From NCBI GenBank assembly GCA_017483765.1, contig JAFUVE010000076.1, positions 1 to 64,000 on the forward strand: 64,000 nt of DNA, in the 5' to 3' direction. Source of the stretch: Bacteroidaceae bacterium. GTDB lineage: Bacteria; Bacteroidota; Bacteroidia; Bacteroidales; Bacteroidaceae. The translations under genes and the position numbers were made by a program. The first letter of the stretch is position 1. Each line of letters starts with the position of its first letter. This document shows, in pieces, positions 1-64,000 of the stretch. The notes under the pieces are model-generated. The model was not told the origin of the DNA. It searched no databases and worked only from the letters and a program-made list of their open reading frames with translations.

Positions 1-2
1 GT

Positions 3-587
3 ACTCTGAGGGAACGTCTGCCTGAAGTTGTGCAGGATTTGGTCACCCAGCAAGTAGAACTGGAGAAGAAACGCCTCGCGCAAGAGAACGAGAAGCGATT
101 GAATGAAATTAATGCGATGAGTACCGATGTCTCTGGTGTTATTGAAAGGCGTGACTATCTCTTGAAACTTGAACGGGAAATCAAAAGACAAGAGGCCGAG
201 AATCAAGCACAACGGTTAAAGTATACAGAGAAATATACGATGCTTGTATTCTCGCTTGCCGGTACTCCTGTAGAAGATGTAGAGAAAGTATGCGACGTTG
301 TGAAACTATTTATTGAGACAGGGCATGTATCAGCCAACAAGGATTTATGCATTCCTTTGAACAAGAAACTGCGCAATGCGGAAGTGAAGCAGTTCGTTTA
401 TAATATAATAAGGTATAACGGGAAAGAAAATCTCGATGCCGAGTCATTCCTCCAAACCGCTTTCGGTGAATGGTTCAGTGGTAAGAAAGAGAACATCGCC
501 AAGAACTACTCCGTGCTGCCCAAAGACTCACTAGTGTCAAAAAATGGTGTGGAAGCGGATTTGGAAAGATTGCGTAAAAACTTATAA
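3..587 (+). CDS. C-terminal part of an unknown coiled-coil-like protein, cut by the window edge
   Basis: The frame is open to the left edge, so the visible 194 residues are the end of a longer protein. A GTG at 30 could start it, but the codons before it (TLRERLPEV) continue the same charged helical pattern, so it is more likely internal. The first 75 residues are rich in Glu, Lys, Gln and Arg and look like a long helix or coiled coil; the rest looks globular. I do not recognise the family. It lies 21 bases before the next gene on the same strand, suggesting one transcript. The position next to a mobilization-like remnant at 4.3 kb suggests accessory DNA, but nothing shows its function. Confidence 0.6.
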   Translation, partial: TLRERLPEVVQDLVTQQVELEKKRLAQENEKRLNEINAMSTDVSGVIERRDYLLKLEREIKRQEAENQAQRLKYTEKYTMLVFSLAGTPVEDVEKVCDVVKLFIETGHVSANKDLCIPLNKKLRNAEVKQFVYNIIRYNGKENLDAESFLQTAFGEWFSGKKENIAKNYSVLPKDSLVSKNGVEADLERLRKNL

Positions 588-608
588 TTAACATAAAGGA
601 TTGATTGC

Positions 609-1736
609 ATGAAAAAATCAGATATTTTTTGGCAAACATATTTGAGCCTCGAAAAAGAGCTCATTAATGTATCTAATTTCATATTTATAACGGATGAAAT
701 TACTACCCATGAGCGTGGCCTAGAAGTTACTAAACCATATAATTCTCAAATGGAGACATTTTCGCCACACATAGCAGATTTACTAATACGATGCTGCGTT
801 CAAATTGAAGCTATTTCCAAAGAACTGTATTATGAGAATGGCGGAACAAAACCACGTGGTGATAAAAACTTGTTTTTTGATGAGGATTGTTTGAAACTTA
901 TTGATATAAAATGGGCAACACATGATAAACGAGTTTTGGTTGTTGCTCCATTTTTCAATCTGACAAAAGACGAGAATAGAGTGCTAAGACCATTGAAGAA
1001 TGCTCATAAGAGATCTGGTACATTTTGGGAAAAAGCATATCAAGCTGTGAAACATGATAGGTTTCTTTCTCTCAAAGATGGCAACGTAAAAGCTCTTTTA
1101 CATTCGATGGCTGCGCTTTATCTTTTGAACTTATATTATAGGAATGACTCTTGGGTAGTTAAATATCAAGAATTATCTAAGAGTGATTTTAGCATGGGGT
1201 CTTCTATCTTTGCCGTGAAACAGCCCGAGGTTGGTCAATTATGGTATGGTAATAATCCTATTGCAAGTGAAAGCCCTTATGTCGTAAGATATCAAGCAGA
1301 AGATTACAAACGAATCGAGGCAATGCAGAAGGCTGATAGCGAGGCATTAAGTCATTATTGGCAGCAACAGCCAGAACTCAAGGATCCTGAGTTCTTGGCA
1401 ATTCTTGCAAGGGAAAGGAAAAAACAAGAAATGGATCCTACTCATAGGATTTTGTATCTTTGGGAGTTGGGCATTTATAGGTTAAAAAAACAGTTGCCCA
1501 CAAGTCTTCCATTTGAAGAAAGAAGAAATAGGTTCATCAAGAGTGAGGCTTGGAATTGCTGGATAAATCAACATAACACTCATCTAAATCCAGAAGACAT
1601 AACGGATAATAATATAGACGAAGTGATAGAGAATGTTGGCAGACTATGGGGAATGGATATAGAAAAAAGGTATAACACCATGAACTGGATTCATTTAGCA
1701 ACGAATGGTGCAATATGCAAAGTGTATATACCATGA
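609..1736 (+). CDS. Unknown 375-residue protein with a HEPN-like signature
   Basis: No family is recognised with confidence. The N-terminal half is mostly helical. Around residues 140-155 it contains WEKAYQAVKHDRF followed by a hydrophobic helix. The pattern of a helix ending in a polar residue, then KH-x-R, resembles the RNase motif region of some HEPN proteins, which often act as toxins or phage-defence effectors. That is an inference from one motif. There is no signal peptide or membrane segment, so the product should be cytosolic. The gene is AT-rich like its neighbours and follows the preceding gene closely. No adjacent nucleotidyltransferase antitoxin is visible, so a classical HEPN/MNT pair is not supported. 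Confidence 0.6.
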   Translation: MKKSDIFWQTYLSLEKELINVSNFIFITDEITTHERGLEVTKPYNSQMETFSPHIADLLIRCCVQIEAISKELYYENGGTKPRGDKNLFFDEDCLKLIDIKWATHDKRVLVVAPFFNLTKDENRVLRPLKNAHKRSGTFWEKAYQAVKHDRFLSLKDGNVKALLHSMAALYLLNLYYRNDSWVVKYQELSKSDFSMGSSIFAVKQPEVGQLWYGNNPIASESPYVVRYQAEDYKRIEAMQKADSEALSHYWQQQPELKDPEFLAILARERKKQEMDPTHRILYLWELGIYRLKKQLPTSLPFEERRNRFIKSEAWNCWINQHNTHLNPEDITDNNIDEVIENVGRLWGMDIEKRYNTMNWIHLATNGAICKVYIP

Positions 1737-1806
1737 CTTATTTTCTTCGAATGCACAGATGAGGGTTTGTTAATTTATTAACTATAATTTATTAAAATTC
1801 ATAGGA

Positions 1807-3629
1807 ATGACAACAAATAATAATGCCTATTTTAAAGGAATAGAGCTCAATGAAGGAGCATACTTTTATTCGTATCCCGAACATGTTGATGAAGTAGTAA
1901 AAAAAAGAGATATAAGGAATTGTTTCAGAGGAATCAGAGGTAAGACAAATGATTTTACAAAAATTGCAGATGTACAATGGGAAAGAATCAATTATAATGG
2001 AGAAAAAATCGCCTTTTGTTCATTGTTACTTTTTCCTCAAAAGCTATACCTTCATTTATGCAGAATCTAGATGATGCTTATAAAAAGAAAGAGTGCTATA
2101 TTGGTTATGCACTAATTCTCGAAATAGAAGATTATGTTATAATCTTTAGTCGGCATGCTAATGGAATGAATGAATTCAAGAACAAACTATACCCCATTAA
2201 TGGATCAACACTAACTGGCGCAATACTTCAAGCAGACTCACTATTTACTCAGTTGAGATTAGGCAGTATGAGCCTTAATCCAAATGCATTGCGAAATAGA
2301 AGTTTTGAAGGGAATGATTTAAATCTGTCGATGCCATTATTTGGTTTAGGACAAAGTATAGTAAAAACTACAAGAATTCGACAACCAAATGAGGACACAA
2401 CAACAATTTCATTAAGCACATCAAGAGTTGCAAAGATTGGTTCTGCCAAAAGGAATATAGAGGATTTGTGCATTTGGGCAGACATGGTAATAACTGGTAT
2501 AAAAAATCCTGTAGATTTAAGGACTACCATGCTAAACAATTTTTCCAAACCAATTAAGTGGAAGAATGAGCACACAAAATTAAAGCCCATATATCTTCTT
2601 ATAGATATTCATGAACTCATTGATATAATAGAAGCACAACAGGTGGAACTCGTTTATGCGCAAGATAAAAATAATGAAGAAAGGACCGGGGATTTGCTAA
2701 AAAAGATATTGGCAAAGCATTGTGAATGTTTTGATTTAAAAGAGATAGATGCTCAAGCACTATATTCTTGTAAATGCCTTTCTAATCTCTTGGTGAAAGT
2801 GACAAAAAATGGGATAAGATTGGATAGCGCTGGACGTTTGAGTAAACTTTATGTACGTTATACTAATGGTGACAAAGTTAAAATGACTACCTATATTAAT
2901 TCCAATAGGTGTTTTTATGTGGGCTTTGAAGATGTTAGATACATGTATTATGGCGCACAACTTCATGAAGATTCCAATATGAAAGAAAACTTAACATCCA
3001 TTCTTTCTGTGTTTGAACCAATTAAAAACATGGAAGGGGTTAAAACGGAGAAAGGAGAATTAAGAGCTGGTATTACACAATTTGATGAAGATTCTGTCTT
3101 TAAGGTCATAGAAGATTATTATATACGTAAAGGCGCATCTTTTTTGATTTGCGATGATATGGGTAATGAATGTGCCGATCATATCGCTGTATGTGGAGAC
3201 ACATTATCATTTATCCATTCAAAAGCAGACGGAATGACAGCCTTATCTGCATCAAAGTTTCAAGTCGTAATAGGGCAAGCTATCAAGAATATTGGTAACC
3301 TTAGGAATTTGAATGTACCTAATAAAGTCCATGCGTGGCAAAATAAAATGTATGGACAGACCGAGATACAAGTGTGTAGAGTGGGTGATATTAATCAATT
3401 TGAATCTGAATACAATAGAATTTCTAAATCACCTAATGGTATAAAGGAAGTATGCCTTGCTATAGATTTTGTATCAAAGGATGAACTTAAAACAGCTTTT
3501 GATAATATTAGTCAAGATACACCATTTAAACAAAAAAATTCTGTTTCTCAAATGATTTGGTTGTTGAGCGCATTTATCTCTGCTTGTAAAGATGCTGATA
3601 TGCATTGTAGAATTTTTTGTAAACAATAG
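1807..3629 (+). pseudogene. Frameshifted gene of about 600 codons, function unknown
   Basis: Two overlapping frames appear to be parts of one gene. Frame A runs from ATG 1807 to a stop at 2068-2070. Frame B is open from just after a stop at 1995-1997 through 3629 and has no good start of its own: only a TTG at 2016, or an ATG at 2058 without a ribosome binding site. Joining them by a -1 shift between 1998 and 2067 gives a continuous protein of about 605 residues. A run of six A at 2003-2008 is a plausible slip site or sequencing-error site. The product has no recognised motif, signal peptide or membrane segment. It could be a decayed gene, a consensus error, or less likely programmed slippage. 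It ends about 180 bases before a promoter-like site. Confidence 0.5.
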
Positions 3630-3787
3630 AATGCCTAGTATTGTAAATATAATTGTTATTACCACATTAGCATCCCTATACAACTAATGAGAATTTATGG
3701 AACAATTCTTAAGGTGAAACATCTCTAAATACCTATTTTTGTCGATTACTATACCTCGATATTCGACATAGTACTAAATAAATTTTC

Positions 3788-3814
3788 TTGTGTGCAAAAA
3801 TTTTAGTACCTTTG
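3788..3814 (+). promoter_or_regulatory. Bacteroidetes-type promoter for the leader cassette
   Basis: TACCTTTG at 3807-3814 fits the -7 consensus TAnnTTTG, followed by GCA. A TTG at 3788-3790 could be the -33 element, with 16 bases between, slightly shorter than usual. It would start a transcript of about 250 bases that covers the six-codon leader and ends at the hairpin at 4030-4065. Confidence 0.45.
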
Positions 3815-3996
3815 CACCAACAAAAGGAAGAAATACAAAGAAAAGGACAAAGAAGAATAGGAAGGGCATCGCACGGATGCTTATCGATAGTTATTGAAGG
3901 GACAACATCCAAGATGCTTATGGTGTTCCGTATTTGTACCAAAACTTTCATAAATCACTGATTATCAACATGTTAGATTTGAGGAGGTGAAGTAAG

Positions 3997-4017
3997 ATGC
4001 ATAAAGTAAAGACATAA
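3997..4017 (+). CDS. Six-codon candidate leader peptide MHKVKT
   Basis: A seven-codon frame (six residues plus TAA) is preceded by GAGGAGGTGA at 3981-3990, a near-perfect Shine-Dalgarno sequence with ideal spacing. Such a strong site is unusual here, since most genes in this window have none. The frame lies inside a transcript that would end at a strong terminator 13 bases after the stop codon. Short leader peptides followed by hairpins control attenuated genes in Bacteroides mobile elements, for example upstream of tetQ. No regulated gene with a clear function follows directly, so the cassette may be a small RNA or a leftover. Translation is inferred only from the ribosome binding site. Confidence 0.35.
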   Translation: MHKVKT

Positions 4018-4029
4018 CAAAACACTATC

Positions 4030-4070
4030 AAATGGTGTGTAGCTCAACCAAGTTACACGCCATTTGCTTT
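4030..4070 (+). terminator. Strong intrinsic terminator or attenuator
   Basis: The arms at 4030-4044 and 4051-4065 (AAATGGTGTGTAGCT and AGTTACACGCCATTT) form a 15-bp stem with two G-U type pairs around the loop CAACCA. A T-rich run (GCTTTTTAT) follows. It closes the transcript that carries the MHKVKT leader. Confidence 0.65.
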
Positions 4071-4296
4071 TTATGGGATCATGTTTTCCATGCGCTTATT
4101 CTGCCTTTGTCCTGACGTGGTCATCGTTTCACTCCAAAAGACTCATTGAATGGGAATCACACCTGCTGACAAACCGACATTTTGCGATTAGAAGGGGCCT
4201 ACTTTTCAAAAAACACACTATGCCTTTTGGTCGGCATTGCAGAAGACAATTAATGCTGAATTGATTATTAGCGGCAGCAATATTTCTATTATCACA
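4071..4296. other. Gene-free stretch, possible remnant of the next gene
   Basis: No convincing gene is present. The frame of the downstream protein is open back to a stop at 4189-4191 and encodes a protein-like stretch (THYAFWSALQKTINAE and following), but without an ATG. This suggests that the next gene has lost its 5' part or uses a TTG at 4237. Confidence 0.4.
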
Positions 4297-4929
4297 ATGA
4301 TTGAGAACCTTACTCGTCAGCAAAAGAAAATCGAATCACAGATAGCAGAGCTTGAAGCGCAACAACAGGAATCCGACTCCAATAAGGAGGATATCTTGCT
4401 CCAGATAAAGTTCCTCAATCAAACGCTGACTGAAATCAGAATCAACTTGAGAGAAAAGCAAGGAAAACTTGACCAAGTTAATCAAGAATTGGATAGTCTC
4501 AAATCTACCTACAATACCAAATTAAAAGGGTTGGACGCTATCATGAAGAAGGACAATGTCATGATAAACTATATCAACACAGATGCCGAAATTATTCTCA
4601 AAGCTTCCATTTTTGATCAAGTGCTATATGAAGCAGTCAAAATATGCCGAGAAATCCCCGAAGCAGAAGCGATGACAGAGGACACATTCATTGATGACCG
4701 TAACAATTTCTGTTGGAAGGATGTGCTAAGCACAGGTCTGAGAGTATTCATTGCCGGAATAGATGGTGCGACTGGCGTAGCCCAGGTGTCAGGCGGTGGC
4801 GGCACGTCAAACGATATGCCGTGGCAAGATAAGGATGAAGACTTTCTCGATTGGGCTCGCCGTGCGATGCGACATGCCCATGCCAAACATTATCCTGGTA
4901 ATAGGTTCAAACGGTCGCTGAGCAAGTAG
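4297..4929 (+). CDS. Coiled-coil protein resembling the tail of a Bacteroides mobilization protein
   Basis: Starting at ATG 4297 the product has 210 residues; the frame is open further upstream. Residues 1-80 form a clear coiled coil rich in Gln, Glu, Lys and Leu. The C terminus has a glycine run (GGGGTS) followed by an acidic, Trp-rich segment (MPWQDKDEDFLDWARRA) and a basic end. This layout of coiled coil, glycine linker and D/E-W tail is typical of the ends of Bacteroides MobA/MobB-type relaxases, as far as I can recall. No relaxase catalytic histidines are present, so it would be a tail without the nicking domain, or an accessory factor. It supports the view that the left 10 kb derive from a mobilizable element. 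Confidence 0.45.
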   Translation: MIENLTRQQKKIESQIAELEAQQQESDSNKEDILLQIKFLNQTLTEIRINLREKQGKLDQVNQELDSLKSTYNTKLKGLDAIMKKDNVMINYINTDAEIILKASIFDQVLYEAVKICREIPEAEAMTEDTFIDDRNNFCWKDVLSTGLRVFIAGIDGATGVAQVSGGGGTSNDMPWQDKDEDFLDWARRAMRHAHAKHYPGNRFKRSLSK

Positions 4930-5232
4930 TTCTCGCGCGCATACGTATTATAATAAAGAGCAGGTGTTTCCCAAATTGGAGATGCCTACTTTTGATTGAC
5001 GATTTGTCCGAATGTATTCAAATTTTTCTAATAGTGTCAGACAAATGGTCTTGTAATTTTAATCTTCAGGGCTTTTACGACAGGAAGGACAAATATCTTG
5101 CTTAATTTTCTGTTAATAAATATAAAATACCTACAACCATATTTGGCTTTACAGCTTATTTGCATACAGTTGTATGTTGACAGCCTCTTATATTATCTAC
5201 AATAGACTACAATACATTTGTGTACAACAAAA
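4930..5232 (+). promoter_or_regulatory. Intergenic region with candidate operator repeats for the XRE regulator
   Basis: No gene is visible. Just before the regulator gene there are repeated TACAA-type sequences: CTACAATAGACTACAATACA at about 5197-5216 is a direct repeat of CTACAATA with 10-base spacing, and TGTACAAC follows at 5221. C proteins of restriction-modification systems bind paired repeats directly upstream of their own gene, so these are candidate C boxes. No clean TAnnTTTG promoter is seen. Confidence 0.35.
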
Positions 5233-5445
5233 ATGGAAGACAAGGATTATTTGAAGCAATTTGCTCAGAGAGTTAGAACATTAAGAGAAGAGCAAGGTAT
5301 CTCACAAGAGAAACTTGCAGAACGTTCAGATCTTCATCGTACATATATTGGTATGGTGGAACGACTTGAACGTAACCCATCCCTTGTTTGCATTCACAAG
5401 ATTGCAAATGGCTTGGGTGTTCATATAACAGAATTATTTCAATAA
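5233..5445 (+). CDS. XRE-family regulator, C protein of the restriction-modification system
   Basis: A 70-residue protein that is almost entirely one helix-turn-helix domain: LREEQGISQEKLAERSDLHRTY is followed by the recognition helix and by the GMVERLERNPSL and IANGLGVHITELF signatures of small C-type controllers. ATG 5233 is preferred over the upstream TTG at 5218, which would add only five residues. Such proteins delay endonuclease expression until the methyltransferase has protected the host DNA. The gene is followed after 20 bases by the first endonuclease gene, the usual C-R order. No HTH domain follows the methyltransferase genes, which run on the opposite strand. Confidence 0.85.
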   Translation: MEDKDYLKQFAQRVRTLREEQGISQEKLAERSDLHRTYIGMVERLERNPSLVCIHKIANGLGVHITELFQ

Positions 5446-5465
5446 CGTTTAATTATGATTTTAAT

Positions 5466-6056
5466 ATGAAGAAATTTAAGATTTCAAACGACGAGGTCGC
5501 AGAACTGTCAAATGCCCCTCAATACGAATTTCCCAAATATGTTACTCAGGTAATAAACCTTGTTAATAGTAACGCAGGTGGAACTCGTCCCAAAGTTGTT
5601 GGCCAGATGTCAGAACTTGTTAAAGAGTTCGATGGCAAAACAATTGATGAATGGATAGCATGGTATACAGAGCGTTATCCAAATGCGGTTAATGATGCAA
5701 CTGACAAAATTTGGAATATGTATGAGACGATGAAGAGTGCTTTCAATGCCATTACAAAGGAAATGGTTGAGAATTGGGTGAAAGATCTCGTCTATGGTAA
5801 AACCTTTTGTGGTCTCAAATTCCAAACAGCCATCATTTCTGCTATTGCATCACAGCTAAATAAAGAATGGCGTGAAGCTAATCCTGAAGAGGAAGCTCAA
5901 GGTATTGATGGTTTCATTGGAGACAAACCGCTTCAAATAAAATCAGCAACATACAAACTCGAAGCTCGTTTATCTGAAACAATAGACGTTCCAATTGTAT
6001 ATTATGATAAGAAGAAGGATGGTATAAACATTGAATATAACCCGCAAGATTTCTAA
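5466..6056 (+). CDS. MjaI-family type II restriction endonuclease, subunit or enzyme 1
   Basis: The 196-residue product carries FPKYVTQVINLVNSNA and GTRPKVVGQMSELVKEF near the N terminus, a signature I associate with the MjaI restriction endonuclease family. Residues about 145-165 contain QGIDGFIGDKPLQIKS, which fits a PD-(D/E)xK-like active site (Asp, then Q-x-K). Characterised members of this family recognise CTAG. ATG 5466 is chosen because the longer frame from 5388 would overlap the regulator gene. It is followed after 3 bases by a paralog, so the two are probably co-translated. The function as an endonuclease is well supported by the two neighbouring methyltransferases; the exact site is not. 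Confidence 0.8.
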   Translation: MKKFKISNDEVAELSNAPQYEFPKYVTQVINLVNSNAGGTRPKVVGQMSELVKEFDGKTIDEWIAWYTERYPNAVNDATDKIWNMYETMKSAFNAITKEMVENWVKDLVYGKTFCGLKFQTAIISAIASQLNKEWREANPEEEAQGIDGFIGDKPLQIKSATYKLEARLSETIDVPIVYYDKKKDGINIEYNPQDF

Positions 6057-6059
6057 AGT

Positions 6060-6830
6060 ATGGCAAGAAAAAGGAAAACTATTGTTCCTGACATTCAATA
6101 TAAAGAAGGGCAAAATCTATTCGACCTAAATAGTTCCCCAGAACTACCTAAATATACTTCTGGGTTTATTAATGATATAAATGGATGGGCAGGTGGTTCG
6201 AAAGCCGAAAATGTTAGCCAAGTGTCAGAAGTAATCAAGCAATTCAGAGAAGAGAACCCCGAAGGATCACTTGAAGATTGGATCTCCTTCCATCAAGGAT
6301 TGGAAGGGACTGATATTCAAGTCATAAAAGGGAAAGGAAAAACCAAAAGACGTGAAACCGTTCAAATGGCTGGTATCGAACAAGGGGTTCGAGATATTAT
6401 GAACAAAATGGAGGAAGTCAAGAATAATATCAATCAGTTGACAGAAGATATGGTTCGTTCATGGTTGAATAATCTCGTTTATGAGAAAACATATTGTGGA
6501 TTGGAGGCTCAAGAACTAATTCTCAAGGATATTGCAGAAAAGAATGGTTTTGAATGGATGTTAGGATCTATGGAAGATGAAAAGCAAGGAATAGACGGAT
6601 ATGTTATTGATCCGAATGGGCCGAGATTTTTCCCTCTTCAAATTAAAAGCTCATCATATAACAATGAGCATAAACAAGAGCACTTCAGATGCCCTATCGT
6701 TACATACAAATTATGTGAAGAGGGTATTAATTATGATGTTCCTCAAAATGCGCTTCGTGAACCATCATCAGACACTAACGATTGGAATGATACTATAAAT
6801 CGAATATCAAATAGATACCAAAATAGATAG
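6060..6830 (+). CDS. Second, divergent MjaI-family endonuclease paralog
   Basis: This 256-residue protein aligns with the preceding one: LPKYTSGFINDINGWAGG matches the N-terminal block, LVYEKTYCGLEAQ matches LVYGKTFCGLKFQ, and QGIDGYV with PLQIKSSSY preserves the presumed catalytic Asp and Q-x-K. It differs by a Lys/Arg-rich insertion around residues 95-105, an insertion between GIDG and PLQIK, and loss of the TRPKVVGQMSE motif, which reads SKAENVSQVSE here. It starts 3 bases after the first gene and ends at a terminator. Two active-site-bearing but divergent subunits could form a heterodimer for an asymmetric site, or two enzymes with different sites. It is probably not a pseudogene, because the frame and key residues are intact. 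Confidence 0.75.
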   Translation: MARKRKTIVPDIQYKEGQNLFDLNSSPELPKYTSGFINDINGWAGGSKAENVSQVSEVIKQFREENPEGSLEDWISFHQGLEGTDIQVIKGKGKTKRRETVQMAGIEQGVRDIMNKMEEVKNNINQLTEDMVRSWLNNLVYEKTYCGLEAQELILKDIAEKNGFEWMLGSMEDEKQGIDGYVIDPNGPRFFPLQIKSSSYNNEHKQEHFRCPIVTYKLCEEGINYDVPQNALREPSSDTNDWNDTINRISNRYQNR

Positions 6831-6837
6831 AATGACA

Positions 6838-6866
6838 GAAGGATAGGCTCGTCCTATCCTTCCCTT
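6838..6866 (+). terminator. Terminator after the endonuclease genes
   Basis: GAAGGATAGG and CCTATCCTTC form a 10-bp stem around CTCGT, followed by CCTTTT. It separates the two convergent halves of the restriction-modification system. Confidence 0.75.
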
Positions 6867-8240
6867 TTAAACGAATTCGCTTAGTTTCTTTATTTTAGCT
6901 CTGTAGGTATTTTTGTCTTCTATTAATTTGGGACATTTTTTCAACTGTATAGGATGCAGATTATCAAAATGAAGAACAACATAATATGGGGCATTTCGGG
7001 GGGTAAAACCATTCTCAATAAGTGTTTCTTTTGTCCAAATCTGGAACATACCCTTGGTCTTCAGCTTGAACAGCATAGGTTCATTACCAGCCGTATGCAG
7101 CAAAACATATTGCATTCGTTCAAATCCCGACTGTACCAACACAGAACCTTTTGAATCGCCAGCACGTAGGTAGCAAATACCTTTTTCTATCATTAACTTC
7201 TTTATCGAAGTACGAGCATGATTGATCAAAACCATTGGCTCGGTATTAGTTGTCAAAACTGTTTCAATAGAGGAACTGTCTATTTCATCTTTGACATCTT
7301 TATCTATCTCAAATTTGGAGCCGTATGTATGAGCTTTAACGTTTATCGTTTTATCGATTTTGTGAATATCAACAAATCGATATGGAAGCGCACTGATGGC
7401 AGATTGTAAGTCTTTGATTGAGATGTCCTGTGCAAAAGAATATTCGCATTGCTTATCAAGACAACCATCTATTACCTTTTCTTTGTAGAAAACACGGAAA
7501 TCATTATTTAGTTCATAACCGACAGAATTACGTCCAAGATTACCTGCGGCCAAAGCAGTGGTACCACTCCCCATAAAAGGATCACACACCGTATCTCCTA
7601 CAAATGAAAACATTTTAATTAGTCGTTTGGGTAATTCTTCTGGGAAAACTGCAATATGACGATTTTGTTTGGCTCCGATAAATGTCCAATGCGAAGAGAA
7701 GTATTCATTCCACTCTTTCATTGTAAGAGCGGATGCCTCTTTCGCTTCCCGTGAAGGCATGGGAGCTTTACCTAACTTCCTAAATAGGAGAATGTGCTCA
7801 AAGTCAATCTTTATAATGCCACCTCGCGGATAGGGATAGCTTCCCATAACTTTTTCACCACCAGTCGTGTGCATAGATGTCGGTTTCTGCCACACAATGC
7901 TTCCCATATAGTCAAAACCAATGGTTTCACAGAATCGAATGATCTCAGAATGTATTGGGACGACTTTATAGCGACCATAATATGCGGAACGAGCAAACTG
8001 ATCTCCAATATTGATACACAATCTACAACCTGGCATCAAAATACGATGGCATTCTTTCCACACAAGATTTAGATTATTAATGTACGCTTCATAAGTGTCA
8101 TTAAAACCAATCTGATTTTTCGTGCCATAATCTTTCAATTGCCAATAAGGAGGAGAAGTAACAATAAGATGCACAGATTCATTTTGAATCTGCGACATTT
8201 TTCGGCAATCGCCATTTATGAGAATGTGCTTTGTGCTCAT
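6867..8240 (-). CDS. N4-cytosine-specific DNA methyltransferase 1
   Basis: The 457-residue product has the catalytic motif IV TSPPYW at residues 28-33 and the AdoMet-binding motif I DPFMGSGTTALAAG at about 217-230. Motif IV before motif I is the beta-class order, and S-P-P-Y instead of D-P-P-Y is typical of N4-cytosine enzymes. About 200 residues follow the methyltransferase core and are not recognised; they may help target recognition. The gene starts 3 bases after the stop of the upstream methyltransferase, so the two form one operon on the minus strand, convergent with the endonuclease genes. It should protect host DNA from the MjaI-like enzymes. Confidence 0.88.
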   Translation of the reverse strand: MSTKHILINGDCRKMSQIQNESVHLIVTSPPYWQLKDYGTKNQIGFNDTYEAYINNLNLVWKECHRILMPGCRLCINIGDQFARSAYYGRYKVVPIHSEIIRFCETIGFDYMGSIVWQKPTSMHTTGGEKVMGSYPYPRGGIIKIDFEHILLFRKLGKAPMPSREAKEASALTMKEWNEYFSSHWTFIGAKQNRHIAVFPEELPKRLIKMFSFVGDTVCDPFMGSGTTALAAGNLGRNSVGYELNNDFRVFYKEKVIDGCLDKQCEYSFAQDISIKDLQSAISALPYRFVDIHKIDKTINVKAHTYGSKFEIDKDVKDEIDSSSIETVLTTNTEPMVLINHARTSIKKLMIEKGICYLRAGDSKGSVLVQSGFERMQYVLLHTAGNEPMLFKLKTKGMFQIWTKETLIENGFTPRNAPYYVVLHFDNLHPIQLKKCPKLIEDKNTYRAKIKKLSEFV

Positions 8241-8243
8241 TTG

Positions 8244-9338
8244 TTATTTTGCAGCCTTGAAGAACGTGTCTTTAAGAGGAAGCTGTGTCAAATCAGAATG
8301 TTCCTCGTACGAAACAATATACTTGCCAGTCTCTTTTTCTAACTTTATATCTTCAAGATAATTCAGTTCTATTTCCTTCTCCTGGCTTGTCATTACTGCG
8401 TAATTAAGTGTCTCGTTGAAGTGTTTAATCTCCTTGCCAGAAGCCTTCCGATTTGCGATAAACTCTTTATGGGCATCAAAACGTTGCTTTATCAAACTAT
8501 TGCACAAATCCAATTCTAAATTATCAATACCTTCTCGAATGATACTTTCAAAGTTTGGGTCAATTTCGTATCCACAACTATTACGACCTAGAAGTATTGC
8601 TGCCTGCATAGTTGTTCCGGTACCTAAGAATGGATCCATTACCATGTCACCTTTCTGTGAAAACATATTGATAAGGCGATATGGGATCTCAAATGGGAAA
8701 GCAGCACTACGTTCGCGAGTACAGTCTTTTTGAATCTTTTGCTTAGTACCTTTAATCTCCCATACATCAGAGAACCATACATTACGTTCTTCCCAAAAGA
8801 AAGAACTTTTCATACGACTCAACTTAGCATCGGCCTTTTTGTATTCACGTTTGCCCCCTTTGCGGAAGATAAGCACCCATTCATGTTCAAGAGTTACGTA
8901 TGCACCACATGGCAACATTCCGCTACCCATAAATTTATTTGGAGCATTTGTTTGTTTACGCCAAATAATATTAGGCAGACCTACAAATCCCATTTCAATA
9001 CATGCTTTAGAAATACGGCTATGATTATTGTACAAGGTAAAATTACCATTAATTGTTCGAGTGGCATCACCAATATTAATACACAAGAATCCACCATCTT
9101 TAAGCACACGGAAACACTCTTTCCACACTTTGTCCAATTCTTGATGCATTAACTCAAAAGCTGTTTCTGGTTTTTTCTCAAGATAATCTAAAATAACAGG
9201 ATTCTGTTTTGCCATAATTTCATCCCACATCTCAATCATGGGATATGGAGGCGAGGTTACAACCAAATTAACTGTATTGTCTTTAGTTGAGGTCATGTGC
9301 TGAGAAGCACCTATAATTATATTATGATTTGTTGTCAT
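8244..9338 (-). CDS. N4-cytosine-specific DNA methyltransferase 2
   Basis: From ATG 9338 the product has 364 residues, with TSPPYP at 28-33 and DPFLGTGTTMQAAILLGRN at about 230-250: beta-class order, N4-cytosine type. It is clearly different from the downstream methyltransferase and has a long insertion after motif IV (MWDEIMAKQNPVILDYLEKK). The longer frame from GTG 9446 is rejected as the start because its first 36 residues look like the end of a truncated HTH regulator. Two distinct methyltransferases in one system usually mean that each methylates one strand of an asymmetric site, or that they have overlapping roles. Mark the start as probable only: no ribosome binding site is evident. 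Confidence 0.85.
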   Translation of the reverse strand: MTTNHNIIIGASQHMTSTKDNTVNLVVTSPPYPMIEMWDEIMAKQNPVILDYLEKKPETAFELMHQELDKVWKECFRVLKDGGFLCINIGDATRTINGNFTLYNNHSRISKACIEMGFVGLPNIIWRKQTNAPNKFMGSGMLPCGAYVTLEHEWVLIFRKGGKREYKKADAKLSRMKSSFFWEERNVWFSDVWEIKGTKQKIQKDCTRERSAAFPFEIPYRLINMFSQKGDMVMDPFLGTGTTMQAAILLGRNSCGYEIDPNFESIIREGIDNLELDLCNSLIKQRFDAHKEFIANRKASGKEIKHFNETLNYAVMTSQEKEIELNYLEDIKLEKETGKYIVSYEEHSDLTQLPLKDTFFKAAK

Positions 9339-9519
9339 TATCTCTAATATTACAAAATATTCTAATTTTTCTTGATGAAAATCTTCCTGCCACACCAATA
9401 CTTCTACAAATACTCCAAGTGCATTGGCTATTTCAAGTAAATGCACACTCCAACTGCTCGGATAACCACTTGTTTGTTCTCTTCTTATCCGCGAGAACTA
9501 CTTTGATTCTATTTTCCAT
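9339..9519 (-). pseudogene. Internally deleted XRE-type HTH regulator upstream of the methyltransferases
   Basis: On the minus strand an ATG at 9519 begins MENRIKVVLADKKRTNKW followed by LSEQLE, a typical N terminus of small Bacteroidetes HTH regulators. It then runs into a stop (TGA at 9435-9433). The missing recognition helix is followed in another frame by HLLEIANALGVFVEVLVWQ, the typical C-terminal part of the same protein family, which is in frame with methyltransferase 2. An internal deletion or rearrangement best explains this. The gene probably once regulated the methyltransferase operon, opposite to the intact C protein. Confidence 0.65.
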
Positions 9520-10022
9520 TCTTATTATGCTGAGGTTGTACCTTATTATAATTAAATACGTATACAAATACAAAATTAGTTTATTTTCCGCAAAATAACG
9601 AAGAAAAATCATCTTTTCTGCAAAATACAGTCATTTTTATGTCTTTTTCTCCACTTCAGCTTTCCTCATCGAGCAATTTGGTAATCGTAAAATAATAAGA
9701 TATCTCGCTTTAATGAATACGAGAAAATAAGACGACAGTCAGTCATGACTGATATTCCAATGAGACAGAGGGTGAGAAGCGTGTTTTTACAACCTCACTA
9801 AGTAACAGTAAGAAAAAATAAGTTGCCTCGTTTTGATGAAGACGAGAAGACAGAAAGACGAGAAGACGAGACGATAGTCAATTGGCGGACATACATAAAG
9901 TAAGTCCCTACAATCAACTGTAATGTGAGGCAAGTTATTATTTTAACCTCACTAAGTAGATTTATCTTTCTCTTATTATAATCACATTTTCAGCATGGCA
10001 TAACATTTTTACAGTTCCGTTT
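9520..10022. repeat. Gene-free boundary region with a degenerate direct repeat of about 110-130 bp
   Basis: Copy a (about 9703-9806) and copy b (about 9831-9955) share the order CTCGyTTTrATGAAkACGAGAA, a GA-rich stretch, a TAGTCA or CAGTCA block and AACCTCACTAAGTA. The GA-rich part also matches dispersed copies at 36.36 and 53.71 kb. AT content drops after this region, so it may be the edge of the accessory segment. No tRNA gene or integrase is adjacent. The rest of the stretch shows no gene. Confidence 0.5.
9838..9886 (+). repeat. GA-rich dispersed intergenic repeat, copy 1
   Basis: A string of GACGAGAA-like units ends in GACGAGACGATAGTCAATTG. Similar sequences stand at 36360-36416 and 53714-53760, each in an intergenic position and each ending in ATAGT(C/T)A. 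Confidence 0.55.
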
Positions 10023-10054
10023 TTTGGCAGATAGAAATAAAAAACGTAACTTTG
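10023..10054 (+). promoter_or_regulatory. Promoter of the nuclease-helicase gene
   Basis: TTTG at 10023-10026, then 20 bases, then TAACTTTG at 10047-10054: a full match to the Bacteroidetes -33/-7 consensus. It predicts a 5' leader of about 60 bases before ATG 10125. Confidence 0.65.
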
Positions 10055-10124
10055 CGATGTAAATGCGAAAAACATAAATGGAGAGAAAAACAGACGCCTT
10101 AACAACATAGAAACACGAAAAAAA

Positions 10125-13100
10125 ATGCAGCAGACAGACTATTTCGATGAACTGAAATCGGCAGTGACGAACGCGCCGGACTACAAGACCTTGTACATAG
10201 TGATGAACAGCGTGTATATGCGCAGCCTGAACGACTTCACGCGGGGCAACCGCCTCTCGCTGAGTGGCCCGTTCGCCAAGACGGACCACCTTCTGAAAGA
10301 GCGTAAGGCCGGCAAGCACCTTTCGCTTGCCATCAACGACACACGTCAATACTTCAAGCAGCGCCACAGCAAGAGTGAAACAGAGCTGAAAGACCACTAC
10401 AAGCGGGACCTGCGCAACCTCTGTGAATTCCTGTCGCTGCTGACCGGCGAACCCGTACCCACGGAGCTGGCCGCACATTATCCTGCAAAGCAGACCAGCC
10501 TGGCCCCTTCCGTCCGACTGGGTGAATACATTCGCGTTATTGTGGTGCACTGGGACGACGATTACGCCTACTGCCATTCGGAGAGCACTGGCAATGAAGA
10601 GCTGAAAGTATGCTACAGCCACGGGAACAAGGCATACAACTTCGACCGCAGCTATCTCAAAGGACTCTTTTACGAAGGAGCGCAGTTCAATCTTATAAGG
10701 CCGTACAAGCACGACGACGGAATCATCTATCCGGAACTGTGGATTTTCGAGCCCGACTACCTGATAGACATAACGACCATAGCCAACTGCTTCGGAAGTT
10801 ATGCCGACTCCGCATTAGTGGGCCTCATGAACAGGATGGGAAAGAAAGAGACCACCTCCCCCATGCTGCTCGGAAACATGGCCAGCCAGCTGCTCGACGA
10901 GAGCATACGCGACTCTCAGACACGCAGCTATGCCGAAAGCGCAAAAGAATTCTTCTCCTATTATGCGATGAAAATCATAGCGGCCGAGGATTTCGACAGT
11001 GCGGACTTTCACAAGCAAGCCCGTGACCAGCAGGAGAACATCCAGCATGCCATCCACCAAACCCTACCTCAGCAAATCAGGAATTTCGACTCCAAAAACG
11101 GCATTGTTGAGCCGTCCTTTTTCAGCGAGATGCTGGGACTGCAAGGACGTATGGACTATCTGCAGCTCGACATGAAGGTGCTGCTGGAGCAGAAATCGGG
11201 CAAGGGCGGGTTTCCGTTCAACAACTTCATCATTCCCACCCCGAAACTGGACAACATCATCCAGCTGCTGCTCTACATGGCCGTGCTTCGCTACAACTTC
11301 AGGAAAGAATATGAGCAGAACAACCAAGAGCTCCGCCCCTTCCTCCTCTACTCGAAATACAGGGAAGGCATCGTGGAGCTGCAATCCCGGCCGCAGTGGC
11401 TGTTCAACGCGCTGAAAATCCGCAACGAACTGGCTTGGAACGACATCGTCCGTTTCCGCGACGAGGGCTATTCGATCCTGACGACACTGACACCCAGCCA
11501 GCTGAAAGAAAAGCAGATGAACGACAAGTTCTGGAATCAATATATCCTTCCCCAACTCAATGACATCCTGCTGCCTATCCGCTCTTGCAGCCCACTGGAA
11601 CGCGCCTACTGCCTGCGGATGCTGAAATTCGTGGGCGAGGAACATGTGGTGAGCAAGCTGGGCAACCGCGACAAAGAGGCATCCGGCTTCGCCAGCACCT
11701 GGCAGCTGAGCGTGGAGGAGAAGGAACAGTGCGGCGAGATACTGACGGGTCTGACGCTCGACATCCCTTACGAGGCACGGAGCCAGCGCATCGACGAAGT
11801 CCGTTTCGAACTCTCCAACAAGGAGTCGCGCTACATCACCAACCTGCGTGTGAGCGACGTGGTGGTAATCCATCCCTACGACCCGACCGGCGAGCCCGAC
11901 CTGAGAACCACGATGGTGATACGCGGCACACTGAAAAGCATGGACAGAGACAGCGTGACCGTCCGTCTGCGAGCGCCTCAGTCAGACAGCCGTATCTTCG
12001 ACTACTATCAAGACAAGAAATGGGCCTTGGAAAGCGACTTCATCGAGTCGTCGTACGGATCGGCCTACAGCAACGTATATTCATTCCTGTCGGCTCCCCA
12101 GCAGCGGCGCGACCTGCTGCTGCTGCAACGTCCGCCTAAAGTGGACCACAGCCTGCGGCTCAAAGGCGACTACAAAGAATTCAACGATTTGTCGCTCAGA
12201 GTGAAGCAAGCGCGCGAACTGTTCCTGATCATAGGTCCGCCCGGCACGGGGAAAACATCCTACGGAATGCTGAACACACTGAGAGAAGAATTGCTGGAAC
12301 CCGGCAGCCGCGTGCTGTTGATGGCTTACACGAACCGCGCCGTTGACGAGATGTGCAGCAAGCTGCTGGCCGAAGACATTGACTTCCTGCGTATAGGCAG
12401 CGAGCTGTCGTGCGACAAGTCTTATATAGACCACCATATCAACACAGTGAGCCAGGGATGTGCCAACCTGCACTCCCTGATTTACACCATCGAGAACTAC
12501 CGGGTGATAGTCGGGACAGTACACTCCTTCAACGGCCAGCTCCAATATCTGAGCAAGCAGCACTTCTCCCTCGCCATCATCGACGAGGCATCCCAGCTGC
12601 TGGAGTCCCACCTGCTGGGCCTGCTGAGCTGCCAGTCGGCCGACCACATCCCCACCATCGACAAGTTTGTGCTTATCGGCGACCACAAGCAGCTACCAGC
12701 CGTGGTGCAGCAGCCGGCCGAGAGTTCAGAAGTGATGGAGCAGGAGCTGCAGCAGATACTGCTGACCGATTGCCGCCAGTCGTTGTTCGAGCGTCTGCTG
12801 AAGCAATATAATGGAGATGATGAAGTGGTGGGAAAGCTGACGAAGCACGGCCGGATGCATCCGGAGATTGCCGCCTTCCCTAACGAGATGTTCTACAACG
12901 GGGAACTGCAGACCGTGCCATTGGCCCATCAGAAGTCAGAACTGCCTGCCGACGTGGACATTCCCGACCCCATGGAGCGTATGCTGCGCACACGCCGTCT
13001 GACATTCATCAGCGTGGCAGGAGCCGAGTGTCCACGCTCCGACAAGTCGAACACGAAAGAGGCTAAGCTGATAGCCAATCTGTTGGAACGCATCTACAAG

Positions 13101-13505
13101 ATAGAGGGACCTTCGTTCGACCCCTCATCCACAGTCGGCGTGATTGTGCCATACCGCAACCAGATAGCCACCATACGTGCCGTGGTCAGCGAATGTAAAA
13201 TTCCAGCCTTGGCAGACGTGACCATCGACACCGTGGAAAGGTTCCAAGGCAGTCAGCGAAAATATATCATCTATGGATTCACCATCCAGAAGCGCCACCA
13301 ACTGCGTTTCCTCACCGGCAACGTGTTCACAGACTACGACGGTACCGTCGTGGACCGCAAGCTGAACGTGGCGATGACCCGCGCTCAAGAGCACCTCATC
13401 ATGGTAGGCAACCCTAAAATCGTGTGCCAAGACCCTATATTCAGCCGCTTAGTGGCATATATCAAGGCACACAACGGATATTACGAAGAGAAGGAAATGC
13501 ATTAG
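10125..13505 (+). CDS. Dna2-like fusion of a PD-(D/E)xK nuclease and an SF1 (Upf1-like) helicase
   Basis: The 1126-residue protein has two parts. At residues 335-360 GLQGRMDYLQLD followed by VLLEQKSGK supplies the Asp and E-x-K of a RecB/Cas4-type nuclease. From residue 700 on it is a superfamily 1 helicase: Walker A GPPGTGKT (about 702), AYTNRAVDEM (motif Ia), DEASQ (about 818, motif II), GDHKQLP (motif III, about 851), and ERFQGSQ with LNVAMTRAQEHL (motifs V-VI, 1038-1090). The Upf1/Dna2-like arrangement suggests processing of flaps or damaged DNA in the cytosol; a defence role is possible. The Cas4-type cysteines that would bind a Fe-S cluster are not obvious. It has its own promoter and is followed by a period-9 repeat. 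Confidence 0.85.
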   Translation: MQQTDYFDELKSAVTNAPDYKTLYIVMNSVYMRSLNDFTRGNRLSLSGPFAKTDHLLKERKAGKHLSLAINDTRQYFKQRHSKSETELKDHYKRDLRNLCEFLSLLTGEPVPTELAAHYPAKQTSLAPSVRLGEYIRVIVVHWDDDYAYCHSESTGNEELKVCYSHGNKAYNFDRSYLKGLFYEGAQFNLIRPYKHDDGIIYPELWIFEPDYLIDITTIANCFGSYADSALVGLMNRMGKKETTSPMLLGNMASQLLDESIRDSQTRSYAESAKEFFSYYAMKIIAAEDFDSADFHKQARDQQENIQHAIHQTLPQQIRNFDSKNGIVEPSFFSEMLGLQGRMDYLQLDMKVLLEQKSGKGGFPFNNFIIPTPKLDNIIQLLLYMAVLRYNFRKEYEQNNQELRPFLLYSKYREGIVELQSRPQWLFNALKIRNELAWNDIVRFRDEGYSILTTLTPSQLKEKQMNDKFWNQYILPQLNDILLPIRSCSPLERAYCLRMLKFVGEEHVVSKLGNRDKEASGFASTWQLSVEEKEQCGEILTGLTLDIPYEARSQRIDEVRFELSNKESRYITNLRVSDVVVIHPYDPTGEPDLRTTMVIRGTLKSMDRDSVTVRLRAPQSDSRIFDYYQDKKWALESDFIESSYGSAYSNVYSFLSAPQQRRDLLLLQRPPKVDHSLRLKGDYKEFNDLSLRVKQARELFLIIGPPGTGKTSYGMLNTLREELLEPGSRVLLMAYTNRAVDEMCSKLLAEDIDFLRIGSELSCDKSYIDHHINTVSQGCANLHSLIYTIENYRVIVGTVHSFNGQLQYLSKQHFSLAIIDEASQLLESHLLGLLSCQSADHIPTIDKFVLIGDHKQLPAVVQQPAESSEVMEQELQQILLTDCRQSLFERLLKQYNGDDEVVGKLTKHGRMHPEIAAFPNEMFYNGELQTVPLAHQKSELPADVDIPDPMERMLRTRRLTFISVAGAECPRSDKSNTKEAKLIANLLERIYKIEGPSFDPSSTVGVIVPYRNQIATIRAVVSECKIPALADVTIDTVERFQGSQRKYIIYGFTIQKRHQLRFLTGNVFTDYDGTVVDRKLNVAMTRAQEHLIMVGNPKIVCQDPIFSRLVAYIKAHNGYYEEKEMH

Positions 13506-13550
13506 GAAGAGAGAGGCGGAGGAATCAGAGGAATCGGAGTAATCAGATTT

Positions 13551-13604
13551 GTCAGACTGGTCGGACCTGTCCGACAAGTCCGACAAGTCCGATCAGCCCG
13601 ACAT
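13551..13604 (+). repeat. Period-9 tandem repeat, six units
   Basis: Six 9-base units of the form GTCnGACnn (GTCAGACTG, GTCGGACCT, GTCCGACAA twice, GTCCGATCA, GCCCGACAT) lie between two convergent genes. A second array of the same type is at 44479-44550. The units could form mutually pairing GTC/GAC stems in RNA. Confidence 0.8.
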
Positions 13605-13630
13605 CCCGAGCCAACTGAAAAAACTGCTGA

Positions 13631-16084
13631 TTACAGATTCGGCTCCTTATAGATGGCATTCCACCAGGAGGAGTCATCCTTAAGGTATTTGGCAAACCAG
13701 GCGAAGATGGTGTTCTGCCATTTGATTCGTTTGTTGTAGTCGAGGATATGGTGATCCTGGCCCTCCACTAGAACCATGGCCGTCTCCTTTCCGAGGAGTT
13801 TGAGAGCAGTGAACATCTGGATGCTCTCGCCCACCGGCACGTTTGTGTCGTCGGTGCCATGGAGGAAGAGGATGGGCGTGTTCACCTTGTCGGCATTGAA
13901 GAGCGGACTTTGGTCGACATAGAGCTGACGGTGGGCCCAAGGAAAGCTGTTGGCCATAGACACCTCGCTATAGCTGTATCCCCAGAATCCCTCACCCCAA
14001 TAGCTGGTGTGGTCGCTGATGCCGGCATGCGAGATGGCGGCAGCGAAGATGTCGGTACGGGTTTGCAGGTACTGGGTCATGAATCCGCCGTAGCTGGCAC
14101 CGATACATCCGATTTTCTTTGCGTCGACAAACTGATGCTCCTTCGTGAAGGCGGTGGTGGCGCCGATGATATCCTCAGCCACGCCCTGGCCTGCCGTATT
14201 GACATGTCGCGACGAGAACTCCTGCCCGAATCCAGCCGCACCGCTGGGATTGACCACAAGCACGACATATCCCTGAGCCGCATAGGCATGATGAGGATAG
14301 CGGCTCTCGAAGTTCCGGCTGGTGGGAGAACATCCTCCGTAGTAGTTGACAATCATTGGATAGGATTGTGCCTGATTGAAATGAGGAGGGAGATAGAAGC
14401 GGCAACAAATGGTGTCGCCCCGCTCGTTGACATAATTCCAAGGCCGGCATTCCCCCAGCTGGATGTTTTTGAGCGTTTCCTTGCTGAGATCTTCCACGAG
14501 CTCGGTCTTCTTTTTCTTCGTGTCGACGATGTAGAGGCGGTCAGAGTTGGACGCGCTCTGTCCGTAGCATGCGATTTTCTGGGCGGCTGCAGCGCAACTG
14601 AAGCGGTTAACCATATCCTCCGGAACCTCCACCTTGCTGATTTTTCCCGACTTGGGATCCATCTGGAAGAGGAAAAGACAGTCCTTGTCATTGGCCGTGA
14701 AGTAAATCATGCCGTCGGCCTTGCTCCATGCTGCCGACTCCACAGCCGGATTGAAATCACGGGTCATGGGCTTGACGTTCTTTGTCCGCAGGTCCATGAT
14801 AAAAATCTGGTAGTCGTACATGCTTGGCGTCGTACCCTCCGGCAGGATGTTGCCCACCCCGCCGAATGCCTCAGGCGATCCGGTAAGCAGAATCTGCGTG
14901 GCGTCGGGCGAGAAGCATGCGTCGTTGAAGAATCCGTCTTCCTCGAAGATGGTTTCCACCTGATAGGAGTCTTTGTCGATGACATAGAGTGAGGATACAG
15001 TAGTTGGACGTTTTCCCAGCCTGTTCTGCGACTTATACACCAAGATTTTCTTTCCGTCGGCCGATATGTCGCAGAGACGGGTGCTATGGTTGCCGAAGGT
15101 GAGCGGCTGGAGCATGCCCGTCTTGAGATCGAACATCTGAAGTGACACCTTGTTTCTCCAGTTTGGTTGGCGGTCGTCAGGCTCAACGACGAGATAGACA
15201 TCCTTGTCGCGCTTCGGTCCGGCCGTCACCTTGGAGAAGACGAGGTAATCCTCCGATGGCGACATCGTGAAATTGCCTTCTGGCAGATGCTCGGCCAGCA
15301 CCTGCTCCTCATGGTTAAGTGGGTTGACCGCAACGAGCGAACGGTTGTCGTCGATGGTGCGAAGAAAATAATAGCGGTTGGACTTGGGCATCCATACGGC
15401 ACCCGGCTTGAGGTCGATGGTCTGTCCGTTAAGCAGGCTTCTCACCAGAGTCTTTGAGATGTTCTTTCCGTCCTTCTGGGTGGTGGAATAGCCAGCGATG
15501 AGGTAGTTGCCGTCGGGCGAGATAAGTGCTTTGTTGAATCTCCAGCAATGCAGCACGTCGGAGAGCTGGTAGTCCCGTTTGCCCTGGGTTGGCTCCACTG
15601 CGATTCCGTCAACATTGTCGGCATTGATTTTCACACCCCACATCGGCAGGGGCTCGCTTGAGTCGGTGATATACTTGATGACCACGTCATGCACAGCCGG
15701 CGTCAGCTCTACGGACTTCCCGTCCGTCTTCTTCCCGTCGACAAAGAGATGGAAATGCATCATCCCCTTGGGCACGATTTCCACTTTCTGATATTGCGCG
15801 TTAGAGAATCGGAATGCGATGAGATGGACCTGCAATTCGGCCGACTTCTTAGGCAGCGCCTCCGTCTTGATGTCACGTCCCTGCCACACCTGATCGGTGT
15901 CGAGATAAAAATCGAGCACAGAGGAGTTGGAGAACGGCTTTCCGTTGATATCGAGCGAGTCCATAAGGACTGGCCTCCTCATGCTGAAAGGTCCGGCATA
16001 CTTGAAATCATTGACTTCGATTGTGGCGGCATTCCCCATGAGAGCCGCAAGCATGAAAATGAGAGTAGAAACGAAACGTAACAT
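13631..16084 (-). CDS. Secreted S9-family (prolyl oligopeptidase-like) peptidase
   Basis: The 817-residue protein begins with a signal peptide (to about residue 20, ending GNAA). A long beta-propeller-like middle region precedes an alpha/beta hydrolase domain. The nucleophile motif GASYGG places the catalytic Ser at 664. HGTDDTNVP supplies the Asp (about 745) and GQDHHILDY the His (about 778), the full triad. Length and order fit dipeptidyl/acylaminoacyl peptidases of family S9, which trim oligopeptides, here probably in the periplasm. It is transcribed divergently from the symporter gene, with about 236 bases between. A role in peptide use is likely; the exact specificity cannot be read from sequence. 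Confidence 0.88.
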   Translation of the reverse strand: MLRFVSTLIFMLAALMGNAATIEVNDFKYAGPFSMRRPVLMDSLDINGKPFSNSSVLDFYLDTDQVWQGRDIKTEALPKKSAELQVHLIAFRFSNAQYQKVEIVPKGMMHFHLFVDGKKTDGKSVELTPAVHDVVIKYITDSSEPLPMWGVKINADNVDGIAVEPTQGKRDYQLSDVLHCWRFNKALISPDGNYLIAGYSTTQKDGKNISKTLVRSLLNGQTIDLKPGAVWMPKSNRYYFLRTIDDNRSLVAVNPLNHEEQVLAEHLPEGNFTMSPSEDYLVFSKVTAGPKRDKDVYLVVEPDDRQPNWRNKVSLQMFDLKTGMLQPLTFGNHSTRLCDISADGKKILVYKSQNRLGKRPTTVSSLYVIDKDSYQVETIFEEDGFFNDACFSPDATQILLTGSPEAFGGVGNILPEGTTPSMYDYQIFIMDLRTKNVKPMTRDFNPAVESAAWSKADGMIYFTANDKDCLFLFQMDPKSGKISKVEVPEDMVNRFSCAAAAQKIACYGQSASNSDRLYIVDTKKKKTELVEDLSKETLKNIQLGECRPWNYVNERGDTICCRFYLPPHFNQAQSYPMIVNYYGGCSPTSRNFESRYPHHAYAAQGYVVLVVNPSGAAGFGQEFSSRHVNTAGQGVAEDIIGATTAFTKEHQFVDAKKIGCIGASYGGFMTQYLQTRTDIFAAAISHAGISDHTSYWGEGFWGYSYSEVSMANSFPWAHRQLYVDQSPLFNADKVNTPILFLHGTDDTNVPVGESIQMFTALKLLGKETAMVLVEGQDHHILDYNKRIKWQNTIFAWFAKYLKDDSSWWNAIYKEPNL

Positions 16085-16252
16085 GGTTGATATTTACAAT
16101 TGACGATTTATTTGAGTATTTCGTAATTAAACGATTTTAGAAACTGAAAGCAAATATATAAAAAAAGGGTGAAAAAAGCACGACAAAGGAGGATAAAAAT
16201 TGTGACGACAAAGAAATATTGGGGAAAATGGACAAAAGTGACAAATAAGTTG

Positions 16253-16260
16253 TAACTTTG
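16253..16260 (+). promoter_or_regulatory. -7 element of the symporter promoter
   Basis: TAACTTTG followed by CATG fits TAnnTTTG and stands 60 bases before ATG 16321. No good TTTG lies 20 bases upstream, so only the -7 box is claimed. Confidence 0.5.
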
Positions 16261-16320
16261 CATGATAAAAGCATACATCATACTTTGCACCATAATAACA
16301 GACATAACCAATAATTCAGG

Positions 16321-17820
16321 ATGACAATCATCATTACCATCGGCGTTTATTTCCTGTTGCTGCTGCTCATCTCATGGCTGACGGGCAAGGGTGGCAACGA
16401 CGCGTTTTTCCGTGGCAACCGCCAGTCGCCCTGGCCGATTGTGGCGATAGGCATGGTTGGAGCTTCATTGTCTGGCGTGACCTTTGTGAGTGTGCCCGGC
16501 ATGGTGATGCAGGGCGACATGACTTACATGCAGATGTGCCTGGGCTTTTTCGTGGGCTATCTGATCATATCGTTCGTCCTGCTCCCGCTCTACTACAAGT
16601 ATAATCTGACCTCCATCTACAGCTATCTGGGCACGCGCTTCGGGCAGAGCGGCCGCAAGACGGGCGCCAGTTTTTTCCTGCTTTCAAAACTGACAGGAGC
16701 CGCAGCACGCCTCTATCTCGTCTGCTTTATCCTCCAGCAGTACACGTTCAACTCCCAGTTCTCGATTGGCGGCGGCACGCTCCATGTGCCGTTCGTGGTC
16801 ATCGTGCTGGTGACGCTACTGCTGATATGGCTCTACACGCGTATCAGCGGCATCAAAGCCATCGTGTGGACGGACTTTCTGCAGACGTTGTGCCTGATAG
16901 GCGCGCTGGTGTTGATACTGCTGAAAGCGAGCGACATGCTGGGCATGGGCTTATGGGATGCCATGGGAAAAGTGTGGGCCGACCCCCACAGCCGCATATT
17001 CGAGTTCAGCGACTGGAGTTCGAAGCAGCATTTCGTGAAGCAGTTTCTCAGCGGCGTGTTCATCACAATCGTGATGACCGGTCTCGACCAGGACATGATG
17101 CAGAAAAACCTGTCGTGCAAGGATCTGAAAAGCAGCCAGAAGGACATGTGCTTCTACGGCATGCTGTTCACCCCCGTGAATTTCCTGTTCTTGTCGTTAG
17201 GCCTGCTGCTGACCTATCTCTACCAGCAAAACAGCATGGCCCTTCCTGCGAAAGGAGACTCGCTCCTACCCGACTTTGTGGCCAGCGGCGTGATGGGCGA
17301 CACCGTGTTGGTGTTCTTCACTGTGGGCATCATCGCCGCAGCCTTCTCGAGTGCCGACTCAGCGCTGACCTCGCTGACCACCAGTTTCTGCATCGACCTG
17401 CTGGAAGTGGAGAATCCTGAAAGCAAATATTATGAGCGACGTGAGAAAGTCCGCAAGTTTGTGCACATATGCATGATTGGCGTGTTTGTCCTGTTCATCC
17501 TGGCCTTCCGCGCCCTCGACAACCCGAGCGTCATCGACGCCATCTACACGATAGCCGGATACACCTACGGCCCGCTCCTCGGACTTTTTGTCTTCGGCAT
17601 GTTCACGAAGCGGATACCTTCTGTCCGTCTTCTGCCAGTCGTGGCCGTCGTCTCCCCAGTGGTGTGCTATCTGACCGACGTGCTGACCCTCCGCCTGACC
17701 GGCTACAAATTCGGCTACGAGATGCTGATGCTGAATGGGCTGCTGACATTCATAGGGTTATGGATTTTCAGTCGACGAGGTAAAGAAGATTTGCCCATGA
17801 GCAAACAATTCAATGCGTAA
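16321..17820 (+). CDS. Sodium:solute symporter (SSS family)
   Basis: A 499-residue integral membrane protein with about 13 hydrophobic segments. Family features near the N terminus include FFRGNRQSPW, the region that follows helix 1 in SSS proteins, and GASLSGVTFVSVPG. Further on, LTGAAARLYL and AAAFSSADSALTSLTTSFCIDL match the conserved helix 8-9 region that contributes Ser/Ala ligands to the second sodium site. The substrate (sugar, amino acid, sialic acid or other) cannot be told from sequence. The gene is divergent from the S9 peptidase and is followed by an AraC regulator after 157 bases, which may respond to a related substrate. The start ATG is in the expected place for SSS helix 1. 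Confidence 0.88.
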   Translation: MTIIITIGVYFLLLLLISWLTGKGGNDAFFRGNRQSPWPIVAIGMVGASLSGVTFVSVPGMVMQGDMTYMQMCLGFFVGYLIISFVLLPLYYKYNLTSIYSYLGTRFGQSGRKTGASFFLLSKLTGAAARLYLVCFILQQYTFNSQFSIGGGTLHVPFVVIVLVTLLLIWLYTRISGIKAIVWTDFLQTLCLIGALVLILLKASDMLGMGLWDAMGKVWADPHSRIFEFSDWSSKQHFVKQFLSGVFITIVMTGLDQDMMQKNLSCKDLKSSQKDMCFYGMLFTPVNFLFLSLGLLLTYLYQQNSMALPAKGDSLLPDFVASGVMGDTVLVFFTVGIIAAAFSSADSALTSLTTSFCIDLLEVENPESKYYERREKVRKFVHICMIGVFVLFILAFRALDNPSVIDAIYTIAGYTYGPLLGLFVFGMFTKRIPSVRLLPVVAVVSPVVCYLTDVLTLRLTGYKFGYEMLMLNGLLTFIGLWIFSRRGKEDLPMSKQFNA

Positions 17821-17953
17821 AAAAAATAGCTAATTGTAAAATAGAGTTTACAAATTGACTCATTTTGGGATAAAATGCCATAAAATATAACAAAATTTCA
17901 GTAATATTTTTCAAAAGGTTTTAATTTTTTCCAAAAAAAACAAATTTTTTTCG

Positions 17954-17961
17954 TATTTTTG
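17954..17961 (+). promoter_or_regulatory. -7 element of the AraC gene promoter
   Basis: TATTTTTG at 17954-17961 is 17 bases before ATG 17978, giving a very short leader. The surrounding 100 bases are extremely AT-rich. Confidence 0.45.
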
Positions 17962-17977
17962 CAAAAAGCGAAAAAAA

Positions 17978-18847
17978 ATGATAACAGAACCAACCCACCA
18001 TCCGTTTGCGACCGATTCCTCGCTGATAGAGGAGCGCGGTCTTGTGGTTTATGAGGATCTTCGAGAATTACCAGCATACGAAGAGGCATTTTCCACACCC
18101 TACACCGTAATAGTACTTAATCTCTCTGGTTGGGTGAAAGCCGAGTGCGACATGCGCCCCGTGTTTTTCCAACCCCACAACCTGGCTGTGTTGATGCATC
18201 ACCACATCCACTATTTCCACGAGCATTCCAACGACTACCGCGCCATCATGGTGGTGATGTCGCCGGAATTCCAGAACGAGCTGAAACGCCGCTTCCCTTC
18301 CACCTACCGTGATGTGCATCACTACATCTTCAAGCAGGAAGTGCCGTTGAACGAAGACCAGTTCGCCACAATCCACAACTTGCTGCTGCTACTGAAATCC
18401 GTGAGCGAGACGACGAGTCATAAGCGCATGGACATGATAGGCCATCAGCTGGAAGTCCTGTTCGACCTGCTTCAGGAATACCGCCGCGAGAACGGCATAG
18501 AGGACCACCAGCCCTCACAGCGCGAAGACTTGTTCGCCCGCTTCTACCAGGCCATCATCGACCACCACAGAGAGAGCCGCGAGGTGCATTTCTATGCCAG
18601 CATGTTCAACCTGACTCCGAAGCATTTCTCCACGGTAATCAAGCAGCTGACGAACATCAGTGCGCTGGAATGGATCACGAGCCACGTGATAATCCAGGCC
18701 AAGGCCTTGCTGCGCAACCACGACCATCTGACCGTGCAGCAAATCTCCCACAAGCTGGGATTCCCTGACCAGTCCATTTTCAGCCGCTATTTCAAGAACG
18801 CCACGGGCATGTCACCGAAAGCATACCGTGAGCAACACCTCAGCTGA
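17978..18847 (+). CDS. AraC-family transcriptional regulator
   Basis: The 289-residue protein ends in an AraC-type double helix-turn-helix. Residues about 195-215 (FYASMFNLTPKHFSTVIK) form the first HTH, and residues about 250-285 (LTVQQISHKLGFPDQSIFSR then YFKNATGMSPKAYR) form the second with the family signature. The N-terminal 170 residues are likely a cupin-like sensing domain. It probably controls a small number of nearby transport or catabolic genes; the symporter upstream is a candidate. A good intrinsic terminator follows the gene, so it is transcribed alone. The signal it senses is unknown. Confidence 0.88.
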   Translation: MITEPTHHPFATDSSLIEERGLVVYEDLRELPAYEEAFSTPYTVIVLNLSGWVKAECDMRPVFFQPHNLAVLMHHHIHYFHEHSNDYRAIMVVMSPEFQNELKRRFPSTYRDVHHYIFKQEVPLNEDQFATIHNLLLLLKSVSETTSHKRMDMIGHQLEVLFDLLQEYRRENGIEDHQPSQREDLFARFYQAIIDHHRESREVHFYASMFNLTPKHFSTVIKQLTNISALEWITSHVIIQAKALLRNHDHLTVQQISHKLGFPDQSIFSRYFKNATGMSPKAYREQHLS

Positions 18848-18870
18848 TACGACCGACTCTCCGACATATC

Positions 18871-18908
18871 CAGGACAAAAATTCCCCAAGAACTTTTGTC
18901 CTGATTTT
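18871..18908 (+). terminator. Terminator of the AraC gene
   Basis: CAGGACAAAA and TTTTGTCCTG form a perfect 10-bp stem with a 13-base loop, followed by ATTTTTC. Confidence 0.75.
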
Positions 18909-19072
18909 TCGTTTCCTTATCTTCTCGCCTTTAGCAAAACGAGACAGCATATTTTTTCACTTAATTTCACCATCATTCCGAAGCATGGGAAATGACATAA
19001 AAACAGGTCAAGACACGCTTGAATGATACTAAAAATGAATCTTTATTTTTACTATTTTAAAATTATAACTTT

Positions 19073-19828
19073 ATGAATTACAAGATTTCTGTAGAACGGA
19101 TGAGGATGTGGATTGCTTGTGTTGCTATCATACTCTGCAATGTCATTGTTCAGGCGCAACCAGTTGTCACCTATCCCGATCCATTCCTCACGGATGAAAC
19201 ACGTCCCGACGGCACATTGTTTCTTCCGGAGCCACTTGAAGTGACCGATCCTGCTTTTTGCAATGATTTCTATTATTATCAGTGGGGAAAGCAACAACGC
19301 AACACCCCCCTTGGAGAACAAGCCAGAAAAGACGGTCCTTTGGAACTTTACGAAGCATTCTCGGAAGCGTTCGGCATGACAATCCATCCCGGACTGACAC
19401 CAGAGATTGACAAACTGGCTGGAGGTGCCGGCAGTGATGCCCACAATGCCAACAGACGTGTGAAGAACTACTATCAGCGTATGCGCCCATTCGTTCAGTT
19501 CAAAGAACCTTCACTTGTGCCTGAGACCGAGGAGGATGAGGGGAAGGACTACAGCTACCCATCCGGCCATGCCACTCGTGGCTATGTATATGCCATGACT
19601 CTGGCGCTGATCGAACCGGATTCAGCCAATGTGTTGATGAAAAGAGCATATCAGTATGCGCTCGGACGTGTGGTGGCAGGATATCACTACAAGAGCGACA
19701 TTGACGCCTCCGCCATACTGGCAGCATCTGTCATGGGAGCACTGGCAGGAAACGATAATTTCAGAATACAGTTGGAAAAGGCAAAAGAAGAATATGCACG
19801 ACTAAAAAAGAAAAAGGAGGAAGAGTAA
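19073..19828 (+). CDS. Secreted class A acid phosphatase (PAP2 superfamily)
   Basis: The 251-residue protein has an N-terminal hydrophobic signal sequence (to about residue 28, ending VQAQ). It carries the three PAP2 active-site blocks: KNYYQRMRP (K-x6-RP, about 131-139), YPSGHATRG (PSGH, about 161-169) and GRVVAGYHYKSDID (about 197-210). In the last block a Gly replaces the Ser of SR-x5-H-x3-D while Arg, His and Asp are kept. These bind and attack phosphomonoesters in non-specific acid phosphatases, typically in the periplasm. The C terminus is a Lys/Glu-rich tail. The stop codon lies within a small GAGTAAGC/GCTTACTC hairpin at 19823-19846. Its operon partners are none; the next 200 bases lead into the RNA cluster. 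Confidence 0.88.
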   Translation: MNYKISVERMRMWIACVAIILCNVIVQAQPVVTYPDPFLTDETRPDGTLFLPEPLEVTDPAFCNDFYYYQWGKQQRNTPLGEQARKDGPLELYEAFSEAFGMTIHPGLTPEIDKLAGGAGSDAHNANRRVKNYYQRMRPFVQFKEPSLVPETEEDEGKDYSYPSGHATRGYVYAMTLALIEPDSANVLMKRAYQYALGRVVAGYHYKSDIDASAILAASVMGALAGNDNFRIQLEKAKEEYARLKKKKEEE

Positions 19829-19942
19829 GCTTTCCAAGGCTTACTCCACCTCCAACGATCAGCTTGTGTACTTGACTTTGAAAAAATTAAGAAAAAAACA
19901 AAAAATTTTCCGACTACGCAGAAAAACTGCGGAGACAATTCG

Positions 19943-19980
19943 TTACTTTGCACTCGAAAACGAATAAAGCGTTCTTTGAA
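19943..19980 (+). promoter_or_regulatory. Candidate promoter and boxA-like site for the structured RNA cluster
   Basis: TTACTTTG at 19943-19950 differs at one position from TAnnTTTG and is followed by CAC. At 19971-19979 GTTCTTTGA resembles the boxA sequence of Bacteroidetes rRNA leaders, where it recruits antitermination factors for stable RNA. Both lie just before the first structured RNA. The boxA assignment is an inference. Confidence 0.4.
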
Positions 19981-20006
19981 AGGTTGGGGAAAAATAAAAA
20001 AAACAC

Positions 20007-20143
20007 AGCAAGTGCCGTAGAAAAGACTTACTTCGCGTGTTAAGCCGAGGGTCGGCGGTTCGAATCCGCCCATGGAGATTATCTCCATGTAGCTCAGTCT
20101 GGTAGAGCAACGTAATAAGTGTCTTCTCGACTGTCGCCTTGCT
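20007..20143 (+). ncRNA. Y RNA-like (YrlA-type) RNA 1 with an inside-out tRNA module
   Basis: The ends pair: AGCAAG 20007-20012 with CTTGCT 20138-20143, GTAGAAAAGAC 20017-20027 with GTCTTCTCGAC 20121-20131 (two mismatches), and GTGTT 20037-20041 with AACGT 20109-20113 (with G-U pairs). Inside are a perfect T arm (GGCGG TTCGAAT CCGCC, 20054-20070), an acceptor-like hairpin (CATGGAG 20071-20077 with CTCCATG 20083-20089, loop ATTAT) and a canonical D arm (GCTC...GAGC with GG, 20092-20108). This T, acceptor, D order with long paired outer ends is the known design of bacterial Y RNAs, which tether the Ro60 ortholog Rsr to effector RNases. The 5' strand holds TGCCGTAG-N7-TTACTTC, shared with RNAs 2 and 3. 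A permuted tRNA gene is the alternative, but no anticodon stem fits. No Rsr gene is in the window. Confidence 0.7.
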
Positions 20144-20148
20144 TATGT

Positions 20149-20220
20149 CGCGGAGTACAGCAGTGGCAGCTGGCAAGTTTCATATGCTTGAAGTCGTTGG
20201 TTCGAGTCCAGCCTCCGCAA
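20149..20220 (+). tRNA. Atypical tRNA-Met (CAT) with initiator-like features
   Basis: All four arms fold in normal order: acceptor CGCGGAG/CTCCGCA with a C1-A72 mismatch, D stem CAGC/GCTG with an A11-U24 pair, anticodon stem CAAGT/GCTTG with loop TTCATAT, and T arm GTTGG TTCGAGT CCAGC. Discriminator is A; CCA is not encoded. The C1-A72 mismatch and A11-U24 pair are marks of bacterial initiator tRNA, but the three G-C pairs normally present at the base of the initiator anticodon stem are absent. It starts 5 bases after the end of RNA 1, so RNase P cleavage at its 5' end could create the 3' end of that RNA. Confidence 0.65.
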
Positions 20221-20229
20221 CAAAGGGGG

Positions 20230-20403
20230 AAAATGCAGAATGCCGTAGGTTACGGTTACTTCGATCTGTTATAAAAATAATAATACATCAGAAAAAAGAA
20301 AATAATAAATGGGAGTCTACCATCTAGAGCCGTCTTCCCCAGACGACGTCGACGATGTTCCTCCCCGTGCCGCCTCCGATAGTAGCTTCTGCATTTTTTT
20401 CAA
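20230..20403 (+). ncRNA. Y RNA-like RNA 2
   Basis: AAAATGCAGAA (20230-20240) pairs perfectly with TTCTGCATTTT (20387-20397), and the 3' arm runs into a T tract, so the closing stem also acts as terminator. The 5' strand continues with TGCCGTAG-N7-TTACTTC at 20241-20262, the same as in RNA 1. The 3' strand GATAGTAGC (20378-20386) aligns with GACTGTCGC of RNA 1. The interior lacks a T arm but contains local hairpins such as CGTC...GACG near 20331-20345. The tRNA module has therefore been lost or replaced. Confidence 0.5.
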
Positions 20404-20418
20404 CTTATCCCACAAAAT

Positions 20419-20514
20419 AAGGCTGTTGCCGTAGCAGAGAGATACTTCAGCTATGCATAATCATCCGAAATTGGGTCGAAAACAAGACTCTCCGCAACTG
20501 TCGCACTGCCTTTT
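20419..20514 (+). ncRNA. Y RNA-like RNA 3, short form
   Basis: The ends AAGGCTGT (20419-20426) and ACTGCCTT (20505-20512) pair with one mismatch. The motif TGCCGTAG-N7-ATACTTC stands at 20427-20448, and GCAGAGAGATACTT pairs with AAGACTCTCCGC. The 3' strand has ACTGTCGC (20497-20504), identical to RNA 1. The interior loop is only about 35 bases, so this RNA would be essentially the Ro-binding type stem alone, about 96 nt. TTTT follows the stem. Confidence 0.55.
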
Positions 20515-20544
20515 CCCAAAAAACGTAACAATTCACACCATTTA

Positions 20545-20576
20545 TTTGGAGAAAAATAAAAAAGTCATTAATTTTG
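20545..20576 (+). promoter_or_regulatory. Consensus promoter before the 54-codon ORF
   Basis: TTTG at 20545-20548, 20 bases, TAATTTTG at 20569-20576: a perfect Bacteroidetes promoter arrangement. The transcript would contain the small ORF at 20636 and end at the hairpin at 20856-20890. Confidence 0.65.
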
Positions 20577-20635
20577 CAAACGGAACCGGGAAACTCATCC
20601 TGGAGCCGCCACTCAAGTAAACAACTACAAAAGTG

Positions 20636-20800
20636 ATGCTGAGAAGAATGAACATAACAAGCTATTTGAAAACCCGCGACGAAAAGCGCCACGGGGATTT
20701 CAGTTTTGCCCCATCATTCGAATGCACAGACCGCCTGTGGCAAGCAGCATTTACTTTCCAACTTATATCAAACACACCCACCGACACCGCAACCACATGA
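20636..20800 (+). CDS. Small ORF of 54 codons, unknown
   Basis: ATG 20636 to TGA 20798-20800. The product begins MLRRMNITSYLKTRDEKRHG, is basic at the N terminus and has no membrane segment. I do not recognise it. It is supported only by context: a consensus promoter 60 bases upstream and a strong terminator 56 bases downstream frame it exactly. It could be a real small protein, the broken start of a lost gene, or the transcript may be a non-coding RNA. It lies between the Y RNA-like cluster and the WYL-type regulator. Confidence 0.4.
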   Translation: MLRRMNITSYLKTRDEKRHGDFSFAPSFECTDRLWQAAFTFQLISNTPTDTATT

Positions 20801-20855
20801 CACACCGCGGCTAACGGAATCGGACAACAGGGAGAAATAATCAGACGCAAACGAG

Positions 20856-20894
20856 ATAGTTGGAAAGACCTTACCAAGCTTTCCAACTATTTTC
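20856..20894 (+). terminator. Intrinsic terminator after the small ORF
   Basis: ATAGTTGGAAAG (20856-20867) and CTTTCCAACTAT (20879-20890) form a perfect 12-bp stem with an 11-base loop, followed by TTTTCG. Confidence 0.75.
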
Positions 20895-21018
20895 GTTTTG
20901 ATACCGGCAGGAGAATTGGTCCACCCCACTCCGACGGCATCAATCAGAGAAAAACCACAGACGATGCCAACGAGAACAATCACCCTATTCATGAACCATT
21001 CAGATTACGTTATAGACT

Positions 21019-21435
21019 ATGCCAGCAAACAAGAATGCGTTGATACGCTACAAAACCATTGACAGATGCCTGAGAAACAGGTACAGGCGTTGGACCATCG
21101 AAGACTTGGTTGACGCCTGCTCAGACGCCCTATACGAGCTGGAGGGAATACGTAAAGGAATTTCCCTACGGACCGTACAGGCGGACATTCAGATGATGCG
21201 GTCGGACAAACTGGGCTACAATGCCCCGATTGAGGTGTACGACCTGAAGTACTACCGCTATGCCGACCCAGACTACTCCATCAACGAAATGCCTCTCACC
21301 TACGATGATTTCAGACTCATCAAAAAAGCCATTGAACTGCTCGCGCAGGTGAAGGACCAGAACTTGCTGAAGAAGACCGGCACTGTTCTCTCGCTCGTGG
21401 AGAAGCGGCTGACCGCGATTCTCAACTACGGATAA
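21019..21435 (+). CDS. WYL-family regulator reduced to its HTH half
   Basis: The 138 residues match the N-terminal DNA-binding part of Bacteroidetes WYL-domain regulators: MPANKNALIRYKTIDRCL, WTIEDLVDACSDALYELEG and SLRTVQADIQMMRSDKLGYN. Full-length relatives have about 330 residues with a ligand-sensing WYL domain at the C terminus; here the protein stops at residue 138 (LTAILNYG). The stop is followed by a large palindrome rather than by WYL-coding remnants, so this may be a stable short form rather than a recent truncation. WYL regulators often control RNA-repair, CRISPR and other defence loci, so the position 0.5 kb after the Y RNA-like cluster is noteworthy. No promoter is obvious. Confidence 0.75.
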   Translation: MPANKNALIRYKTIDRCLRNRYRRWTIEDLVDACSDALYELEGIRKGISLRTVQADIQMMRSDKLGYNAPIEVYDLKYYRYADPDYSINEMPLTYDDFRLIKKAIELLAQVKDQNLLKKTGTVLSLVEKRLTAILNYG

Positions 21436-21474
21436 AACGAAAACGAAAAAACTTGTAACTCATAAAGAGACGGA

Positions 21475-21502
21475 AAGGCCGGTGACGCGCGTCACCGGCC
21501 TT
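21475..21502. terminator. 28-bp perfect palindrome, bidirectional terminator
   Basis: The sequence reads AAGGCCGGTGAC, GCGC, then the exact complement. It lies between the regulator gene (plus) and tRNA-Cys (minus), so it can end both transcripts. There is no long T run on either side. Confidence 0.65.
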
Positions 21503-21518
21503 GATTATTCGAAAAAAG

Positions 21519-21593
21519 AGTGAGGAATCGGATTCGAACCGATGAAACGATGGTTTTGCAGACCATGCCCTTGGACCGCTCGGGCATCCTCAC
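21519..21593 (-). tRNA. tRNA-Cys (GCA)
   Basis: Acceptor GTGAGGA/TCCTCAC with discriminator U, the usual base for tRNA-Cys. Anticodon stem ATGGT/ACCAT with loop CTGCAAA, T loop TTCGAAT. The D arm (GCCCGAGCGGTCCAAGGGC) resembles those of class II tRNAs. CCA is not encoded. Confidence 0.9.
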
Positions 21594-21611
21594 ATTTCTC
21601 TTACTATAGCG

Positions 21612-21684
21612 CAGGAGCAGCAGGGTTCGAACCTACGACCTTCGGTTTTGGAGACCGACATTCTGCCAACTGAACTATGCTCCT
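21612..21684 (-). tRNA. tRNA-Trp (CCA)
   Basis: Acceptor AGGAGCA/TGCTCCT with discriminator G, anticodon stem TCGGT/ACCGA with loop CTCCAAA, and T loop TTCGAAC. The D stem GTTC/GAAT is weak. In most bacteria tRNA-Trp lies next to secE; no secE is near, so this may be an extra copy. Confidence 0.88.
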
Positions 21685-21740
21685 GGCTCAAAATACGAAC
21701 CCGAGAAAGAACCGTATTGTTCTCTCACCGGAACCGTGGT

Positions 21741-21820
21741 TGAGGCGGAGGGACTCGCCTCCCCCGAAGCCAAAGGCAGCAGATTTACAGTCTGCCCTCA
21801 TTGCCGCTAGAGTACGCCTC
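21741..21820 (-). tRNA. tRNA-Tyr-like (GTA) gene with an aberrant T arm
   Basis: The anticodon stem GCAGA/TCTGC with loop CTGTAAA is perfect, and a long variable arm (GCC TTT GGC) fits bacterial tRNA-Tyr. The D stem is CTC/GAG. The T arm is abnormal: GGAGG and CCTCC close a six-base CGAGTC loop without the TTC that all normal tRNAs have. The acceptor has only six clean pairs (GAGGCG/CGCCTC). It is either a decayed tRNA or a tRNA mimic. Confidence 0.5.
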
Positions 21821-21835
21821 TGTAAAACGTGTGTG

Positions 21836-21908
21836 TGGAACCTCGTGGAGTCGAACCACGTTCTCAAGATTTTCAGTCTTGCGCATACACCAAGTCTGCC
21901 AAAGTTCC
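21836..21908 (-). tRNA. tRNA-Phe (GAA), divergent body
   Basis: Acceptor GGAACTT/AGGTTCC, discriminator A, anticodon stem CAAGA/TCTTG with loop CTGAAAA, and T arm CGTGG TTCGACT CCACG. The D arm has only three pairs (GCA/TGC) around a large loop that resembles leucine tRNAs. It appears foldable and complete, but unusual for tRNA-Phe. Confidence 0.7.
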
Positions 21909-21962
21909 CTTTTTTCCATCAGAAAAATCAAGCTCCAAAGCCATCCCCATTGTTTCCTAACA

Positions 21963-22123
21963 CGGACTATTGGGTTGTACTCGACGGGCAACAGCGTCTG
22001 ACATCTCTGAACTTAGGATTATTAGGCAGTTTTAGCCAGAGAACACGATATCAAAGGAAAGACAACCCCGATTGCCCTGAGTACAAGCTATACATGAAGT
22101 TGAAAAGGATGGTAAAGCGATGA
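21963..22123 (+). pseudogene. Fragment of a DUF262 (GmrSD/RloF-like) gene
   Basis: In the + frame the residues YWVVLDGQQRLTSLNLGLLG appear, followed by about 30 further codons and a stop at 22121-22123. DGQQRLTSL is the signature of DUF262 nucleases, as in GmrS of the modification-dependent GmrSD restriction system. Upstream, the frame runs back into the tRNA-Phe region without a start, and full-length relatives have hundreds more residues on both sides. It is a remnant of a defence gene, and shows that this locus has been rearranged. Confidence 0.7.
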
Positions 22124-22154
22124 GGAATGATTGTTGTCTTATTATGTCAACCAC

Positions 22155-23147
22155 CTACGGTGTTCTCACGAGCCCCCGTTTCAGGTCAATCTGCCAGGAG
22201 TCATAATAGCGGAGCACCATCTTTCCGTCCTCAAAGCTGATAGGCAGCATGATGATTTTTGATCGAGGCAGGTCAGGATCCATCCACCGGTCGCCAACGT
22301 AGATATATGCGGTCGCCTCCGTACCCTTGATTGTGAGGATGCTGCTGGCCTGTGTATCGAACGCGATGCGGTCACCGATATTCTCAAGCGCTGACCACCC
22401 AGTGTCGATGCTGGCAGATGTCGCAATCTTGGCCTGGTTCGGATCCCACCCTGTGCATGCGGAGGAAATCATGTAGTAAGTGTCGCCGATATGCACGATG
22501 GCGGGTGCCTCACGACGCTGACCCTCGAACAGCAGCGTCTTGGAGATGGCTGAATGGTAGTCGTCGGAAAGACGGAAAAGACCGAGGTTGGTGTTCTCGT
22601 CAGTCGTGGAGATGAAGTAGGCCTGGCCGTCGTTGTCCACGAAGATATTGCAGTCGCGCGACTTCGTCTCGCATGGCCTTCCCGCCCACACGCACTCATA
22701 GGGTCCGGCCACACTGTCGCTCTCGAACACGGCAGCCTCGCTGGCCGAGTAGTTACGCGCCTCCCAATGGCACCATACCACAAATTTACCCGTCTTCTCG
22801 TTGTACATCAGCTTAGGACGCTCAATCATTCGGCTGCGCCCCAGTTCTTCGTGCGTCACGTGGTTCTTGATGATCTTACCCTCGAATTTCCAGGTCTGGA
22901 AGTCTGCCGTGCTGTAGAGGTTCACATCGGGATTCCAGCTACGGGAACGGTCCTCACCGATGAGGTACCACCGTCCTCCGTGCTCCAGGAAATTGCCTCC
23001 ATGAGCCTGAACAATATAACCCTCAGTGTCAGTCCACTCAATTCCATTACGGATAGTGGTCCAATTCTCCTCCTGCCCCTGCATTGCCATGCTCGCGGCA
23101 AACAGGAGAACGGCAGTAATAACGATTTGCTTACCGTGATGTCTCAT
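22155..23147 (-). CDS. Secreted family 43-type glycoside hydrolase
   Basis: The 330-residue protein has a signal peptide (to about residue 24, ending MQGQ) and a five-bladed propeller-like repeat of the GH43 type: VQAHGGNFLEHGGRWYLIGE near residue 45, RPKLMYNEKTGKFVVWCH near 112, SRDCNIFVDNDGQAYFIST near 165 and EAPAIVHIGDTYYMISS near 213. The pattern is most like the exo-galactosidase-type members of GH43 (such as those acting on beta-1,3-galactan), which remove galactose units from plant arabinogalactan. The subfamily is an inference. The enzyme is probably periplasmic. It is a single gene, not part of a visible SusC/SusD locus, and its promoter is about 240 bases upstream. Confidence 0.8.
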   Translation of the reverse strand: MRHHGKQIVITAVLLFAASMAMQGQEENWTTIRNGIEWTDTEGYIVQAHGGNFLEHGGRWYLIGEDRSRSWNPDVNLYSTADFQTWKFEGKIIKNHVTHEELGRSRMIERPKLMYNEKTGKFVVWCHWEARNYSASEAAVFESDSVAGPYECVWAGRPCETKSRDCNIFVDNDGQAYFISTTDENTNLGLFRLSDDYHSAISKTLLFEGQRREAPAIVHIGDTYYMISSACTGWDPNQAKIATSASIDTGWSALENIGDRIAFDTQASSILTIKGTEATAYIYVGDRWMDPDLPRSKIIMLPISFEDGKMVLRYYDSWQIDLKRGLVRTP

Positions 23148-23383
23148 AATTTTTTTGATTAAATATATTTAAAGATGATTTATTGATCTCCTGCAGCATC
23201 GTCACGAATGTCAAAAATAATAGAATTATCACTCGGACTGAACACTGGCTTATTCTAATTGCGTAATTCATATTCTGATTGAATTATGTTATTGACACGT
23301 TAATAGTTATGATGACTGTAAAAAAACGTAAAGTAAACTTGGCTACTGAAAGCATTTTGTTGATTTTGATGCCTTATTATTTT

Positions 23384-23415
23384 GCAAATTTACGAAATTG
23401 ATAGAATAAATCAAA
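23384..23415 (-). promoter_or_regulatory. Promoter of the GH43 gene
   Basis: On the minus strand TAAATTTG, complement of 23385-23392, is followed by C and preceded about 20 bases upstream by TTG (complement of 23413-23415). It gives a leader of about 230 bases, long enough for post-transcriptional control. The remaining intergenic DNA to 23679 shows no gene. Confidence 0.5.
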
Positions 23416-23679
23416 ATTTGGCAACGACAAATAAAGGGGTGTCCTAAAAATTGAGGTTTTTACCTATTGCACTTCTACAAAAACAATGCAAGACAAACGG
23501 AAAAAAGAAAAAAAACAAGTGGATTGACATGCCTTTGTACTCGACTCGAAGTCAAAAATCAAAGTAATAGACCATTCTTTTGCAATAATATCGGAAAAAT
23601 TTCGTTATAAATATTGTAAAAACGAAAACGGCGGAGGCAACGAGAGCAGAGCGGAGCCTCCCAGACAAGGATAAATACA

Positions 23680-26600
23680 TTGAAAGCCAGAAGATTAGTA
23701 TACATACTGCTAGTTATGTTCAGCATAAGCGCCATTGCCGGCATCGGCGATAGCGCACTTTTTTCGTCTGCCACACGAATTCGCCAGATTGCCGTCCGTC
23801 AAGACGCCGAGGCTCCGATAGACACAGTGCCAAAACGTAAAGTCCGCCAAAGTGACTACCCAGACGGCACACGTCCTGAAGACTACCCGTTCGACCTTGC
23901 TGACCCGGAGAACCTGAAACCCGAATCGGGAGACTACGACGAGAAGAGCGGCCTGTACCGCATCGGTTCGAAGCTGGGAGACAGCTACTTGAGTGCCCCC
24001 TACCTGATGACCCCTCAGGAATATATCCGCTGGACCGAGCGGAACTCCATCAACCAGTATTTCAAGATGCGCAACGACTCCCTTTTCGTTCGTAAAGGCA
24101 AGGAGAAGTTCGACTTCACCAACATGCACTTCGACCTCGGTCCGGCAGAGAAGATCTTCGGTCCCGGTGGCGTGCAGCTGAAGACGCAGGGATCAGCCGA
24201 GCTGAAATTCGGCTACACCTATAAGTTTACGGACAACCCGTCGTTGTCGGAACGCAATCGTAAGACCACCAGCTTCGATTTCGATGAGAAGGTGAACCTG
24301 TCGATGAACGCGAAGATAGGCGACAAGATGGACTTCAACCTGAACTACAACACGGAGGCCACGTTCGACTTCGACTCCAAGAACCTGAAACTCAAGTACG
24401 AAGGTAAGGAAGACGAAATCGTAAAACTCATCGAGGCTGGAAACATCACATTCCCTTCGAACAACTCCCATGTACAAGGATCGTCATCCTTGTTCGGCGT
24501 CCGTACCGACTTGCAGTTCGGCAAGCTGAACCTGCAGATGGCAGTCAGCCAAAAGAAGTCGAAGTCGAAGAGCGTGTCGTCGAACGGCGGCGCGCAACTC
24601 TCAGCCTTCGAGCTCGAAGCCTACGACTACGACGAGAACCGCCACTTCTTCCTCTCCCACTTCTTCCGCAACACCTACAACAAGAACTGCGCCACCCTGC
24701 CCAACATCACCTCCGGTATCACGATCAACCGTGTGGAGATATGGGTGACCAACACGACGGGCCAGACGGAGAACACCCGCAACATCGTAGGCTTTGTGGA
24801 CCTTGGCGAGCACGACCGCATCATGAACCCGATGTGGACGTCGAGCGGCAGCACCCAGCCCAGCAACAACTCCAACACACTGTATGCCTCGATGGTGAAC
24901 AACTACGCCGGAGCCCGCATCTCCGACCAGACAAGCACCGTGCTCGACGCCTTCCTCACCGGTGGTGTGGACTACGAGAAAGTGGAGAACGCCCGCCTGC
25001 TCCAAAGCAGCGAATACACGCTGAACAGCCATCTTGGCTATGTGTCGTTGAAGTCTACCCTTCAGTCGAACCAGATACTGGCCGTCGCCTATGAATACAC
25101 CTACGGAGGGCAGACCTTCCAGGTGGGTGAATTCTCGGGCGACATCAAGGACAACGACCAGGCCTTGTTCGTGAAACTGCTGAAAAACACCAGCAACTCG
25201 CCCCGCATGGGCAACTGGGACCTGATGATGAAGAACATCTACTCGCTGAGTGCCCAGTCCGTACAGAAAGAGAAATTCAAGCTCGACATCAAATACTACA
25301 GCGACAACAACGGTACCTACCTGAGCTATCTCCCCGAGGAAGCTTTCAAGAACACCACGTTGCTGAGCATGATGAACCTCGACCGACTGGACGACAACAA
25401 CAAGAACAACCCCAACGGCAAGTACGACTTCATCGAAGGCTACACCATCCAAGCCTCGAGCGGACGAATCATCTTCCCCGTGGTAGAGCCTTTCGGCGAC
25501 TGGCTTCGCAGCAAGATAGGCGACGCACTGGCCGACAAATACTGCTATGACGCCTTGTACGACTCGACCAAGGTGGTGGCAAAGCAAATCAGCGAGAAGA
25601 ACAAGTTCTCATTCACCGGTGAGTTCAAGGCCACGTCAGGCAGTGAGATTGACTTGGGGTCCATGAATATCCCGCAGGGGTCGGTGAAAGTGACCGCGGG
25701 CGGTGTGGAGCTGAACGAAGGCAGCGACTACACAGTGGACTACACGATGGGCCGTGTGACCATCCTGAACCAAAGCATTATCGACGCCGGGACGAACGTG
25801 AGCGTCCAGCTGGAAAGCCAGTCGGAGTACTCCACGATGAGAAAGACCATGCTTGGCCTGAACTGGAGCTACGACTTCACGAAGAACTTCCAGATAGGCG
25901 GTACGTTCATGCGGGTTCATGAAAAGCCTCTGACCACAAAAGTAGGCATGGGCGAGGAGCCCCTGAACAACACGATATGGGGTCTGAACATGAACTGGAA
26001 GACCCAGAGCCAGTGGCTGACCAACCTGATTGACCGCATCCCCCTCGTGAACGTGAGCAAGCCGTCCAGCATCTCCTTCTCCGGAGAGTTTGCACAACTC
26101 ATAGCCGGCGACCCGACCAACGTGCAGGGAAGCGCCTCCTATCTCGACGACTTCGAGTCCACGAAGAACGCCATCGACGTGAAGACCCCGTCGCAGTGGA
26201 TGCTGGCGTCCACCCCCGCCAACCTGGAATACGGCAATCTGACCAACGACGTGCGCTACGGATACAACCGCTCGCTGCTGGCCTGGTACTATATCGACCC
26301 GCTGTTCACCCGCAGAAACTCCTCGCTCACCCCCGGCCATATCAAAGGCGACCTCGACCAGCTGTCGAACCACTACGTCCGCGAGGTATTCGTCCGCGAG
26401 GTGTACCCCAACCGTGACACCAACCAGGGCGAGAGCAACACCATCCAAGTGCTCAACATGGCCTACTATCCTAATGAGCGCGGCCCCTACAACCTCGACC
26501 CCGACCTCGACTCGGAGGGAAAGCTGAACGACCCGAAGAAACGATGGGGCGGCATGATGCGCAAATTAGAGACCAGCGACTTCGAGACCTCCAACGTGCA

Positions 26601-29600
26601 GTATATCGAATTCTGGATGCTCGACCCGTTCATCTACACCGGCAGCGACAGCCGTTATGGCGGCGACCTCTATTTCAACCTCGGTGACGTGAGTGAGGAC
26701 GTGCTGAAAGACGGCAAGAAATACTATGAGAGCGGCATGCCCGTAAGCAACGCCGGCAGCTATGCCGAGACCACCTGGGGCCGCGTGCCCAACGAGAAGA
26801 GCGTGGTCTACTCCTTCTCCACCGAGAGTGGCGCACGTCAGCGTCAGGACATCGGACTGAACGGTCTGAACAGCACGGAAGAGCGCAGTTACACCGTATA
26901 CAGCGACTACCTGAACGCCATCAAGGGCAAGATGTCGGCAGAGGCCTACAGCAAGTTCTTCGACGACCCAGCCGGCGACGACTACCACTATTTCCGCGGC
27001 AGCGACTTCGACGACGCCCAGACCTCCATCCTCGACCGCTACAAGCACATCAACGGAAGCGAAGGCAACTCGCCCAACTCGAGCGACAGCGGCGAGAGCT
27101 ACAGCACAGCCTACAAGACGACCCCCGACGTGGAGGACATCAACCAAGACTACACGATGAACGAATACGAGAACTTCTTCCAGTATAAGGTGAGCATCCG
27201 TCCTGAGGATTTGGCCATCGGCAAGAATTACATCGTAGACGAGCGAAAGACCACCGTGAAACTTCGTAACGGCAACAGTGAGGAAGCCACATGGTATCAG
27301 TTCCGTATTCCGGTAGACGAATACGAGAAGAAAGTCGGCAGTATCAATGACTTCTCGAGCATCCGTTTCATGCGAATGTACCTGACCGACTTCGAGGAGC
27401 CCATCGTACTCCGTTTCGCCTCGCTCGACCTCATACGCGGCGAGTGGCGCAACTACTCCCAGACCCTCTTCACAGGCAACAAGCCCAGCGTTAGCGGCCT
27501 GCTGCACACCAGCGCCGTGAACATAGAGGAGAATAACGACAAGACCCCCGTGAACTATGTACTGCCTCCAGGTATTTCACGTGTTCAGGACCCGCAGCAG
27601 CCTCAGCTCGCACAGGAGAACGAGCAGGCCCTGGTGATAGAAGTTGAGAACCTGGCCTCCGGCGATGCCCGTGCCGTCTATAAGACCGCATCTATAGACC
27701 TTCGCAAGTACAAGCATCTTCAGATGTTCGTCCACGCCAATGCCCTCGAAGGCGACACCCAGCTTCAGGACAACCAGATGAGTGTGTTCGTCCGTCTGGG
27801 CTCCGACAGCAAGAGCAACTACTACGAATACGAAATTCCTCTCGTGCTGACCCCTCCCGGCCATTACGACACCTATTCCGCTGAGGGATGCCGAGCTGTA
27901 TGGCCAGCCGAGAACATGCTCGACATCGACTTCGACCAACTCACCAACGCCAAGCACGAGCGCAACAAGGCACGTGCAGTGGGCGAAGCCAGCTACACCG
28001 ACCTCTTCTCCATCTACGACGACTCCAAGCCCAACAACAAAATCAGCGTGATGGGTAATCCTTCGATTGGCGAGATCAAGACCATGATGATTGGTGTGCG
28101 CAACAACAGCAAGCAGACCAACAGCGTGGAAGTGTGGGTGAACGAGATGCGCATGAAAGGCTACAACAACGACGGCGGCTGGGCAGCCCAGGGTAACTTG
28201 AACGTGCAGCTGGCCGACCTGGCAAGCGTGAACCTGACCGGCCACGTGGAGACCGACGGCTTCGGCGGCCTGGAACAGGGCGTGAAAGAACGCCGTGACG
28301 ACAACCTCTACGAATGGAGCCTCACCACCCAGTGGGAACTGGGCAAGCTCTTCCCTGAGAAATGGAAGATGAGCCTCCCTGTCTACTATTCCTATTCTTA
28401 TAAGAAAGTATCACCGAAATATAATCCGTTCGACACCGACATGCTGCTTGCCGACGCCCTCGACGAGCTGCAGGGAGCCGCACGCGACTCACTCGAGTCC
28501 ATCACGAGCACGGTGATGAAGAGCCGCAACTTCTCACTCACCAACTGGCGCTCGAGCTACACCGGCCGCGTGCCTATGCCTTGGGACCCCGCCAACTTCA
28601 CGTTCGGCTACTCCCACAGCAAACGAGACCAGAGCGGCGAGACCATCGTCTACGAGATAAACGAAGAATGGAAGGCCAACCTCTCCTACAACTACTCCCC
28701 GAAATACAAGACCTGGGAGCCGTTCAAGAACCTGAAGAGCAAGTCGAAATGGCTGGACATCGTGAAGGCCCAGAACTTGAACTACCTGCCTCAGAGCATC
28801 GCGTTCAACACGAACATGACGCGTACCTATTATGAGCTGCAAGAGCGCGACATCGACGCCGGCGTGCAGCTGCCGGTACGCTTCTCCGAGCAGTTCCTGT
28901 GGAACCGCGACTTCTCCCTCCGCTGGGACATCTTCAAGTCGCTGAAACTCACCTACACCTCAGCCACCCATGCCGAGATAGAGGAGCCCTACACCGTGAT
29001 CAACAAGAGCCTCTACCCCAACGAATACGAAGCATGGAAAGACTCCGTGCGCCACAGCATCAAGAACTTCGGACGCCCGCTCACCTATGCCGGCACTTTC
29101 ACAGGAAGCTACAAGGTGCCGTTCGACAAGATTCCTCTGCTCGACTGGATCAGCGCCGACGGAAGCTACAACTCCACCTATGGATGGGTGAGAGGCACAG
29201 AGCTGGAAGACGGCACCTCGCTGGGACATACCGTGACCAGCCAGCGCACCATCAATCTCAACGGAAAGATTGACTTCACCACATTATATAAGAAATGGCC
29301 GTTCCTGGCCGAGACAGAGAAGCGGTTCTCCGGCTCGTCGCGCAACAAGAACAACCAGAAGAAGAGCACTCAGAAGACCAAGGAGAAAAAAGACGACAAG
29401 AAGAAAGAGGGCGAGAGTGCCGACGAAAAGGATCCAAAGAAAGGCAAGGATGCGGACAACAAGAACACCCCTAAGAACGCCAAGAAGAGCAAGTCGTTCT
29501 CTAAGAAGGTGACGCTGAACGACTCCACCAGCGTGGAATTGAAGCACGGCCAGAACACGAAACGCATAGAAGTACGCGCCAAGACCGCCGAGGGCAAGGC

Positions 29601-31230
29601 CTACAACCTGAAATACAAGAAGAAAGACGCCAACACGATCGTGATAAAGAACCGCGACTCCGTGGACGTGACCGTGTTCGTGGTTCCAAAGCCAAAATTG
29701 GAGGACAAGAGCTGGTACAAGACCGCCCAGGTGGTGGCCCGCGGCTTGATGATGGTACGCAACGCCAGCCTGTCGTACAAGAACACGTATGCCATGACCC
29801 TTCCTGGCTTCAACACCGAGATTGGCGACGCATTCGGTCAGAAGAAGATCAACGGAGTCCTGTCTCCTGGCTTGGACTTCGCCTTCGGCGCCATCGGCGA
29901 CAGCTACATCAACAAAGCAGCAGAGCGTGGCTGGCTGATGCAGAACAACTCCAACCTGACCTCTCCCGCCACGACCAACGCCATGGAAGACCTTCAGGTC
30001 AGACTGCTTCTCGAGCCGTTCCGCGACTTCAAGATAGACCTCGGTGCCGCTCGCAACGTGACGAAAGCCAAGAGCATCCGGTTCATGTATGCCGACATGC
30101 CGATGAGCCAGACCGGAAGTTTCTCTCAGACCACGATCACACTGAAGTCAGCCTTCGGCGGCTTTGGCAACATCAACAACAACTACCACTCGAAATATTT
30201 CGACAAGTTTGTTCAGAACCTCAGCATCATGCAAGGCCGCCTCGAGGCCAAATACGCCGGCACCACCTATCCCGCAACGGCAGGCGCAGGCTTCGCCGGA
30301 CAGCCTTACAATCCTGAGAACGGCGGCGTCCAGCTTTACTCAGCCGACGTGATGGTGCCCGCCTTCCTTGCCGCCTACACCGGAGGCAACGCCAACAAAT
30401 ATCCGCTCGACATCTTCCCCAGCCTGTCGCGACTGCTGCCAGAATGGAAGATCACCTACAGCGGACTGAGCAAACTTCCCTGGTTTGCCGACCGCTTCAA
30501 GAGCTTCAACCTGAACCATGCCTACAAGAGCGTGTTCTCTGTCGGTGCCTACAATTCCTACACGAATTTCATGGCATTCATGGGCGACATGGGCTTCATA
30601 CAGGACGTGACGAGCGGCAGCCCGATACCGAGCAGCATGTACAATGTGTCGACCGTGAGCATCAACGAGCAGTTCTCCCCGCTCTTCGGCGTGGACATGA
30701 CCTTCAACAGCGGTCTGACCGCAAAATGCCAGTACAACAAGACTCGAGTGCTCAACCTGTCGATGACCTCCGTGGCCCTCACAGAGACCTACTCTGACGA
30801 CATCGTGATTGGACTGGGCTACAAGATCAAGGACGTGAACATCTTCGGCGCGAAGAACATCCAGAATCCCCAGAAGAGCAAGAAGAGCAAGAAGAAAGGC
30901 AAGAAAAAAGGCGAAGAAGAGGAAGGAGGCAACAAGAGCACCAGCAAGAACACGCGCGGTCAGGTGAGCCACGACCTCAATCTCCGAATTGACTTCTCCT
31001 ACCGTATGCAGAACGCTCTGAACCGCAATATCCAGACGTTGATGACGACTGCCACAAGCGGTCAGACGGCATACAAGATCTCGCTTGCCGCCGATTACAC
31101 CTTCTCGAGAATGCTGACCATGAGCGGCTTCTTCGATTGGAACAAGAACGTGCCACTTGTGTCGACATCTTCCTACCCGACAGTAACCGCCGACTTCGGT
31201 GTCAGCTTGAAATTCTCGCTGACCAGATAA
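23680..31230 (+). CDS. sprA: SprA/Sov, outer-membrane translocon of the type 9 secretion system
   Basis: At 2516 residues this matches the size of SprA proteins, which form the very large 36-strand outer-membrane barrel that exports CTD-bearing proteins in Bacteroidetes. The N terminus is a signal sequence (YILLVMFSISAIAGIG). Repeated beta-rich segments, a VNEMRMKGYNNDGGWA block near 1488-1503 and the LSPGLDFAFGAIGDSYI block near 2060-2076 fit the family. The start is TTG 23680, giving a complete signal peptide; the next ATG (23716) would cut it. Two very lysine-rich stretches stand out (about 1887-1945 and 2396-2425), as family-specific loops. No other T9SS genes are in the window. It is followed by a period-7 repeat. 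Confidence 0.9.
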   Translation: MKARRLVYILLVMFSISAIAGIGDSALFSSATRIRQIAVRQDAEAPIDTVPKRKVRQSDYPDGTRPEDYPFDLADPENLKPESGDYDEKSGLYRIGSKLGDSYLSAPYLMTPQEYIRWTERNSINQYFKMRNDSLFVRKGKEKFDFTNMHFDLGPAEKIFGPGGVQLKTQGSAELKFGYTYKFTDNPSLSERNRKTTSFDFDEKVNLSMNAKIGDKMDFNLNYNTEATFDFDSKNLKLKYEGKEDEIVKLIEAGNITFPSNNSHVQGSSSLFGVRTDLQFGKLNLQMAVSQKKSKSKSVSSNGGAQLSAFELEAYDYDENRHFFLSHFFRNTYNKNCATLPNITSGITINRVEIWVTNTTGQTENTRNIVGFVDLGEHDRIMNPMWTSSGSTQPSNNSNTLYASMVNNYAGARISDQTSTVLDAFLTGGVDYEKVENARLLQSSEYTLNSHLGYVSLKSTLQSNQILAVAYEYTYGGQTFQVGEFSGDIKDNDQALFVKLLKNTSNSPRMGNWDLMMKNIYSLSAQSVQKEKFKLDIKYYSDNNGTYLSYLPEEAFKNTTLLSMMNLDRLDDNNKNNPNGKYDFIEGYTIQASSGRIIFPVVEPFGDWLRSKIGDALADKYCYDALYDSTKVVAKQISEKNKFSFTGEFKATSGSEIDLGSMNIPQGSVKVTAGGVELNEGSDYTVDYTMGRVTILNQSIIDAGTNVSVQLESQSEYSTMRKTMLGLNWSYDFTKNFQIGGTFMRVHEKPLTTKVGMGEEPLNNTIWGLNMNWKTQSQWLTNLIDRIPLVNVSKPSSISFSGEFAQLIAGDPTNVQGSASYLDDFESTKNAIDVKTPSQWMLASTPANLEYGNLTNDVRYGYNRSLLAWYYIDPLFTRRNSSLTPGHIKGDLDQLSNHYVREVFVREVYPNRDTNQGESNTIQVLNMAYYPNERGPYNLDPDLDSEGKLNDPKKRWGGMMRKLETSDFETSNVQYIEFWMLDPFIYTGSDSRYGGDLYFNLGDVSEDVLKDGKKYYESGMPVSNAGSYAETTWGRVPNEKSVVYSFSTESGARQRQDIGLNGLNSTEERSYTVYSDYLNAIKGKMSAEAYSKFFDDPAGDDYHYFRGSDFDDAQTSILDRYKHINGSEGNSPNSSDSGESYSTAYKTTPDVEDINQDYTMNEYENFFQYKVSIRPEDLAIGKNYIVDERKTTVKLRNGNSEEATWYQFRIPVDEYEKKVGSINDFSSIRFMRMYLTDFEEPIVLRFASLDLIRGEWRNYSQTLFTGNKPSVSGLLHTSAVNIEENNDKTPVNYVLPPGISRVQDPQQPQLAQENEQALVIEVENLASGDARAVYKTASIDLRKYKHLQMFVHANALEGDTQLQDNQMSVFVRLGSDSKSNYYEYEIPLVLTPPGHYDTYSAEGCRAVWPAENMLDIDFDQLTNAKHERNKARAVGEASYTDLFSIYDDSKPNNKISVMGNPSIGEIKTMMIGVRNNSKQTNSVEVWVNEMRMKGYNNDGGWAAQGNLNVQLADLASVNLTGHVETDGFGGLEQGVKERRDDNLYEWSLTTQWELGKLFPEKWKMSLPVYYSYSYKKVSPKYNPFDTDMLLADALDELQGAARDSLESITSTVMKSRNFSLTNWRSSYTGRVPMPWDPANFTFGYSHSKRDQSGETIVYEINEEWKANLSYNYSPKYKTWEPFKNLKSKSKWLDIVKAQNLNYLPQSIAFNTNMTRTYYELQERDIDAGVQLPVRFSEQFLWNRDFSLRWDIFKSLKLTYTSATHAEIEEPYTVINKSLYPNEYEAWKDSVRHSIKNFGRPLTYAGTFTGSYKVPFDKIPLLDWISADGSYNSTYGWVRGTELEDGTSLGHTVTSQRTINLNGKIDFTTLYKKWPFLAETEKRFSGSSRNKNNQKKSTQKTKEKKDDKKKEGESADEKDPKKGKDADNKNTPKNAKKSKSFSKKVTLNDSTSVELKHGQNTKRIEVRAKTAEGKAYNLKYKKKDANTIVIKNRDSVDVTVFVVPKPKLEDKSWYKTAQVVARGLMMVRNASLSYKNTYAMTLPGFNTEIGDAFGQKKINGVLSPGLDFAFGAIGDSYINKAAERGWLMQNNSNLTSPATTNAMEDLQVRLLLEPFRDFKIDLGAARNVTKAKSIRFMYADMPMSQTGSFSQTTITLKSAFGGFGNINNNYHSKYFDKFVQNLSIMQGRLEAKYAGTTYPATAGAGFAGQPYNPENGGVQLYSADVMVPAFLAAYTGGNANKYPLDIFPSLSRLLPEWKITYSGLSKLPWFADRFKSFNLNHAYKSVFSVGAYNSYTNFMAFMGDMGFIQDVTSGSPIPSSMYNVSTVSINEQFSPLFGVDMTFNSGLTAKCQYNKTRVLNLSMTSVALTETYSDDIVIGLGYKIKDVNIFGAKNIQNPQKSKKSKKKGKKKGEEEEGGNKSTSKNTRGQVSHDLNLRIDFSYRMQNALNRNIQTLMTTATSGQTAYKISLAADYTFSRMLTMSGFFDWNKNVPLVSTSSYPTVTADFGVSLKFSLTR

Positions 31231-31234
31231 AGGC

Positions 31235-31259
31235 TTTGAACTTTGAAATTTGAAATTTA
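31235..31259 (+). repeat. Period-7 tandem repeat after sprA
   Basis: TTTGAAC, TTTGAAA, TTTGAAA, TTTA, starting 5 bases after the sprA stop. The same type of repeat follows six other genes in the window. Confidence 0.7.
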
Positions 31260-31403
31260 GCCATGCGGATGAGCGGATATGATGCCGATTGAGATTTTTT
31301 GTCAGTTTGAATTCATCTGTCACTCTGATGATGAACCCACATCATTTTTATGACTTCATGCTGTTTCTCCTTATATTCTTTTCATTTTTATCCACTCTGA
31401 GAT

Positions 31404-32090
31404 TTGACGCTGAAAGAGAAAATAGAGACAGTCGTGACACGGAAAGACTGGGTAGGAATGCCGTCCGTGCTCGGCAGGCTGACGAATTCGGAATTCCGCC
31501 GGCTTCAGCCACTCATGCGCGAAGAGATTTTTCCGAAGATGACAAACGAAGAATTCTGGGAATCCTACCGCCATTTCCTGGCCTATCGTCCTCAGGCATT
31601 TCTTTCGTGCATCCACTGCATCAAGCACCTGGTGGAGAACGGGACGCTGGACTTCAACAATGAGCACGTGGCGGCCATCAGTCAACGTCTTGCCCCGCAG
31701 CAACGGCAGAAACTGGCCTCGATGGCACTACCCTATCTCAACAATGAGAAGCTTGTGGGGCAGCTGTTCGCAGCCATGCAAATCACAGAACCCGCCACAC
31801 GCGTGGCCATCCTTATCCGCGAATCCACCCCACTCGCCTATTACCTCCTGTTCAACACCCTGAAGAGCATGCCCGACCATCATGAGAAATGCCTGCAGTG
31901 CTGCCGTTTTGTCATGAAGCGTAAAGACGACCTGTCCTACAATATGGCCAGCATCCTCCGCACCTATTTCGGACTGAGTGAGATCCAAGGGCAGCTGTCG
32001 CTTAAAGTAGAGGAATATGAGCTGAGTTACCTCGAGTCGTCGTTCGAGAAATTCCGCTTTGTGCTTGAAGGCAGAAGGCCCAACTTATAA
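31404..32090 (+). CDS. Unknown 228-residue cytosolic protein
   Basis: I do not recognise this protein. It begins at TTG 31404 and is mostly helical, with a repeated pattern of Leu/Ala-rich helices between residues 60 and 190. There is no signal peptide or membrane segment. A paired cysteine motif (CLQCCRF, about 172-178) is present, but no other metal-binding residues are evident. It stands between sprA and the subtilase gene on the same strand, 173 bases after sprA, without a clear promoter. A HEAT-like helical repeat scaffold would fit the composition, but this is only a guess. Confidence 0.65.
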   Translation: MTLKEKIETVVTRKDWVGMPSVLGRLTNSEFRRLQPLMREEIFPKMTNEEFWESYRHFLAYRPQAFLSCIHCIKHLVENGTLDFNNEHVAAISQRLAPQQRQKLASMALPYLNNEKLVGQLFAAMQITEPATRVAILIRESTPLAYYLLFNTLKSMPDHHEKCLQCCRFVMKRKDDLSYNMASILRTYFGLSEIQGQLSLKVEEYELSYLESSFEKFRFVLEGRRPNL

Positions 32091-32222
32091 CGCCCAGAGG
32101 TCCTTCAAAAAACTCATCATTTTCAGGCCGAGCAGACACCTTATATCGCCACAAAAACATAAGAAAACAATGTCCAGCAAAAAAACGCACCCCATTTGGC
32201 ATGTTTTCTCAAAATTTATGCT

Positions 32223-32230
32223 TAACTTTG
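32223..32230 (+). promoter_or_regulatory. -7 element of the subtilase promoter
   Basis: TAACTTTG, 38 bases before ATG 32268. Confidence 0.5.
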
Positions 32231-32267
32231 TCTTTTCGGAAAGAACCGCACGTAAAATTCAACAAAT

Positions 32268-33743
32268 ATGAAAAAAATCTTATTCACAACATTGTGTTTC
32301 GCAATGGCATTTGCCATGCAGGCACAGGATCCGGAAACGGACATCATCAGTGACACAGAGACAGAAGAGGAAGTTTCGTCTGAGGAAGAAGAAGCGGAGG
32401 CGATCAATCCCTTCTACCGCTACCGTGTCTACCTGAAGGACAAAAAAGGAAGTCCCTATTCCGTGAAACGTCCTGAGGAGTTTCTGTCACAGAAAGCCAT
32501 CGAGCGCCGGAATAAGCAGAAACTGGTTATCGACGAAACAGACCTTCCTGTCAACCGCACTTACCTTGACAAGGTGGAGTCCTGTGGCGTCAGGCTGATT
32601 AACTGCAGCAAATGGAACAACACGGTGGTGGTTCAGACAGAAGACACGACTGTGATGGAAAAGGTGGTAAGTCTTTCTTGCGTGGACAGTGTCAGAAAGG
32701 TGGCCACCTACACCTCCCTGCCCGAGCCCGACAAGGAGCGCACCAAAAGTGTGGTGAACCTGGGCGGCGACCCTGAGGAGAAGAGCTTCTTCTCCGGCTT
32801 CAAGGACGACCTGATTGAGCGTCACCTGACCAGTTCCTACAAATACGGCAATGCCTACAACCAAATCAAGATGCTGAACGGCATCAAGCTCCACGAGCAG
32901 GGCTACCGCGGAGAAGGAATGACCATCGCCGTGATAGACGGTGGCTTCCGAAACGCCGACGTAATCCCTTATTTCAAAAACACCAAGATATTAGGTGCCA
33001 AGGACTTTGCCTTCATCGGCGGAAACCCCTACGAAGAAGAGGAGCATGGCACGATGGTGCTTTCGTGTATCGGCGCCAACTGCCGTGGCCAGATCATCGG
33101 CACCGCTCCAGAGGCCAGTTTCTGGTTGCTTCGCAGTGAAGACGGTCATTCTGAGCAGATGGTGGAGGAAGACAACTGGTGTGCCGCAGTGGAATTTGCC
33201 GACAGTGTAGGCGCTGACGTGGTGAGCACTTCGCTGGGCTACACAGAATACGACAACAAGTCAGACAACGTGAGATACTGGGAGTTAGACGGCCACACCC
33301 GCCTCATCTCCAAGTCCGCCTCCATGGGCGCGTCGAAAGGCATGGTGCTGTGCCAGGCAGCTGGCAACGAAGGCAGCTATTCCAGATGGAAACTCATAAG
33401 CGCCCCTGCCGACGGCGAAGACATCCTGACCGTTGGAGCGCTGACGCCCAAGGGCGAGATAGCCTATTTCTCATCGCTTGGCAACAGTGCTGACAACCGC
33501 ATCAAGCCTGACGTCTGCGCCCAGGGCGAGGAGTGCTGTGTGATTGACCGTGATGGCGAGATTACAAATGCCGACGGCACGTCGTTCGCCACCCCTATCA
33601 CCAGCGGTATGGTGGCGTGCTACTGGCAGGCACATCCCGAGTTGACCGCCAAGGAAATCATTTCGCTTATCCGCAGTAACGGAGACAACGCAAGCCATCC
33701 AAACAATGTCTACGGATACGGAATCCCCGACTATGCCAAATAG
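32268..33743 (+). CDS. Secreted subtilisin-like serine protease (S8 family)
   Basis: The 491-residue preproprotein has a signal peptide (to about residue 20, AMQAQ) and an acidic run of Asp/Glu to residue 45. A propeptide-like region follows. The catalytic domain begins near 210: Asp in VIDGGF (about 223), His in EEHGTMV (about 260), the oxyanion Asn in QAAGNEG (about 368) and Ser in GTSFATP (about 440). All triad residues are present. No T9SS C-terminal signal follows the catalytic domain, as the protein ends 50 residues later, so secretion to the periplasm is the simplest reading. It could degrade or mature other envelope proteins. It has its own promoter. Confidence 0.88.
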   Translation: MKKILFTTLCFAMAFAMQAQDPETDIISDTETEEEVSSEEEEAEAINPFYRYRVYLKDKKGSPYSVKRPEEFLSQKAIERRNKQKLVIDETDLPVNRTYLDKVESCGVRLINCSKWNNTVVVQTEDTTVMEKVVSLSCVDSVRKVATYTSLPEPDKERTKSVVNLGGDPEEKSFFSGFKDDLIERHLTSSYKYGNAYNQIKMLNGIKLHEQGYRGEGMTIAVIDGGFRNADVIPYFKNTKILGAKDFAFIGGNPYEEEEHGTMVLSCIGANCRGQIIGTAPEASFWLLRSEDGHSEQMVEEDNWCAAVEFADSVGADVVSTSLGYTEYDNKSDNVRYWELDGHTRLISKSASMGASKGMVLCQAAGNEGSYSRWKLISAPADGEDILTVGALTPKGEIAYFSSLGNSADNRIKPDVCAQGEECCVIDRDGEITNADGTSFATPITSGMVACYWQAHPELTAKEIISLIRSNGDNASHPNNVYGYGIPDYAK

Positions 33744-33847
33744 AAGACAAGAAGGCAAGTGAAAAGTTTATTTACTCTGTCGATGGAAATTAAGTAGGAT
33801 CCAGAAAATGAGTCAAGCAATTTAGAACCTCACAAAAGCACAATAGA

Positions 33848-35218
33848 ATGTCGAATACACCGCTTACCCTTTATGAGCTGACCCATCTGATACGCCAGAT
33901 CGTTGAAGTGAATTTCGACCACACCTACTGGGTGACAGCTGAATTGAGCGATGTCCGTCCCGGCCACCACTGCTATATGGAATTAGTGGAGAAGGACGCA
34001 TCGGGCAGCGAGCCACGTGCAAAAGCCAGAGCTCAGATTTGGTCGCGGCAATGGTCGTATCTGAAGCCCCGCTTTGAGTCAGCCACAGGCCAACCCCTGT
34101 CGAACGGGATGCAAGTGCTGGCCGAGGTGGAGGTGACGTATCACGAGAAATACGGGTTGTCGCTGAATATTGTGGATCTGGACCCCACTTACACACTGGG
34201 CGACATCGCCCGCCGCAGGCAGGAAATCATAGCAAAACTGAAATCCGAGGGCATCTACGACCTGAACAAAAGTCTGGAACTGCCAGCTCTGACCAATCGC
34301 ATTGCCGTAATCTCCGCCAACAGCGCAGCCGGCTATCAGGATTTTTGTAAGCAGTTGCACAACAACCCATACAACTTGCGTTTCGAAGTAGGCTTGTTCG
34401 AGGCGACGATGCAAGGCTCTACCGTGGAGAGCACTGTCATAGCCGCCCTCGACCGGATATTCGCAGAGATAGAGAAATGGGATGTGGTGGTGATTATCCG
34501 TGGTGGCGGATCCACCTCCGACCTGAGCGGCTTCGACACGCTGCTTCTGGCAGAGCATGTGGCACAATTCCCATTACCCATCATCACTGGCATCGGACAT
34601 GAGCGCGACAACACCGTCATCGACGAAGTGTCGCACACCCGGGTGAAGACACCAACCGCCGCCGCAGAATTTCTTGTCGCCCATCAGTACGGACAACTGC
34701 AGCGGCTGAATGGATTCGAGGATCTTATCGTGAACTACTGCAAGCAGAGACTGACCGACGAACGCAACAGGCTCAGCCGTGCAACCGACAAGATCCCCAC
34801 CCTGTTCACCCTGAGGAAAGAGCGTGAAATCCATCATCTCGCCAACCTGAAAAACGCCTTGGAGACCGCTATCCGCTCTCACAAAATAGAGCAGACTGCC
34901 ACGCTTCAGCTGATGATGGAGACCCTGCGCCATGCGATAAGCAAGTATTTCATTGAAAATCAGAGTCAACTAAAACTCATCCAGACCCATGTCGACAGTG
35001 CGAGTCCTGCACGCCTGCTTAAACTGGGCTACAGCGTGAGCCGTGTGAACGGGAAAGCCGTGAAGGACGTCAGTCAGCTCAGAGCCGGCGACCAGGTGGT
35101 CACCACCGTGGCCAATGGCACGTTTGTGTCCACAGTCAACCAGGCTCCGCCACCCGACTACGAAGAAGAGCGTAAAAAATCACCTTTTGCCCTGGACAAG
35201 GACACTTATCTTGCTTGA
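33848..35218 (+). CDS. xseA: Exodeoxyribonuclease VII large subunit
   Basis: The 456-residue protein has an N-terminal OB-fold (residues 5-100, TLYELTHLIRQIVE and YWVTAELSDVRPG). A catalytic core follows with RIAVISANSAAGYQDF, a GGGSTSDLSGFD block near 220 and GIGHERDNTVIDEV near 258, the expected conserved blocks of XseA. A helical region with many charged residues follows. Together with the small subunit encoded 90 bases downstream it degrades single-stranded DNA to oligonucleotides during repair and recombination. Length fits the family. It probably shares a transcript with xseB. Confidence 0.95.
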   Translation: MSNTPLTLYELTHLIRQIVEVNFDHTYWVTAELSDVRPGHHCYMELVEKDASGSEPRAKARAQIWSRQWSYLKPRFESATGQPLSNGMQVLAEVEVTYHEKYGLSLNIVDLDPTYTLGDIARRRQEIIAKLKSEGIYDLNKSLELPALTNRIAVISANSAAGYQDFCKQLHNNPYNLRFEVGLFEATMQGSTVESTVIAALDRIFAEIEKWDVVVIIRGGGSTSDLSGFDTLLLAEHVAQFPLPIITGIGHERDNTVIDEVSHTRVKTPTAAAEFLVAHQYGQLQRLNGFEDLIVNYCKQRLTDERNRLSRATDKIPTLFTLRKEREIHHLANLKNALETAIRSHKIEQTATLQLMMETLRHAISKYFIENQSQLKLIQTHVDSASPARLLKLGYSVSRVNGKAVKDVSQLRAGDQVVTTVANGTFVSTVNQAPPPDYEEERKKSPFALDKDTYLA

Positions 35219-35223
35219 GATTA

Positions 35224-35255
35224 TTTACGATTTACTATTTACGATTTACTATTTA
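35224..35255 (+). repeat. Period-7 tandem repeat after xseA
   Basis: TTTACGA and TTTACTA alternate twice and end in TTTA, starting 5 bases after the xseA stop. Same period as the repeats after sprA and five other genes, but a different unit. Confidence 0.75.
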
Positions 35256-35308
35256 TTTTTTCATTTTATAATTTTTTCATTTCGACAACAATATACAAAA
35301 GAACAGAT

Positions 35309-35509
35309 ATGGAGAAAGAGAAAGAACTGAAATACGAAGACGCAATGAGGCGTCTTGAGGAAATCGTCCGTCAGATAGAAAACGGCGAGATGGACATTGA
35401 CCGCCTGGCTGGCTGCTTGAAGGAGGCCAAAAGCCTGATGGCGTTCTGCAAGGAGAAACTTCAGAACGTGGAGCAGGAAGTGAACAAAATCATGACGGAA
35501 CAAAATTAA
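35309..35509 (+). CDS. xseB: Exodeoxyribonuclease VII small subunit
   Basis: The 66-residue helical protein has the family pattern YEDAMRRLEEIVRQIENGEM, then LAGCLKEAKSLMAFCKEKL. Several small subunits bind one XseA chain. Position directly after xseA on the same strand confirms the assignment. The gene ends before a strong terminator. Confidence 0.93.
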   Translation: MEKEKELKYEDAMRRLEEIVRQIENGEMDIDRLAGCLKEAKSLMAFCKEKLQNVEQEVNKIMTEQN

Positions 35510-35561
35510 GAATCGTTCTATTTGCAATGCAAAAAACCTTCCTGACAGAAAAAAAATCGTC

Positions 35562-35612
35562 AAAACCGCCTGTTTTGCAAACCACAGATAGCAAAACAGG
35601 CGGTTTTGTGTT
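35562..35612 (+). terminator. Terminator of xseAB
   Basis: The arms 35562-35578 and 35591-35607 are a perfect 17-bp inverted repeat (AAAACCGCCTGTTTTGC and its complement) with a 12-base loop. A-tract and T-tract flanks allow termination in both directions. Confidence 0.85.
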
Positions 35613-35680
35613 AATTAATTTAACATTCAGGCGATATATGAAAGCAATTGTGAAAGAAAACTAAAAGGAAGAGTGAATAA

Positions 35681-35711
35681 TTGTAGAAACAACAATTTTT
35701 TCGTAACTTTG
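35681..35711 (+). promoter_or_regulatory. Promoter of ndk
   Basis: TTG at 35681-35683, 20 bases, TAACTTTG at 35704-35711. The leader to ATG 35867 is about 150 bases. No known riboswitch is recognised in it. Confidence 0.55.
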
Positions 35712-35866
35712 CAAGTGGAAAGAAGAAATCAGCCATAATCGGCAAAAGAAAACCGCAGTAATCCAATCAGGATTTACATATTTATTTATGGGGAAACATT
35801 TTTTGTTTTGGTCTCCCTGTTTTTGAAGTAAATCGATTGACTGCAAACGAACAAAAAAATTAAATT

Positions 35867-36328
35867 ATGGAAAAAACTCTGGTAATTCTGAAACCATGCG
35901 CCGTACAGCGTGCTATTGTGGGACAAGTGACCGCCCGCTTCGAGCGCAAGGGATTAAGACTGGCAGGAATGAAAATGATGCAGCTGACCGACAAACTCCT
36001 CGATGAGCATTACGCCCATCTTGCCAACAAGCCCTTCTTCCAAAGAATCAAGAACTCGATGATGGCCGCTCCTGTGATATGCTGTTGCTATGAAGGCGTT
36101 GACGCCGTAGAGACCGTACGTGCAATGACCGGCTCCACCAATGCCCGCAAAGCTGCTCCCGGTACCATCCGTGGTGATTTCGGTATGAGCTTCCAGGAAA
36201 ACATCATCCACACATCAGACTCTCCTGAGAACGCCGTTGTAGAGCTGAACCGCTTCTTCAAGCCTGAGGAAATCTTCGACTACAACCAGGCTCCGTTCCA
36301 GTTCCTCTACGCCAACGACGAATATTAA
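35867..36328 (+). CDS. ndk: Nucleoside diphosphate kinase
   Basis: The 153-residue protein starts with the typical EKTLVILKPCAVQR, contains GxTNxxxAxPGTIRGDFG as GSTNARKAAPGTIRGDFG and the active-site histidine in ENIIHTSDS (about residue 115). It transfers the gamma-phosphate between nucleoside triphosphates and diphosphates through a phosphohistidine, in the cytosol. The length is normal. A promoter lies upstream and a GA-rich repeat follows. Confidence 0.96.
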   Translation: MEKTLVILKPCAVQRAIVGQVTARFERKGLRLAGMKMMQLTDKLLDEHYAHLANKPFFQRIKNSMMAAPVICCCYEGVDAVETVRAMTGSTNARKAAPGTIRGDFGMSFQENIIHTSDSPENAVVELNRFFKPEEIFDYNQAPFQFLYANDEY

Positions 36329-36359
36329 TTGACGACGAGAATACAAGTTAGCTCATTTT

Positions 36360-36416
36360 TTCAACGAGAAAACAGGAAAACGAGAAGTCGAGAAGAGAAG
36401 AAGATAGTCATTAGGA
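36360..36416 (+). repeat. GA-rich dispersed intergenic repeat, copy 2
   Basis: ACGAGAAAACAGGAAAACGA, then GAAGTCGAGAAGAG and AAGATAGTCATT. It resembles the copies at 9838 and 53714 in unit sequence and in the ATAGTCA end. Confidence 0.5.
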
Positions 36417-36477
36417 CAGAAAACAACAAAAAAATACTAACTCATTACACCCTGAATCAAAAAAAAATCAAATAATT

Positions 36478-37239
36478 ATGGAATTGAATGTAATAAAGAG
36501 ATTATTAGGTTGTGCAGTCCTGGCGGTTGCCACAACAAGTATGTCAGCCCAGAACGGTCCATATCTTCCCGAGGCCAGCCAGCCAATAGCCCGTACGATG
36601 AACGACCAGCGTCCGAGCGACGTGTTCGAGCCTAATTTCTCAAATATGTTTGCTTACAGCAACGCAGCTGAGTCATCCACAAGCGGCAGCTACTACAGTG
36701 CCGCCGACTTGATGAACCCGGCATCCCACATATACAGCGACTGGAAAAACAAAGGTGTGAAGGCAGCTCCTGGCTATGCCTCAGCCCGCACACGCATCGA
36801 CCTGCGCGGTTTCCACATGCCGACTCCGAGCCGTCAGGTAACCTCTCCTTTCGGACAGCGCTGGGGACGCCTGCACGCCGGACTTGACATCAAAGTGTAT
36901 ATCGGCGACACAATCCGCGCTGCATTCGACGGAAAGATCCGTGTGGTAGACTTCGACGCACGCGGCTACGGCAAATACGTGGTGATTCGCCACCCCAACG
37001 GTCTTGAGACCCTCTACGGCCACATGAGCAAGCAGCTGGTAAAGAACGACCAGATTGTCCGCGCAGGCGAACCCATCGGACTCGGTGGCAACACAGGACG
37101 CAGCACTGGTTCACACCTGCATTTCGAGACCCGCATCTGTGGCGTTCCGGTAAATCCCGCCCTCATGTTTGACTTCCCCCATCAGGACGTCACCGGCGAT
37201 TACTATTACACCACCAAAGCATATGGCACAAGGCAATAA
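36478..37239 (+). CDS. Secreted M23 (LytM-type) peptidase
   Basis: The 253-residue protein has a signal peptide (to about residue 23, TSMSAQ). A spacer follows, and then a LytM domain at 115-225: SPFGQRWGRLHAGLDIK supplies the zinc ligands His and Asp (about 131-135), YGHMSK carries the conserved His, and GSHLHFETRI gives the last His ligands (about 213). With all four zinc-site elements present it is likely an active glycyl or DD-endopeptidase acting on peptidoglycan. It is not fused to a coiled coil, unlike EnvC/NlpD activators. The gene is transcribed alone; a terminator follows at 37285. Confidence 0.9.
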   Translation: MELNVIKRLLGCAVLAVATTSMSAQNGPYLPEASQPIARTMNDQRPSDVFEPNFSNMFAYSNAAESSTSGSYYSAADLMNPASHIYSDWKNKGVKAAPGYASARTRIDLRGFHMPTPSRQVTSPFGQRWGRLHAGLDIKVYIGDTIRAAFDGKIRVVDFDARGYGKYVVIRHPNGLETLYGHMSKQLVKNDQIVRAGEPIGLGGNTGRSTGSHLHFETRICGVPVNPALMFDFPHQDVTGDYYYTTKAYGTRQ

Positions 37240-37284
37240 GCCGGCAAAAAATGAAAAATTGTCATTAGAAATTGTATAAGACAG

Positions 37285-37320
37285 ACGAAGGCATCCATTA
37301 CCAGGTGCCTTCGTTTTGTT
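37285..37320 (+). terminator. Terminator of the M23 gene
   Basis: ACGAAGGCA (37285-37293) pairs with TGCCTTCGT (37306-37314), followed by TTTGTTT. Confidence 0.7.
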
Positions 37321-37452
37321 TACCCCCCTCATAAAAAGAAAAATTCTGTTTGTCCTGAGTGAAAACGTATGCCTCACTACATGACTGTTCGAAAACCACA
37401 CAAACAGGACAAATAAAACCTGCGAAATTCCGAAAAAACGGGAAAAAAGTCG

Positions 37453-37460
37453 TAAATTTG
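37453..37460 (+). promoter_or_regulatory. -7 element of the aroB promoter
   Basis: TAAATTTG followed by CAAAA, 24 bases before ATG 37484. No clear TTTG box lies upstream. Confidence 0.5.
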
Positions 37461-37483
37461 CAAAAATTAAAAAAAAACTGGAG

Positions 37484-38530
37484 ATGGAAGGAGTAATCAT
37501 ATCAAAAGATATTCGTAAAGAACTGACAGACGCGATTGCGCGTTGCCCCCATGACAAATTATTCGTCCTGACCGACACAACCACCCGTGAACTGTGTCTG
37601 CCCCTGGTGGAAAATCTTCCATGCCTTGCAGGAGCCCATCATATCACAATCGGAGCGACCGACCGCTACAAGACCCTCGACACGCTGTCGTCCGTATGGA
37701 CACTGCTGGGCAGCTACGGCGGAACACGCCACTCGCTGATGGTGAATCTGGGCGGCGGTATGGTGACCGACCTGGGTGGCTTTGCAGCCAGCACGTTCAA
37801 GCGCGGCATCCGCTACATCAATATTCCCACCACCCTGCTGTCTATGGTGGACGCATCGGTAGGCGGCAAGACTGGCATCAACTTCAACGGCCTGAAAAAC
37901 GAGATTGGCGTGTTCAACTCCCCTACAACCGTCATCATCGACACCCTGTTCCTCAAAACCCTCGATCAGGAGAACATCCGTTCGGGCTATGCCGAGATGC
38001 TGAAACACGGACTCATCAGCGACGAGAAACATTTGTCGAGCCTTCTGAATTTCGACCTAGAGAATCCGGATTTGATGGAATTAGGCGAGATGGTAGGCCG
38101 CAGTGTTGAGGTGAAAGAGAAGATCGTGGAGGCCGACCCCCTGGAACACGGCATCCGCAAGGCCCTCAACCTGGGACACACCGTAGGTCACGCATTTGAA
38201 AGTTTCGCGCTGAAAAGCACCCCAGTCCTGCATGGCTACGCCGTGGCATGGGGACTGATATGCGAGCTCTACCTCTCCTGCGTGAAGACAGGATTTCCCA
38301 CAGACAAGATGCGCCAGTGCGTGCAGTTCATCAAGGAACATTACGGACTGCTGCCCGTCACCTGCGACGACTATCCCACCCTCTTTGATTTTATGACCCA
38401 CGACAAGAAAAACACGTCGGGCATGATAAACTTCACCTTGCTGAGCAGTGTGGGCGGCATCGAAATCAACCAGACCGCCGGCAAGGACGAGATATACGAG
38501 ATGCTCGACTTCTACCGTGAGGGCCTCTGA
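37484..38530 (+). CDS. aroB: 3-dehydroquinate synthase
   Basis: The 348-residue protein has the NAD-binding GGGMVTDLGGFAASTFKRG (about 90-108), IPTTLLSMVDASVGGKTGIN (about 116-135) and the metal-site segment RSGYAEMLKHGLI with GHTVGHAFE (about 230). It converts 3-deoxy-D-arabino-heptulosonate 7-phosphate to 3-dehydroquinate, the second step of the shikimate pathway. The N terminus is a little shorter than in E. coli, as is common in Bacteroidetes. It has its own promoter; no other aro gene is adjacent. Confidence 0.96.
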   Translation: MEGVIISKDIRKELTDAIARCPHDKLFVLTDTTTRELCLPLVENLPCLAGAHHITIGATDRYKTLDTLSSVWTLLGSYGGTRHSLMVNLGGGMVTDLGGFAASTFKRGIRYINIPTTLLSMVDASVGGKTGINFNGLKNEIGVFNSPTTVIIDTLFLKTLDQENIRSGYAEMLKHGLISDEKHLSSLLNFDLENPDLMELGEMVGRSVEVKEKIVEADPLEHGIRKALNLGHTVGHAFESFALKSTPVLHGYAVAWGLICELYLSCVKTGFPTDKMRQCVQFIKEHYGLLPVTCDDYPTLFDFMTHDKKNTSGMINFTLLSSVGGIEINQTAGKDEIYEMLDFYREGL

Positions 38531-38639
38531 ACCCTTACGATTCCGTTATAAGCCCCCATATTCAAGTCGCAAAACATCTTTCAGCAGCATCAACACCATA
38601 AAAAACATTAAAAAATTTGCTATTCCAAGAAAAAGGTCG

Positions 38640-38647
38640 TATCTTTG
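38640..38647 (+). promoter_or_regulatory. -7 element of the Nudix gene promoter
   Basis: TATCTTTG overlaps the TTG at 38645 that would otherwise look like a start codon. This is the reason to choose ATG 38678 as the start of the gene. Confidence 0.6.
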
Positions 38648-38677
38648 CGTAAAATCAACACTAAAGTTATTTTCCAT

Positions 38678-39466
38678 ATGGGACCAGAAGGAATCCATCC
38701 CGACTTGAGGGATGTGTTGCGCAAGTCGAATATCGACTTGAGCGTGATCACCGGCAAGACTGCCGGCGTGGAAGTGATGAACGGCTATTGGTATAAATAC
38801 CCTCATGCCGCGCTGACGACAGACTGCGTGATTTTCGGATACGACCGTACAGGGCTGAGTGTGCTGTTAGTGGAACGCGGAATAGAGCCATATAAAGGCT
38901 CGTGGGCCTTCCCTGGCGGATTTCTGCGCATGGACGAGACAAGCGAGGAATGCGCACGCAGGGAGCTGAAGGAAGAGACGGGCCTGGACGCCGCGTTCAT
39001 GGAGCAGTTCCACACGTTCACAAAGACCGACCGTGATCCTCGCGAGCGCGTGGTCACCATCGCCTATTTCGCCCTTGTGAACAAAGCAGACGTGAAAGGC
39101 GGTGACGATGCCGCAGACGCACGTTGGTTTCCCGTTGACGACCTGCCACCACTCGCCTTCGACCACATCGACATCTTCCAGCATGCGATGCAGAGCCTGA
39201 GAGAGAAAATTCATTTCGAGCCGATAGGCTTTGAGCTGCTGCCAGAGGAATTCACGATGTCGGAGCTTCAGAGTCTCTACGAGGCCATCCTCGACGTGGA
39301 GTTCGACCGCCGTAATTTCTACCGCAAGATGCTTAGCCTGGAACTGCTTGACGTAGTCGACGACGGCATCGTGCGCAACAGTCCCCGAATCGCCATCAAA
39401 TACAGGTTCAACAAGGCCAAATACGACGAGATGAAGGAAAAGCACAAATTCCGCCTGGAATTCTGA
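38678..39466 (+). CDS. Nudix hydrolase with C-terminal winged helix (NrtR-like)
   Basis: The 262-residue protein has a Nudix box GGFLRMDETSEECARRELKE followed by ETGLD (about 81-105), complete with the catalytic Glu residues. A C-terminal region (about 175-262) fits the winged-helix domain found in NrtR-type repressors: FTMSELQSLYEAIL and NFYRKMLSLELL. Family members either hydrolyse ADP-ribose-like compounds or sense them and repress NAD or sugar genes. An intact Nudix box allows catalysis. Start chosen at ATG 38678, since the upstream TTG lies in the promoter. The gene is followed by a period-7 repeat. Confidence 0.85.
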   Translation: MGPEGIHPDLRDVLRKSNIDLSVITGKTAGVEVMNGYWYKYPHAALTTDCVIFGYDRTGLSVLLVERGIEPYKGSWAFPGGFLRMDETSEECARRELKEETGLDAAFMEQFHTFTKTDRDPRERVVTIAYFALVNKADVKGGDDAADARWFPVDDLPPLAFDHIDIFQHAMQSLREKIHFEPIGFELLPEEFTMSELQSLYEAILDVEFDRRNFYRKMLSLELLDVVDDGIVRNSPRIAIKYRFNKAKYDEMKEKHKFRLEF

Positions 39467-39475
39467 CTTTTGTAG

Positions 39476-39503
39476 TTTAAAGTTGAAAGTTTAATGTTTA
39501 AAG
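39476..39503 (+). repeat. Period-7 tandem repeat after the Nudix gene
   Basis: TTTAAAG, TTGAAAG, TTTAATG, TTTAAAG, 10 bases after the stop codon. Confidence 0.65.
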
Positions 39504-39589
39504 TGGGTAAATCCGTTCGAATGCCCCGTTAAACAAGAAACCGCTGGAAGGACCCTATCTTTCAACACCCCATCAAACACGATATCCCC

Positions 39590-40345
39590 ATGCAAATCGA
39601 GCATATCCACCTTGACCGTACCGACTCCACGAACAACCACCTGCGCAGAATGCTGGACGAAGGCTACCGCAGCAAAGGGCTGACCGTCGTAAGCACCGAC
39701 AACCAGTATGCTGGCCGTGGGCAGCAAGGCAACAGCTGGGAGAGCGAGCCGGGAAAGAACCTGTCGTTCTCCTTTCTCGTCCACCCCGCATTTGTCCCGG
39801 CCTCCGCGCAGTTCATCCTGAGCCAGACTATGGCACTCTCCATTCTCCGCGTGCTGAAAGCGGCAGACAGATGTGGCGACGGCCGGTTCACCGTGAAATG
39901 GCCAAACGACATCTACTCCGGCGACCTTAAAATCGGCGGAACCCTCATAGAATGTGACCTTCAGGGCAAATCTATCTCCAACTGCATCATAGGCAACGGT
40001 CTGAACGTGAACCAGGAAGTATTCCACAGCGACGCCCCCAACCCCGTATCGCTCAAGCAGCTTTTCGGCACGGACTTCAACCGGGAGCAGCTGCTCGAAT
40101 CCATCATAAACGATTTCGCATCCCGATACGAGCAGATGGAGTCAAGTGAGTGGACACAGACACGAAGAGAATACACTGACAATCTCTACCGCCGGGAAGG
40201 CTACCATCCCTATGCCGACGCATCCGGACAGTTCATGGCACGCATTGTGGAAATCGAAGAGAGCGGCCACCTCATCTTGCAGGACGAGAACAGCCATATG
40301 AGACGCTACGCCTTCAAAGAAGTGAGTTTCTGCAAGGAGCCATAA
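39590..40345 (+). CDS. birA: Biotin--[acetyl-CoA-carboxylase] ligase
   Basis: The 251-residue protein lacks the N-terminal DNA-binding domain of E. coli BirA and is a monofunctional ligase. It has DSTNNHLRRML, the ATP/biotin loop GRGQQGNSWES (about 42-52), KWPNDIY (about 104-110) and IGGTLIE, all conserved. It joins biotin to the carrier lysine of acetyl-CoA carboxylase and related enzymes in the cytosol. The gene is followed by queA after 42 bases. Confidence 0.93.
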   Translation: MQIEHIHLDRTDSTNNHLRRMLDEGYRSKGLTVVSTDNQYAGRGQQGNSWESEPGKNLSFSFLVHPAFVPASAQFILSQTMALSILRVLKAADRCGDGRFTVKWPNDIYSGDLKIGGTLIECDLQGKSISNCIIGNGLNVNQEVFHSDAPNPVSLKQLFGTDFNREQLLESIINDFASRYEQMESSEWTQTRREYTDNLYRREGYHPYADASGQFMARIVEIEESGHLILQDENSHMRRYAFKEVSFCKEP

Positions 40346-40387
40346 GCCCTCTCATTAATCACAACATCATAATTTAAAATCTTAGAA

Positions 40388-41641
40388 ATGCTTTCACCCC
40401 AAAACATACATATATCTGATTACGACTATGATTTGCCTGATGAGCGCATAGCCAAATACCCGTTGGCCGACCGAGACTCAAGCAAACTGCTTGTGTACAA
40501 TCATGGCGAAGTGAGCGAAGACCACTTCACCTCGCTCCCGTCCTATCTGCCTCAAGGGGCGCTGATGGTGTTCAACAACACGAAGGTGATACAAGCGCGC
40601 CTGCACTTCCGCAAAGAGACAGGCGCGACAATAGAGGTGTTCTGCATGGAGCCCTATTATCCGCTTGAATATCAACAGAATTTCGCCTCAAAAGGCGAAT
40701 GTCAGTGGCTGTGCATGATTGGCAACCTGAAACGCTGGAAGAGCGGCCGTCTGGAACGCACGTTGACCGTGGCGGGCAAAGAGCTGACATTCTGTGCCGA
40801 GCGGATGGAAAGCCCATCGGCAGACCCATCAAACGACAATGGCACGAAGCATCGGGTAAGATTCTTCTGGTCAGCTCCCGACGTGTCTTTCTCCGAGTTG
40901 CTGGAAGCCTGTGGAGAGATGCCGATCCCTCCCTATCTGAACCGCAAGACCGAGGAGAGCGACCTACGCACCTACCAGACCGTCTATTCAAAGGTGAAAG
41001 GCTCTGTTGCCGCCCCCACCGCCGGCCTGCATTTCACGCAGCGTGTGCTCGACGCCCTCGACGCCAAGGGAATCGAGCGCGAGGAAGTGACGCTCCATGT
41101 AGGCGCCGGGACCTTCAAGCCCGTGAAGAGTGAAGAAATCGGTGGTCACGACATGCACTCAGAGTATATCGTAGTGAAGCGGCAGACCATAGAGGAACTC
41201 ATAAAACACGGCGGCAGAGCCATCGCCGTGGGCACAACCTCGGTGCGGACCCTCGAAAGCCTCTACTACATAGGTAGGAAACTGGAAGCAGACAAAGAGC
41301 TGAACGAACACGACCTACACGTTGCCCAGTGGGAGCCCTACGAATGTCCGCCAGCAGGCGACGACAGAGAGCTCACCCTCCGCTATCTCCATAACATCCT
41401 CGACTATCTCGATGCCAGCGGACTGGACGCCCTGCACACCAGCACTCAGATCATCATCGCCCCCGGCTACAAATACCACATCGTGGAGAAGATGGTTACG
41501 AACTTCCACCAGCCCCGCTCCACCCTCCTTCTGCTCGTCTCCGCCTTTGTGGACGGCGACTGGCGCTCCATCTACGACTATGCCCTCAGCCACGACTTCC
41601 GGTTTCTCAGCTATGGCGACTCGTCGCTTCTGATGCCATAA
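40388..41641 (+). CDS. queA: S-adenosylmethionine:tRNA ribosyltransferase-isomerase
   Basis: The 417-residue protein shows the family order: YDLPDERIAKYPLADRDSSK at the N terminus, FNNTKVIQARL, SVAAPTAGLHFT (about 204-215), LHVGAGTFKPV and MHSEYIV, then NFHQPRSTLLLLVSAF near the end. It transfers the ribosyl moiety of AdoMet to preQ1-modified tRNA to make epoxyqueuosine at the wobble position. It is longer than the usual 340-360 residues, owing to insertions around residues 80-160, which is common in Bacteroidetes. Start ATG is at the standard position. Confidence 0.95.
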   Translation: MLSPQNIHISDYDYDLPDERIAKYPLADRDSSKLLVYNHGEVSEDHFTSLPSYLPQGALMVFNNTKVIQARLHFRKETGATIEVFCMEPYYPLEYQQNFASKGECQWLCMIGNLKRWKSGRLERTLTVAGKELTFCAERMESPSADPSNDNGTKHRVRFFWSAPDVSFSELLEACGEMPIPPYLNRKTEESDLRTYQTVYSKVKGSVAAPTAGLHFTQRVLDALDAKGIEREEVTLHVGAGTFKPVKSEEIGGHDMHSEYIVVKRQTIEELIKHGGRAIAVGTTSVRTLESLYYIGRKLEADKELNEHDLHVAQWEPYECPPAGDDRELTLRYLHNILDYLDASGLDALHTSTQIIIAPGYKYHIVEKMVTNFHQPRSTLLLLVSAFVDGDWRSIYDYALSHDFRFLSYGDSSLLMP

Positions 41642-41744
41642 TGTTCAGCAACAGCAATAGATTAGCAAATCAATTTGACCTGATTGTCTATCAGGATTAA
41701 GCAATACAGAAAAACAGCTTCAGACCATTTAGCGCACCCAAGTT

Positions 41745-43406
41745 ATGACACACGATTTTCAGCTGCGCCTGCTTCCTGAGCAGGCTGCCTCGGAAGCATC
41801 AATCAAAAAATATATCGCAGAGGAAAAAGTAATCCCTCAGAAAGGCATCACGCACGTGGAGGTGACGCGTCGGAGTATCGACGCACGACAGCGTACGATT
41901 TACGTGAACCTGACGGTTCGCGTATATGAGAACGAGCAGCCCCCCAAGGACTTGTTCACCCCCGTGTCGTATCCCAAGGTGGACGGAAAGAGGGAAGTGA
42001 TCGTGGTTGGCGCGGGCCCCGGCGGCTTGTTTGCCGCCCTTCGTCTGATTGAGCTGGGCGTGAAGCCCGTGGTGGTGGAGCGTGGCAAGGACGTTCACAG
42101 CCGACGCCGCGACGTGAGCCGCATCAGCACAGAACAAAAAGTGGACCCCGAGTCCAACTATTGTTTCGGTGAGGGCGGTGCAGGTGCCTTCTCCGACGGA
42201 AAGCTATTCACCCGCAGCAAAAAACGCGGAAACGTGGAAAAGATACTTCAAGTGTTCTGCCAGCATGGCGCCTCCCCTTCCATCCTGGTTGACGCCCATC
42301 CCCATATCGGCACGAACAAGTTGCCCGGCGTGATAGAGTCGATGCGGAAGACCATCATAGACTGTGGCGGCGAGGTGTGGTTTCAGACAAAGATGACCGG
42401 CCTGCTGATCCACGACGGCAAAGTGGAAGGTATCGAGGCAGAACAGACCATCGACAACGCAGAAGGCAGTCATGTGGAAAGCAGGGAGTTCCACGGTCCG
42501 GTCATCCTGGCCACCGGCCATTCCGCCCGCGACGTCTACCAGTGGCTTTTCCGTCATGAAGTGGAGATTTCCCCCAAAGGCATCGCGGTTGGCGTTCGTC
42601 TGGAGCATCCCGCCGAAATGATCGACCGCATCCAGTATCACAACAAGGAAGGAAAAGGGAAATACCTGCCTACCGCCGAGTACAACTACGTGATGCAGTC
42701 GGGCGGGCGTGGCGTCTATTCCTTCTGTATGTGTCCAGGCGGCACGGTCGTTCCCGCGTCGAGCGGTCCTGAGCAGCTGGTGGTGAACGGTATGTCGTCG
42801 TCGCTCCGCAACTCACCCTGGAGCAACAGCGGCATGGTGGTGGAGACCCGACCTGAAGACCTCCACGACAAGTCGCTGATAGACAACGACACCCACATAT
42901 TCATAAATTCGATGTTGTCAGCCGTTGACGAGCGATGGGATGCCGACAGCCCGTTGTCCATGATGCATTTCCAGGCCTGTCTGGAGAAACTGGCATGGCA
43001 GCAGGGCAACCGCCGTCAGACCGCGCCCGCTCAGCGTATGGCCGACTTCGTGAACAACCGCGTGTCGGGCAGTCTGCCCTCCAGTTCTTATCAGCCCGGG
43101 CTTATCATCTCGCCCTTGCATTTCTGGCTGCCCAAATTCATCAGCAACCGCCTGCGCGACGGATTCCGCCGTTTCGGCAAGAGCTCACATGGATTTCTCA
43201 CGAACGAGGCCGTGATGATAGCCATAGAGACCCGCACAAGCTCGCCGGTAAGGATATTGCGTCAGCCCGACACCCTGCAGCACGTGCGGCTCGAAGGTCT
43301 CTTCCCCTGCGGTGAAGGAGCGGGCTATGCCGGTGGCATCGTCTCGGCAGGCATTGACGGGGAGCGCTGCGCAGAGATGGCAGCCAACTATGCCGAAAGC
43401 AAATAA
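41745..43406 (+). CDS. FAD-dependent oxidoreductase of unknown substrate
   Basis: The 553-residue protein has an N-terminal extension of about 85 residues that may be an RNA/ACT-like fold. Then follow the dinucleotide-binding motif VVGAGPGGLFAALRLIELG (about 87-105), a GEGGAGAFSDGKL segment (about 143) and a C-terminal FAD-closing motif GEGAGYAGGIVSAGIDG. This order is typical of a widespread family of uncharacterised FAD-dependent dehydrogenases. No membrane segments or signal are visible, so it should be cytosolic. It is preceded by queA at 103 bases and followed by a nuclease gene; no functional link is obvious. Confidence 0.85.
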   Translation: MTHDFQLRLLPEQAASEASIKKYIAEEKVIPQKGITHVEVTRRSIDARQRTIYVNLTVRVYENEQPPKDLFTPVSYPKVDGKREVIVVGAGPGGLFAALRLIELGVKPVVVERGKDVHSRRRDVSRISTEQKVDPESNYCFGEGGAGAFSDGKLFTRSKKRGNVEKILQVFCQHGASPSILVDAHPHIGTNKLPGVIESMRKTIIDCGGEVWFQTKMTGLLIHDGKVEGIEAEQTIDNAEGSHVESREFHGPVILATGHSARDVYQWLFRHEVEISPKGIAVGVRLEHPAEMIDRIQYHNKEGKGKYLPTAEYNYVMQSGGRGVYSFCMCPGGTVVPASSGPEQLVVNGMSSSLRNSPWSNSGMVVETRPEDLHDKSLIDNDTHIFINSMLSAVDERWDADSPLSMMHFQACLEKLAWQQGNRRQTAPAQRMADFVNNRVSGSLPSSSYQPGLIISPLHFWLPKFISNRLRDGFRRFGKSSHGFLTNEAVMIAIETRTSSPVRILRQPDTLQHVRLEGLFPCGEGAGYAGGIVSAGIDGERCAEMAANYAESK

Positions 43407-43443
43407 AATATTATTTCCAACTCCATAAAGACAACAATCAGCT

Positions 43444-44454
43444 ATGAAATCAAGCAGAATATGGATTATAAGTGCCGTCTGTCTCAGTATGACACTGCTG
43501 AGCGGATGCAAGCGCGGGCAGAACGAGGAGACAACAGAGCAGCAGGAAGCCGTGGCTGAGACATTTGTAGGCACAGGCAGAGAAGGGGCAGGCACATCAT
43601 CTCCGGCTGAAGCCGCAACTCACGGAAACGGGGAATCCAGCCAGCCAACATCTGCCAGCACAAAACAACAGGGGCCGAAAACCAACGACAAGGACCCCAA
43701 CCTCCGCGGTTATACATACGCCTACGACAAAAACACGAAATACGAGGACGGCCTGTTTGACGACACCCCCGACTACATCGCCATCCCCGCAAAGATGAAG
43801 GAGAAGCCCGAGCAGCTGCTTTTCCGCAAGACCTACGCCTTGTCGTACAACCGCGAGACAAAACAGGCCAACTGGGTGGCATGGCATCTGACCAAAGCAC
43901 ACACCTACGGCAAGGTGGAGCGAATGCCCCGTGCCTTCCACGACGATGACGACGTGCCAAACAGCACGCACTTCTACGACTACAACAAGTCGAAGCAGTA
44001 CGACCGAGGACACCTCTGTCCTGCCGGTGACAACAAATGGGACAAGGATGCGATGTATGAGACCTTCCTCATGTCGAACGTATGCCCTCAGTACCACGAG
44101 CTGAACAGCGGTGTGTGGAACGACATAGAGATAAAATGCAGGGACTGGGCCCGTCAGGAAGGCGACGTCTACATCGTGGCCGGTCCGATCTTCTACCCCC
44201 ACAAGCGCAACCGCGAACGAATCGGTGGAAGCAAAATTCCTGTCCCCGACGCTTTCTTCAAAGTGGTGGTGAGCAATAAGCACAAAGGCAAGGGCATCGG
44301 TTTTATGTGTGAGAACCGACATGGCAGTTACGACTTGAACGACTACAGCATGACCATCGACGAAATCGAACGTATTGCAGGAATCGACTTCTTCCCTGCC
44401 CTTCCCGACGAGATGGAAGAGCGGATAGAAAGCAAGATTGGAAAATTCAGATAG
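43444..44454 (+). CDS. Lipoprotein DNA/RNA non-specific endonuclease (NUC1 family)
   Basis: The 336-residue protein has a lipoprotein signal with lipobox LLSGC (Cys about 22), followed by a low-complexity Glu/Ser/Thr region to about residue 90. The nuclease core has the active-site DRGHLCPAGDNKWD (about 185-200), with the catalytic His, and MSNVCPQYHELNSGVWNDIE with the metal-binding Asn. Such enzymes cut single- and double-stranded DNA and RNA. The lipid anchor and long linker suggest exposure on the cell surface or in the periplasm, for nutrient nucleic acids or protection. A period-9 repeat follows 25 bases after the stop. Confidence 0.9.
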   Translation: MKSSRIWIISAVCLSMTLLSGCKRGQNEETTEQQEAVAETFVGTGREGAGTSSPAEAATHGNGESSQPTSASTKQQGPKTNDKDPNLRGYTYAYDKNTKYEDGLFDDTPDYIAIPAKMKEKPEQLLFRKTYALSYNRETKQANWVAWHLTKAHTYGKVERMPRAFHDDDDVPNSTHFYDYNKSKQYDRGHLCPAGDNKWDKDAMYETFLMSNVCPQYHELNSGVWNDIEIKCRDWARQEGDVYIVAGPIFYPHKRNRERIGGSKIPVPDAFFKVVVSNKHKGKGIGFMCENRHGSYDLNDYSMTIDEIERIAGIDFFPALPDEMEERIESKIGKFR

Positions 44455-44478
44455 AGTCTTTGTGTGTTTGAAAAAGAG

Positions 44479-44550
44479 GTCGGACGAGTCAGACAGGTCA
44501 GACAAGTCGGACTGGTCAGACAAGTCGGACTGGTCTGACTGGTCTGACAA
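44479..44550 (+). repeat. Period-9 tandem repeat, eight units
   Basis: Eight consecutive 9-base units of the form GTCnGACnn, with only a few variants (GTCGGACGA, GTCAGACAG, GTCAGACAA, GTCGGACTG, repeated, then GTCTGACTG, GTCTGACAA). The same unit forms the array at 13551-13604. It is not part of a plausible gene. Confidence 0.85.
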
Positions 44551-44578
44551 TCCAAGCAAGAGGCCTCTAAAAGCCATA

Positions 44579-44610
44579 AAAAAAAGGAATCCAAATTGGA
44601 TTCCTTTTTT
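44579..44610. terminator. Bidirectional terminator between the nuclease gene and tRNA-Val
   Basis: AAAAAAGGAATCCAA pairs with TTGGATTCCTTTTTT around one A. It has an A-tract and a T-tract on both sides and can end transcripts from both strands. Confidence 0.8.
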
Positions 44611-44611
44611 G

Positions 44612-44686
44612 TGGGCGTTGACGGATTCGAACCGCCGACCCTCTGCTTGTAAGGCAGATGCTCTAAACCAGCTGAGCTAAACGCCC
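44612..44686 (-). tRNA. tRNA-Val (TAC)
   Basis: Acceptor GGGCGTT/AACGCCC with discriminator A, D arm GCTC...GAGC, anticodon stem TCTGC/GCAGA with loop CTTACAA, and T arm GGCGG TTCGAAT CCGTC. A canonical tRNA, in contrast to the divergent set at 21.5-21.9 kb. Confidence 0.95.
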
Positions 44687-44832
44687 TGAGTGCCGTTCTT
44701 CTGAAAAGCTATGCAAAGTTACGGAAAATTTTATTCACTACCAAACAAATTCAGAAAAAAAGTGAATAAAAGTAAATAAATCGTGCTGAAACGTGAAATA
44801 AATTGAATTATTGAAAAAGAAAGCCGTTTTTT

Positions 44833-44864
44833 TTTGCGATAAAAGAAAGTAAATTGTAATTTTG
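44833..44864 (+). promoter_or_regulatory. Promoter of the DUF4369 lipoprotein gene
   Basis: TTTG at 44833-44836, exactly 20 bases, TAATTTTG at 44857-44864, followed by CAT. One of the clearest promoters in the window. Confidence 0.65.
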
Positions 44865-44929
44865 CATATATATTTAATGCGAGAATACATGACGTGCAGT
44901 ATTTCGCAGTTTATATATAGTGAGTAAAA

Positions 44930-45640
44930 ATGAAATATAGCATATACACCATTCTTATTTTTGCTGTGCTGGTTGTGTCGTGTTCCGAGCAACAGTACTT
45001 CGTGAAGGGCAAGTCGACCCAGTCGACGCTCGACGGTGAGTATGCCTATATGGCTCCGATGACCGCCAACCTCATTCCCTATATCGACTCGTGCCGTGTG
45101 GTTCATGGTCAGTTCGAGATGACCGGTCCATTGGACTCCATCCAGTGCGTGACCATTTACATGGGCAGCACCGGTATCCCGATGGTTCTGGAGACAGGAG
45201 AGGTGAGCATCAACTTCCAAAATTCCAATATCCGCGTGAGCGGCACACCCTTGAACGACCGCTTCTACACATTTTTGAACACACGCGACTCATTGATTTT
45301 CATACAGAAAGAGTTATACGACCGCATCTCTGCGATGTCGGTCTACAGCACATTCCGCAACTACGACTCAGACGCAGCCGCCATCCGCACCGTCACGTCC
45401 CAGATTGACAGTCTGGAATGTGCCTTTGTGGAAGAGAACTACGACAACGTGCTTGGCGTGTCGTGGTTTCTCCGTATGTGCGATGAGGCATCTTCGTCAG
45501 CCGGCTTCTTCTGCATGCCCGAGAAACTGCAAAAGATCTACAACTCCGCGCCGCCTGTGTTCAAGCAAAACCACGAGATATTGAATTTCCGAGAGATGTG
45601 TAAAGGAGCAGCCTACAACCGGGGATACTACAATTATTAG
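44930..45640 (+). CDS. DUF4369-type lipoprotein
   Basis: The 236-residue protein has a short lipoprotein signal with lipobox VVSC (Cys about 18). The following domain (FVKGKSTQSTLDGEYAYMAP and CRVVHGQFEMTGPLDSIQCV) fits DUF4369, a beta-rich module that in many Bacteroidetes precedes a thioredoxin-like domain. Here no thioredoxin motif (CxxC) follows; instead the C-terminal half is a helical region. It could be a substrate-binding or structural envelope protein. Function unknown. A period-7 repeat follows directly after the stop. Confidence 0.75.
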   Translation: MKYSIYTILIFAVLVVSCSEQQYFVKGKSTQSTLDGEYAYMAPMTANLIPYIDSCRVVHGQFEMTGPLDSIQCVTIYMGSTGIPMVLETGEVSINFQNSNIRVSGTPLNDRFYTFLNTRDSLIFIQKELYDRISAMSVYSTFRNYDSDAAAIRTVTSQIDSLECAFVEENYDNVLGVSWFLRMCDEASSSAGFFCMPEKLQKIYNSAPPVFKQNHEILNFREMCKGAAYNRGYYNY

Positions 45641-45671
45641 TTTGAAATTTGAGGTTTGAGGTTTGAAATTT
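45641..45671 (+). repeat. Period-7 tandem repeat after the DUF4369 gene
   Basis: TTTGAAA, TTTGAGG, TTTGAGG, TTTGAAA, TTT, starting at the base after the stop codon. Nearly identical units follow sprA and the GH25 gene. Confidence 0.7.
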
Positions 45672-45825
45672 ATGGAATTGGGAGGATTATCCATTGATGA
45701 AGCAAAAGAAAAGAATTTATCTTTTTTCATGAAAGCGCAACCACGAATAGATAAAATTCCCAAGAAACTTGAAAGACAGGGTAAATTAATTTACCGTTTT
45801 ATTTCCTATTGTTAATAATTATTTG

Positions 45826-45833
45826 TACCTTTG
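45826..45833 (+). promoter_or_regulatory. -7 element before the sugar-phosphate transferase gene
   Basis: TACCTTTG followed by CATAA, 41 bases before ATG 45875. Confidence 0.5.
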
Positions 45834-45874
45834 CATAAATAACGCGTTTTCTCAAACGGAAAAGGTCCTTCTTT

Positions 45875-47281
45875 ATGCAAATCAATAGAGACAATAAGCT
45901 ATACTACATCGTCATGGCAGCCGACATGGCGCTTATTTTCGTTTTGAACTACGTTCTCTATTTGCTGTTTATGAACCTTTCCCCGATGACCTTTCCCAAC
46001 ATCGGATTCAAGCTCACCACCTTCATCCTGCTGGTGGCCCACCTGATCAGCTTTACGATTCGCCCCTCGGTGAACCAGAAACGTTTCAACACGTCGGAGG
46101 ACGTGGTAAAGAACGTGCTCATCACGGGTATGCTGTTCGGCGTGTTTACCTCATTGATTATCATTTTGTTCTATCCATCCATGAGGTTTCCACGGACGTA
46201 TTTCTTCACGTTCGTCATCATCTTCGTGCTTCTGCTGCTGATAGAACGACTGGTGTTAAGAAAGATATTCTTCCATCTCCGCAAACGACAACGCAACCAC
46301 AATAACATCGTGCTGATAGGCGACACCGCGGGCATCCTCGACGTATTCCACTACCTGTCGCAGCCTGTTCACGGGTACACCACGATGGCCCATTTCGGCA
46401 AATCCCCTTCCACGGATCCAGACCTGAAAGACCTGTATGCCGGCACCCCCGACAAAATCTACGAGTGGATGGCATCAAACAACAAGAGCAACGAAATCAA
46501 CGAGATATATGCCCATTATGAGGGTAACGACCAGGAGCGAATCAACATGTTGTCGAAATACTGCGACAACAATCTCATCCGCTTCTTCTACGTGCCCGAC
46601 CTGAACATCTTCCGCGGTAAGCTTTCGTTCACACAGTTCAACCAGACGCCGATTGTGGCACGTCGGCGCGAACCGCTCACCTACCCGATGAACCAATTCC
46701 TGAAACGGCTCTTCGACATTGTGTTCTCACTGCTGGTACTGATACTGGTTTTCCCGATTGTGTTCATCATCTCGGCCATCATCATCAAAATCCAGTCGCC
46801 CGGACCAATATTCTTCCGTCAGCAGCGCACAGGACTTGACGGAAAGTCGTTCGGCTGTCTGAAATTCCGGTCGATGCACGTGAACGACCAGGCCGACAAA
46901 CTTCAGGCCACAAAAGACGACCCCCGCAAATTCTCATACGGTAATTTCATGCGCAAGACCAACATCGACGAGCTTCCCCAGTTCATCAACGTACTGCTGG
47001 GCGACATGTCGGTGGTCGGTCCGCGTCCCCATATGCTGAAGCACACCGACGAATACTCCAGCATCATCAACCGCTACATGGTGCGTCATCTCGCCAAGCC
47101 TGGCATCACAGGTCTGGCCCAGGTAAGCGGATTCCGCGGTGAGACCTACAAGCTGAGCCAGATGGAGGACCGTGTGAAGAAAGACATCGAGTACATCGAG
47201 AACTGGACTCTGCTGCTCGACATCAAAATCATCATCAAGACCGTGACTAACGTTCTGCATGGCGAAAAAAACGCATATTAA
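45875..47281 (+). CDS. Undecaprenyl-phosphate sugar phosphotransferase (WcaJ-type)
   Basis: The 468-residue protein has four hydrophobic segments within residues 8-130, a soluble Rossmann-like middle domain, a further membrane helix near 280-310 and a C-terminal catalytic domain. The last has GPIFFRQQRTGLDGKSFGCL, KFRSM, RKTNIDELPQFINVLLGDMS, VGPRP and KPGITGLAQVSG. This layout fits bacterial polyisoprenyl-phosphate hexose-1-phosphate transferases, which start the assembly of capsules or exopolysaccharides by loading glucose or galactose phosphate onto the lipid carrier. No further polysaccharide genes lie in the window, so this is an isolated initiating enzyme. Confidence 0.9.
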   Translation: MQINRDNKLYYIVMAADMALIFVLNYVLYLLFMNLSPMTFPNIGFKLTTFILLVAHLISFTIRPSVNQKRFNTSEDVVKNVLITGMLFGVFTSLIIILFYPSMRFPRTYFFTFVIIFVLLLLIERLVLRKIFFHLRKRQRNHNNIVLIGDTAGILDVFHYLSQPVHGYTTMAHFGKSPSTDPDLKDLYAGTPDKIYEWMASNNKSNEINEIYAHYEGNDQERINMLSKYCDNNLIRFFYVPDLNIFRGKLSFTQFNQTPIVARRREPLTYPMNQFLKRLFDIVFSLLVLILVFPIVFIISAIIIKIQSPGPIFFRQQRTGLDGKSFGCLKFRSMHVNDQADKLQATKDDPRKFSYGNFMRKTNIDELPQFINVLLGDMSVVGPRPHMLKHTDEYSSIINRYMVRHLAKPGITGLAQVSGFRGETYKLSQMEDRVKKDIEYIENWTLLLDIKIIIKTVTNVLHGEKNAY

Positions 47282-47282
47282 A

Positions 47283-47303
47283 TTTGAGATTTGAGGTTGG
47301 AGA
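47283..47303 (+). repeat. Period-7 tandem repeat, short copy
   Basis: TTTGAGA, TTTGAGG, TTGGAGA directly after the stop codon of the sugar-phosphate transferase gene. Confidence 0.55.
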
Positions 47304-47383
47304 AACGGAAGACAAAAAAAACGTAAATCATAGAGAAGCAAGATATTAACAACAAAGAACATACAAAAAAGGACAAAGAACCA

Positions 47384-48373
47384 ATGGACACAGTACTTAG
47401 CGGCATACGCCCTACCGGACATTTGCACTTAGGAAATTACTACGGTGCAGTGAGAAGTTTCGTGAAAATGCAGAACGAATACAACTGCTATTTCTTCATT
47501 GCCGACTGGCATTCGCTCACCACCCACCCCACCCCTGAGAACATCCAGAACTCCACACGCACGATACTGGCGGAATACCTAGCCTGCGGCCTGGATCCGG
47601 AGAAAGCCACCATATATATACAGAGCGACGTGGCAGAAACGATAGAGCTCTACCTCTACCTGAACATGAACACCTACCTCGGCGAGTTGGGCCGCGTGAC
47701 CACCTTCAAGGAGAAAGCCCGCCAGCAGCCCGACAACGTGAACGCCGGCCTGTTCACCTATCCCACGCTGATGGCTGCCGACATCCTTCAGCACAGGGCT
47801 AAGTGGGTGCCCGTGGGCAAGGACCAGGAGCAGAACATGGAGATGGCGCGCAAGTGTGCCCGCCGTTTCAACAACATCTACAAGACAGACCTTTTCCCTG
47901 AGCCCCAGAACTACTACTTCGGTGCCGAGGCACTGAAAGTGCCAGGACTCGACGGATCGGGCAAGATGGGCAAGAGCGACGGCAACTGCATCTACCTGTG
48001 CGACGAGGAGAAGGTGGTGAGAAAGAAAGTGATGCGTGCCGTGACCGACAACGGTCCTCAGAGCCCCAACAGCGAGAAGCCCGAGGTGATAGCCAACCTG
48101 TTCAAGATGATGAGTATCGTGTCGAGTGCCGACACGCTCCAATATTTCGAAGAGAAATGGAACGACTGCACGTTGCGTTATGGCGACATGAAGAAGCAGC
48201 TGGCCGAAGACATGGTGAACGTGCTGAACCCAATCCGTGAGCGCATCCTCGAGTTCTCCTCCGACCCGGCCCGCCTGGACAAGATTGCGGCAGCCGGCGC
48301 GATGAAAGCACGCGAGAGTGCCTCAGCCACGCTGAAGGAAGTGCGCCGAACCATCGGCTTCCGAGTGTACTAA
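47384..48373 (+). CDS. trpS: Tryptophanyl-tRNA synthetase
   Basis: The 329-residue class I synthetase has the HIGH-type motif in GIRPTGHLHLGNYYG (about 6-20) and the KMSKS-type motif GKMGKSDGN (about 193-201). It charges tRNA-Trp; an extra tRNA-Trp (CCA) lies at 21.6 kb in this same window. Length and motifs are normal. The DUF4332 gene follows after 47 bases. Confidence 0.96.
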   Translation: MDTVLSGIRPTGHLHLGNYYGAVRSFVKMQNEYNCYFFIADWHSLTTHPTPENIQNSTRTILAEYLACGLDPEKATIYIQSDVAETIELYLYLNMNTYLGELGRVTTFKEKARQQPDNVNAGLFTYPTLMAADILQHRAKWVPVGKDQEQNMEMARKCARRFNNIYKTDLFPEPQNYYFGAEALKVPGLDGSGKMGKSDGNCIYLCDEEKVVRKKVMRAVTDNGPQSPNSEKPEVIANLFKMMSIVSSADTLQYFEEKWNDCTLRYGDMKKQLAEDMVNVLNPIRERILEFSSDPARLDKIAAAGAMKARESASATLKEVRRTIGFRVY

Positions 48374-48420
48374 AAACACCTAAAATAACATAATTATTAA
48401 CTCCTTAAATTAATGAGACT

Positions 48421-48828
48421 ATGGCTTACAAGATTATTGACATCGAAGGCGTAGGCGAAGCATATGCCGAGAAACTGATTGCAGCCGGAATCGAGAAAGT
48501 GGAAGACCTGCTGGCCAAATGCGGGAAGCCCGCCGGCCGCAAAGCCCTGGCTGAAGAGACTGGCATCAGCCCGAAACTGATTCTGAAATGGACGAACCAT
48601 GCCGACCTGTTCCGTATCAACGGCGTAGGTCCACAGTTTGCCGAATTGCTGGAAGCAGCGGGTGTAGACACCGTGAAAGAGCTGAAGCACCGTGTGGCAG
48701 CCAACCTGAAGGCCAAGCTCGACGAGACGAACGAAGCCAAGAACCTGTGCAACCGCGTTCCTGCCGAGAGCGAGATTCAGCGCATGATCGACCAGGCCAA
48801 AGAGATGGATCCAGCAGTGGAATACTAA
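48421..48828 (+). CDS. DUF4332-type helix-hairpin-helix protein
   Basis: The 135-residue protein has two helix-hairpin-helix units: IDIEGVGEAYAEKLIAAGI (about 6-24) and RINGVGPQFAELLEAAGV (about 62-79). It is a small cytosolic protein of the DUF4332 family, likely to bind DNA or RNA non-specifically. Function in the cell unknown. It ends at a strong terminator and probably shares a transcript with trpS. Confidence 0.85.
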   Translation: MAYKIIDIEGVGEAYAEKLIAAGIEKVEDLLAKCGKPAGRKALAEETGISPKLILKWTNHADLFRINGVGPQFAELLEAAGVDTVKELKHRVAANLKAKLDETNEAKNLCNRVPAESEIQRMIDQAKEMDPAVEY

Positions 48829-48848
48829 TTCATCAACACACCTAACTA

Positions 48849-48888
48849 CATCAAGAGGGCGTACCGTTTTTGGTACGCCCTCTTGATG
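48849..48888 (+). terminator. Terminator after the DUF4332 gene
   Basis: CATCAAGAGGGCGTACC and its exact complement (17 bp) enclose GTTTTT. The T run is in the loop rather than after the stem, so termination may rely on the stem itself; it also faces the convergent gene. Confidence 0.7.
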
Positions 48889-48932
48889 TTTCAATAAACA
48901 AAGCTTTCGAAGAAAGCATATATCTGTCCTTG

Positions 48933-50690
48933 TCAAAGTGCCAATCGGAATCCAGTGTGATAATACTTGGCCTCCGGCTTGGCGCTATACCGGTAGGAGC
49001 AGTGGCAGTATCGCTGTCCGTCCTCCCAATGGCTGCCGCGAATCACCTTGTTGGCCCCGTATCCAGGGCCGCCGGGGTTGGTGAGGTCGAGAATATTATA
49101 GGCAGCATACCAGTCGTCACACCATTCCGCCACGTTTCCACCCATGTCGTAGATGCAGAGCTCGTTTGGCTTCATGATGGCCACGGGATTGGTGGACTTG
49201 CAGATATGCGCGTTCCAAGCCACCTCGTTGCAGCTGTTGCTTCCCGGGAAAGAGTACTGCTTGCTGAGGTTTCCGCCTCTGGCAGCATATTCCCACTCAG
49301 CCTCCGACGGCAGTCGGAATTTTCGTCCTGTGATGGCGTTGAGCTTCTCGATAAACAGCTGGCAGTCGTTCCACGACACGTTCTCCACGGGGAGGTTGTC
49401 GCCCCTGTGGGATGAAGGGTTTGTGCCCATCACCACTTTCCATAGCGCCTGTGTCACCTCCGTCTGTGCGATTCTGAAACTGGAAATGGCCACATTGTGG
49501 CACGGCTGTTCGTCCACATCGCCATATTCTGTCTGCTCGAGTGTGGCTCCCATAAGGAACACGCCTCCCTGCACGCCAATCATATTGACATCCACACCTT
49601 TGACATTGATTGTCTCCGTCTCGAGGAATTGCGTGCTGAAATCCGCGAAATGACGTCTTTGGGGCTGAGGGTTGTTGACCGCCTCATCGATATCGCCCTG
49701 GGTGACCGATGCCACGAGCCGTAGCCCGGTGTGGTAGTTGGAGCTGTTAGGTCTGAGGCTGTAACGGAAGGCCACTCTTGCGGCGTTAGTTCCGTCAATC
49801 CAGTGTCCTCCCCTCACGCACTTGTTAACGCCATCCAGCGGCCCGATGGGGTTGGTCAGACAAGTGTCCTGGTATTCTCCATACCAGTCGTAGCACCACT
49901 CCGCCACGTTTCCACTCATGTCATAGAGTCCGAGTTCGTTAGGCCTCTTCTGCTTGACCGGCATTGTCTTGGCAGCGTTGCTGACATACCATCCAAGTCC
50001 GTCGAGGAAGTCATCGCCGGCAAACATCCAGTGTCCGGACAGGCATCCACCTCTTGCCGCATATTCCCATTCAGCCTCAGTCGGAAGTCGGAACTCCATC
50101 CCTGTAATGGCGTTCAGCTTGCTGAGGAAGAGCTGGCAGTCGTTCCACGACACCATCTCCACCGGAGCCTGAGGGTCACGGAAATTCGAGGGGTTCACAC
50201 CCATGACCGCCTGCCAGAGTTCCTGGGTGACCTCAGTCTCTCCAATATAAAATGTGTTAAGCGCCACGTTATGGCAAGGATACTCGTCAATCTCTGAACG
50301 GTAATACTGGTCGATGGTCGTTCCCATAAGGAAAGTGCCACCCTGTACTCCAATCATGTTGAACTGTACACCGTTGGCGTTGACCACCTTGTCGTTCACC
50401 CGACAAGTGAGATAGTCTGAAAAATCCGCAAGTGAGTCCGTCTTGACATCATCCGGCATATACGCCACCAGATTAACGACCGTGTCAGAACTGATGGGTC
50501 TTGCGAGCAATGCAATCGAATCCACCGTTTCTATCGAGTCCACCTTTTCCACAACCTCCACCTTCGGCTTCTTCTTTCTTCTGAACCATTTTTTCCAGAA
50601 TTGCGCGTCGGTGTTGACCGGGAAGCACATAATAATTAATAAGGAGATGCACATCCGCATTCCCTTCGACAAATTAGAGTTGATTCTCAT
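48933..50690 (-). CDS. Secreted protein with two SUMF1 (formylglycine-generating-enzyme-like) domains
   Basis: The 585-residue protein has a signal peptide (about 1-31, ending TDAQ) and a Lys-rich patch near 36-46. The two domains are at about 108-335 and 365-585. Each has MIGVQGG(T/V)FLMG, TEVTQ(E/A)LW, FRLP(T/S)EAEWEYAARGG, a GNVAEWC block and a C-terminal GLRL/GFRLAL, typical of the SUMF1/FGE fold. The domains share about half their sequence by eye, so this looks like an internal duplication. The catalytic cysteine pair of true sulfatase-activating FGE is not evident. It may bind ligands or be an envelope scaffold, as related GldJ/GldK proteins of T9SS do, but it is not one of those by length. 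Confidence 0.8.
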   Translation of the reverse strand: MRINSNLSKGMRMCISLLIIMCFPVNTDAQFWKKWFRRKKKPKVEVVEKVDSIETVDSIALLARPISSDTVVNLVAYMPDDVKTDSLADFSDYLTCRVNDKVVNANGVQFNMIGVQGGTFLMGTTIDQYYRSEIDEYPCHNVALNTFYIGETEVTQELWQAVMGVNPSNFRDPQAPVEMVSWNDCQLFLSKLNAITGMEFRLPTEAEWEYAARGGCLSGHWMFAGDDFLDGLGWYVSNAAKTMPVKQKRPNELGLYDMSGNVAEWCYDWYGEYQDTCLTNPIGPLDGVNKCVRGGHWIDGTNAARVAFRYSLRPNSSNYHTGLRLVASVTQGDIDEAVNNPQPQRRHFADFSTQFLETETINVKGVDVNMIGVQGGVFLMGATLEQTEYGDVDEQPCHNVAISSFRIAQTEVTQALWKVVMGTNPSSHRGDNLPVENVSWNDCQLFIEKLNAITGRKFRLPSEAEWEYAARGGNLSKQYSFPGSNSCNEVAWNAHICKSTNPVAIMKPNELCIYDMGGNVAEWCDDWYAAYNILDLTNPGGPGYGANKVIRGSHWEDGQRYCHCSYRYSAKPEAKYYHTGFRLAL

Positions 50691-50873
50691 TTTTTGATAG
50701 TAGAAATATTGAATAAATGTTATATACGCAAAAAGTTATGCGAAATTACAACTATTTATTATAATATGGAGAAAAACGGGCAAGAATTTAACAAATTTTA
50801 AGAAAAGTGAAAGATTTTTTCCAGTTGACAAAAAAAAAATCGGAAAAAGGAGAAAGATTATAAAAAAAAGTAT

Positions 50874-51074
50874 TAACTTTGCGCTGAAATAGCGAATCAA
50901 CCGCATTCATTCACCTAAAGAAACGATTATAAACCATAAAAATTAAAATTCAACAAAATCGCTTGTTTTTATTGCTAAAATCACGATTTAGCGATAAAAA
51001 GCGTGCTAAATTGCGCTATTTTGCGAAAAAAATTCAAAAAATAGTTTGCATGAATGAAAAAATCACTATATTTG
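50874..51074 (+). promoter_or_regulatory. Two promoters upstream of the first OmpA-like gene
   Basis: TAACTTTG at 50874-50881 and TATATTTG at 51067-51074 (with TTTG at 51045-51048) both fit the consensus. Between them lies a GCTAAAAT/ATTTAGC hairpin (50974-50992) and AT-rich DNA. Tandem promoters and a long leader fit a highly expressed gene. The rest of 50691-51122 shows no gene. Confidence 0.55.
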
Positions 51075-51122
51075 CAATAAATTAAGTAAATTTTCTATTT
51101 ATTAACTAAAACTAGTTATGTT

Positions 51123-52292
51123 ATGAAGAAATTAATTTTATCTCTTTCACTTGTTTGTGCATGTGCTGCAGCTAATGCACAGCAAACGATTTACAACCCG
51201 AAATTTACCGATAACGTATACATCGGTATCAATGGTGGTGTAAACACGAATCTTGCCTTTGACGAGGCATTCCCGCTCAACCCTACCTTCGGCATCCGTC
51301 TCGGTAAGGACTTCAACCCGATCTTCGGGGTGTTCGTAGAAGGAAGCGCGTGGTTCGGTTCTCACTCTGAGAAGGACAGCCGAATCTTCCCACAGCGTTT
51401 CGACGTTTATCCTTCTAATCCTGACGGCAAACACAACGCATTTCGTGCTGCCAACGTAGGTGTGTATGGAACTATCAACCTCATGAACGCTTTCTGCGGT
51501 TATCAGGGAGAGCCTCGTCCATTCGAGATTTCTACTGTTGCTGGTCTTGGCTGGGGTATGGTATTCGTTCCGTCAAGCGACAAGAACGACACTCATTTCG
51601 TAGCACAGACTCTTGGTGTTAATGAGTACAAGGACGAGGATCGTGACCACCTGAGCGCAAAGGCTGGACTTGACTTCACTTTCAACCTTGGTTCACAGAA
51701 GGAGCATCAGATCTACATTGAGCCTGCTGTTATCTGGAACCTGAACAAGAGCGGTTTCGATGGCATTGAGTTCAACAAGCACTATGCTTACCTCTCACTC
51801 TCTCTCGGTTACAACTACAAGTTTGGTTGCTCTTATGGTGGCCACAACTTCAAGGCTGGACGCGACTGCGATGCTGAGCTCGCTAAGCTGCAGGCTCTCC
51901 TCGACGAGTGCAACCGCAAGCAGCCTCAGGTTATCACCAAGGAAGTTATCAAGGAAGTTCCGAAGGAAGTTATCAAGTATGTTGAGAAGCCGGGTATCGC
52001 AATGGAGAACCTGAAGGTTGTTCCGTTCGAGGTTAACAAGTGGTACATCTCTGACAACGCTCAGAACGACCTCAACTCAATTCCTGCTGGCGCACACGTA
52101 CAGATCATCGGTACTGCATCTCCTGAGGGTAACGCAGGCTGGAACCAGGAGCTCTCCAACAACCGTGCACAGGCTGTTGCTGACTACCTGAAGGAGCGTG
52201 GCGTAGTAGTTGACTCTTGCGAGGGTCGCGGTGTTGAGGGTAAGACCTCTAACCGTCTGGCTATCGTTTACGTAGTTAGCCGTCCTCAGTAA
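51123..52292 (+). CDS. OmpA-like outer-membrane protein 1
   Basis: The 389-residue protein has a signal peptide (about 1-20, AAANAQ), an N-terminal beta-barrel (VYIGINGGVNTN, FGIRLGKDF, LSLGYNYKFGCSYGGHN; about 25-245), a linker with repeated Lys-Glu-Val triplets (about 268-296) and a C-terminal OmpA peptidoglycan-binding domain (HVQIIGTASPEGNAGWNQE, NRAQAV, GRGVEGKTSNRLA). It anchors the outer membrane to the cell wall. Codon choice is biased towards T-ending codons, GTT, GCT and TCT, as in highly expressed genes, unlike its paralog 240 bases downstream. A terminator follows. Confidence 0.92.
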   Translation: MKKLILSLSLVCACAAANAQQTIYNPKFTDNVYIGINGGVNTNLAFDEAFPLNPTFGIRLGKDFNPIFGVFVEGSAWFGSHSEKDSRIFPQRFDVYPSNPDGKHNAFRAANVGVYGTINLMNAFCGYQGEPRPFEISTVAGLGWGMVFVPSSDKNDTHFVAQTLGVNEYKDEDRDHLSAKAGLDFTFNLGSQKEHQIYIEPAVIWNLNKSGFDGIEFNKHYAYLSLSLGYNYKFGCSYGGHNFKAGRDCDAELAKLQALLDECNRKQPQVITKEVIKEVPKEVIKYVEKPGIAMENLKVVPFEVNKWYISDNAQNDLNSIPAGAHVQIIGTASPEGNAGWNQELSNNRAQAVADYLKERGVVVDSCEGRGVEGKTSNRLAIVYVVSRPQ

Positions 52293-52312
52293 TCAACTGA
52301 AAAAAGCATTAT

Positions 52313-52345
52313 AAGAGGGTCCTGAATCAGGGCCCTCTTTTTTAT
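52313..52345 (+). terminator. Terminator of the first OmpA-like gene
   Basis: AAGAGGGTCCTGA pairs with TCAGGGCCCTCTT (one G-U pair), followed by TTTTT. Confidence 0.8.
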
Positions 52346-52473
52346 ATGTTTATATGTACTGAATCCGTCAGGGTAAAGTAACAGAAAAAGCGTCAAATAC
52401 CTGTTTTTCTGAAAAATTCAGCCAGATAAGATGAAAAAGCACTGAAAAATGCGAAAAAGAGTGAAAAATTCAT

Positions 52474-52481
52474 TATCTTTG
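52474..52481 (+). promoter_or_regulatory. -7 element of the second OmpA-like gene
   Basis: TATCTTTG followed by CAATC, 50 bases before ATG 52532. Confidence 0.5.
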
Positions 52482-52531
52482 CAATCAAAATCATTCATTC
52501 ATACATTCATTTAACCAAAAGTTTCTTTTTT

Positions 52532-53704
52532 ATGAAAAAGATTTTTTCCATTCTCGCATTGGCATGTGCAGCAAGTGCGGCAAATGCCCAGCAGTCGTTG
52601 CTGACCGGCGAGTTCACCGACAACGTGTATGTTGGCGCTAATTTAGGCGTGAACACGAATTTGGCAGGAAACAAAGTATTCCCGTTGAACCCCACATTCG
52701 GTATTCGCGTAGGCAAGGACTTCACCCCTGTGATAGGCATGAATATTGAGGCCACCACTTGGTTTGGCTCCCATGCAGAGAAATACGACCACATCAACCG
52801 TGGCCATGCACGTTTCGACACATACAACATGCTGGGCACGGTGCGCACCTACTACGACACTCCTGAAGGACAGGCCTACATCGACACCGAAGGTGTGACC
52901 AAATCCCACGGCCACAACTTCTTCCGCGCGATGAACCTGGGCATCAACGGAACAGTGAACCTGACCAACCTGCTGAACGGCTACCTTGGCGAGCCCCAGC
53001 AGATAGAAGTGATCACTCAGCTGGGCTTTGGCTGGGGTCATGTGTTCTCTCCGTCAAGCAAGCGTCAGTTGGTGAAGAAAGAAGACCGCGACGTGCTGAC
53101 ATTGAAGACCGGCGTGGACATCGCCTACAACTTTGGCGACGAGAAAGAGCATCAGGTATATCTTGAGCCCGCGCTCCTCTGGAATCTGAACAAAGACGGC
53201 CACAGCGGCATCCAGATGAACAAGCACTATGCCTATTTCAGCCTCTCTGTAGGCTACAACTACAAGTTCGGTTGCTCCTACGGCGGCCACAACTTCAAGT
53301 TCGGTCGTGACTGCGACATCGAGATTGCACGCCTGAACGCCATGCTTGAAGACTGCCGGAAGAATCCGCAGGTGGTGGAGAAAGTGGTGGAGCGCGTCGT
53401 TGAAGGCGGCACCCGCACCATCTCAATCGACAATCTGAAAGTCGTGCCGTTCGAGCAGGGCAAGTGGGACATCAGCGAGGACGCGAAGGTGGACCTGAAC
53501 TCCATCAAGCCAGGCTCACACGTGCAGATTATCGGTACCGCATCTCCAGAAGGCAACGCCGAATGGAACCAGAAGTTGTCGATGAACCGTGCCAATGCCG
53601 TAGCTGCTTATCTTGAGAGCCGCGGCGTGATCATCGACGCCATCGAAGGCCGTGGCGTAGAAGGCAAGACGTCGAACCGCCTCGCCATCGTTTACGTGCT
53701 ATAG
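52532..53704 (+). CDS. OmpA-like outer-membrane protein 2
   Basis: The 390-residue protein has the same architecture as the preceding one: signal peptide (AAANAQ type), barrel with VYVGANLGVNTN and LSVGYNYKFGCSYGGHN, a short Val/Glu linker and the OmpA domain (HVQIIGTASPEGNAEWNQK, GRGVEGKTSNRLAIVYV). The two are clearly tandem paralogs, most different in the outer loops (about 65-130), where this one has a longer insertion. Its codons are G/C-ending like those of ordinary genes. It has its own promoter and an imperfect terminator, so the copies are expressed separately. Confidence 0.92.
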   Translation: MKKIFSILALACAASAANAQQSLLTGEFTDNVYVGANLGVNTNLAGNKVFPLNPTFGIRVGKDFTPVIGMNIEATTWFGSHAEKYDHINRGHARFDTYNMLGTVRTYYDTPEGQAYIDTEGVTKSHGHNFFRAMNLGINGTVNLTNLLNGYLGEPQQIEVITQLGFGWGHVFSPSSKRQLVKKEDRDVLTLKTGVDIAYNFGDEKEHQVYLEPALLWNLNKDGHSGIQMNKHYAYFSLSVGYNYKFGCSYGGHNFKFGRDCDIEIARLNAMLEDCRKNPQVVEKVVERVVEGGTRTISIDNLKVVPFEQGKWDISEDAKVDLNSIKPGSHVQIIGTASPEGNAEWNQKLSMNRANAVAAYLESRGVIIDAIEGRGVEGKTSNRLAIVYVL

Positions 53705-53713
53705 TATTTAAGA

Positions 53714-53760
53714 AGATGAGAAGACGAGAAGGCAAGAAGACGAGACAATAGTTAGTTGAC
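53714..53760 (+). repeat. GA-rich dispersed intergenic repeat, copy 3
   Basis: GATGAGAAGACGAGAAGGCA, then AGAAGACGAGACAATAGTTAG, starting 10 bases after the stop codon. Closest to copy 1 at 9838 in its last 20 bases. Confidence 0.55.
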
Positions 53761-53838
53761 AGACTTGCCAAGCAAAAAGGAGTCAATTATTTCTCATCTA
53801 TCTTAGTCAGAAACGAAATAAACAAATCCCGTCACAAC

Positions 53839-53885
53839 AAACAGGAAGGAGACCGCAAAAGCGTGCCTCCTTTCTTGTTTATTTG
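53839..53885 (+). terminator. Imperfect terminator after the second OmpA-like gene
   Basis: AAACAGGAAGGAG pairs with CTCCTTTCTTGTTT with a bulge, around a 15-base loop. The region from 53761 to 53948 otherwise shows no gene. Confidence 0.55.
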
Positions 53886-53948
53886 CAAATAAATCGTAAA
53901 TAGTAGGTGTGAAAGGAGTTTTTTTTTGGATAATAGCGATAATAATCG

Positions 53949-53956
53949 TATCTTTG
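53949..53956 (+). promoter_or_regulatory. -7 element of the GH25 gene promoter
   Basis: TATCTTTG followed by CTGAAC, 76 bases before the GH25 start. Confidence 0.5.
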
Positions 53957-54032
53957 CTGAACTATTGCGGTAAAAAGATGATGTCGCATTCCTTTTTCCT
54001 ATCATCTCCCATCCATTCAAGCCTAATTAATA

Positions 54033-54911
54033 ATGATGAACAGTAATTGCCCTAAGATAATCCTTGCGTTGGTTTTGCTGCTGAGCATATGCACAATTGC
54101 CGTTGCCCAATACAATCCCCGTTTTGAGAACCGCTACGAGACGAACGACAAGAAAAAGAAGAAGAGCAAGAAGTCGAAACTGCCGGAGCCCGTCGAGTTC
54201 ACCGAGATTTCCCCCACGAACTACGCAGCCAACCCCGACCGTCCTGGCACCGACCTTCAGCAGCCCCCTCTTTTCAACAACCGGAGGGTTGTGGTAGCCA
54301 GCGGCCCAGGCAGGACCGGCATCGACATCAGTCACTACCAAGGGTATATCAACTGGGCAGAGGTGGCACGCGACCCTCAGGTGACGTTCGTGATTATGAA
54401 AGCCACAGAATCGAGCGACTTTGTTGACGACCGCTACCATTTCAATATCAGAGAGGCCCATCGCTATGGTCTGAAAGTGGGCAGCTACCACTTCTACCGA
54501 GCCCACGTGGACCCTGAGCTTCAGTTCCGCAATATGATGCGCAACATCGACCCTCAGCAGCAGGACATCCTCCCCGTGATAGACGTGGAGTTGACGAACG
54601 GTGTGTCGTACGACCTGTTTGTAAGCAGACTTCAGCGCCTGTGCGAGATGGTGACCCGAGCCTACGGGGCAAAGCCCATTATCTATACCGGCCGCAACTT
54701 CTACAACAAATATTTCCAAAGCTACTACTGGAATCAGTACAAATTCTGGATAGCCGCATACACGACGAACCAGCCCGTGCTGAACAACGACCAAGACTAT
54801 ATCATGTGGCAGTTCACCGACAAGAGCCGCGTGCAGGGCATCAAGGGCGGTGTAGACATGAGCCGCTTCATGTTCGGCCACACCATCGAGGACATACTCT
54901 ACCGGAGATAA
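54033..54911 (+). CDS. Secreted GH25 lysozyme-type muramidase
   Basis: The 292-residue protein has a signal peptide (about 1-25, AVAQ), a basic Lys-rich patch (about 44-56) and a GH25 domain from about 95: GIDISHYQGYINW, MKATES, GLKVGSYHFYRA, ILPVIDVE (with the catalytic Asp and Glu, about 179-186) and WQFTDKSRVQGI...GVDMSRF. It hydrolyses the beta-1,4 bond after N-acetylmuramic acid in peptidoglycan. With the DUF1460 gene 96 bases downstream it may form an envelope-recycling pair. A period-7 repeat lies directly after the stop. Confidence 0.92.
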   Translation: MMNSNCPKIILALVLLLSICTIAVAQYNPRFENRYETNDKKKKKSKKSKLPEPVEFTEISPTNYAANPDRPGTDLQQPPLFNNRRVVVASGPGRTGIDISHYQGYINWAEVARDPQVTFVIMKATESSDFVDDRYHFNIREAHRYGLKVGSYHFYRAHVDPELQFRNMMRNIDPQQQDILPVIDVELTNGVSYDLFVSRLQRLCEMVTRAYGAKPIIYTGRNFYNKYFQSYYWNQYKFWIAAYTTNQPVLNNDQDYIMWQFTDKSRVQGIKGGVDMSRFMFGHTIEDILYRR

Positions 54912-54918
54912 AAATTTC

Positions 54919-54950
54919 TTTGAAATTTGAAGTTTGAAATTTGAAGTTTA
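54919..54950 (+). repeat. Period-7 tandem repeat after the GH25 gene
   Basis: TTTGAAA and TTTGAAG alternate twice and end in TTTA, 7 bases after the stop codon. Confidence 0.75.
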
Positions 54951-55007
54951 AGCCTTCATTCTTCAAGTAAATTAGAATCCATTGAATTCAGACAGAAAGT
55001 ATATAGA

Positions 55008-55865
55008 ATGAATTTATTAAGACATATATTGGCAAGTTTGTTCCTATTGTCGTCAGCTGCGGCCTGGAGCCAGGAAGTGGAATGCACCCAGGCCGACCGC
55101 GCGAAAATCGAGTCGATCCTGCGCAAGGCAGCTACTGAGGCCGGCAATGAGAACCGCATGATTTACTTCGGGAAACAATTCCTCGGCATCCCATACGTGG
55201 CCCATACGCTGGAGGAAGGTAATAAGGAGCATCTGATTGTCAATGTCCACGGTCTGGACTGTACCACCTTCGTCGAGACCGTCTTCGCACTGTATCTTTG
55301 CGACAAGGAGGACAGACGCACATTCGACGACTTTTGCCGTAATCTCACAAAAATCCGCTTTCGCAACGGGAAAATGACCGACTACACGTCGAGGCTACAT
55401 TATTTCACATGGTGGGGAGAAGACAACGAGCAACTGGGACTGGTGCGCCAGGTGGTTCGCGACGGTTTCCCATTCTCTGCCATACAGACCGTGAACATCA
55501 ACTACATGAGTGCCCATCCCGAATACTACAAGCAGCTGAAACTGCATCCGGAGTTCATTCCTGTGATCCGCAGTCAGGAGCAGGAGACCAACGGCCGTAT
55601 GTTCCGCTATATACCGAAGTCCCGGTTGAACGGCAGTCCCAAAGAATTAGCCGACGTGCACACCGGCGACATCATCAGTATCATCACCAACAAGGACGGA
55701 CTCGACACCAGCCACGTGGGCATCGTGTTCTGGCAGAACGGAAAGCTGCATCTGATGCATGCCTCCAGCCTTTACAAGAAAGTGGTGATGGACCAGAAGA
55801 CCTTCTACAACTACTCACAAGGGCAGAAATCCCATCTCGGCATCCGGGTGTACCGGCCGAACTAA
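55008..55865 (+). CDS. DUF1460 protein, probable secreted cysteine amidase or endopeptidase
   Basis: The 285-residue protein has a signal peptide (about 1-22, AAWSQ) and the DUF1460 core of NlpC/P60-like fold: the catalytic Cys in HGLDCTTFVE (about 84), the His in TSHVGIVFW (about 236) and the following HASS. Solved members of this family are peptidoglycan-derived peptide or amide hydrolases. Located 96 bases after a GH25 lysozyme, it probably acts on cell-wall fragments made by that enzyme. The start ATG 55008 matches a normal signal peptide. Confidence 0.85.
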   Translation: MNLLRHILASLFLLSSAAAWSQEVECTQADRAKIESILRKAATEAGNENRMIYFGKQFLGIPYVAHTLEEGNKEHLIVNVHGLDCTTFVETVFALYLCDKEDRRTFDDFCRNLTKIRFRNGKMTDYTSRLHYFTWWGEDNEQLGLVRQVVRDGFPFSAIQTVNINYMSAHPEYYKQLKLHPEFIPVIRSQEQETNGRMFRYIPKSRLNGSPKELADVHTGDIISIITNKDGLDTSHVGIVFWQNGKLHLMHASSLYKKVVMDQKTFYNYSQGQKSHLGIRVYRPN

Positions 55866-55890
55866 GACCACATTTTATAAAAAAAACTAA

Positions 55891-55993
55891 AAAAAGACGG
55901 ACCAATCCTGCCTTACTTCATTGACAGTTTTATATCGGAGAAGCTTCGGCTTGTTCGATATGATGAACAGGGAGGAAATTTCCGTCTTTTTTT
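55891..55993 (+). ncRNA. Structured RNA or long terminator element
   Basis: The outer stem AAAAAGACGGA (55891-55901) pairs perfectly with TCCGTCTTTTT (55981-55991) and runs into a T tract. Inside, CCTG pairs with CAGG, and ATATCG with CGATAT around an AAGC-TTCG-GCTT hairpin. The insert of about 80 bases is longer than in a simple terminator and includes TGCCTTACTTC. It lies between DUF1460 and the RING/TerD gene. No known family is recognised. Confidence 0.45.
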
Positions 55994-56050
55994 ATTGAGA
56001 CTTTATTACCTGTACAAATACTTGGAAAGCCGCAAAAAAACAGAAAAGAA

Positions 56051-58315
56051 ATGAAGAGCAAGCAAATGACACAGGTTGCGCTCCGCTACCGCGCAATATT
56101 CCTCGACATCGAGCGCGAGGCAATCGACATGAAGTCGACACCAACAGTGCCGGTGATGGCTTTCGTGGCCCGGCTGAGCGAGAAAGGATTCAGCGTGAAC
56201 GAGGAGCTACTGCATGCCTTGAACACGGTGTCCGCTGAGCGTCTGGCAGAAATCGTTGACTGCATCAAAGAGGTCATGGGTGTGGAGTTGAACTGGGCTC
56301 CGCTGGTGAAAGGATGGAATGTGCCGACTGGCGAGACCATCGCTGACCATTTCATCACCATGTTTGCCAACCTGCTTGACAAGGATTCCGGAATCAAAGG
56401 CACCACCCTGCCATGCGGTCACCTTATCCCTGAGGGCACCTTCCCGCTCGAGCGATATAACGGCTGTCCGTTCTGCGGCACACCGTTCCAAACCGCCAAC
56501 TACGTGTATGAAGGCCAGGGAAGCAAGAAGAAAGAACTGAGGCTGTTCACCCGCGACGAACTCCAGCAGGTGTTTAATTCTCTCCTCGCCTCTTCCTCCC
56601 CACTCGACGCGACGCAGAGACTCACCCTTGAGCAACTGCTTATGGAATACCCAATCCCGTCCGACATCAAAATCCAGATGAAGGAGAACTTGATGATTGT
56701 GATCCGCCACCTGATAAGGACAGGCAATGAGGAAGCAGCACAGGACCTCATGAAGACACCCACCGACGTGCTACGCTACCTGTGGTACGAAAAGACCGGA
56801 TATGTGCAGATTATTGAGCCCAAGACCTTCGTTCAGAATGCCCGTCGGCTTTATTATCATATGTGGAGTCCGCTGGACAAGGGGGCTGAAGCATCAGCCG
56901 CGATGAAGAAGCGTCTGAGACTGAAATACGACCGAAAAAGCTGCCAGCGTGTGGCCCGGTGGCTGAACAATCTTCCGATGAGTGCCGCACAAGCCTCAGA
57001 AAACATGAATCCGAAACGCGGTATGTGGGTGAGGATGATCCGTGCGCTCCGTCTGGGAGAATATTCCCGCAAGAGAGGTTTTGAGAATCTGGCTGCGCTG
57101 CTCGACGTGTTCTACCACGACGACTACCCCACCTTCCAAGGAAAGATCGACAAGTCCCGCACCTCCAACGACGCAGACACAATGCTGGCATTGCTCAAGC
57201 AGCGGCCCGGTCTCTTCGCCCGGTGTCTGTTTTCCACGATGCTGCGATTCGGGAAGGGCAAAGTGACAGCATCTTTCAATGAAGTGTCCGACCTCATGCC
57301 GGCCCGCCTTCTGTTGTCGCTCGGCAATGCCGCCGAAAACTATTTCGACCCACACGTCGAACGTCTGGCCCGCCCACTGACTGGTTTGACCCACCTTTTA
57401 GGTCCCAACAAACTTGTAGCACTGTATTCTCCTGATGAATTGGAAACGATGAAAGATGCCGTGCTCGACATCTATCGCACCTCCATGTCACGCCGATTCG
57501 CTAACCAGCCCACCACCTCCAAGACCATCTATATCGAACCGTCACTGCACAACATCCCAGTCAGCGTTGGCGACCGCTCCACCACCATCCAGGACACGTC
57601 GTGCGCCCTGATGGGCACACGCTTCCCCGTCGAGGGCGATGCTGTCCGCTTGTTTATGCAGTGGGGCAAAGGGCTTCATGCCCAGCACCTCGACATGGAC
57701 TTGAGTGCGCGGATAGGCATGGAAAACGGCTCCGAAGAGGAATGTGCATACTATAATCTCACCTGTCATGGCGCCAAGCATTCCGGCGACATCCGCTCGA
57801 TACCCGAGCTGGTGGGCACGGCCGAGTATATCGAGTTGTCGCTGCACGAGCTGGAAGCTGCCCATGCCCGTTACGTGACCTTCACCTGCAATGCCTACTC
57901 TCAGGGAGCTCTGTCGCCCAACCTTGTAGTAGGCTGGATGGACTCCGCCTATGAGATGAAGCTGTCGGAGGCAGACGGCGTGGCCTACGACCCGTCGTGC
58001 GTCCAACATATGGTACGCATCAGCGAGGGCAACCTCTCCAAAGGTCTTGTGTTCGGCGTGCTCGACGTGAGAAAGCGCGAGATTATCTGGCTGGAGATGC
58101 CGTTCTCCGGACAAAACCTGCACAGTCTGAGCACTCAGTCCGTCGAAGCGCTGTTGAGGCGACTGAACGGAAAAGTCAGCATCGGCGAGCTGCTCACCCT
58201 AAAGGCCGAAGCACAAGGACTGGCCATCGTGGAAACCGCCGACACCGCCGACGAGTCATACACCTATGAATGGGCACTGAACCCCGCCGACGTGACAAAG
58301 CTGCTCAACCTGTAG
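56051..58315 (+). CDS. RING-like zinc finger and TerD-like domain protein
   Basis: The 754-residue protein has a helical N terminus, a treble-clef-like zinc site at about 122-146 (LPCGHLIPEGTF with CPFCGTPF: C-x-H and C-x2-C) and a C-terminal part (about 535-665) with HLDMDLSARI and HSGDIRSIPELVGTAEYIE, matching TerD-type beta sandwiches. This combination is that of the MXAN_6230/SCO0854 RING protein family, associated with stress or defence loci that carry Ter genes. Here no TerD, TerC or vWA neighbour is present. The function is unknown; a ubiquitin-like role is a hypothesis drawn from the RING fold alone. Confidence 0.65.
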   Translation: MKSKQMTQVALRYRAIFLDIEREAIDMKSTPTVPVMAFVARLSEKGFSVNEELLHALNTVSAERLAEIVDCIKEVMGVELNWAPLVKGWNVPTGETIADHFITMFANLLDKDSGIKGTTLPCGHLIPEGTFPLERYNGCPFCGTPFQTANYVYEGQGSKKKELRLFTRDELQQVFNSLLASSSPLDATQRLTLEQLLMEYPIPSDIKIQMKENLMIVIRHLIRTGNEEAAQDLMKTPTDVLRYLWYEKTGYVQIIEPKTFVQNARRLYYHMWSPLDKGAEASAAMKKRLRLKYDRKSCQRVARWLNNLPMSAAQASENMNPKRGMWVRMIRALRLGEYSRKRGFENLAALLDVFYHDDYPTFQGKIDKSRTSNDADTMLALLKQRPGLFARCLFSTMLRFGKGKVTASFNEVSDLMPARLLLSLGNAAENYFDPHVERLARPLTGLTHLLGPNKLVALYSPDELETMKDAVLDIYRTSMSRRFANQPTTSKTIYIEPSLHNIPVSVGDRSTTIQDTSCALMGTRFPVEGDAVRLFMQWGKGLHAQHLDMDLSARIGMENGSEEECAYYNLTCHGAKHSGDIRSIPELVGTAEYIELSLHELEAAHARYVTFTCNAYSQGALSPNLVVGWMDSAYEMKLSEADGVAYDPSCVQHMVRISEGNLSKGLVFGVLDVRKREIIWLEMPFSGQNLHSLSTQSVEALLRRLNGKVSIGELLTLKAEAQGLAIVETADTADESYTYEWALNPADVTKLLNL

Positions 58316-58374
58316 CTGTCATGCCATCCCCCGCCATTGCATTCGCTCAACTTTTTTCGGTTTCATAAAAGAAA

Positions 58375-58413
58375 AAAAAACGCATACGGACTATTCTCTG
58401 TATGCGTTTTTTT
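58375..58413 (+). terminator. Terminator after the RING/TerD gene
   Basis: AAAAAACGCATAC and GTATGCGTTTTTT form a perfect stem around a 12-base loop. The following 200 bases lead to the BlaI operon and show no gene. Confidence 0.8.
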
Positions 58414-58491
58414 GTGAATTGTCCGTGCTCAAAAGAACTTTGCCGTAAAAAAAGCTAAAAACTGCTTCATCCACCAACCACAAGCCAAAAC

Positions 58492-58576
58492 AACTAAAAA
58501 ATTAGTTAAAAAATTATTGATTACTAAAAAAATTATGAAAAACATTTGTTCAACTAAAAATTTCGTTGTAATTTTG
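58492..58576 (+). promoter_or_regulatory. Operator-promoter of the BlaI-M56-barrel operon
   Basis: The 16-base palindrome AACTAAAAAATTAGTT stands at 58492-58507. CAACTAAAAA at 58491-58500 recurs at 58551-58560, just before the -7 element TAATTTTG at 58569-58576, and its second copy is part of CAAC...GTTG. BlaI-type repressors bind such dyads at their own promoter. Direct evidence for binding is absent. Confidence 0.5.
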
Positions 58577-58631
58577 CAATGTTATCATCCGCAAAAGCAC
58601 GGAATCACCATTAAAAACAGGAGATAAGCCT

Positions 58632-59009
58632 ATGAAAGCAAAACAAAAACTGACCAACTCGGAGTTGCAGGTGATGGAATGCCTGTGGCAACTCCCCGAC
58701 AACAAGGGATTCGGAAAAGACATCACTGAGAAGTTTCCCGACCCGAAACCGGCTTACAACACCGTGGCCACATTTCTTCAGATTCTGGAGAAGAAAGGAT
58801 TCGTGGAGTCGTTCCATCAGGGACGCAAACTGATTTTCCACGCCTTGGTCAGCAGGGATGAATATGCACGGTTCTCCATCAAGGACACCACGAAAGCCTT
58901 CTTCGGCGGCTCGTTCGCCCGCCTCGTCTCTTTCTTTGCCCAGGAAGAAAACCTGTCGCAGGAAGAAATCGATGAAATCGTGAACATCATTAAAGAAGGG
59001 AAAAAATGA
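58632..59009 (+). CDS. BlaI/MecI/CopY-family repressor
   Basis: The 125-residue protein has a winged-helix domain (KLTNSELQVMECLWQLPDNK, then PAYNTVATFLQILEKKGFVE) and a C-terminal dimerisation helix. BlaI/MecI proteins repress their operon until a co-encoded M56 membrane protease is activated by an outside signal. The stop codon overlaps the start of that protease gene (59006-59009), typical of a translationally coupled pair. A penicillin-binding function is not implied, because the target here is an outer-membrane barrel gene rather than a beta-lactamase. Confidence 0.93.
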   Translation: MKAKQKLTNSELQVMECLWQLPDNKGFGKDITEKFPDPKPAYNTVATFLQILEKKGFVESFHQGRKLIFHALVSRDEYARFSIKDTTKAFFGGSFARLVSFFAQEENLSQEEIDEIVNIIKEGKK

Positions 59010-60715
59010 GTATAGAATTTGGCATTTATCCGCTGACAGGAATCCTGCTGGCAGGTCTTCTGTATGGAGTCTACCGCCTGCTGATCCGCATGCGCTGCCA
59101 TCCACGCACGAGCCAATGGTATATCGTGGCTGCCGTGTCAGTGACACTGCTTGCCACCTTCATGCAGCCAGTGAGATACGTGGAGCGTGAAGCCGTATGG
59201 ACGGAGTCAGAAGCATCCGTAGCCGACGCTCATGCTGACGGCGCTGAAAAGAAGGCTGAAACCAGCAAGCAGCTGCCCGTCATCTACCACCAAGCCGCAA
59301 AACCGTCGGCATCAACATCGGAGGCAAAGCCTCTTTTCAGCACCAACGTCTTCGCCAGTGAGGCATTCCCATTAATCCGTACTGTCTTCTACACAGGAAT
59401 GGCAGTCATGCTGCTGTTTTTCCTCGTGCAGATGCTATGGTTGGTGCGCATCCGCCAGCGCAGCACCCACATGGACATGGAAAAAGGCGTAAGAGTGTAC
59501 GACACGGACGTGCCAGCGGCGTTCTCGTTCGGCAACAGCATATTCATGCCTATGAAAATCGACGGTAGCGTCCGCGACGACGTGTTCCTCCACGAAAGCC
59601 GCCATTTGGCCCACCACCATTACCGCAAGCTCTGCCTCATGCAGCTGCTGCAGTCCGTCCTGTGGTTCAATCCATTCGTATGGCTCTTCAGCCATGAGCA
59701 CAAACTGCAGCAGGAGATGGAAGTGGACCAGGACGTGATGGACAGTGGACGCGACCGCGAGCAATATCAGATGAACCTGCTGAGAATGTGTCTGAAAAAC
59801 AGCAGTTGGGTGCAGATTATGCCTGCCTTCGGCAGTTCGGTCATCAAGCGCCGGATCCTGTTTATGAACCGCTGGAAGCCATCCCGCTTTGCCACGTTAA
59901 GAACAGCGGTGTCGTTTGTGCTCATCCTTTTATTCATGGCGGCAACCGCATTCGCCACGTTCCAGACAAAACCGGAAAAAACACCGCTTGAAGGCTGCTG
60001 GGAGATAGAATGGGCAAAAAACACAGGCTCACCATACGAAGAAACTCCTTTCCTGAAGAACAATCAGTATTTCGGGAACGGTATGATGATGAACTTCAGC
60101 TGGTACAGCCGCTACAACGGAGTGAACATGAACTTCAATTTCAGTGGTGAGCCAGTCACGTTCCGCAACGGCAAGTTCTACGACTATAAAGGCGACCAGA
60201 TGAACTATACCATGCTGGACACTGACACCTATCTTTACGAGTGGACACGTACCCCCGAAATGACCGCCATGCAATCGGGGCCGAACATCACGGAGAAATG
60301 GCACCGCACCAAGCCTGACAGCGGGGTGCTCCGGATTCTCAAGGCATTGTCGGATGCTGAAAAGGACAAGAGCCGGATGCTCTGCGGAGTATGGAAAGAA
60401 GAACCCGACACCATACCATACCAGGAACATTACCTCACTGTCAGCAATGGAATCTACAGCCGGTTCACCATCTTCAGCAACCCGAAAAGCTATTGGTGCA
60501 GCGCAGGCGGCTGGTGTGGCGATATCCGTTTCGAGTCCGACGACAGAGTCTTTGTGGGCGACCGCTATGAGGATGTAGAATGGCACACCAAAGACTCCAT
60601 GACCCTCGTCATTCCGAGAGAAAACGGGGTGATTGAACGTCATGTGTACAGACGACATTCGGAACTCCCCGAAAGATTCCGTCTTTGCCTCACTGCGCCT
60701 GACGGCATAAAGTGA
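59006..60715 (+). CDS. M56 (BlaR1/MecR1-type) membrane protease with a lipocalin-like sensor part
   Basis: The 569-residue protein has membrane helices at about 8-25, 36-53, 118-140 and 295-315, and the zinc motif HESRH (about 196-200) with a downstream Glu (EMEVDQDVMD). The C-terminal 250 residues outside the membrane do not contain a penicillin-binding domain. They show two similar units with GCWEIEW near 330 and CGVWKEEP near 466, a DUF4488/lipocalin-like pattern. It probably senses a small hydrophobic or envelope signal and cleaves the BlaI repressor. It overlaps the BlaI gene by 4 bases and is followed by an outer-membrane barrel gene. Confidence 0.85.
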   Translation: MSIEFGIYPLTGILLAGLLYGVYRLLIRMRCHPRTSQWYIVAAVSVTLLATFMQPVRYVEREAVWTESEASVADAHADGAEKKAETSKQLPVIYHQAAKPSASTSEAKPLFSTNVFASEAFPLIRTVFYTGMAVMLLFFLVQMLWLVRIRQRSTHMDMEKGVRVYDTDVPAAFSFGNSIFMPMKIDGSVRDDVFLHESRHLAHHHYRKLCLMQLLQSVLWFNPFVWLFSHEHKLQQEMEVDQDVMDSGRDREQYQMNLLRMCLKNSSWVQIMPAFGSSVIKRRILFMNRWKPSRFATLRTAVSFVLILLFMAATAFATFQTKPEKTPLEGCWEIEWAKNTGSPYEETPFLKNNQYFGNGMMMNFSWYSRYNGVNMNFNFSGEPVTFRNGKFYDYKGDQMNYTMLDTDTYLYEWTRTPEMTAMQSGPNITEKWHRTKPDSGVLRILKALSDAEKDKSRMLCGVWKEEPDTIPYQEHYLTVSNGIYSRFTIFSNPKSYWCSAGGWCGDIRFESDDRVFVGDRYEDVEWHTKDSMTLVIPRENGVIERHVYRRHSELPERFRLCLTAPDGIK

Positions 60716-60721
60716 AAACCA

Positions 60722-60752
60722 GCCAGTTGACAGGGTGTCCTTGTCAACTGGC
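60722..60752 (+). promoter_or_regulatory. Hairpin between the M56 gene and the barrel gene
   Basis: GCCAGTTGACA pairs perfectly with TGTCAACTGGC (11 bp) with a 9-base loop, 7 bases after the M56 stop and 15 before the next ATG. No T run follows. It may be a processing, stabilising or weak attenuation element that sets the relative levels of the two products. Confidence 0.5.
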
Positions 60753-60767
60753 AAAAATCAAGACAAC

Positions 60768-63700
60768 ATGAAAAAAGCATTATTCATGCTGGCAGTTTTT
60801 GTCAGCACAGCCCTCACTATATCCTTACGGGCGCAGGATAATCCGAAAGAGGAACGCAAGATTGCCCTGTGGGGACATGTGCGTGACAATGTGACGCGCA
60901 TCGGCATTGACAACACCTTCATCACGCTGATGACCTCCGACAGCACCGTCGTCGACACCACGCGAGTGTTCGGCATGGGTCAGTGGGACGGCGGCACCAA
61001 GTATGATGTGGGGTACCGCTTTCAGGTGCCTGCCCGACCGCAGAAGTATATCATACGAGCTGAGCACCCGGAATATGAGACACTCGACATCAATTTTGAG
61101 GTGAAACGGGTGGCGCGCAACACCTTCTTCGATGCCCCCTGGCATCTGATGAAGAAAAAGCCCACCCAGGCAGAGCTGATGGAGCGTATGCTGGACGAAG
61201 TGACCATCCGTGCCACCAAGGTGAAGATGGTATATAAAGGAGACACCATCGTGTATAACGCCGATGCCTTCAACCTGCCCGAAGGGTCGATGCTCGACGC
61301 GCTCATCCGCCAGCTCGACGGCGTGGAGCTCAAGGACGACGGCCGCATCCTCGTGAACGGAGAGCAGATCGACGAGCTTCTGCTCAACGGCAAGGACTTT
61401 TTCAAGGACAACAAGACCGTGCTGCTCGACAACCTGCCATCCTACACCGTGAAAAACGTGATGGTTCACCATAAGTCCACCGACCGGAGCGAATGGCTGG
61501 GCCGCGACGATGAGAAGAAACTCTATGTGATGGACGTGGTGCTGAAGCGTGAATATGCCCAGGGGTGGATTGCCAATGTGGAGCTGGCGGGCGGGACGCC
61601 CTTCGGAGAGCGGGACGCAGAAGGCAACCGGTTCGACGAGCGCTATCTGGCACGCTTGTTTGCACTCCGCTATACCGACAACTCCCGCTTTACCGCTTTT
61701 TTCAACACCAACAACGTGAACGAAAGCCGGCGGCCGGGGTCGAACGGAGAATGGAGCCCGTCGAACCAACCACAGGGAGAACGCAGTACGCGGAATGCCG
61801 GGCTGGACCTGCTGATTGACGAGAAGGACAAGCGCTGGAAAGAAAACGTGACGATAGACTTCTCATGGAGCAAGACCAGGGACGTGACCCTCACCAGCAC
61901 AGAGCAGTTCTTCGCCTCGTCGAGCAGCACCTACTCCAGGATGCTGAACGACTCCCTCTACCACGACAACAGGTTCGGCATCCGCAACCGCTTTGAGCTC
62001 AAAAAGCCATTCTGGCTGGGAGCAGAACTCCGCTTCGGCTATTTCGACAACGACAGCCACGGAGGCAGCCGTTATGCCAACATGCTCACCGACCCGGAAT
62101 ACTTCGGAACGGCAAAGAAAGTGCTCGACGAGGCCTTCTCCGCATCGCTCAATCCCGACCTCCAGGCAGCACTCGTGAACAAGAGCCACATGAAAAGCAA
62201 AAATGACGGGAACGGCATCAACTCATCCATGTCGATCGACCTCACCCACAAGCTCCCAACCGGCGACCAGATTGGTTTCGAACTACTTGGCAGCCTGAAC
62301 AACCACCATTCATACAGTTACGACAGCCAGGCGGTCGATTATTACCGGACGGGACAACCACGGACTTTGAGCAACCGACATACTCATTCTCCAAACAACT
62401 CATCCACATTCACCATCGGCCCATTCTATGACATAACCTGGCTTAACGGATGGTCGCTCAGGACAGCCTACGGCTACAACAGGGCATACTACCACCAGAC
62501 ACGGGATGACTACCGGCTTGACCGGCTTCCCTATTGGGAAGACGACACCTGGCATCAGTTCGGAACGCTCCCCTCCAGCCGCGACTCGCTGCTGCTGGCC
62601 ATGGATGCCAACAACTCCTACGACAGGAGGAAAACTAACGAGAAGCATGTGATTTCTTTTCAGACGAAGTACACGAAGGATGAAGACGGGAAATACCAAT
62701 ATTTCAGAATACAGGCTCCTTTAAATTTCCTGAACGAACGGTTGAATTACAGGAGCGAGGCGGTCAACACAGACCTGCAGCAGAAAAAATTCACCTTCAC
62801 TCCATCAGTTTATGCCTATCTGGCATGGAACAACTGGGAGCGGTATGTCAGTTTCGACTACTCATTGTCGATGACCATGCCCGACCTCTACAACATGGTG
62901 GACATCCGCAACGACGCCAACCCGCTCAGTATCCGTCTTGGCAACCCGAACCTGAAGATGCGTACCGACCACCGGATGCAGACCAGCTTCACCCGAAATT
63001 GGAAGCAGCACAACACCACGTTCAACATCGGCGGAGGACTGCGATTTTTCCTCAACCAGGTGTCGCAAGGCTATTCCTACAACACCCAGACCGGCGTCTA
63101 CACCTACCAGCCACAGAATGTGGACGGAAACTGGCAAACCTATTTCTTCAGCAGTTTCGGCATCCAGCCCGACAAGGAGAAACGCCTGACACTCAACAAC
63201 TACATCCACGGTGATTACACACGCAATGTGGACTATGCGATGGCAACCAACGCCTTGACTTCCGAGATGCCGGAAGTGAAGACCTCGCTATCCCATGTGA
63301 ACAACTGGTATCTGGAAGACCGGCTGACTCTCAACTTCCGCTATAACGACCTCTATCTCGGTGCACAGCTGTATGGGCAATACCGTCATGCCAACAACAA
63401 GGAGCGGACCATTGAGGAAATCAATGCCGTTGACTTCTCCTACGGGATCAATGGAGGTTATGTGTTCAAATATCAATCGTGCCCTGCATGGCTGAAAAAT
63501 CTGAACATCAACACCGACATCAAGATGTACTCACGGCGGGGATATGGTGAGAGGTCGCTCAACAGCGATGACCTCGTGTGGAACACCTCGGTGTCACGTC
63601 CGTTCTGCAAAGGAAAAATCTTAGTCAACCTCGAGGCTTTCGACATACTCCACCAGCTTTCGAACACGCAGATTGTCATCAACGGACAGGGGCGTACTGA

Positions 63701-63785
63701 AACCATTCGCAACACCCTGCCCCGCTACATCATGCTCCACGTGACCTATAAATTCCAGAAAATCCCCAAAAACAGGGAGAAATGA
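60768..63785 (+). CDS. Outer-membrane beta-barrel protein of TonB-receptor type
   Basis: The 1005-residue protein has a signal peptide (about 1-22, SLRAQ), a carboxypeptidase-regulatory-like domain (about 30-125), a plug-like region (GDTIVYNADAFNLPEGSMLD, then LLNGKDFFKDNKTVLLDNLP; about 160-215) and a long beta-barrel ending in HVTYKFQK. Such proteins are found in many Bacteroidetes operons downstream of BlaI/M56 pairs. The real start is ATG 60768, which gives a full signal peptide; the frame from 60735 would precede it by 11 residues within the hairpin. Ligand unknown. It may be the envelope component whose expression the M56/BlaI pair controls. Confidence 0.85.
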   Translation: MKKALFMLAVFVSTALTISLRAQDNPKEERKIALWGHVRDNVTRIGIDNTFITLMTSDSTVVDTTRVFGMGQWDGGTKYDVGYRFQVPARPQKYIIRAEHPEYETLDINFEVKRVARNTFFDAPWHLMKKKPTQAELMERMLDEVTIRATKVKMVYKGDTIVYNADAFNLPEGSMLDALIRQLDGVELKDDGRILVNGEQIDELLLNGKDFFKDNKTVLLDNLPSYTVKNVMVHHKSTDRSEWLGRDDEKKLYVMDVVLKREYAQGWIANVELAGGTPFGERDAEGNRFDERYLARLFALRYTDNSRFTAFFNTNNVNESRRPGSNGEWSPSNQPQGERSTRNAGLDLLIDEKDKRWKENVTIDFSWSKTRDVTLTSTEQFFASSSSTYSRMLNDSLYHDNRFGIRNRFELKKPFWLGAELRFGYFDNDSHGGSRYANMLTDPEYFGTAKKVLDEAFSASLNPDLQAALVNKSHMKSKNDGNGINSSMSIDLTHKLPTGDQIGFELLGSLNNHHSYSYDSQAVDYYRTGQPRTLSNRHTHSPNNSSTFTIGPFYDITWLNGWSLRTAYGYNRAYYHQTRDDYRLDRLPYWEDDTWHQFGTLPSSRDSLLLAMDANNSYDRRKTNEKHVISFQTKYTKDEDGKYQYFRIQAPLNFLNERLNYRSEAVNTDLQQKKFTFTPSVYAYLAWNNWERYVSFDYSLSMTMPDLYNMVDIRNDANPLSIRLGNPNLKMRTDHRMQTSFTRNWKQHNTTFNIGGGLRFFLNQVSQGYSYNTQTGVYTYQPQNVDGNWQTYFFSSFGIQPDKEKRLTLNNYIHGDYTRNVDYAMATNALTSEMPEVKTSLSHVNNWYLEDRLTLNFRYNDLYLGAQLYGQYRHANNKERTIEEINAVDFSYGINGGYVFKYQSCPAWLKNLNINTDIKMYSRRGYGERSLNSDDLVWNTSVSRPFCKGKILVNLEAFDILHQLSNTQIVINGQGRTETIRNTLPRYIMLHVTYKFQKIPKNREK

Positions 63786-63876
63786 TGAGACTTTTTAGTG
63801 AACGGTGAAATCTTGGAGCAGCGAGTGCAAAGTCAAACTTGTTTGAACTCTGCCGAGTTGTGAAAAGATTCTACGA

Positions 63877-63898
63877 AGTGAATAGTGAAAAGTGAAAA
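63877..63898 (+). repeat. Period-7 tandem repeat near the right edge
   Basis: AGTGAAT, AGTGAAA, AGTGAAA, about 90 bases after the barrel-gene stop. The rest of 63786-64000 shows no gene. Confidence 0.6.
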
Positions 63899-64000
63899 AT
63901 GTAGTTACTTATGACAACAATTATTTTAGAATGAGGAATGAAGATGATAAGAGACAGAATTATGAGATAAATGAAAAGTAAGGCAGTAATTAAAAGCTTC

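What the first reader, a model, noticed from the sequence alone, without database searches (positions are those of the whole stretch)
20007..20514. Three tandem RNAs share a motif and a paired-ends fold typical of bacterial Y RNAs
The strings TGCCGTAG-N7-TTACTTC at 20013-20034, TGCCGTAG-N7-TTACTTC at 20241-20262 and TGCCGTAG-N7-ATACTTC at 20427-20448 have identical spacing, although the seven middle bases differ. In RNAs 1 and 3 the 3' side carries ACTGTCGC, and in RNA 2 the similar ATAGTAGC, in the matching position of a closing stem. Such conservation with compensating change in the variable bases is what a protein-binding RNA helix shows. In known Y RNAs, Ro60 (Rsr) binds a stem of this kind made from the two ends, with a CCGAAG-like 5' strand. 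A cluster of Y RNAs without a nearby rsr gene would be unusual.
Basis: partly seen in the sequence, partly recalled or inferred. Interest (0 to 1): 0.9.

Follow-up and report, generated by a model that had tools for sequence, protein, structure and literature searches.

The report
Ordered Y RNA array mimicking tRNA
Three small RNA genes in an unnamed Bacteroidales-type genome belong to a conserved row of Ro60-type "Y RNAs" that copy different parts of transfer RNA, which suggests that this RNA-repair system uses tRNA look-alikes as handles or decoys.

Summary
All three motifs lie at the stated coordinates; the genome has five exact copies, the reversed control none. Among 52 related rsr loci, 44 of 48 with enough upstream sequence have the (relaxed) motif there, 38 of them at least twice. 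Stems covary strongly. The fullest order seen is YA-YB-YC-(tRNA-Met)-YE-YD-rsr; the window holds YC-tRNA-Met-YE-YD without rsr. RNA1 is a YrlA-type tRNA mimic (T arm, capped acceptor, D arm) but scores below Rfam's cut-off. Two sister classes are unexpected: YB is a tRNA opened in its D loop that keeps an anticodon arm, and about half of the YD-like RNAs carry an anticodon-arm-like hairpin; U33 is mostly kept while the triplet varies widely. In relatives, rsr neighbours include RtcB, RlaP, Thg1 and WYL proteins. Decoy function is inferred. The window's RNA2 and RNA3 are partly degenerate. Two genomes have Y-like RNAs but no Rsr found. New variant of a known kind.

The parts
19915..19931 (+). 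Operator-like palindrome TACGCAGAAAAACTGCG
   Evidence: Same pattern upstream of 21 of 32 Y arrays examined; in this genome 4 places, 3 of them upstream of the three Y loci. The pattern was written from these sites
19943..19951 (+). Likely -7 promoter element TTACTTTGC, 11 bases after the palindrome; one letter off the recalled Bacteroidetes consensus TAnnTTTG
   Evidence: Sequence. Strict TAnnTTTG is present in 20 of 31 arrays but not in the window
20007..20143 (+). RNA1 = class YC, YrlA-type Y RNA with permuted tRNA-like domain
   Evidence: Own covariance model R1 141.1 bits (this RNA is in the model's alignment); Rfam YrlA 42.3 bits, below the cut-off; covariation in 22 sequences
20013..20034 (+). 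Conserved 5' strand of the Ro-binding-type stem, RNA1
20054..20070 (+). T-arm mimic GGCGG TTCGAAT CCGCC of RNA1
20071..20089 (+). Acceptor-stem mimic of RNA1, CATGGAG-ATTAT-CTCCATG, closed by a loop (3' half precedes 5' half)
20092..20108 (+). D-arm mimic GCTC..GAGC of RNA1
20149..20221 (+). tRNA-Met (CAT) with mismatched 1:72 pair; initiator-like D stem and weak anticodon stem (judged from recalled tRNA rules)
   Evidence: same tRNA type in 9 of 52 named rsr loci
20233..20394 (+). RNA2 = class YE Y RNA, with an insert longer than in relatives
   Evidence: Alignment A4 with 8 relatives; 8-bp closing stem
20421..20510 (+). RNA3 = class YD Y RNA; D-arm plus anticodon-arm-like hairpin partly decayed (20464-20480, loop AATTGGG)
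   Evidence: Alignment A3
21019..21435 (+). 138-aa ORF matching the N-terminal part of the WYL regulators found beside rsr in other loci; C-terminal WYL/WCX part absent
   Evidence: 53-69% identity over 111-137 aa to 17 ORFs of the rsr loci, one of which (L167) is equally short; no Pfam hit of its own

Best explanation
RNAs 1-3 are Ro60 (Rsr)-binding Y RNAs: three members (YC, YE, YD) of a conserved Bacteroidales Y RNA array that lies apart from rsr in this genome. Shown by sequence comparison: Y-type closing stem, array order, shared palindrome, rsr elsewhere in the genome, RNA-repair neighbours of rsr in relatives. Inferred: they are transcribed together from a promoter at about 19950; the tRNA-Met between RNA1 and RNA2 is cut out by the tRNA-processing enzymes, which helps release the Y RNAs; Rsr made from C91 binds the end stem of each RNA. 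The interchangeable upper part (in RNA1 a tRNA look-alike with D, T and acceptor arms) then serves as the handle or bait: it docks a partner that recognises tRNA-like RNA (PNPase in Deinococcus; tRNA enzymes or nucleases here) and gates Rsr's access to damaged RNA. Because the three Y loci of the genome share an operator-like site, they probably respond together, possibly to RNA damage through a WYL-type regulator.
For: Another genus (G029) has three such RNAs in tandem ending just before rsr; the middle one is the best DNA match to RNA1 outside this genome (80%). Relaxed motif (up to 3 substitutions) upstream of rsr in 44 of 48 loci with at least 400 bases upstream, 38 of them with two or more; 3 of the other 4 have it downstream. 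Relaxed motif: 161 hits on the rsr strand against 17 on the other. Outer stem with the 3' end chosen without using pairing: 5.15 of 6 pairs in 131 RNAs, against 3.44 permuted (maximum 3.71 in 1000), 48 different 5' strands. Covariation: 14 of 27 pairs (YC), 18 of 31 (YB) and 16 of 21 (YD) change on both sides. Survey of 399 genomes: 6 have at least 2 exact motifs and 5 of these are among the 9 with TROVE (hypergeometric 9e-9; genomes are not independent). YC model at 100 bits or more: 6 genomes, all with TROVE. The TROVE protein also matches a vWA_Ro60 model and solved Rsr/Ro60. Shared palindrome.
Against: No transcript or binding data. Rfam's curated YrlA cut-off is not met. RNA3 folds no better than shuffles (z -0.57) and RNA2 has a long insert. 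A fixed-offset test of the inner stem failed (3.27 of 7 pairs against 3.73 permuted); the chosen offset was probably wrong, since the alignment-based counts support that stem. 3 of 9 TROVE genomes lack a YC of 100 bits or more. Two genomes carry well-formed Y-like RNAs but no TROVE was found: G099 (two copies) and G116 (one); they are 81% and 84% complete. One rsr locus of 48 (L151) has no motif on either side. 4 of the 6 genomes hit by the YC model contributed to it. PNPase tethering in Bacteroidales is untested.
Confidence: 0.85

Rival explanations
1. The tRNA-like upper parts are decoys for enzymes that cut tRNA. Across the array the RNAs show acceptor/T/D arms (YC), a complete anticodon arm with T and acceptor arms (YB), and in many YD RNAs a D arm plus anticodon arm. 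They would be held stable on Rsr and would compete for, or trap, anticodon nucleases while RtcB, RlaP and Thg1 mend the real tRNAs. This is compatible with the best explanation; it differs on what the upper part is for.
For: YB: U33 in 14 of 16, purine 37 in 16 of 16, 10 distinct triplets; YD alignment: U33 in 16 of 18, purine 37 in 17 of 18, 15 distinct triplets. Wider set of 35 RNAs taken by outer-stem hexamer: 10 have a perfect 5-bp/7-base anticodon-type hairpin against 0.42 in shuffles (maximum 4), 18 with 4 or more stem pairs against 3.49 (maximum 9). Neighbour families among 52 loci: RtcB 13, RlaP 6 and 4, Thg1 5, kinase-like AAA_33 5 (named from one representative each). A competitive-inhibitor role was proposed for Salmonella YrlA (PMC7790460, passages).
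Against: 17 of the 35 RNAs have no such hairpin even with relaxed pairing, and some of the 18 may be chance. In the window RNA3 has lost U33 and RNA2 is not tRNA-like. Variable triplets could be neutral drift in an unpaired loop, and the rows are related to each other. No search for anticodon nucleases near these loci was made.
Confidence: 0.3
2. The window cluster is a decaying remnant: the functional array went with rsr (C91) and the copies left here are drifting.
For: No rsr or rsr remnant in the window (tblastn E<=1); RNA3 lost U33 and one outer pair; RNA2 has a long insert; the WYL-like ORF lacks its C-terminal half.
Against: Palindrome, near-consensus promoter and all three closing stems are kept; RNA1 scores 141 bits (its own sequence is in the model); the tRNA-Met is intact; another genome (G115) also keeps Y RNAs away from its rsr array with the same palindrome.
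Confidence: 0.12
3. RNA1 is a true circularly permuted tRNA gene, or the cluster is a worn tandem tRNA array.
For: 3' tRNA half precedes the 5' half with a perfectly matched acceptor stem; the YC model also gives weak matches in 316 of 399 genomes, which I take, unchecked, for tandem tRNA genes.
Against: No anticodon arm joins the halves; a Y-type stem encloses them and covaries; matches of 100 bits or more occur only in TROVE genomes, and the other listed matches score under 54 bits.
Confidence: 0.02
4. The motif is part of a mobile repeat without folding constraint.
For: Several copies per genome; two viral-collection contigs carry Y RNA runs.
Against: Upper parts differ between classes while stems covary; position beside rsr; only 5 exact copies in the genome.
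Confidence: 0.01

Closest known systems
YrlA bacterial Y RNA (Rfam RF02553; Salmonella YrlA)
   Same: RNA1: end stem plus a tRNA-like domain with T, acceptor and D arms in the same permuted order (description of YrlA from passages of PMC8394870)
   Different: Scores below Rfam's cut-off; lies in a multi-class array with a tRNA; rsr unlinked here
Deinococcus radiodurans Y RNA / RYPER (Rsr-Y RNA-PNPase)
   Same: Y-type end stem; genome encodes an Rsr relative (match to 2nvo)
   Different: PNPase tethering not shown; several Y RNA classes; tRNA-like modules
Salmonella rsr-yrlBA-rtcBA RNA repair operon
   Same: Rsr, more than one Y RNA, RtcB close by in relatives (PMC7790460 passages)
   Different: No RtcA or RtcR among the shared neighbour families that I annotated; a WYL regulator instead; up to 7 relaxed motif hits upstream of rsr; RlaP and Thg1 partners; tRNA-Met inside the array
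Vertebrate Y RNAs (Ro60-bound)
   Same: Stem from both ends with a CCG(A/T)AG-like 5' strand (recalled)
   Different: No sequence relation claimed elsewhere; tRNA-like upper part in RNA1

Membership tests
Bacterial Y RNA (Rsr-binding) | 5' and 3' ends pair into a stem with conserved internal strand | tested here: met
   RNA3 has 5 of 6 outer pairs
Bacterial Y RNA (Rsr-binding) | Genome encodes an Rsr/Ro60 protein; genes usually near rsr | tested here: met
   rsr on C91; same RNA classes beside rsr in relatives; not beside rsr in this window
Bacterial Y RNA (Rsr-binding) | Bound by Rsr in cells | not testable with these tools
   Needs pull-down
Bacterial Y RNA (Rsr-binding) | About 90-150 nt (PMC8394870 passage) | tested here: inconclusive
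   RNA1 137 and RNA3 90 nt fit; RNA2 is 158-162 nt
YrlA (RF02553) | Score at or above Rfam gathering cut-off (69 bits) | tested here: not met
   RNA1 42.3 bits; no YrlA match for RNA2 or RNA3. So not filed as an Rfam YrlA member
YrlA (RF02553) | tRNA-like domain with D, T and acceptor arms | tested here: met
   RNA1 only
YrlA (RF02553) | Substrate of TruB and DusA | not testable with these tools
   Needs modification mapping
RYPER (Rsr-Y RNA-PNPase) | Y RNA tethers PNPase to Rsr | not testable with these tools
   Needs biochemistry
RNA repair operon | Rsr next to RNA repair enzymes | tested here: inconclusive
   Met in relatives: RtcB family in 13 of 52 loci, RlaP 6 and 4, Thg1 5. In this genome no such gene was noticed by eye in the ORF list for the first 16 kb of C91; the rest of the genome was not searched

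The most novel reading that the evidence does not exclude
Rumen-type Bacteroidales keep an ordered array of Y RNAs that between them display nearly all parts of tRNA, including anticodon arms whose loop rules (U33, purine 37) are mostly kept while the anticodon itself is highly varied. The array is a Ro60-held library of tRNA decoys against anticodon nucleases, switched on with RNA repair enzymes. YB, a tRNA cut open in its D loop, is a tRNA-mimic topology that I have not seen described.
Probability: 0.3. Interest if true: 0.9.

Novelty: new variant of a known kind. Interest (0 to 1): 0.74.

Why it matters
What the upper, variable part of bacterial Y RNAs does is largely open. Natural series of Y RNAs that share one Rsr-type stem but carry different tRNA pieces make the question directly testable: swap or delete single modules and ask which enzyme or nuclease is lost. 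Varied anticodons under a conserved anticodon-loop frame would point to an arms race with tRNA-cutting toxins and would link Ro60 to tRNA protection, not only to RNA decay.

Tried and rejected
Permuted tRNA gene, worn tRNA array and mobile repeat were considered and rejected (see rivals). Rfam at gathering threshold found no Y RNA. YrlA's Rfam model over 61 genomes was uninformative: 55 of 61 had matches at E<=1, probably tandem tRNAs, none over the cut-off, and it rang in 11 of 14 control genomes. My own models R1 and R2 match 316 and 388 of 399 genomes at E<=0.001, so only high bit scores were used; the match lists are capped. The only two R2 hits over 130 bits (G000, G079) are both training sequences. 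Inner-stem test at a fixed offset failed. The anticodon-hairpin scan cannot tell anticodon arms from T arms, so YC scores 20 of 22 by its T arm and YB's 14 of 16 is not clean either; only the YD numbers are used as evidence.

Selections. Alignment A3 holds 18 of the 35 RNAs, chosen because they looked alike. The wider test on all 35 is; those 35 were taken by a list of outer-stem hexamers, some of which I added to bring in single RNAs, and a few (L145_3348, the C91 and G012 RNAs) are probably not YD. Alignments A1, A2 and A4 (16, 22 and 9 RNAs) were picked by eye from the 160 RNAs (whose printout was cut), with near-identical and more divergent ones left out; three A1 rows (L141, L156, L166) were read because one search had mis-set their 3' ends. 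3' ends were picked by pairing, so pair counts there are biased. An earlier count gave 9 and 14 distinct triplets; a recount gives 10 and 15. The palindrome pattern was written from the sites it was then counted on, and other genomes also hold matches (52 of 61 genomes). An empty-site test in the genus failed because the nearest relative's contig ends inside the PAP2 gene.

Full report
What is there. The three motifs are at the stated places with the stated spacing, and their 3' partners ACTGTCGC, ATAGTAGC and ACTGTCGC are in matching positions. With two mismatches allowed the window holds no others (mean 0.25 in shuffles, 1 of 100 shuffles reached three). The genome holds five exact copies, three here and two on contig C90, and none of the reversed control.

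RNA1 is more than a stem. Between the paired ends it holds a T arm, an acceptor stem whose 3' strand comes first and is closed by a short loop, and a D arm: a tRNA turned inside out, without an anticodon arm. Rfam's YrlA model finds it at 42.3 bits, E 7e-8, below the curated 69. These are the arms described for YrlA (PMC8394870, passages only). A tRNA-Met (CAT) lies between RNA1 and RNA2.

The genome has Rsr. A 507-aa ORF on contig C91 matches TROVE and the Ro60 vWA domain and solved Rsr and Ro60 chains. Directly upstream of it is another Y-like RNA, with TGACGTAG-N7-TTACTTC and a 6 of 6 closing stem. No rsr remnant lies in the window or in the first 6 kb of C90 (tblastn, E<=1). The Y RNA genes found in this genome are therefore on three contigs: YC-tRNA-YE-YD (C29, the window), YA-YB (C90), and one with rsr (C91). 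How far apart the contigs lie is unknown.

Relatives. In G029, of another genus in the family, three such RNAs lie in tandem, the last ending just before rsr; the middle one is the best DNA match to RNA1 outside this genome (80%). A scan of named genomes with the G029 Rsr gave 52 loci, mostly Bacteroidales MAGs by their titles, many from ruminants. Of 48 with at least 400 bases upstream, 44 have the motif (up to 3 substitutions, seven or eight middle bases) within 1.3 kb upstream, 38 of them at least twice; of the other four, three have it downstream and one (L151) has none. On the rsr strand there are 161 relaxed hits, on the other 17. I read the order in four arrays: L134 and L166 run YA-YB-YC-tRNA-Met-YE-YD-rsr (L134 with two YC); L145 and L161 have a different RNA in YB's place, and L145 lacks the tRNA. 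Many loci have extra, missing or different members. The class names are mine.

Covariation. With the 3' end found by sequence alone, the outer stem has 5.15 of 6 standard pairs in 131 RNAs against 3.44 when 3' strands are permuted (maximum 3.71 of 1000; 48 different 5' strands). The same script's test of the inner stem at one fixed offset failed (3.27 against 3.73). In the class alignments the inner stem is supported: 95.8% (YB), 97.3% (YC) and 89.7% (YD) of cells paired. Whole structures: YC (22 RNAs, RNA1 included) 14 of 27 pairs with double changes and 97.8% paired; YB (16) 18 of 31 and 99.0%; YD (18, RNA3 included) 16 of 21 and 94.2%. Shuffled values are 90.3, 90.3 and 80.0%; slid structures give 24.6-48.8%. 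The YD rows were chosen because they looked alike.

Co-occurrence. Of 399 family genomes, 9 have TROVE and 23 have at least one exact motif. Six have two or more, and five of these six are among the nine (P 9e-9 if genomes were independent). Against this, G099 (two identical copies 10.8 kb apart) and G116 (one copy) carry well-formed Y-like RNAs and no TROVE was found; both are incomplete (81% and 84%). The other single copies in TROVE-negative genomes were not inspected. The YC model reaches 100 bits in six genomes, all with TROVE; four of these supplied training sequences, two (G345, G395) did not. Three TROVE genomes (G012, G032, G269) have no such hit. G012 has a Y RNA of the TGACGTAG type upstream of rsr.

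Unexpected upper parts. YB reads, in order, D-arm 3' strand, anticodon arm, T arm, acceptor stem closed by a short loop, D-arm 5' strand: a tRNA opened in its D loop (alignment A1). Many YD RNAs carry a short D-arm-like stem and a 5-bp/7-base hairpin like an anticodon arm. In YB, U33 is kept in 14 of 16 and purine 37 in 16 of 16, with 10 different triplets; in the YD alignment, U33 in 16 of 18, purine 37 in 17 of 18, with 15 different triplets (one YB loop is longer than 7). In the wider set of 35, 10 have a perfect hairpin of this type against 0.42 in shuffles (maximum 4), and 18 with four or more stem pairs against 3.49 (maximum 9); 17 do not have it. In the window, RNA3 keeps four of five stem pairs but has lost U33 (loop AATTGGG). 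YE (0 of 9) shows no such hairpin and YA 2 of 10 (shuffled mean 0.38, maximum 3).

The tRNA-Met. This genome has at least three other CAT tRNAs (26 of the 35 tRNAs were fetched for this), so the one in the cluster is an extra. Its first pair is mismatched; by recalled rules its D stem is initiator-like while its anticodon stem lacks the usual G-C run. The same tRNA is in 9 of 52 named loci, in both Y loci of G115 and on a viral-collection contig with a YB-YC-tRNA-YE-YD-rsr run (by eye).

Control region. 98 bases before the first motif lies TACGCAGAAAAACTGCG, followed after 11 bases by TTACTTTGC, one letter off the recalled consensus TAnnTTTG, which 20 of 31 arrays match strictly. The pattern TRCGCARA-N4-YTGCR occurs in 21 of 32 arrays examined, 80-131 bases before the first motif. 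In this genome it occurs at four places, three of which are the three Y loci. The pattern was written from such sites, and 52 of 61 genomes hold one or more matches, so the pattern alone is not specific. Other conserved neighbours of rsr: a WYL protein in 18 of 52 loci, RtcB 13, RlaP 6 and 4, Thg1 5, an AAA_33 kinase-like protein 5 (one representative of each family identified). The window's ORF 21019-21435 matches the N-terminal part of that WYL protein (53-69% over 111-137 aa) but lacks the WYL domain.

How it probably works. Shown: Y-type stems, order, co-occurrence with rsr, shared palindrome, RNA-repair neighbours in relatives. Inferred: joint transcription, release helped by tRNA processing, binding by Rsr, and use of the tRNA-like part as handle or bait. 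For Rsr and YrlA, authors of PMC7790460 suggested roles in tRNA decay or, for YrlA's tRNA-like domain, as competitive inhibitor of an anticodon nuclease (passages). YB and YD, which carry anticodon-type arms, would be better baits than YrlA, which has none. That step is my inference, at about 0.3.

Known or new. Bacterial Y RNAs, YrlA and the link to RNA repair are known. I noticed no description of the Bacteroidales array, of YB or of anticodon-arm Y RNAs in the listings of eight literature searches; of the papers found I read passages of four (PMC7790460, PMC8394870, PMC7824862, PMC4726728). The most relevant papers (Chen 2014, Sim and Wolin 2018, Wang 2018, Sim 2020) are not held, so prior description there cannot be excluded. 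I rate this a new variant of a known kind.

Noticed in passing
L071 (G032:C26:306000-317093): A divergent TROVE gene (C26:314594 region) lies in a run of 28 ARAGORN tRNA genes with many anticodons, near a contig end; possibly a phage or plasmid tRNA array with Rsr.
   Followed up: partly
L158, L160, L171: Named rsr loci with tRNA gene runs downstream of rsr (13, 6 and 9 tRNAs) and further relaxed Y motifs there.
   Followed up: partly
L232 1-1200 and L211 2868-3561: Viral-collection contigs carrying Y RNA runs; L232 has YB-YC-tRNA-Met-YE-YD followed by rsr, with YB cut at its 5' end where other sequence abuts.
   Followed up: partly
L124 246-319 and 11029-11102 (G099:C89); L125 286-369 (G116:C278): Well-formed 74-84 nt Y-like RNAs in two genomes where no TROVE was found; the two G099 copies are identical and 10.8 kb apart.
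   Followed up: no
L120 (G115:C1:86500-92500): A second genome with Y RNAs and the array tRNA-Met away from its rsr array, with the same palindrome upstream.
   Followed up: partly
Phage records H1-H8: 101 phage records match RNA1 at E<=0.01; of the 10 listed, 8 (Caulobacter phage CcrColossus and Vibrio phages) align over 74-88% of it at 69-77% identity, so possible phage Y RNAs.
   Followed up: no
window 21518-21908: Three tRNA genes (Cys, Trp, Phe) on the minus strand just downstream of the cluster.
   Followed up: no
window 23680-31230: A 2516-aa ORF; looks like a gliding/type IX secretion SprA-type protein (recalled, no search made).
   Followed up: no
PDB 9l5y and 9kop: The best solved relatives of this Rsr are two TROVE-domain entries (E 1e-31), far closer than Deinococcus Rsr (2e-7); their source was not looked up.
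   Followed up: no
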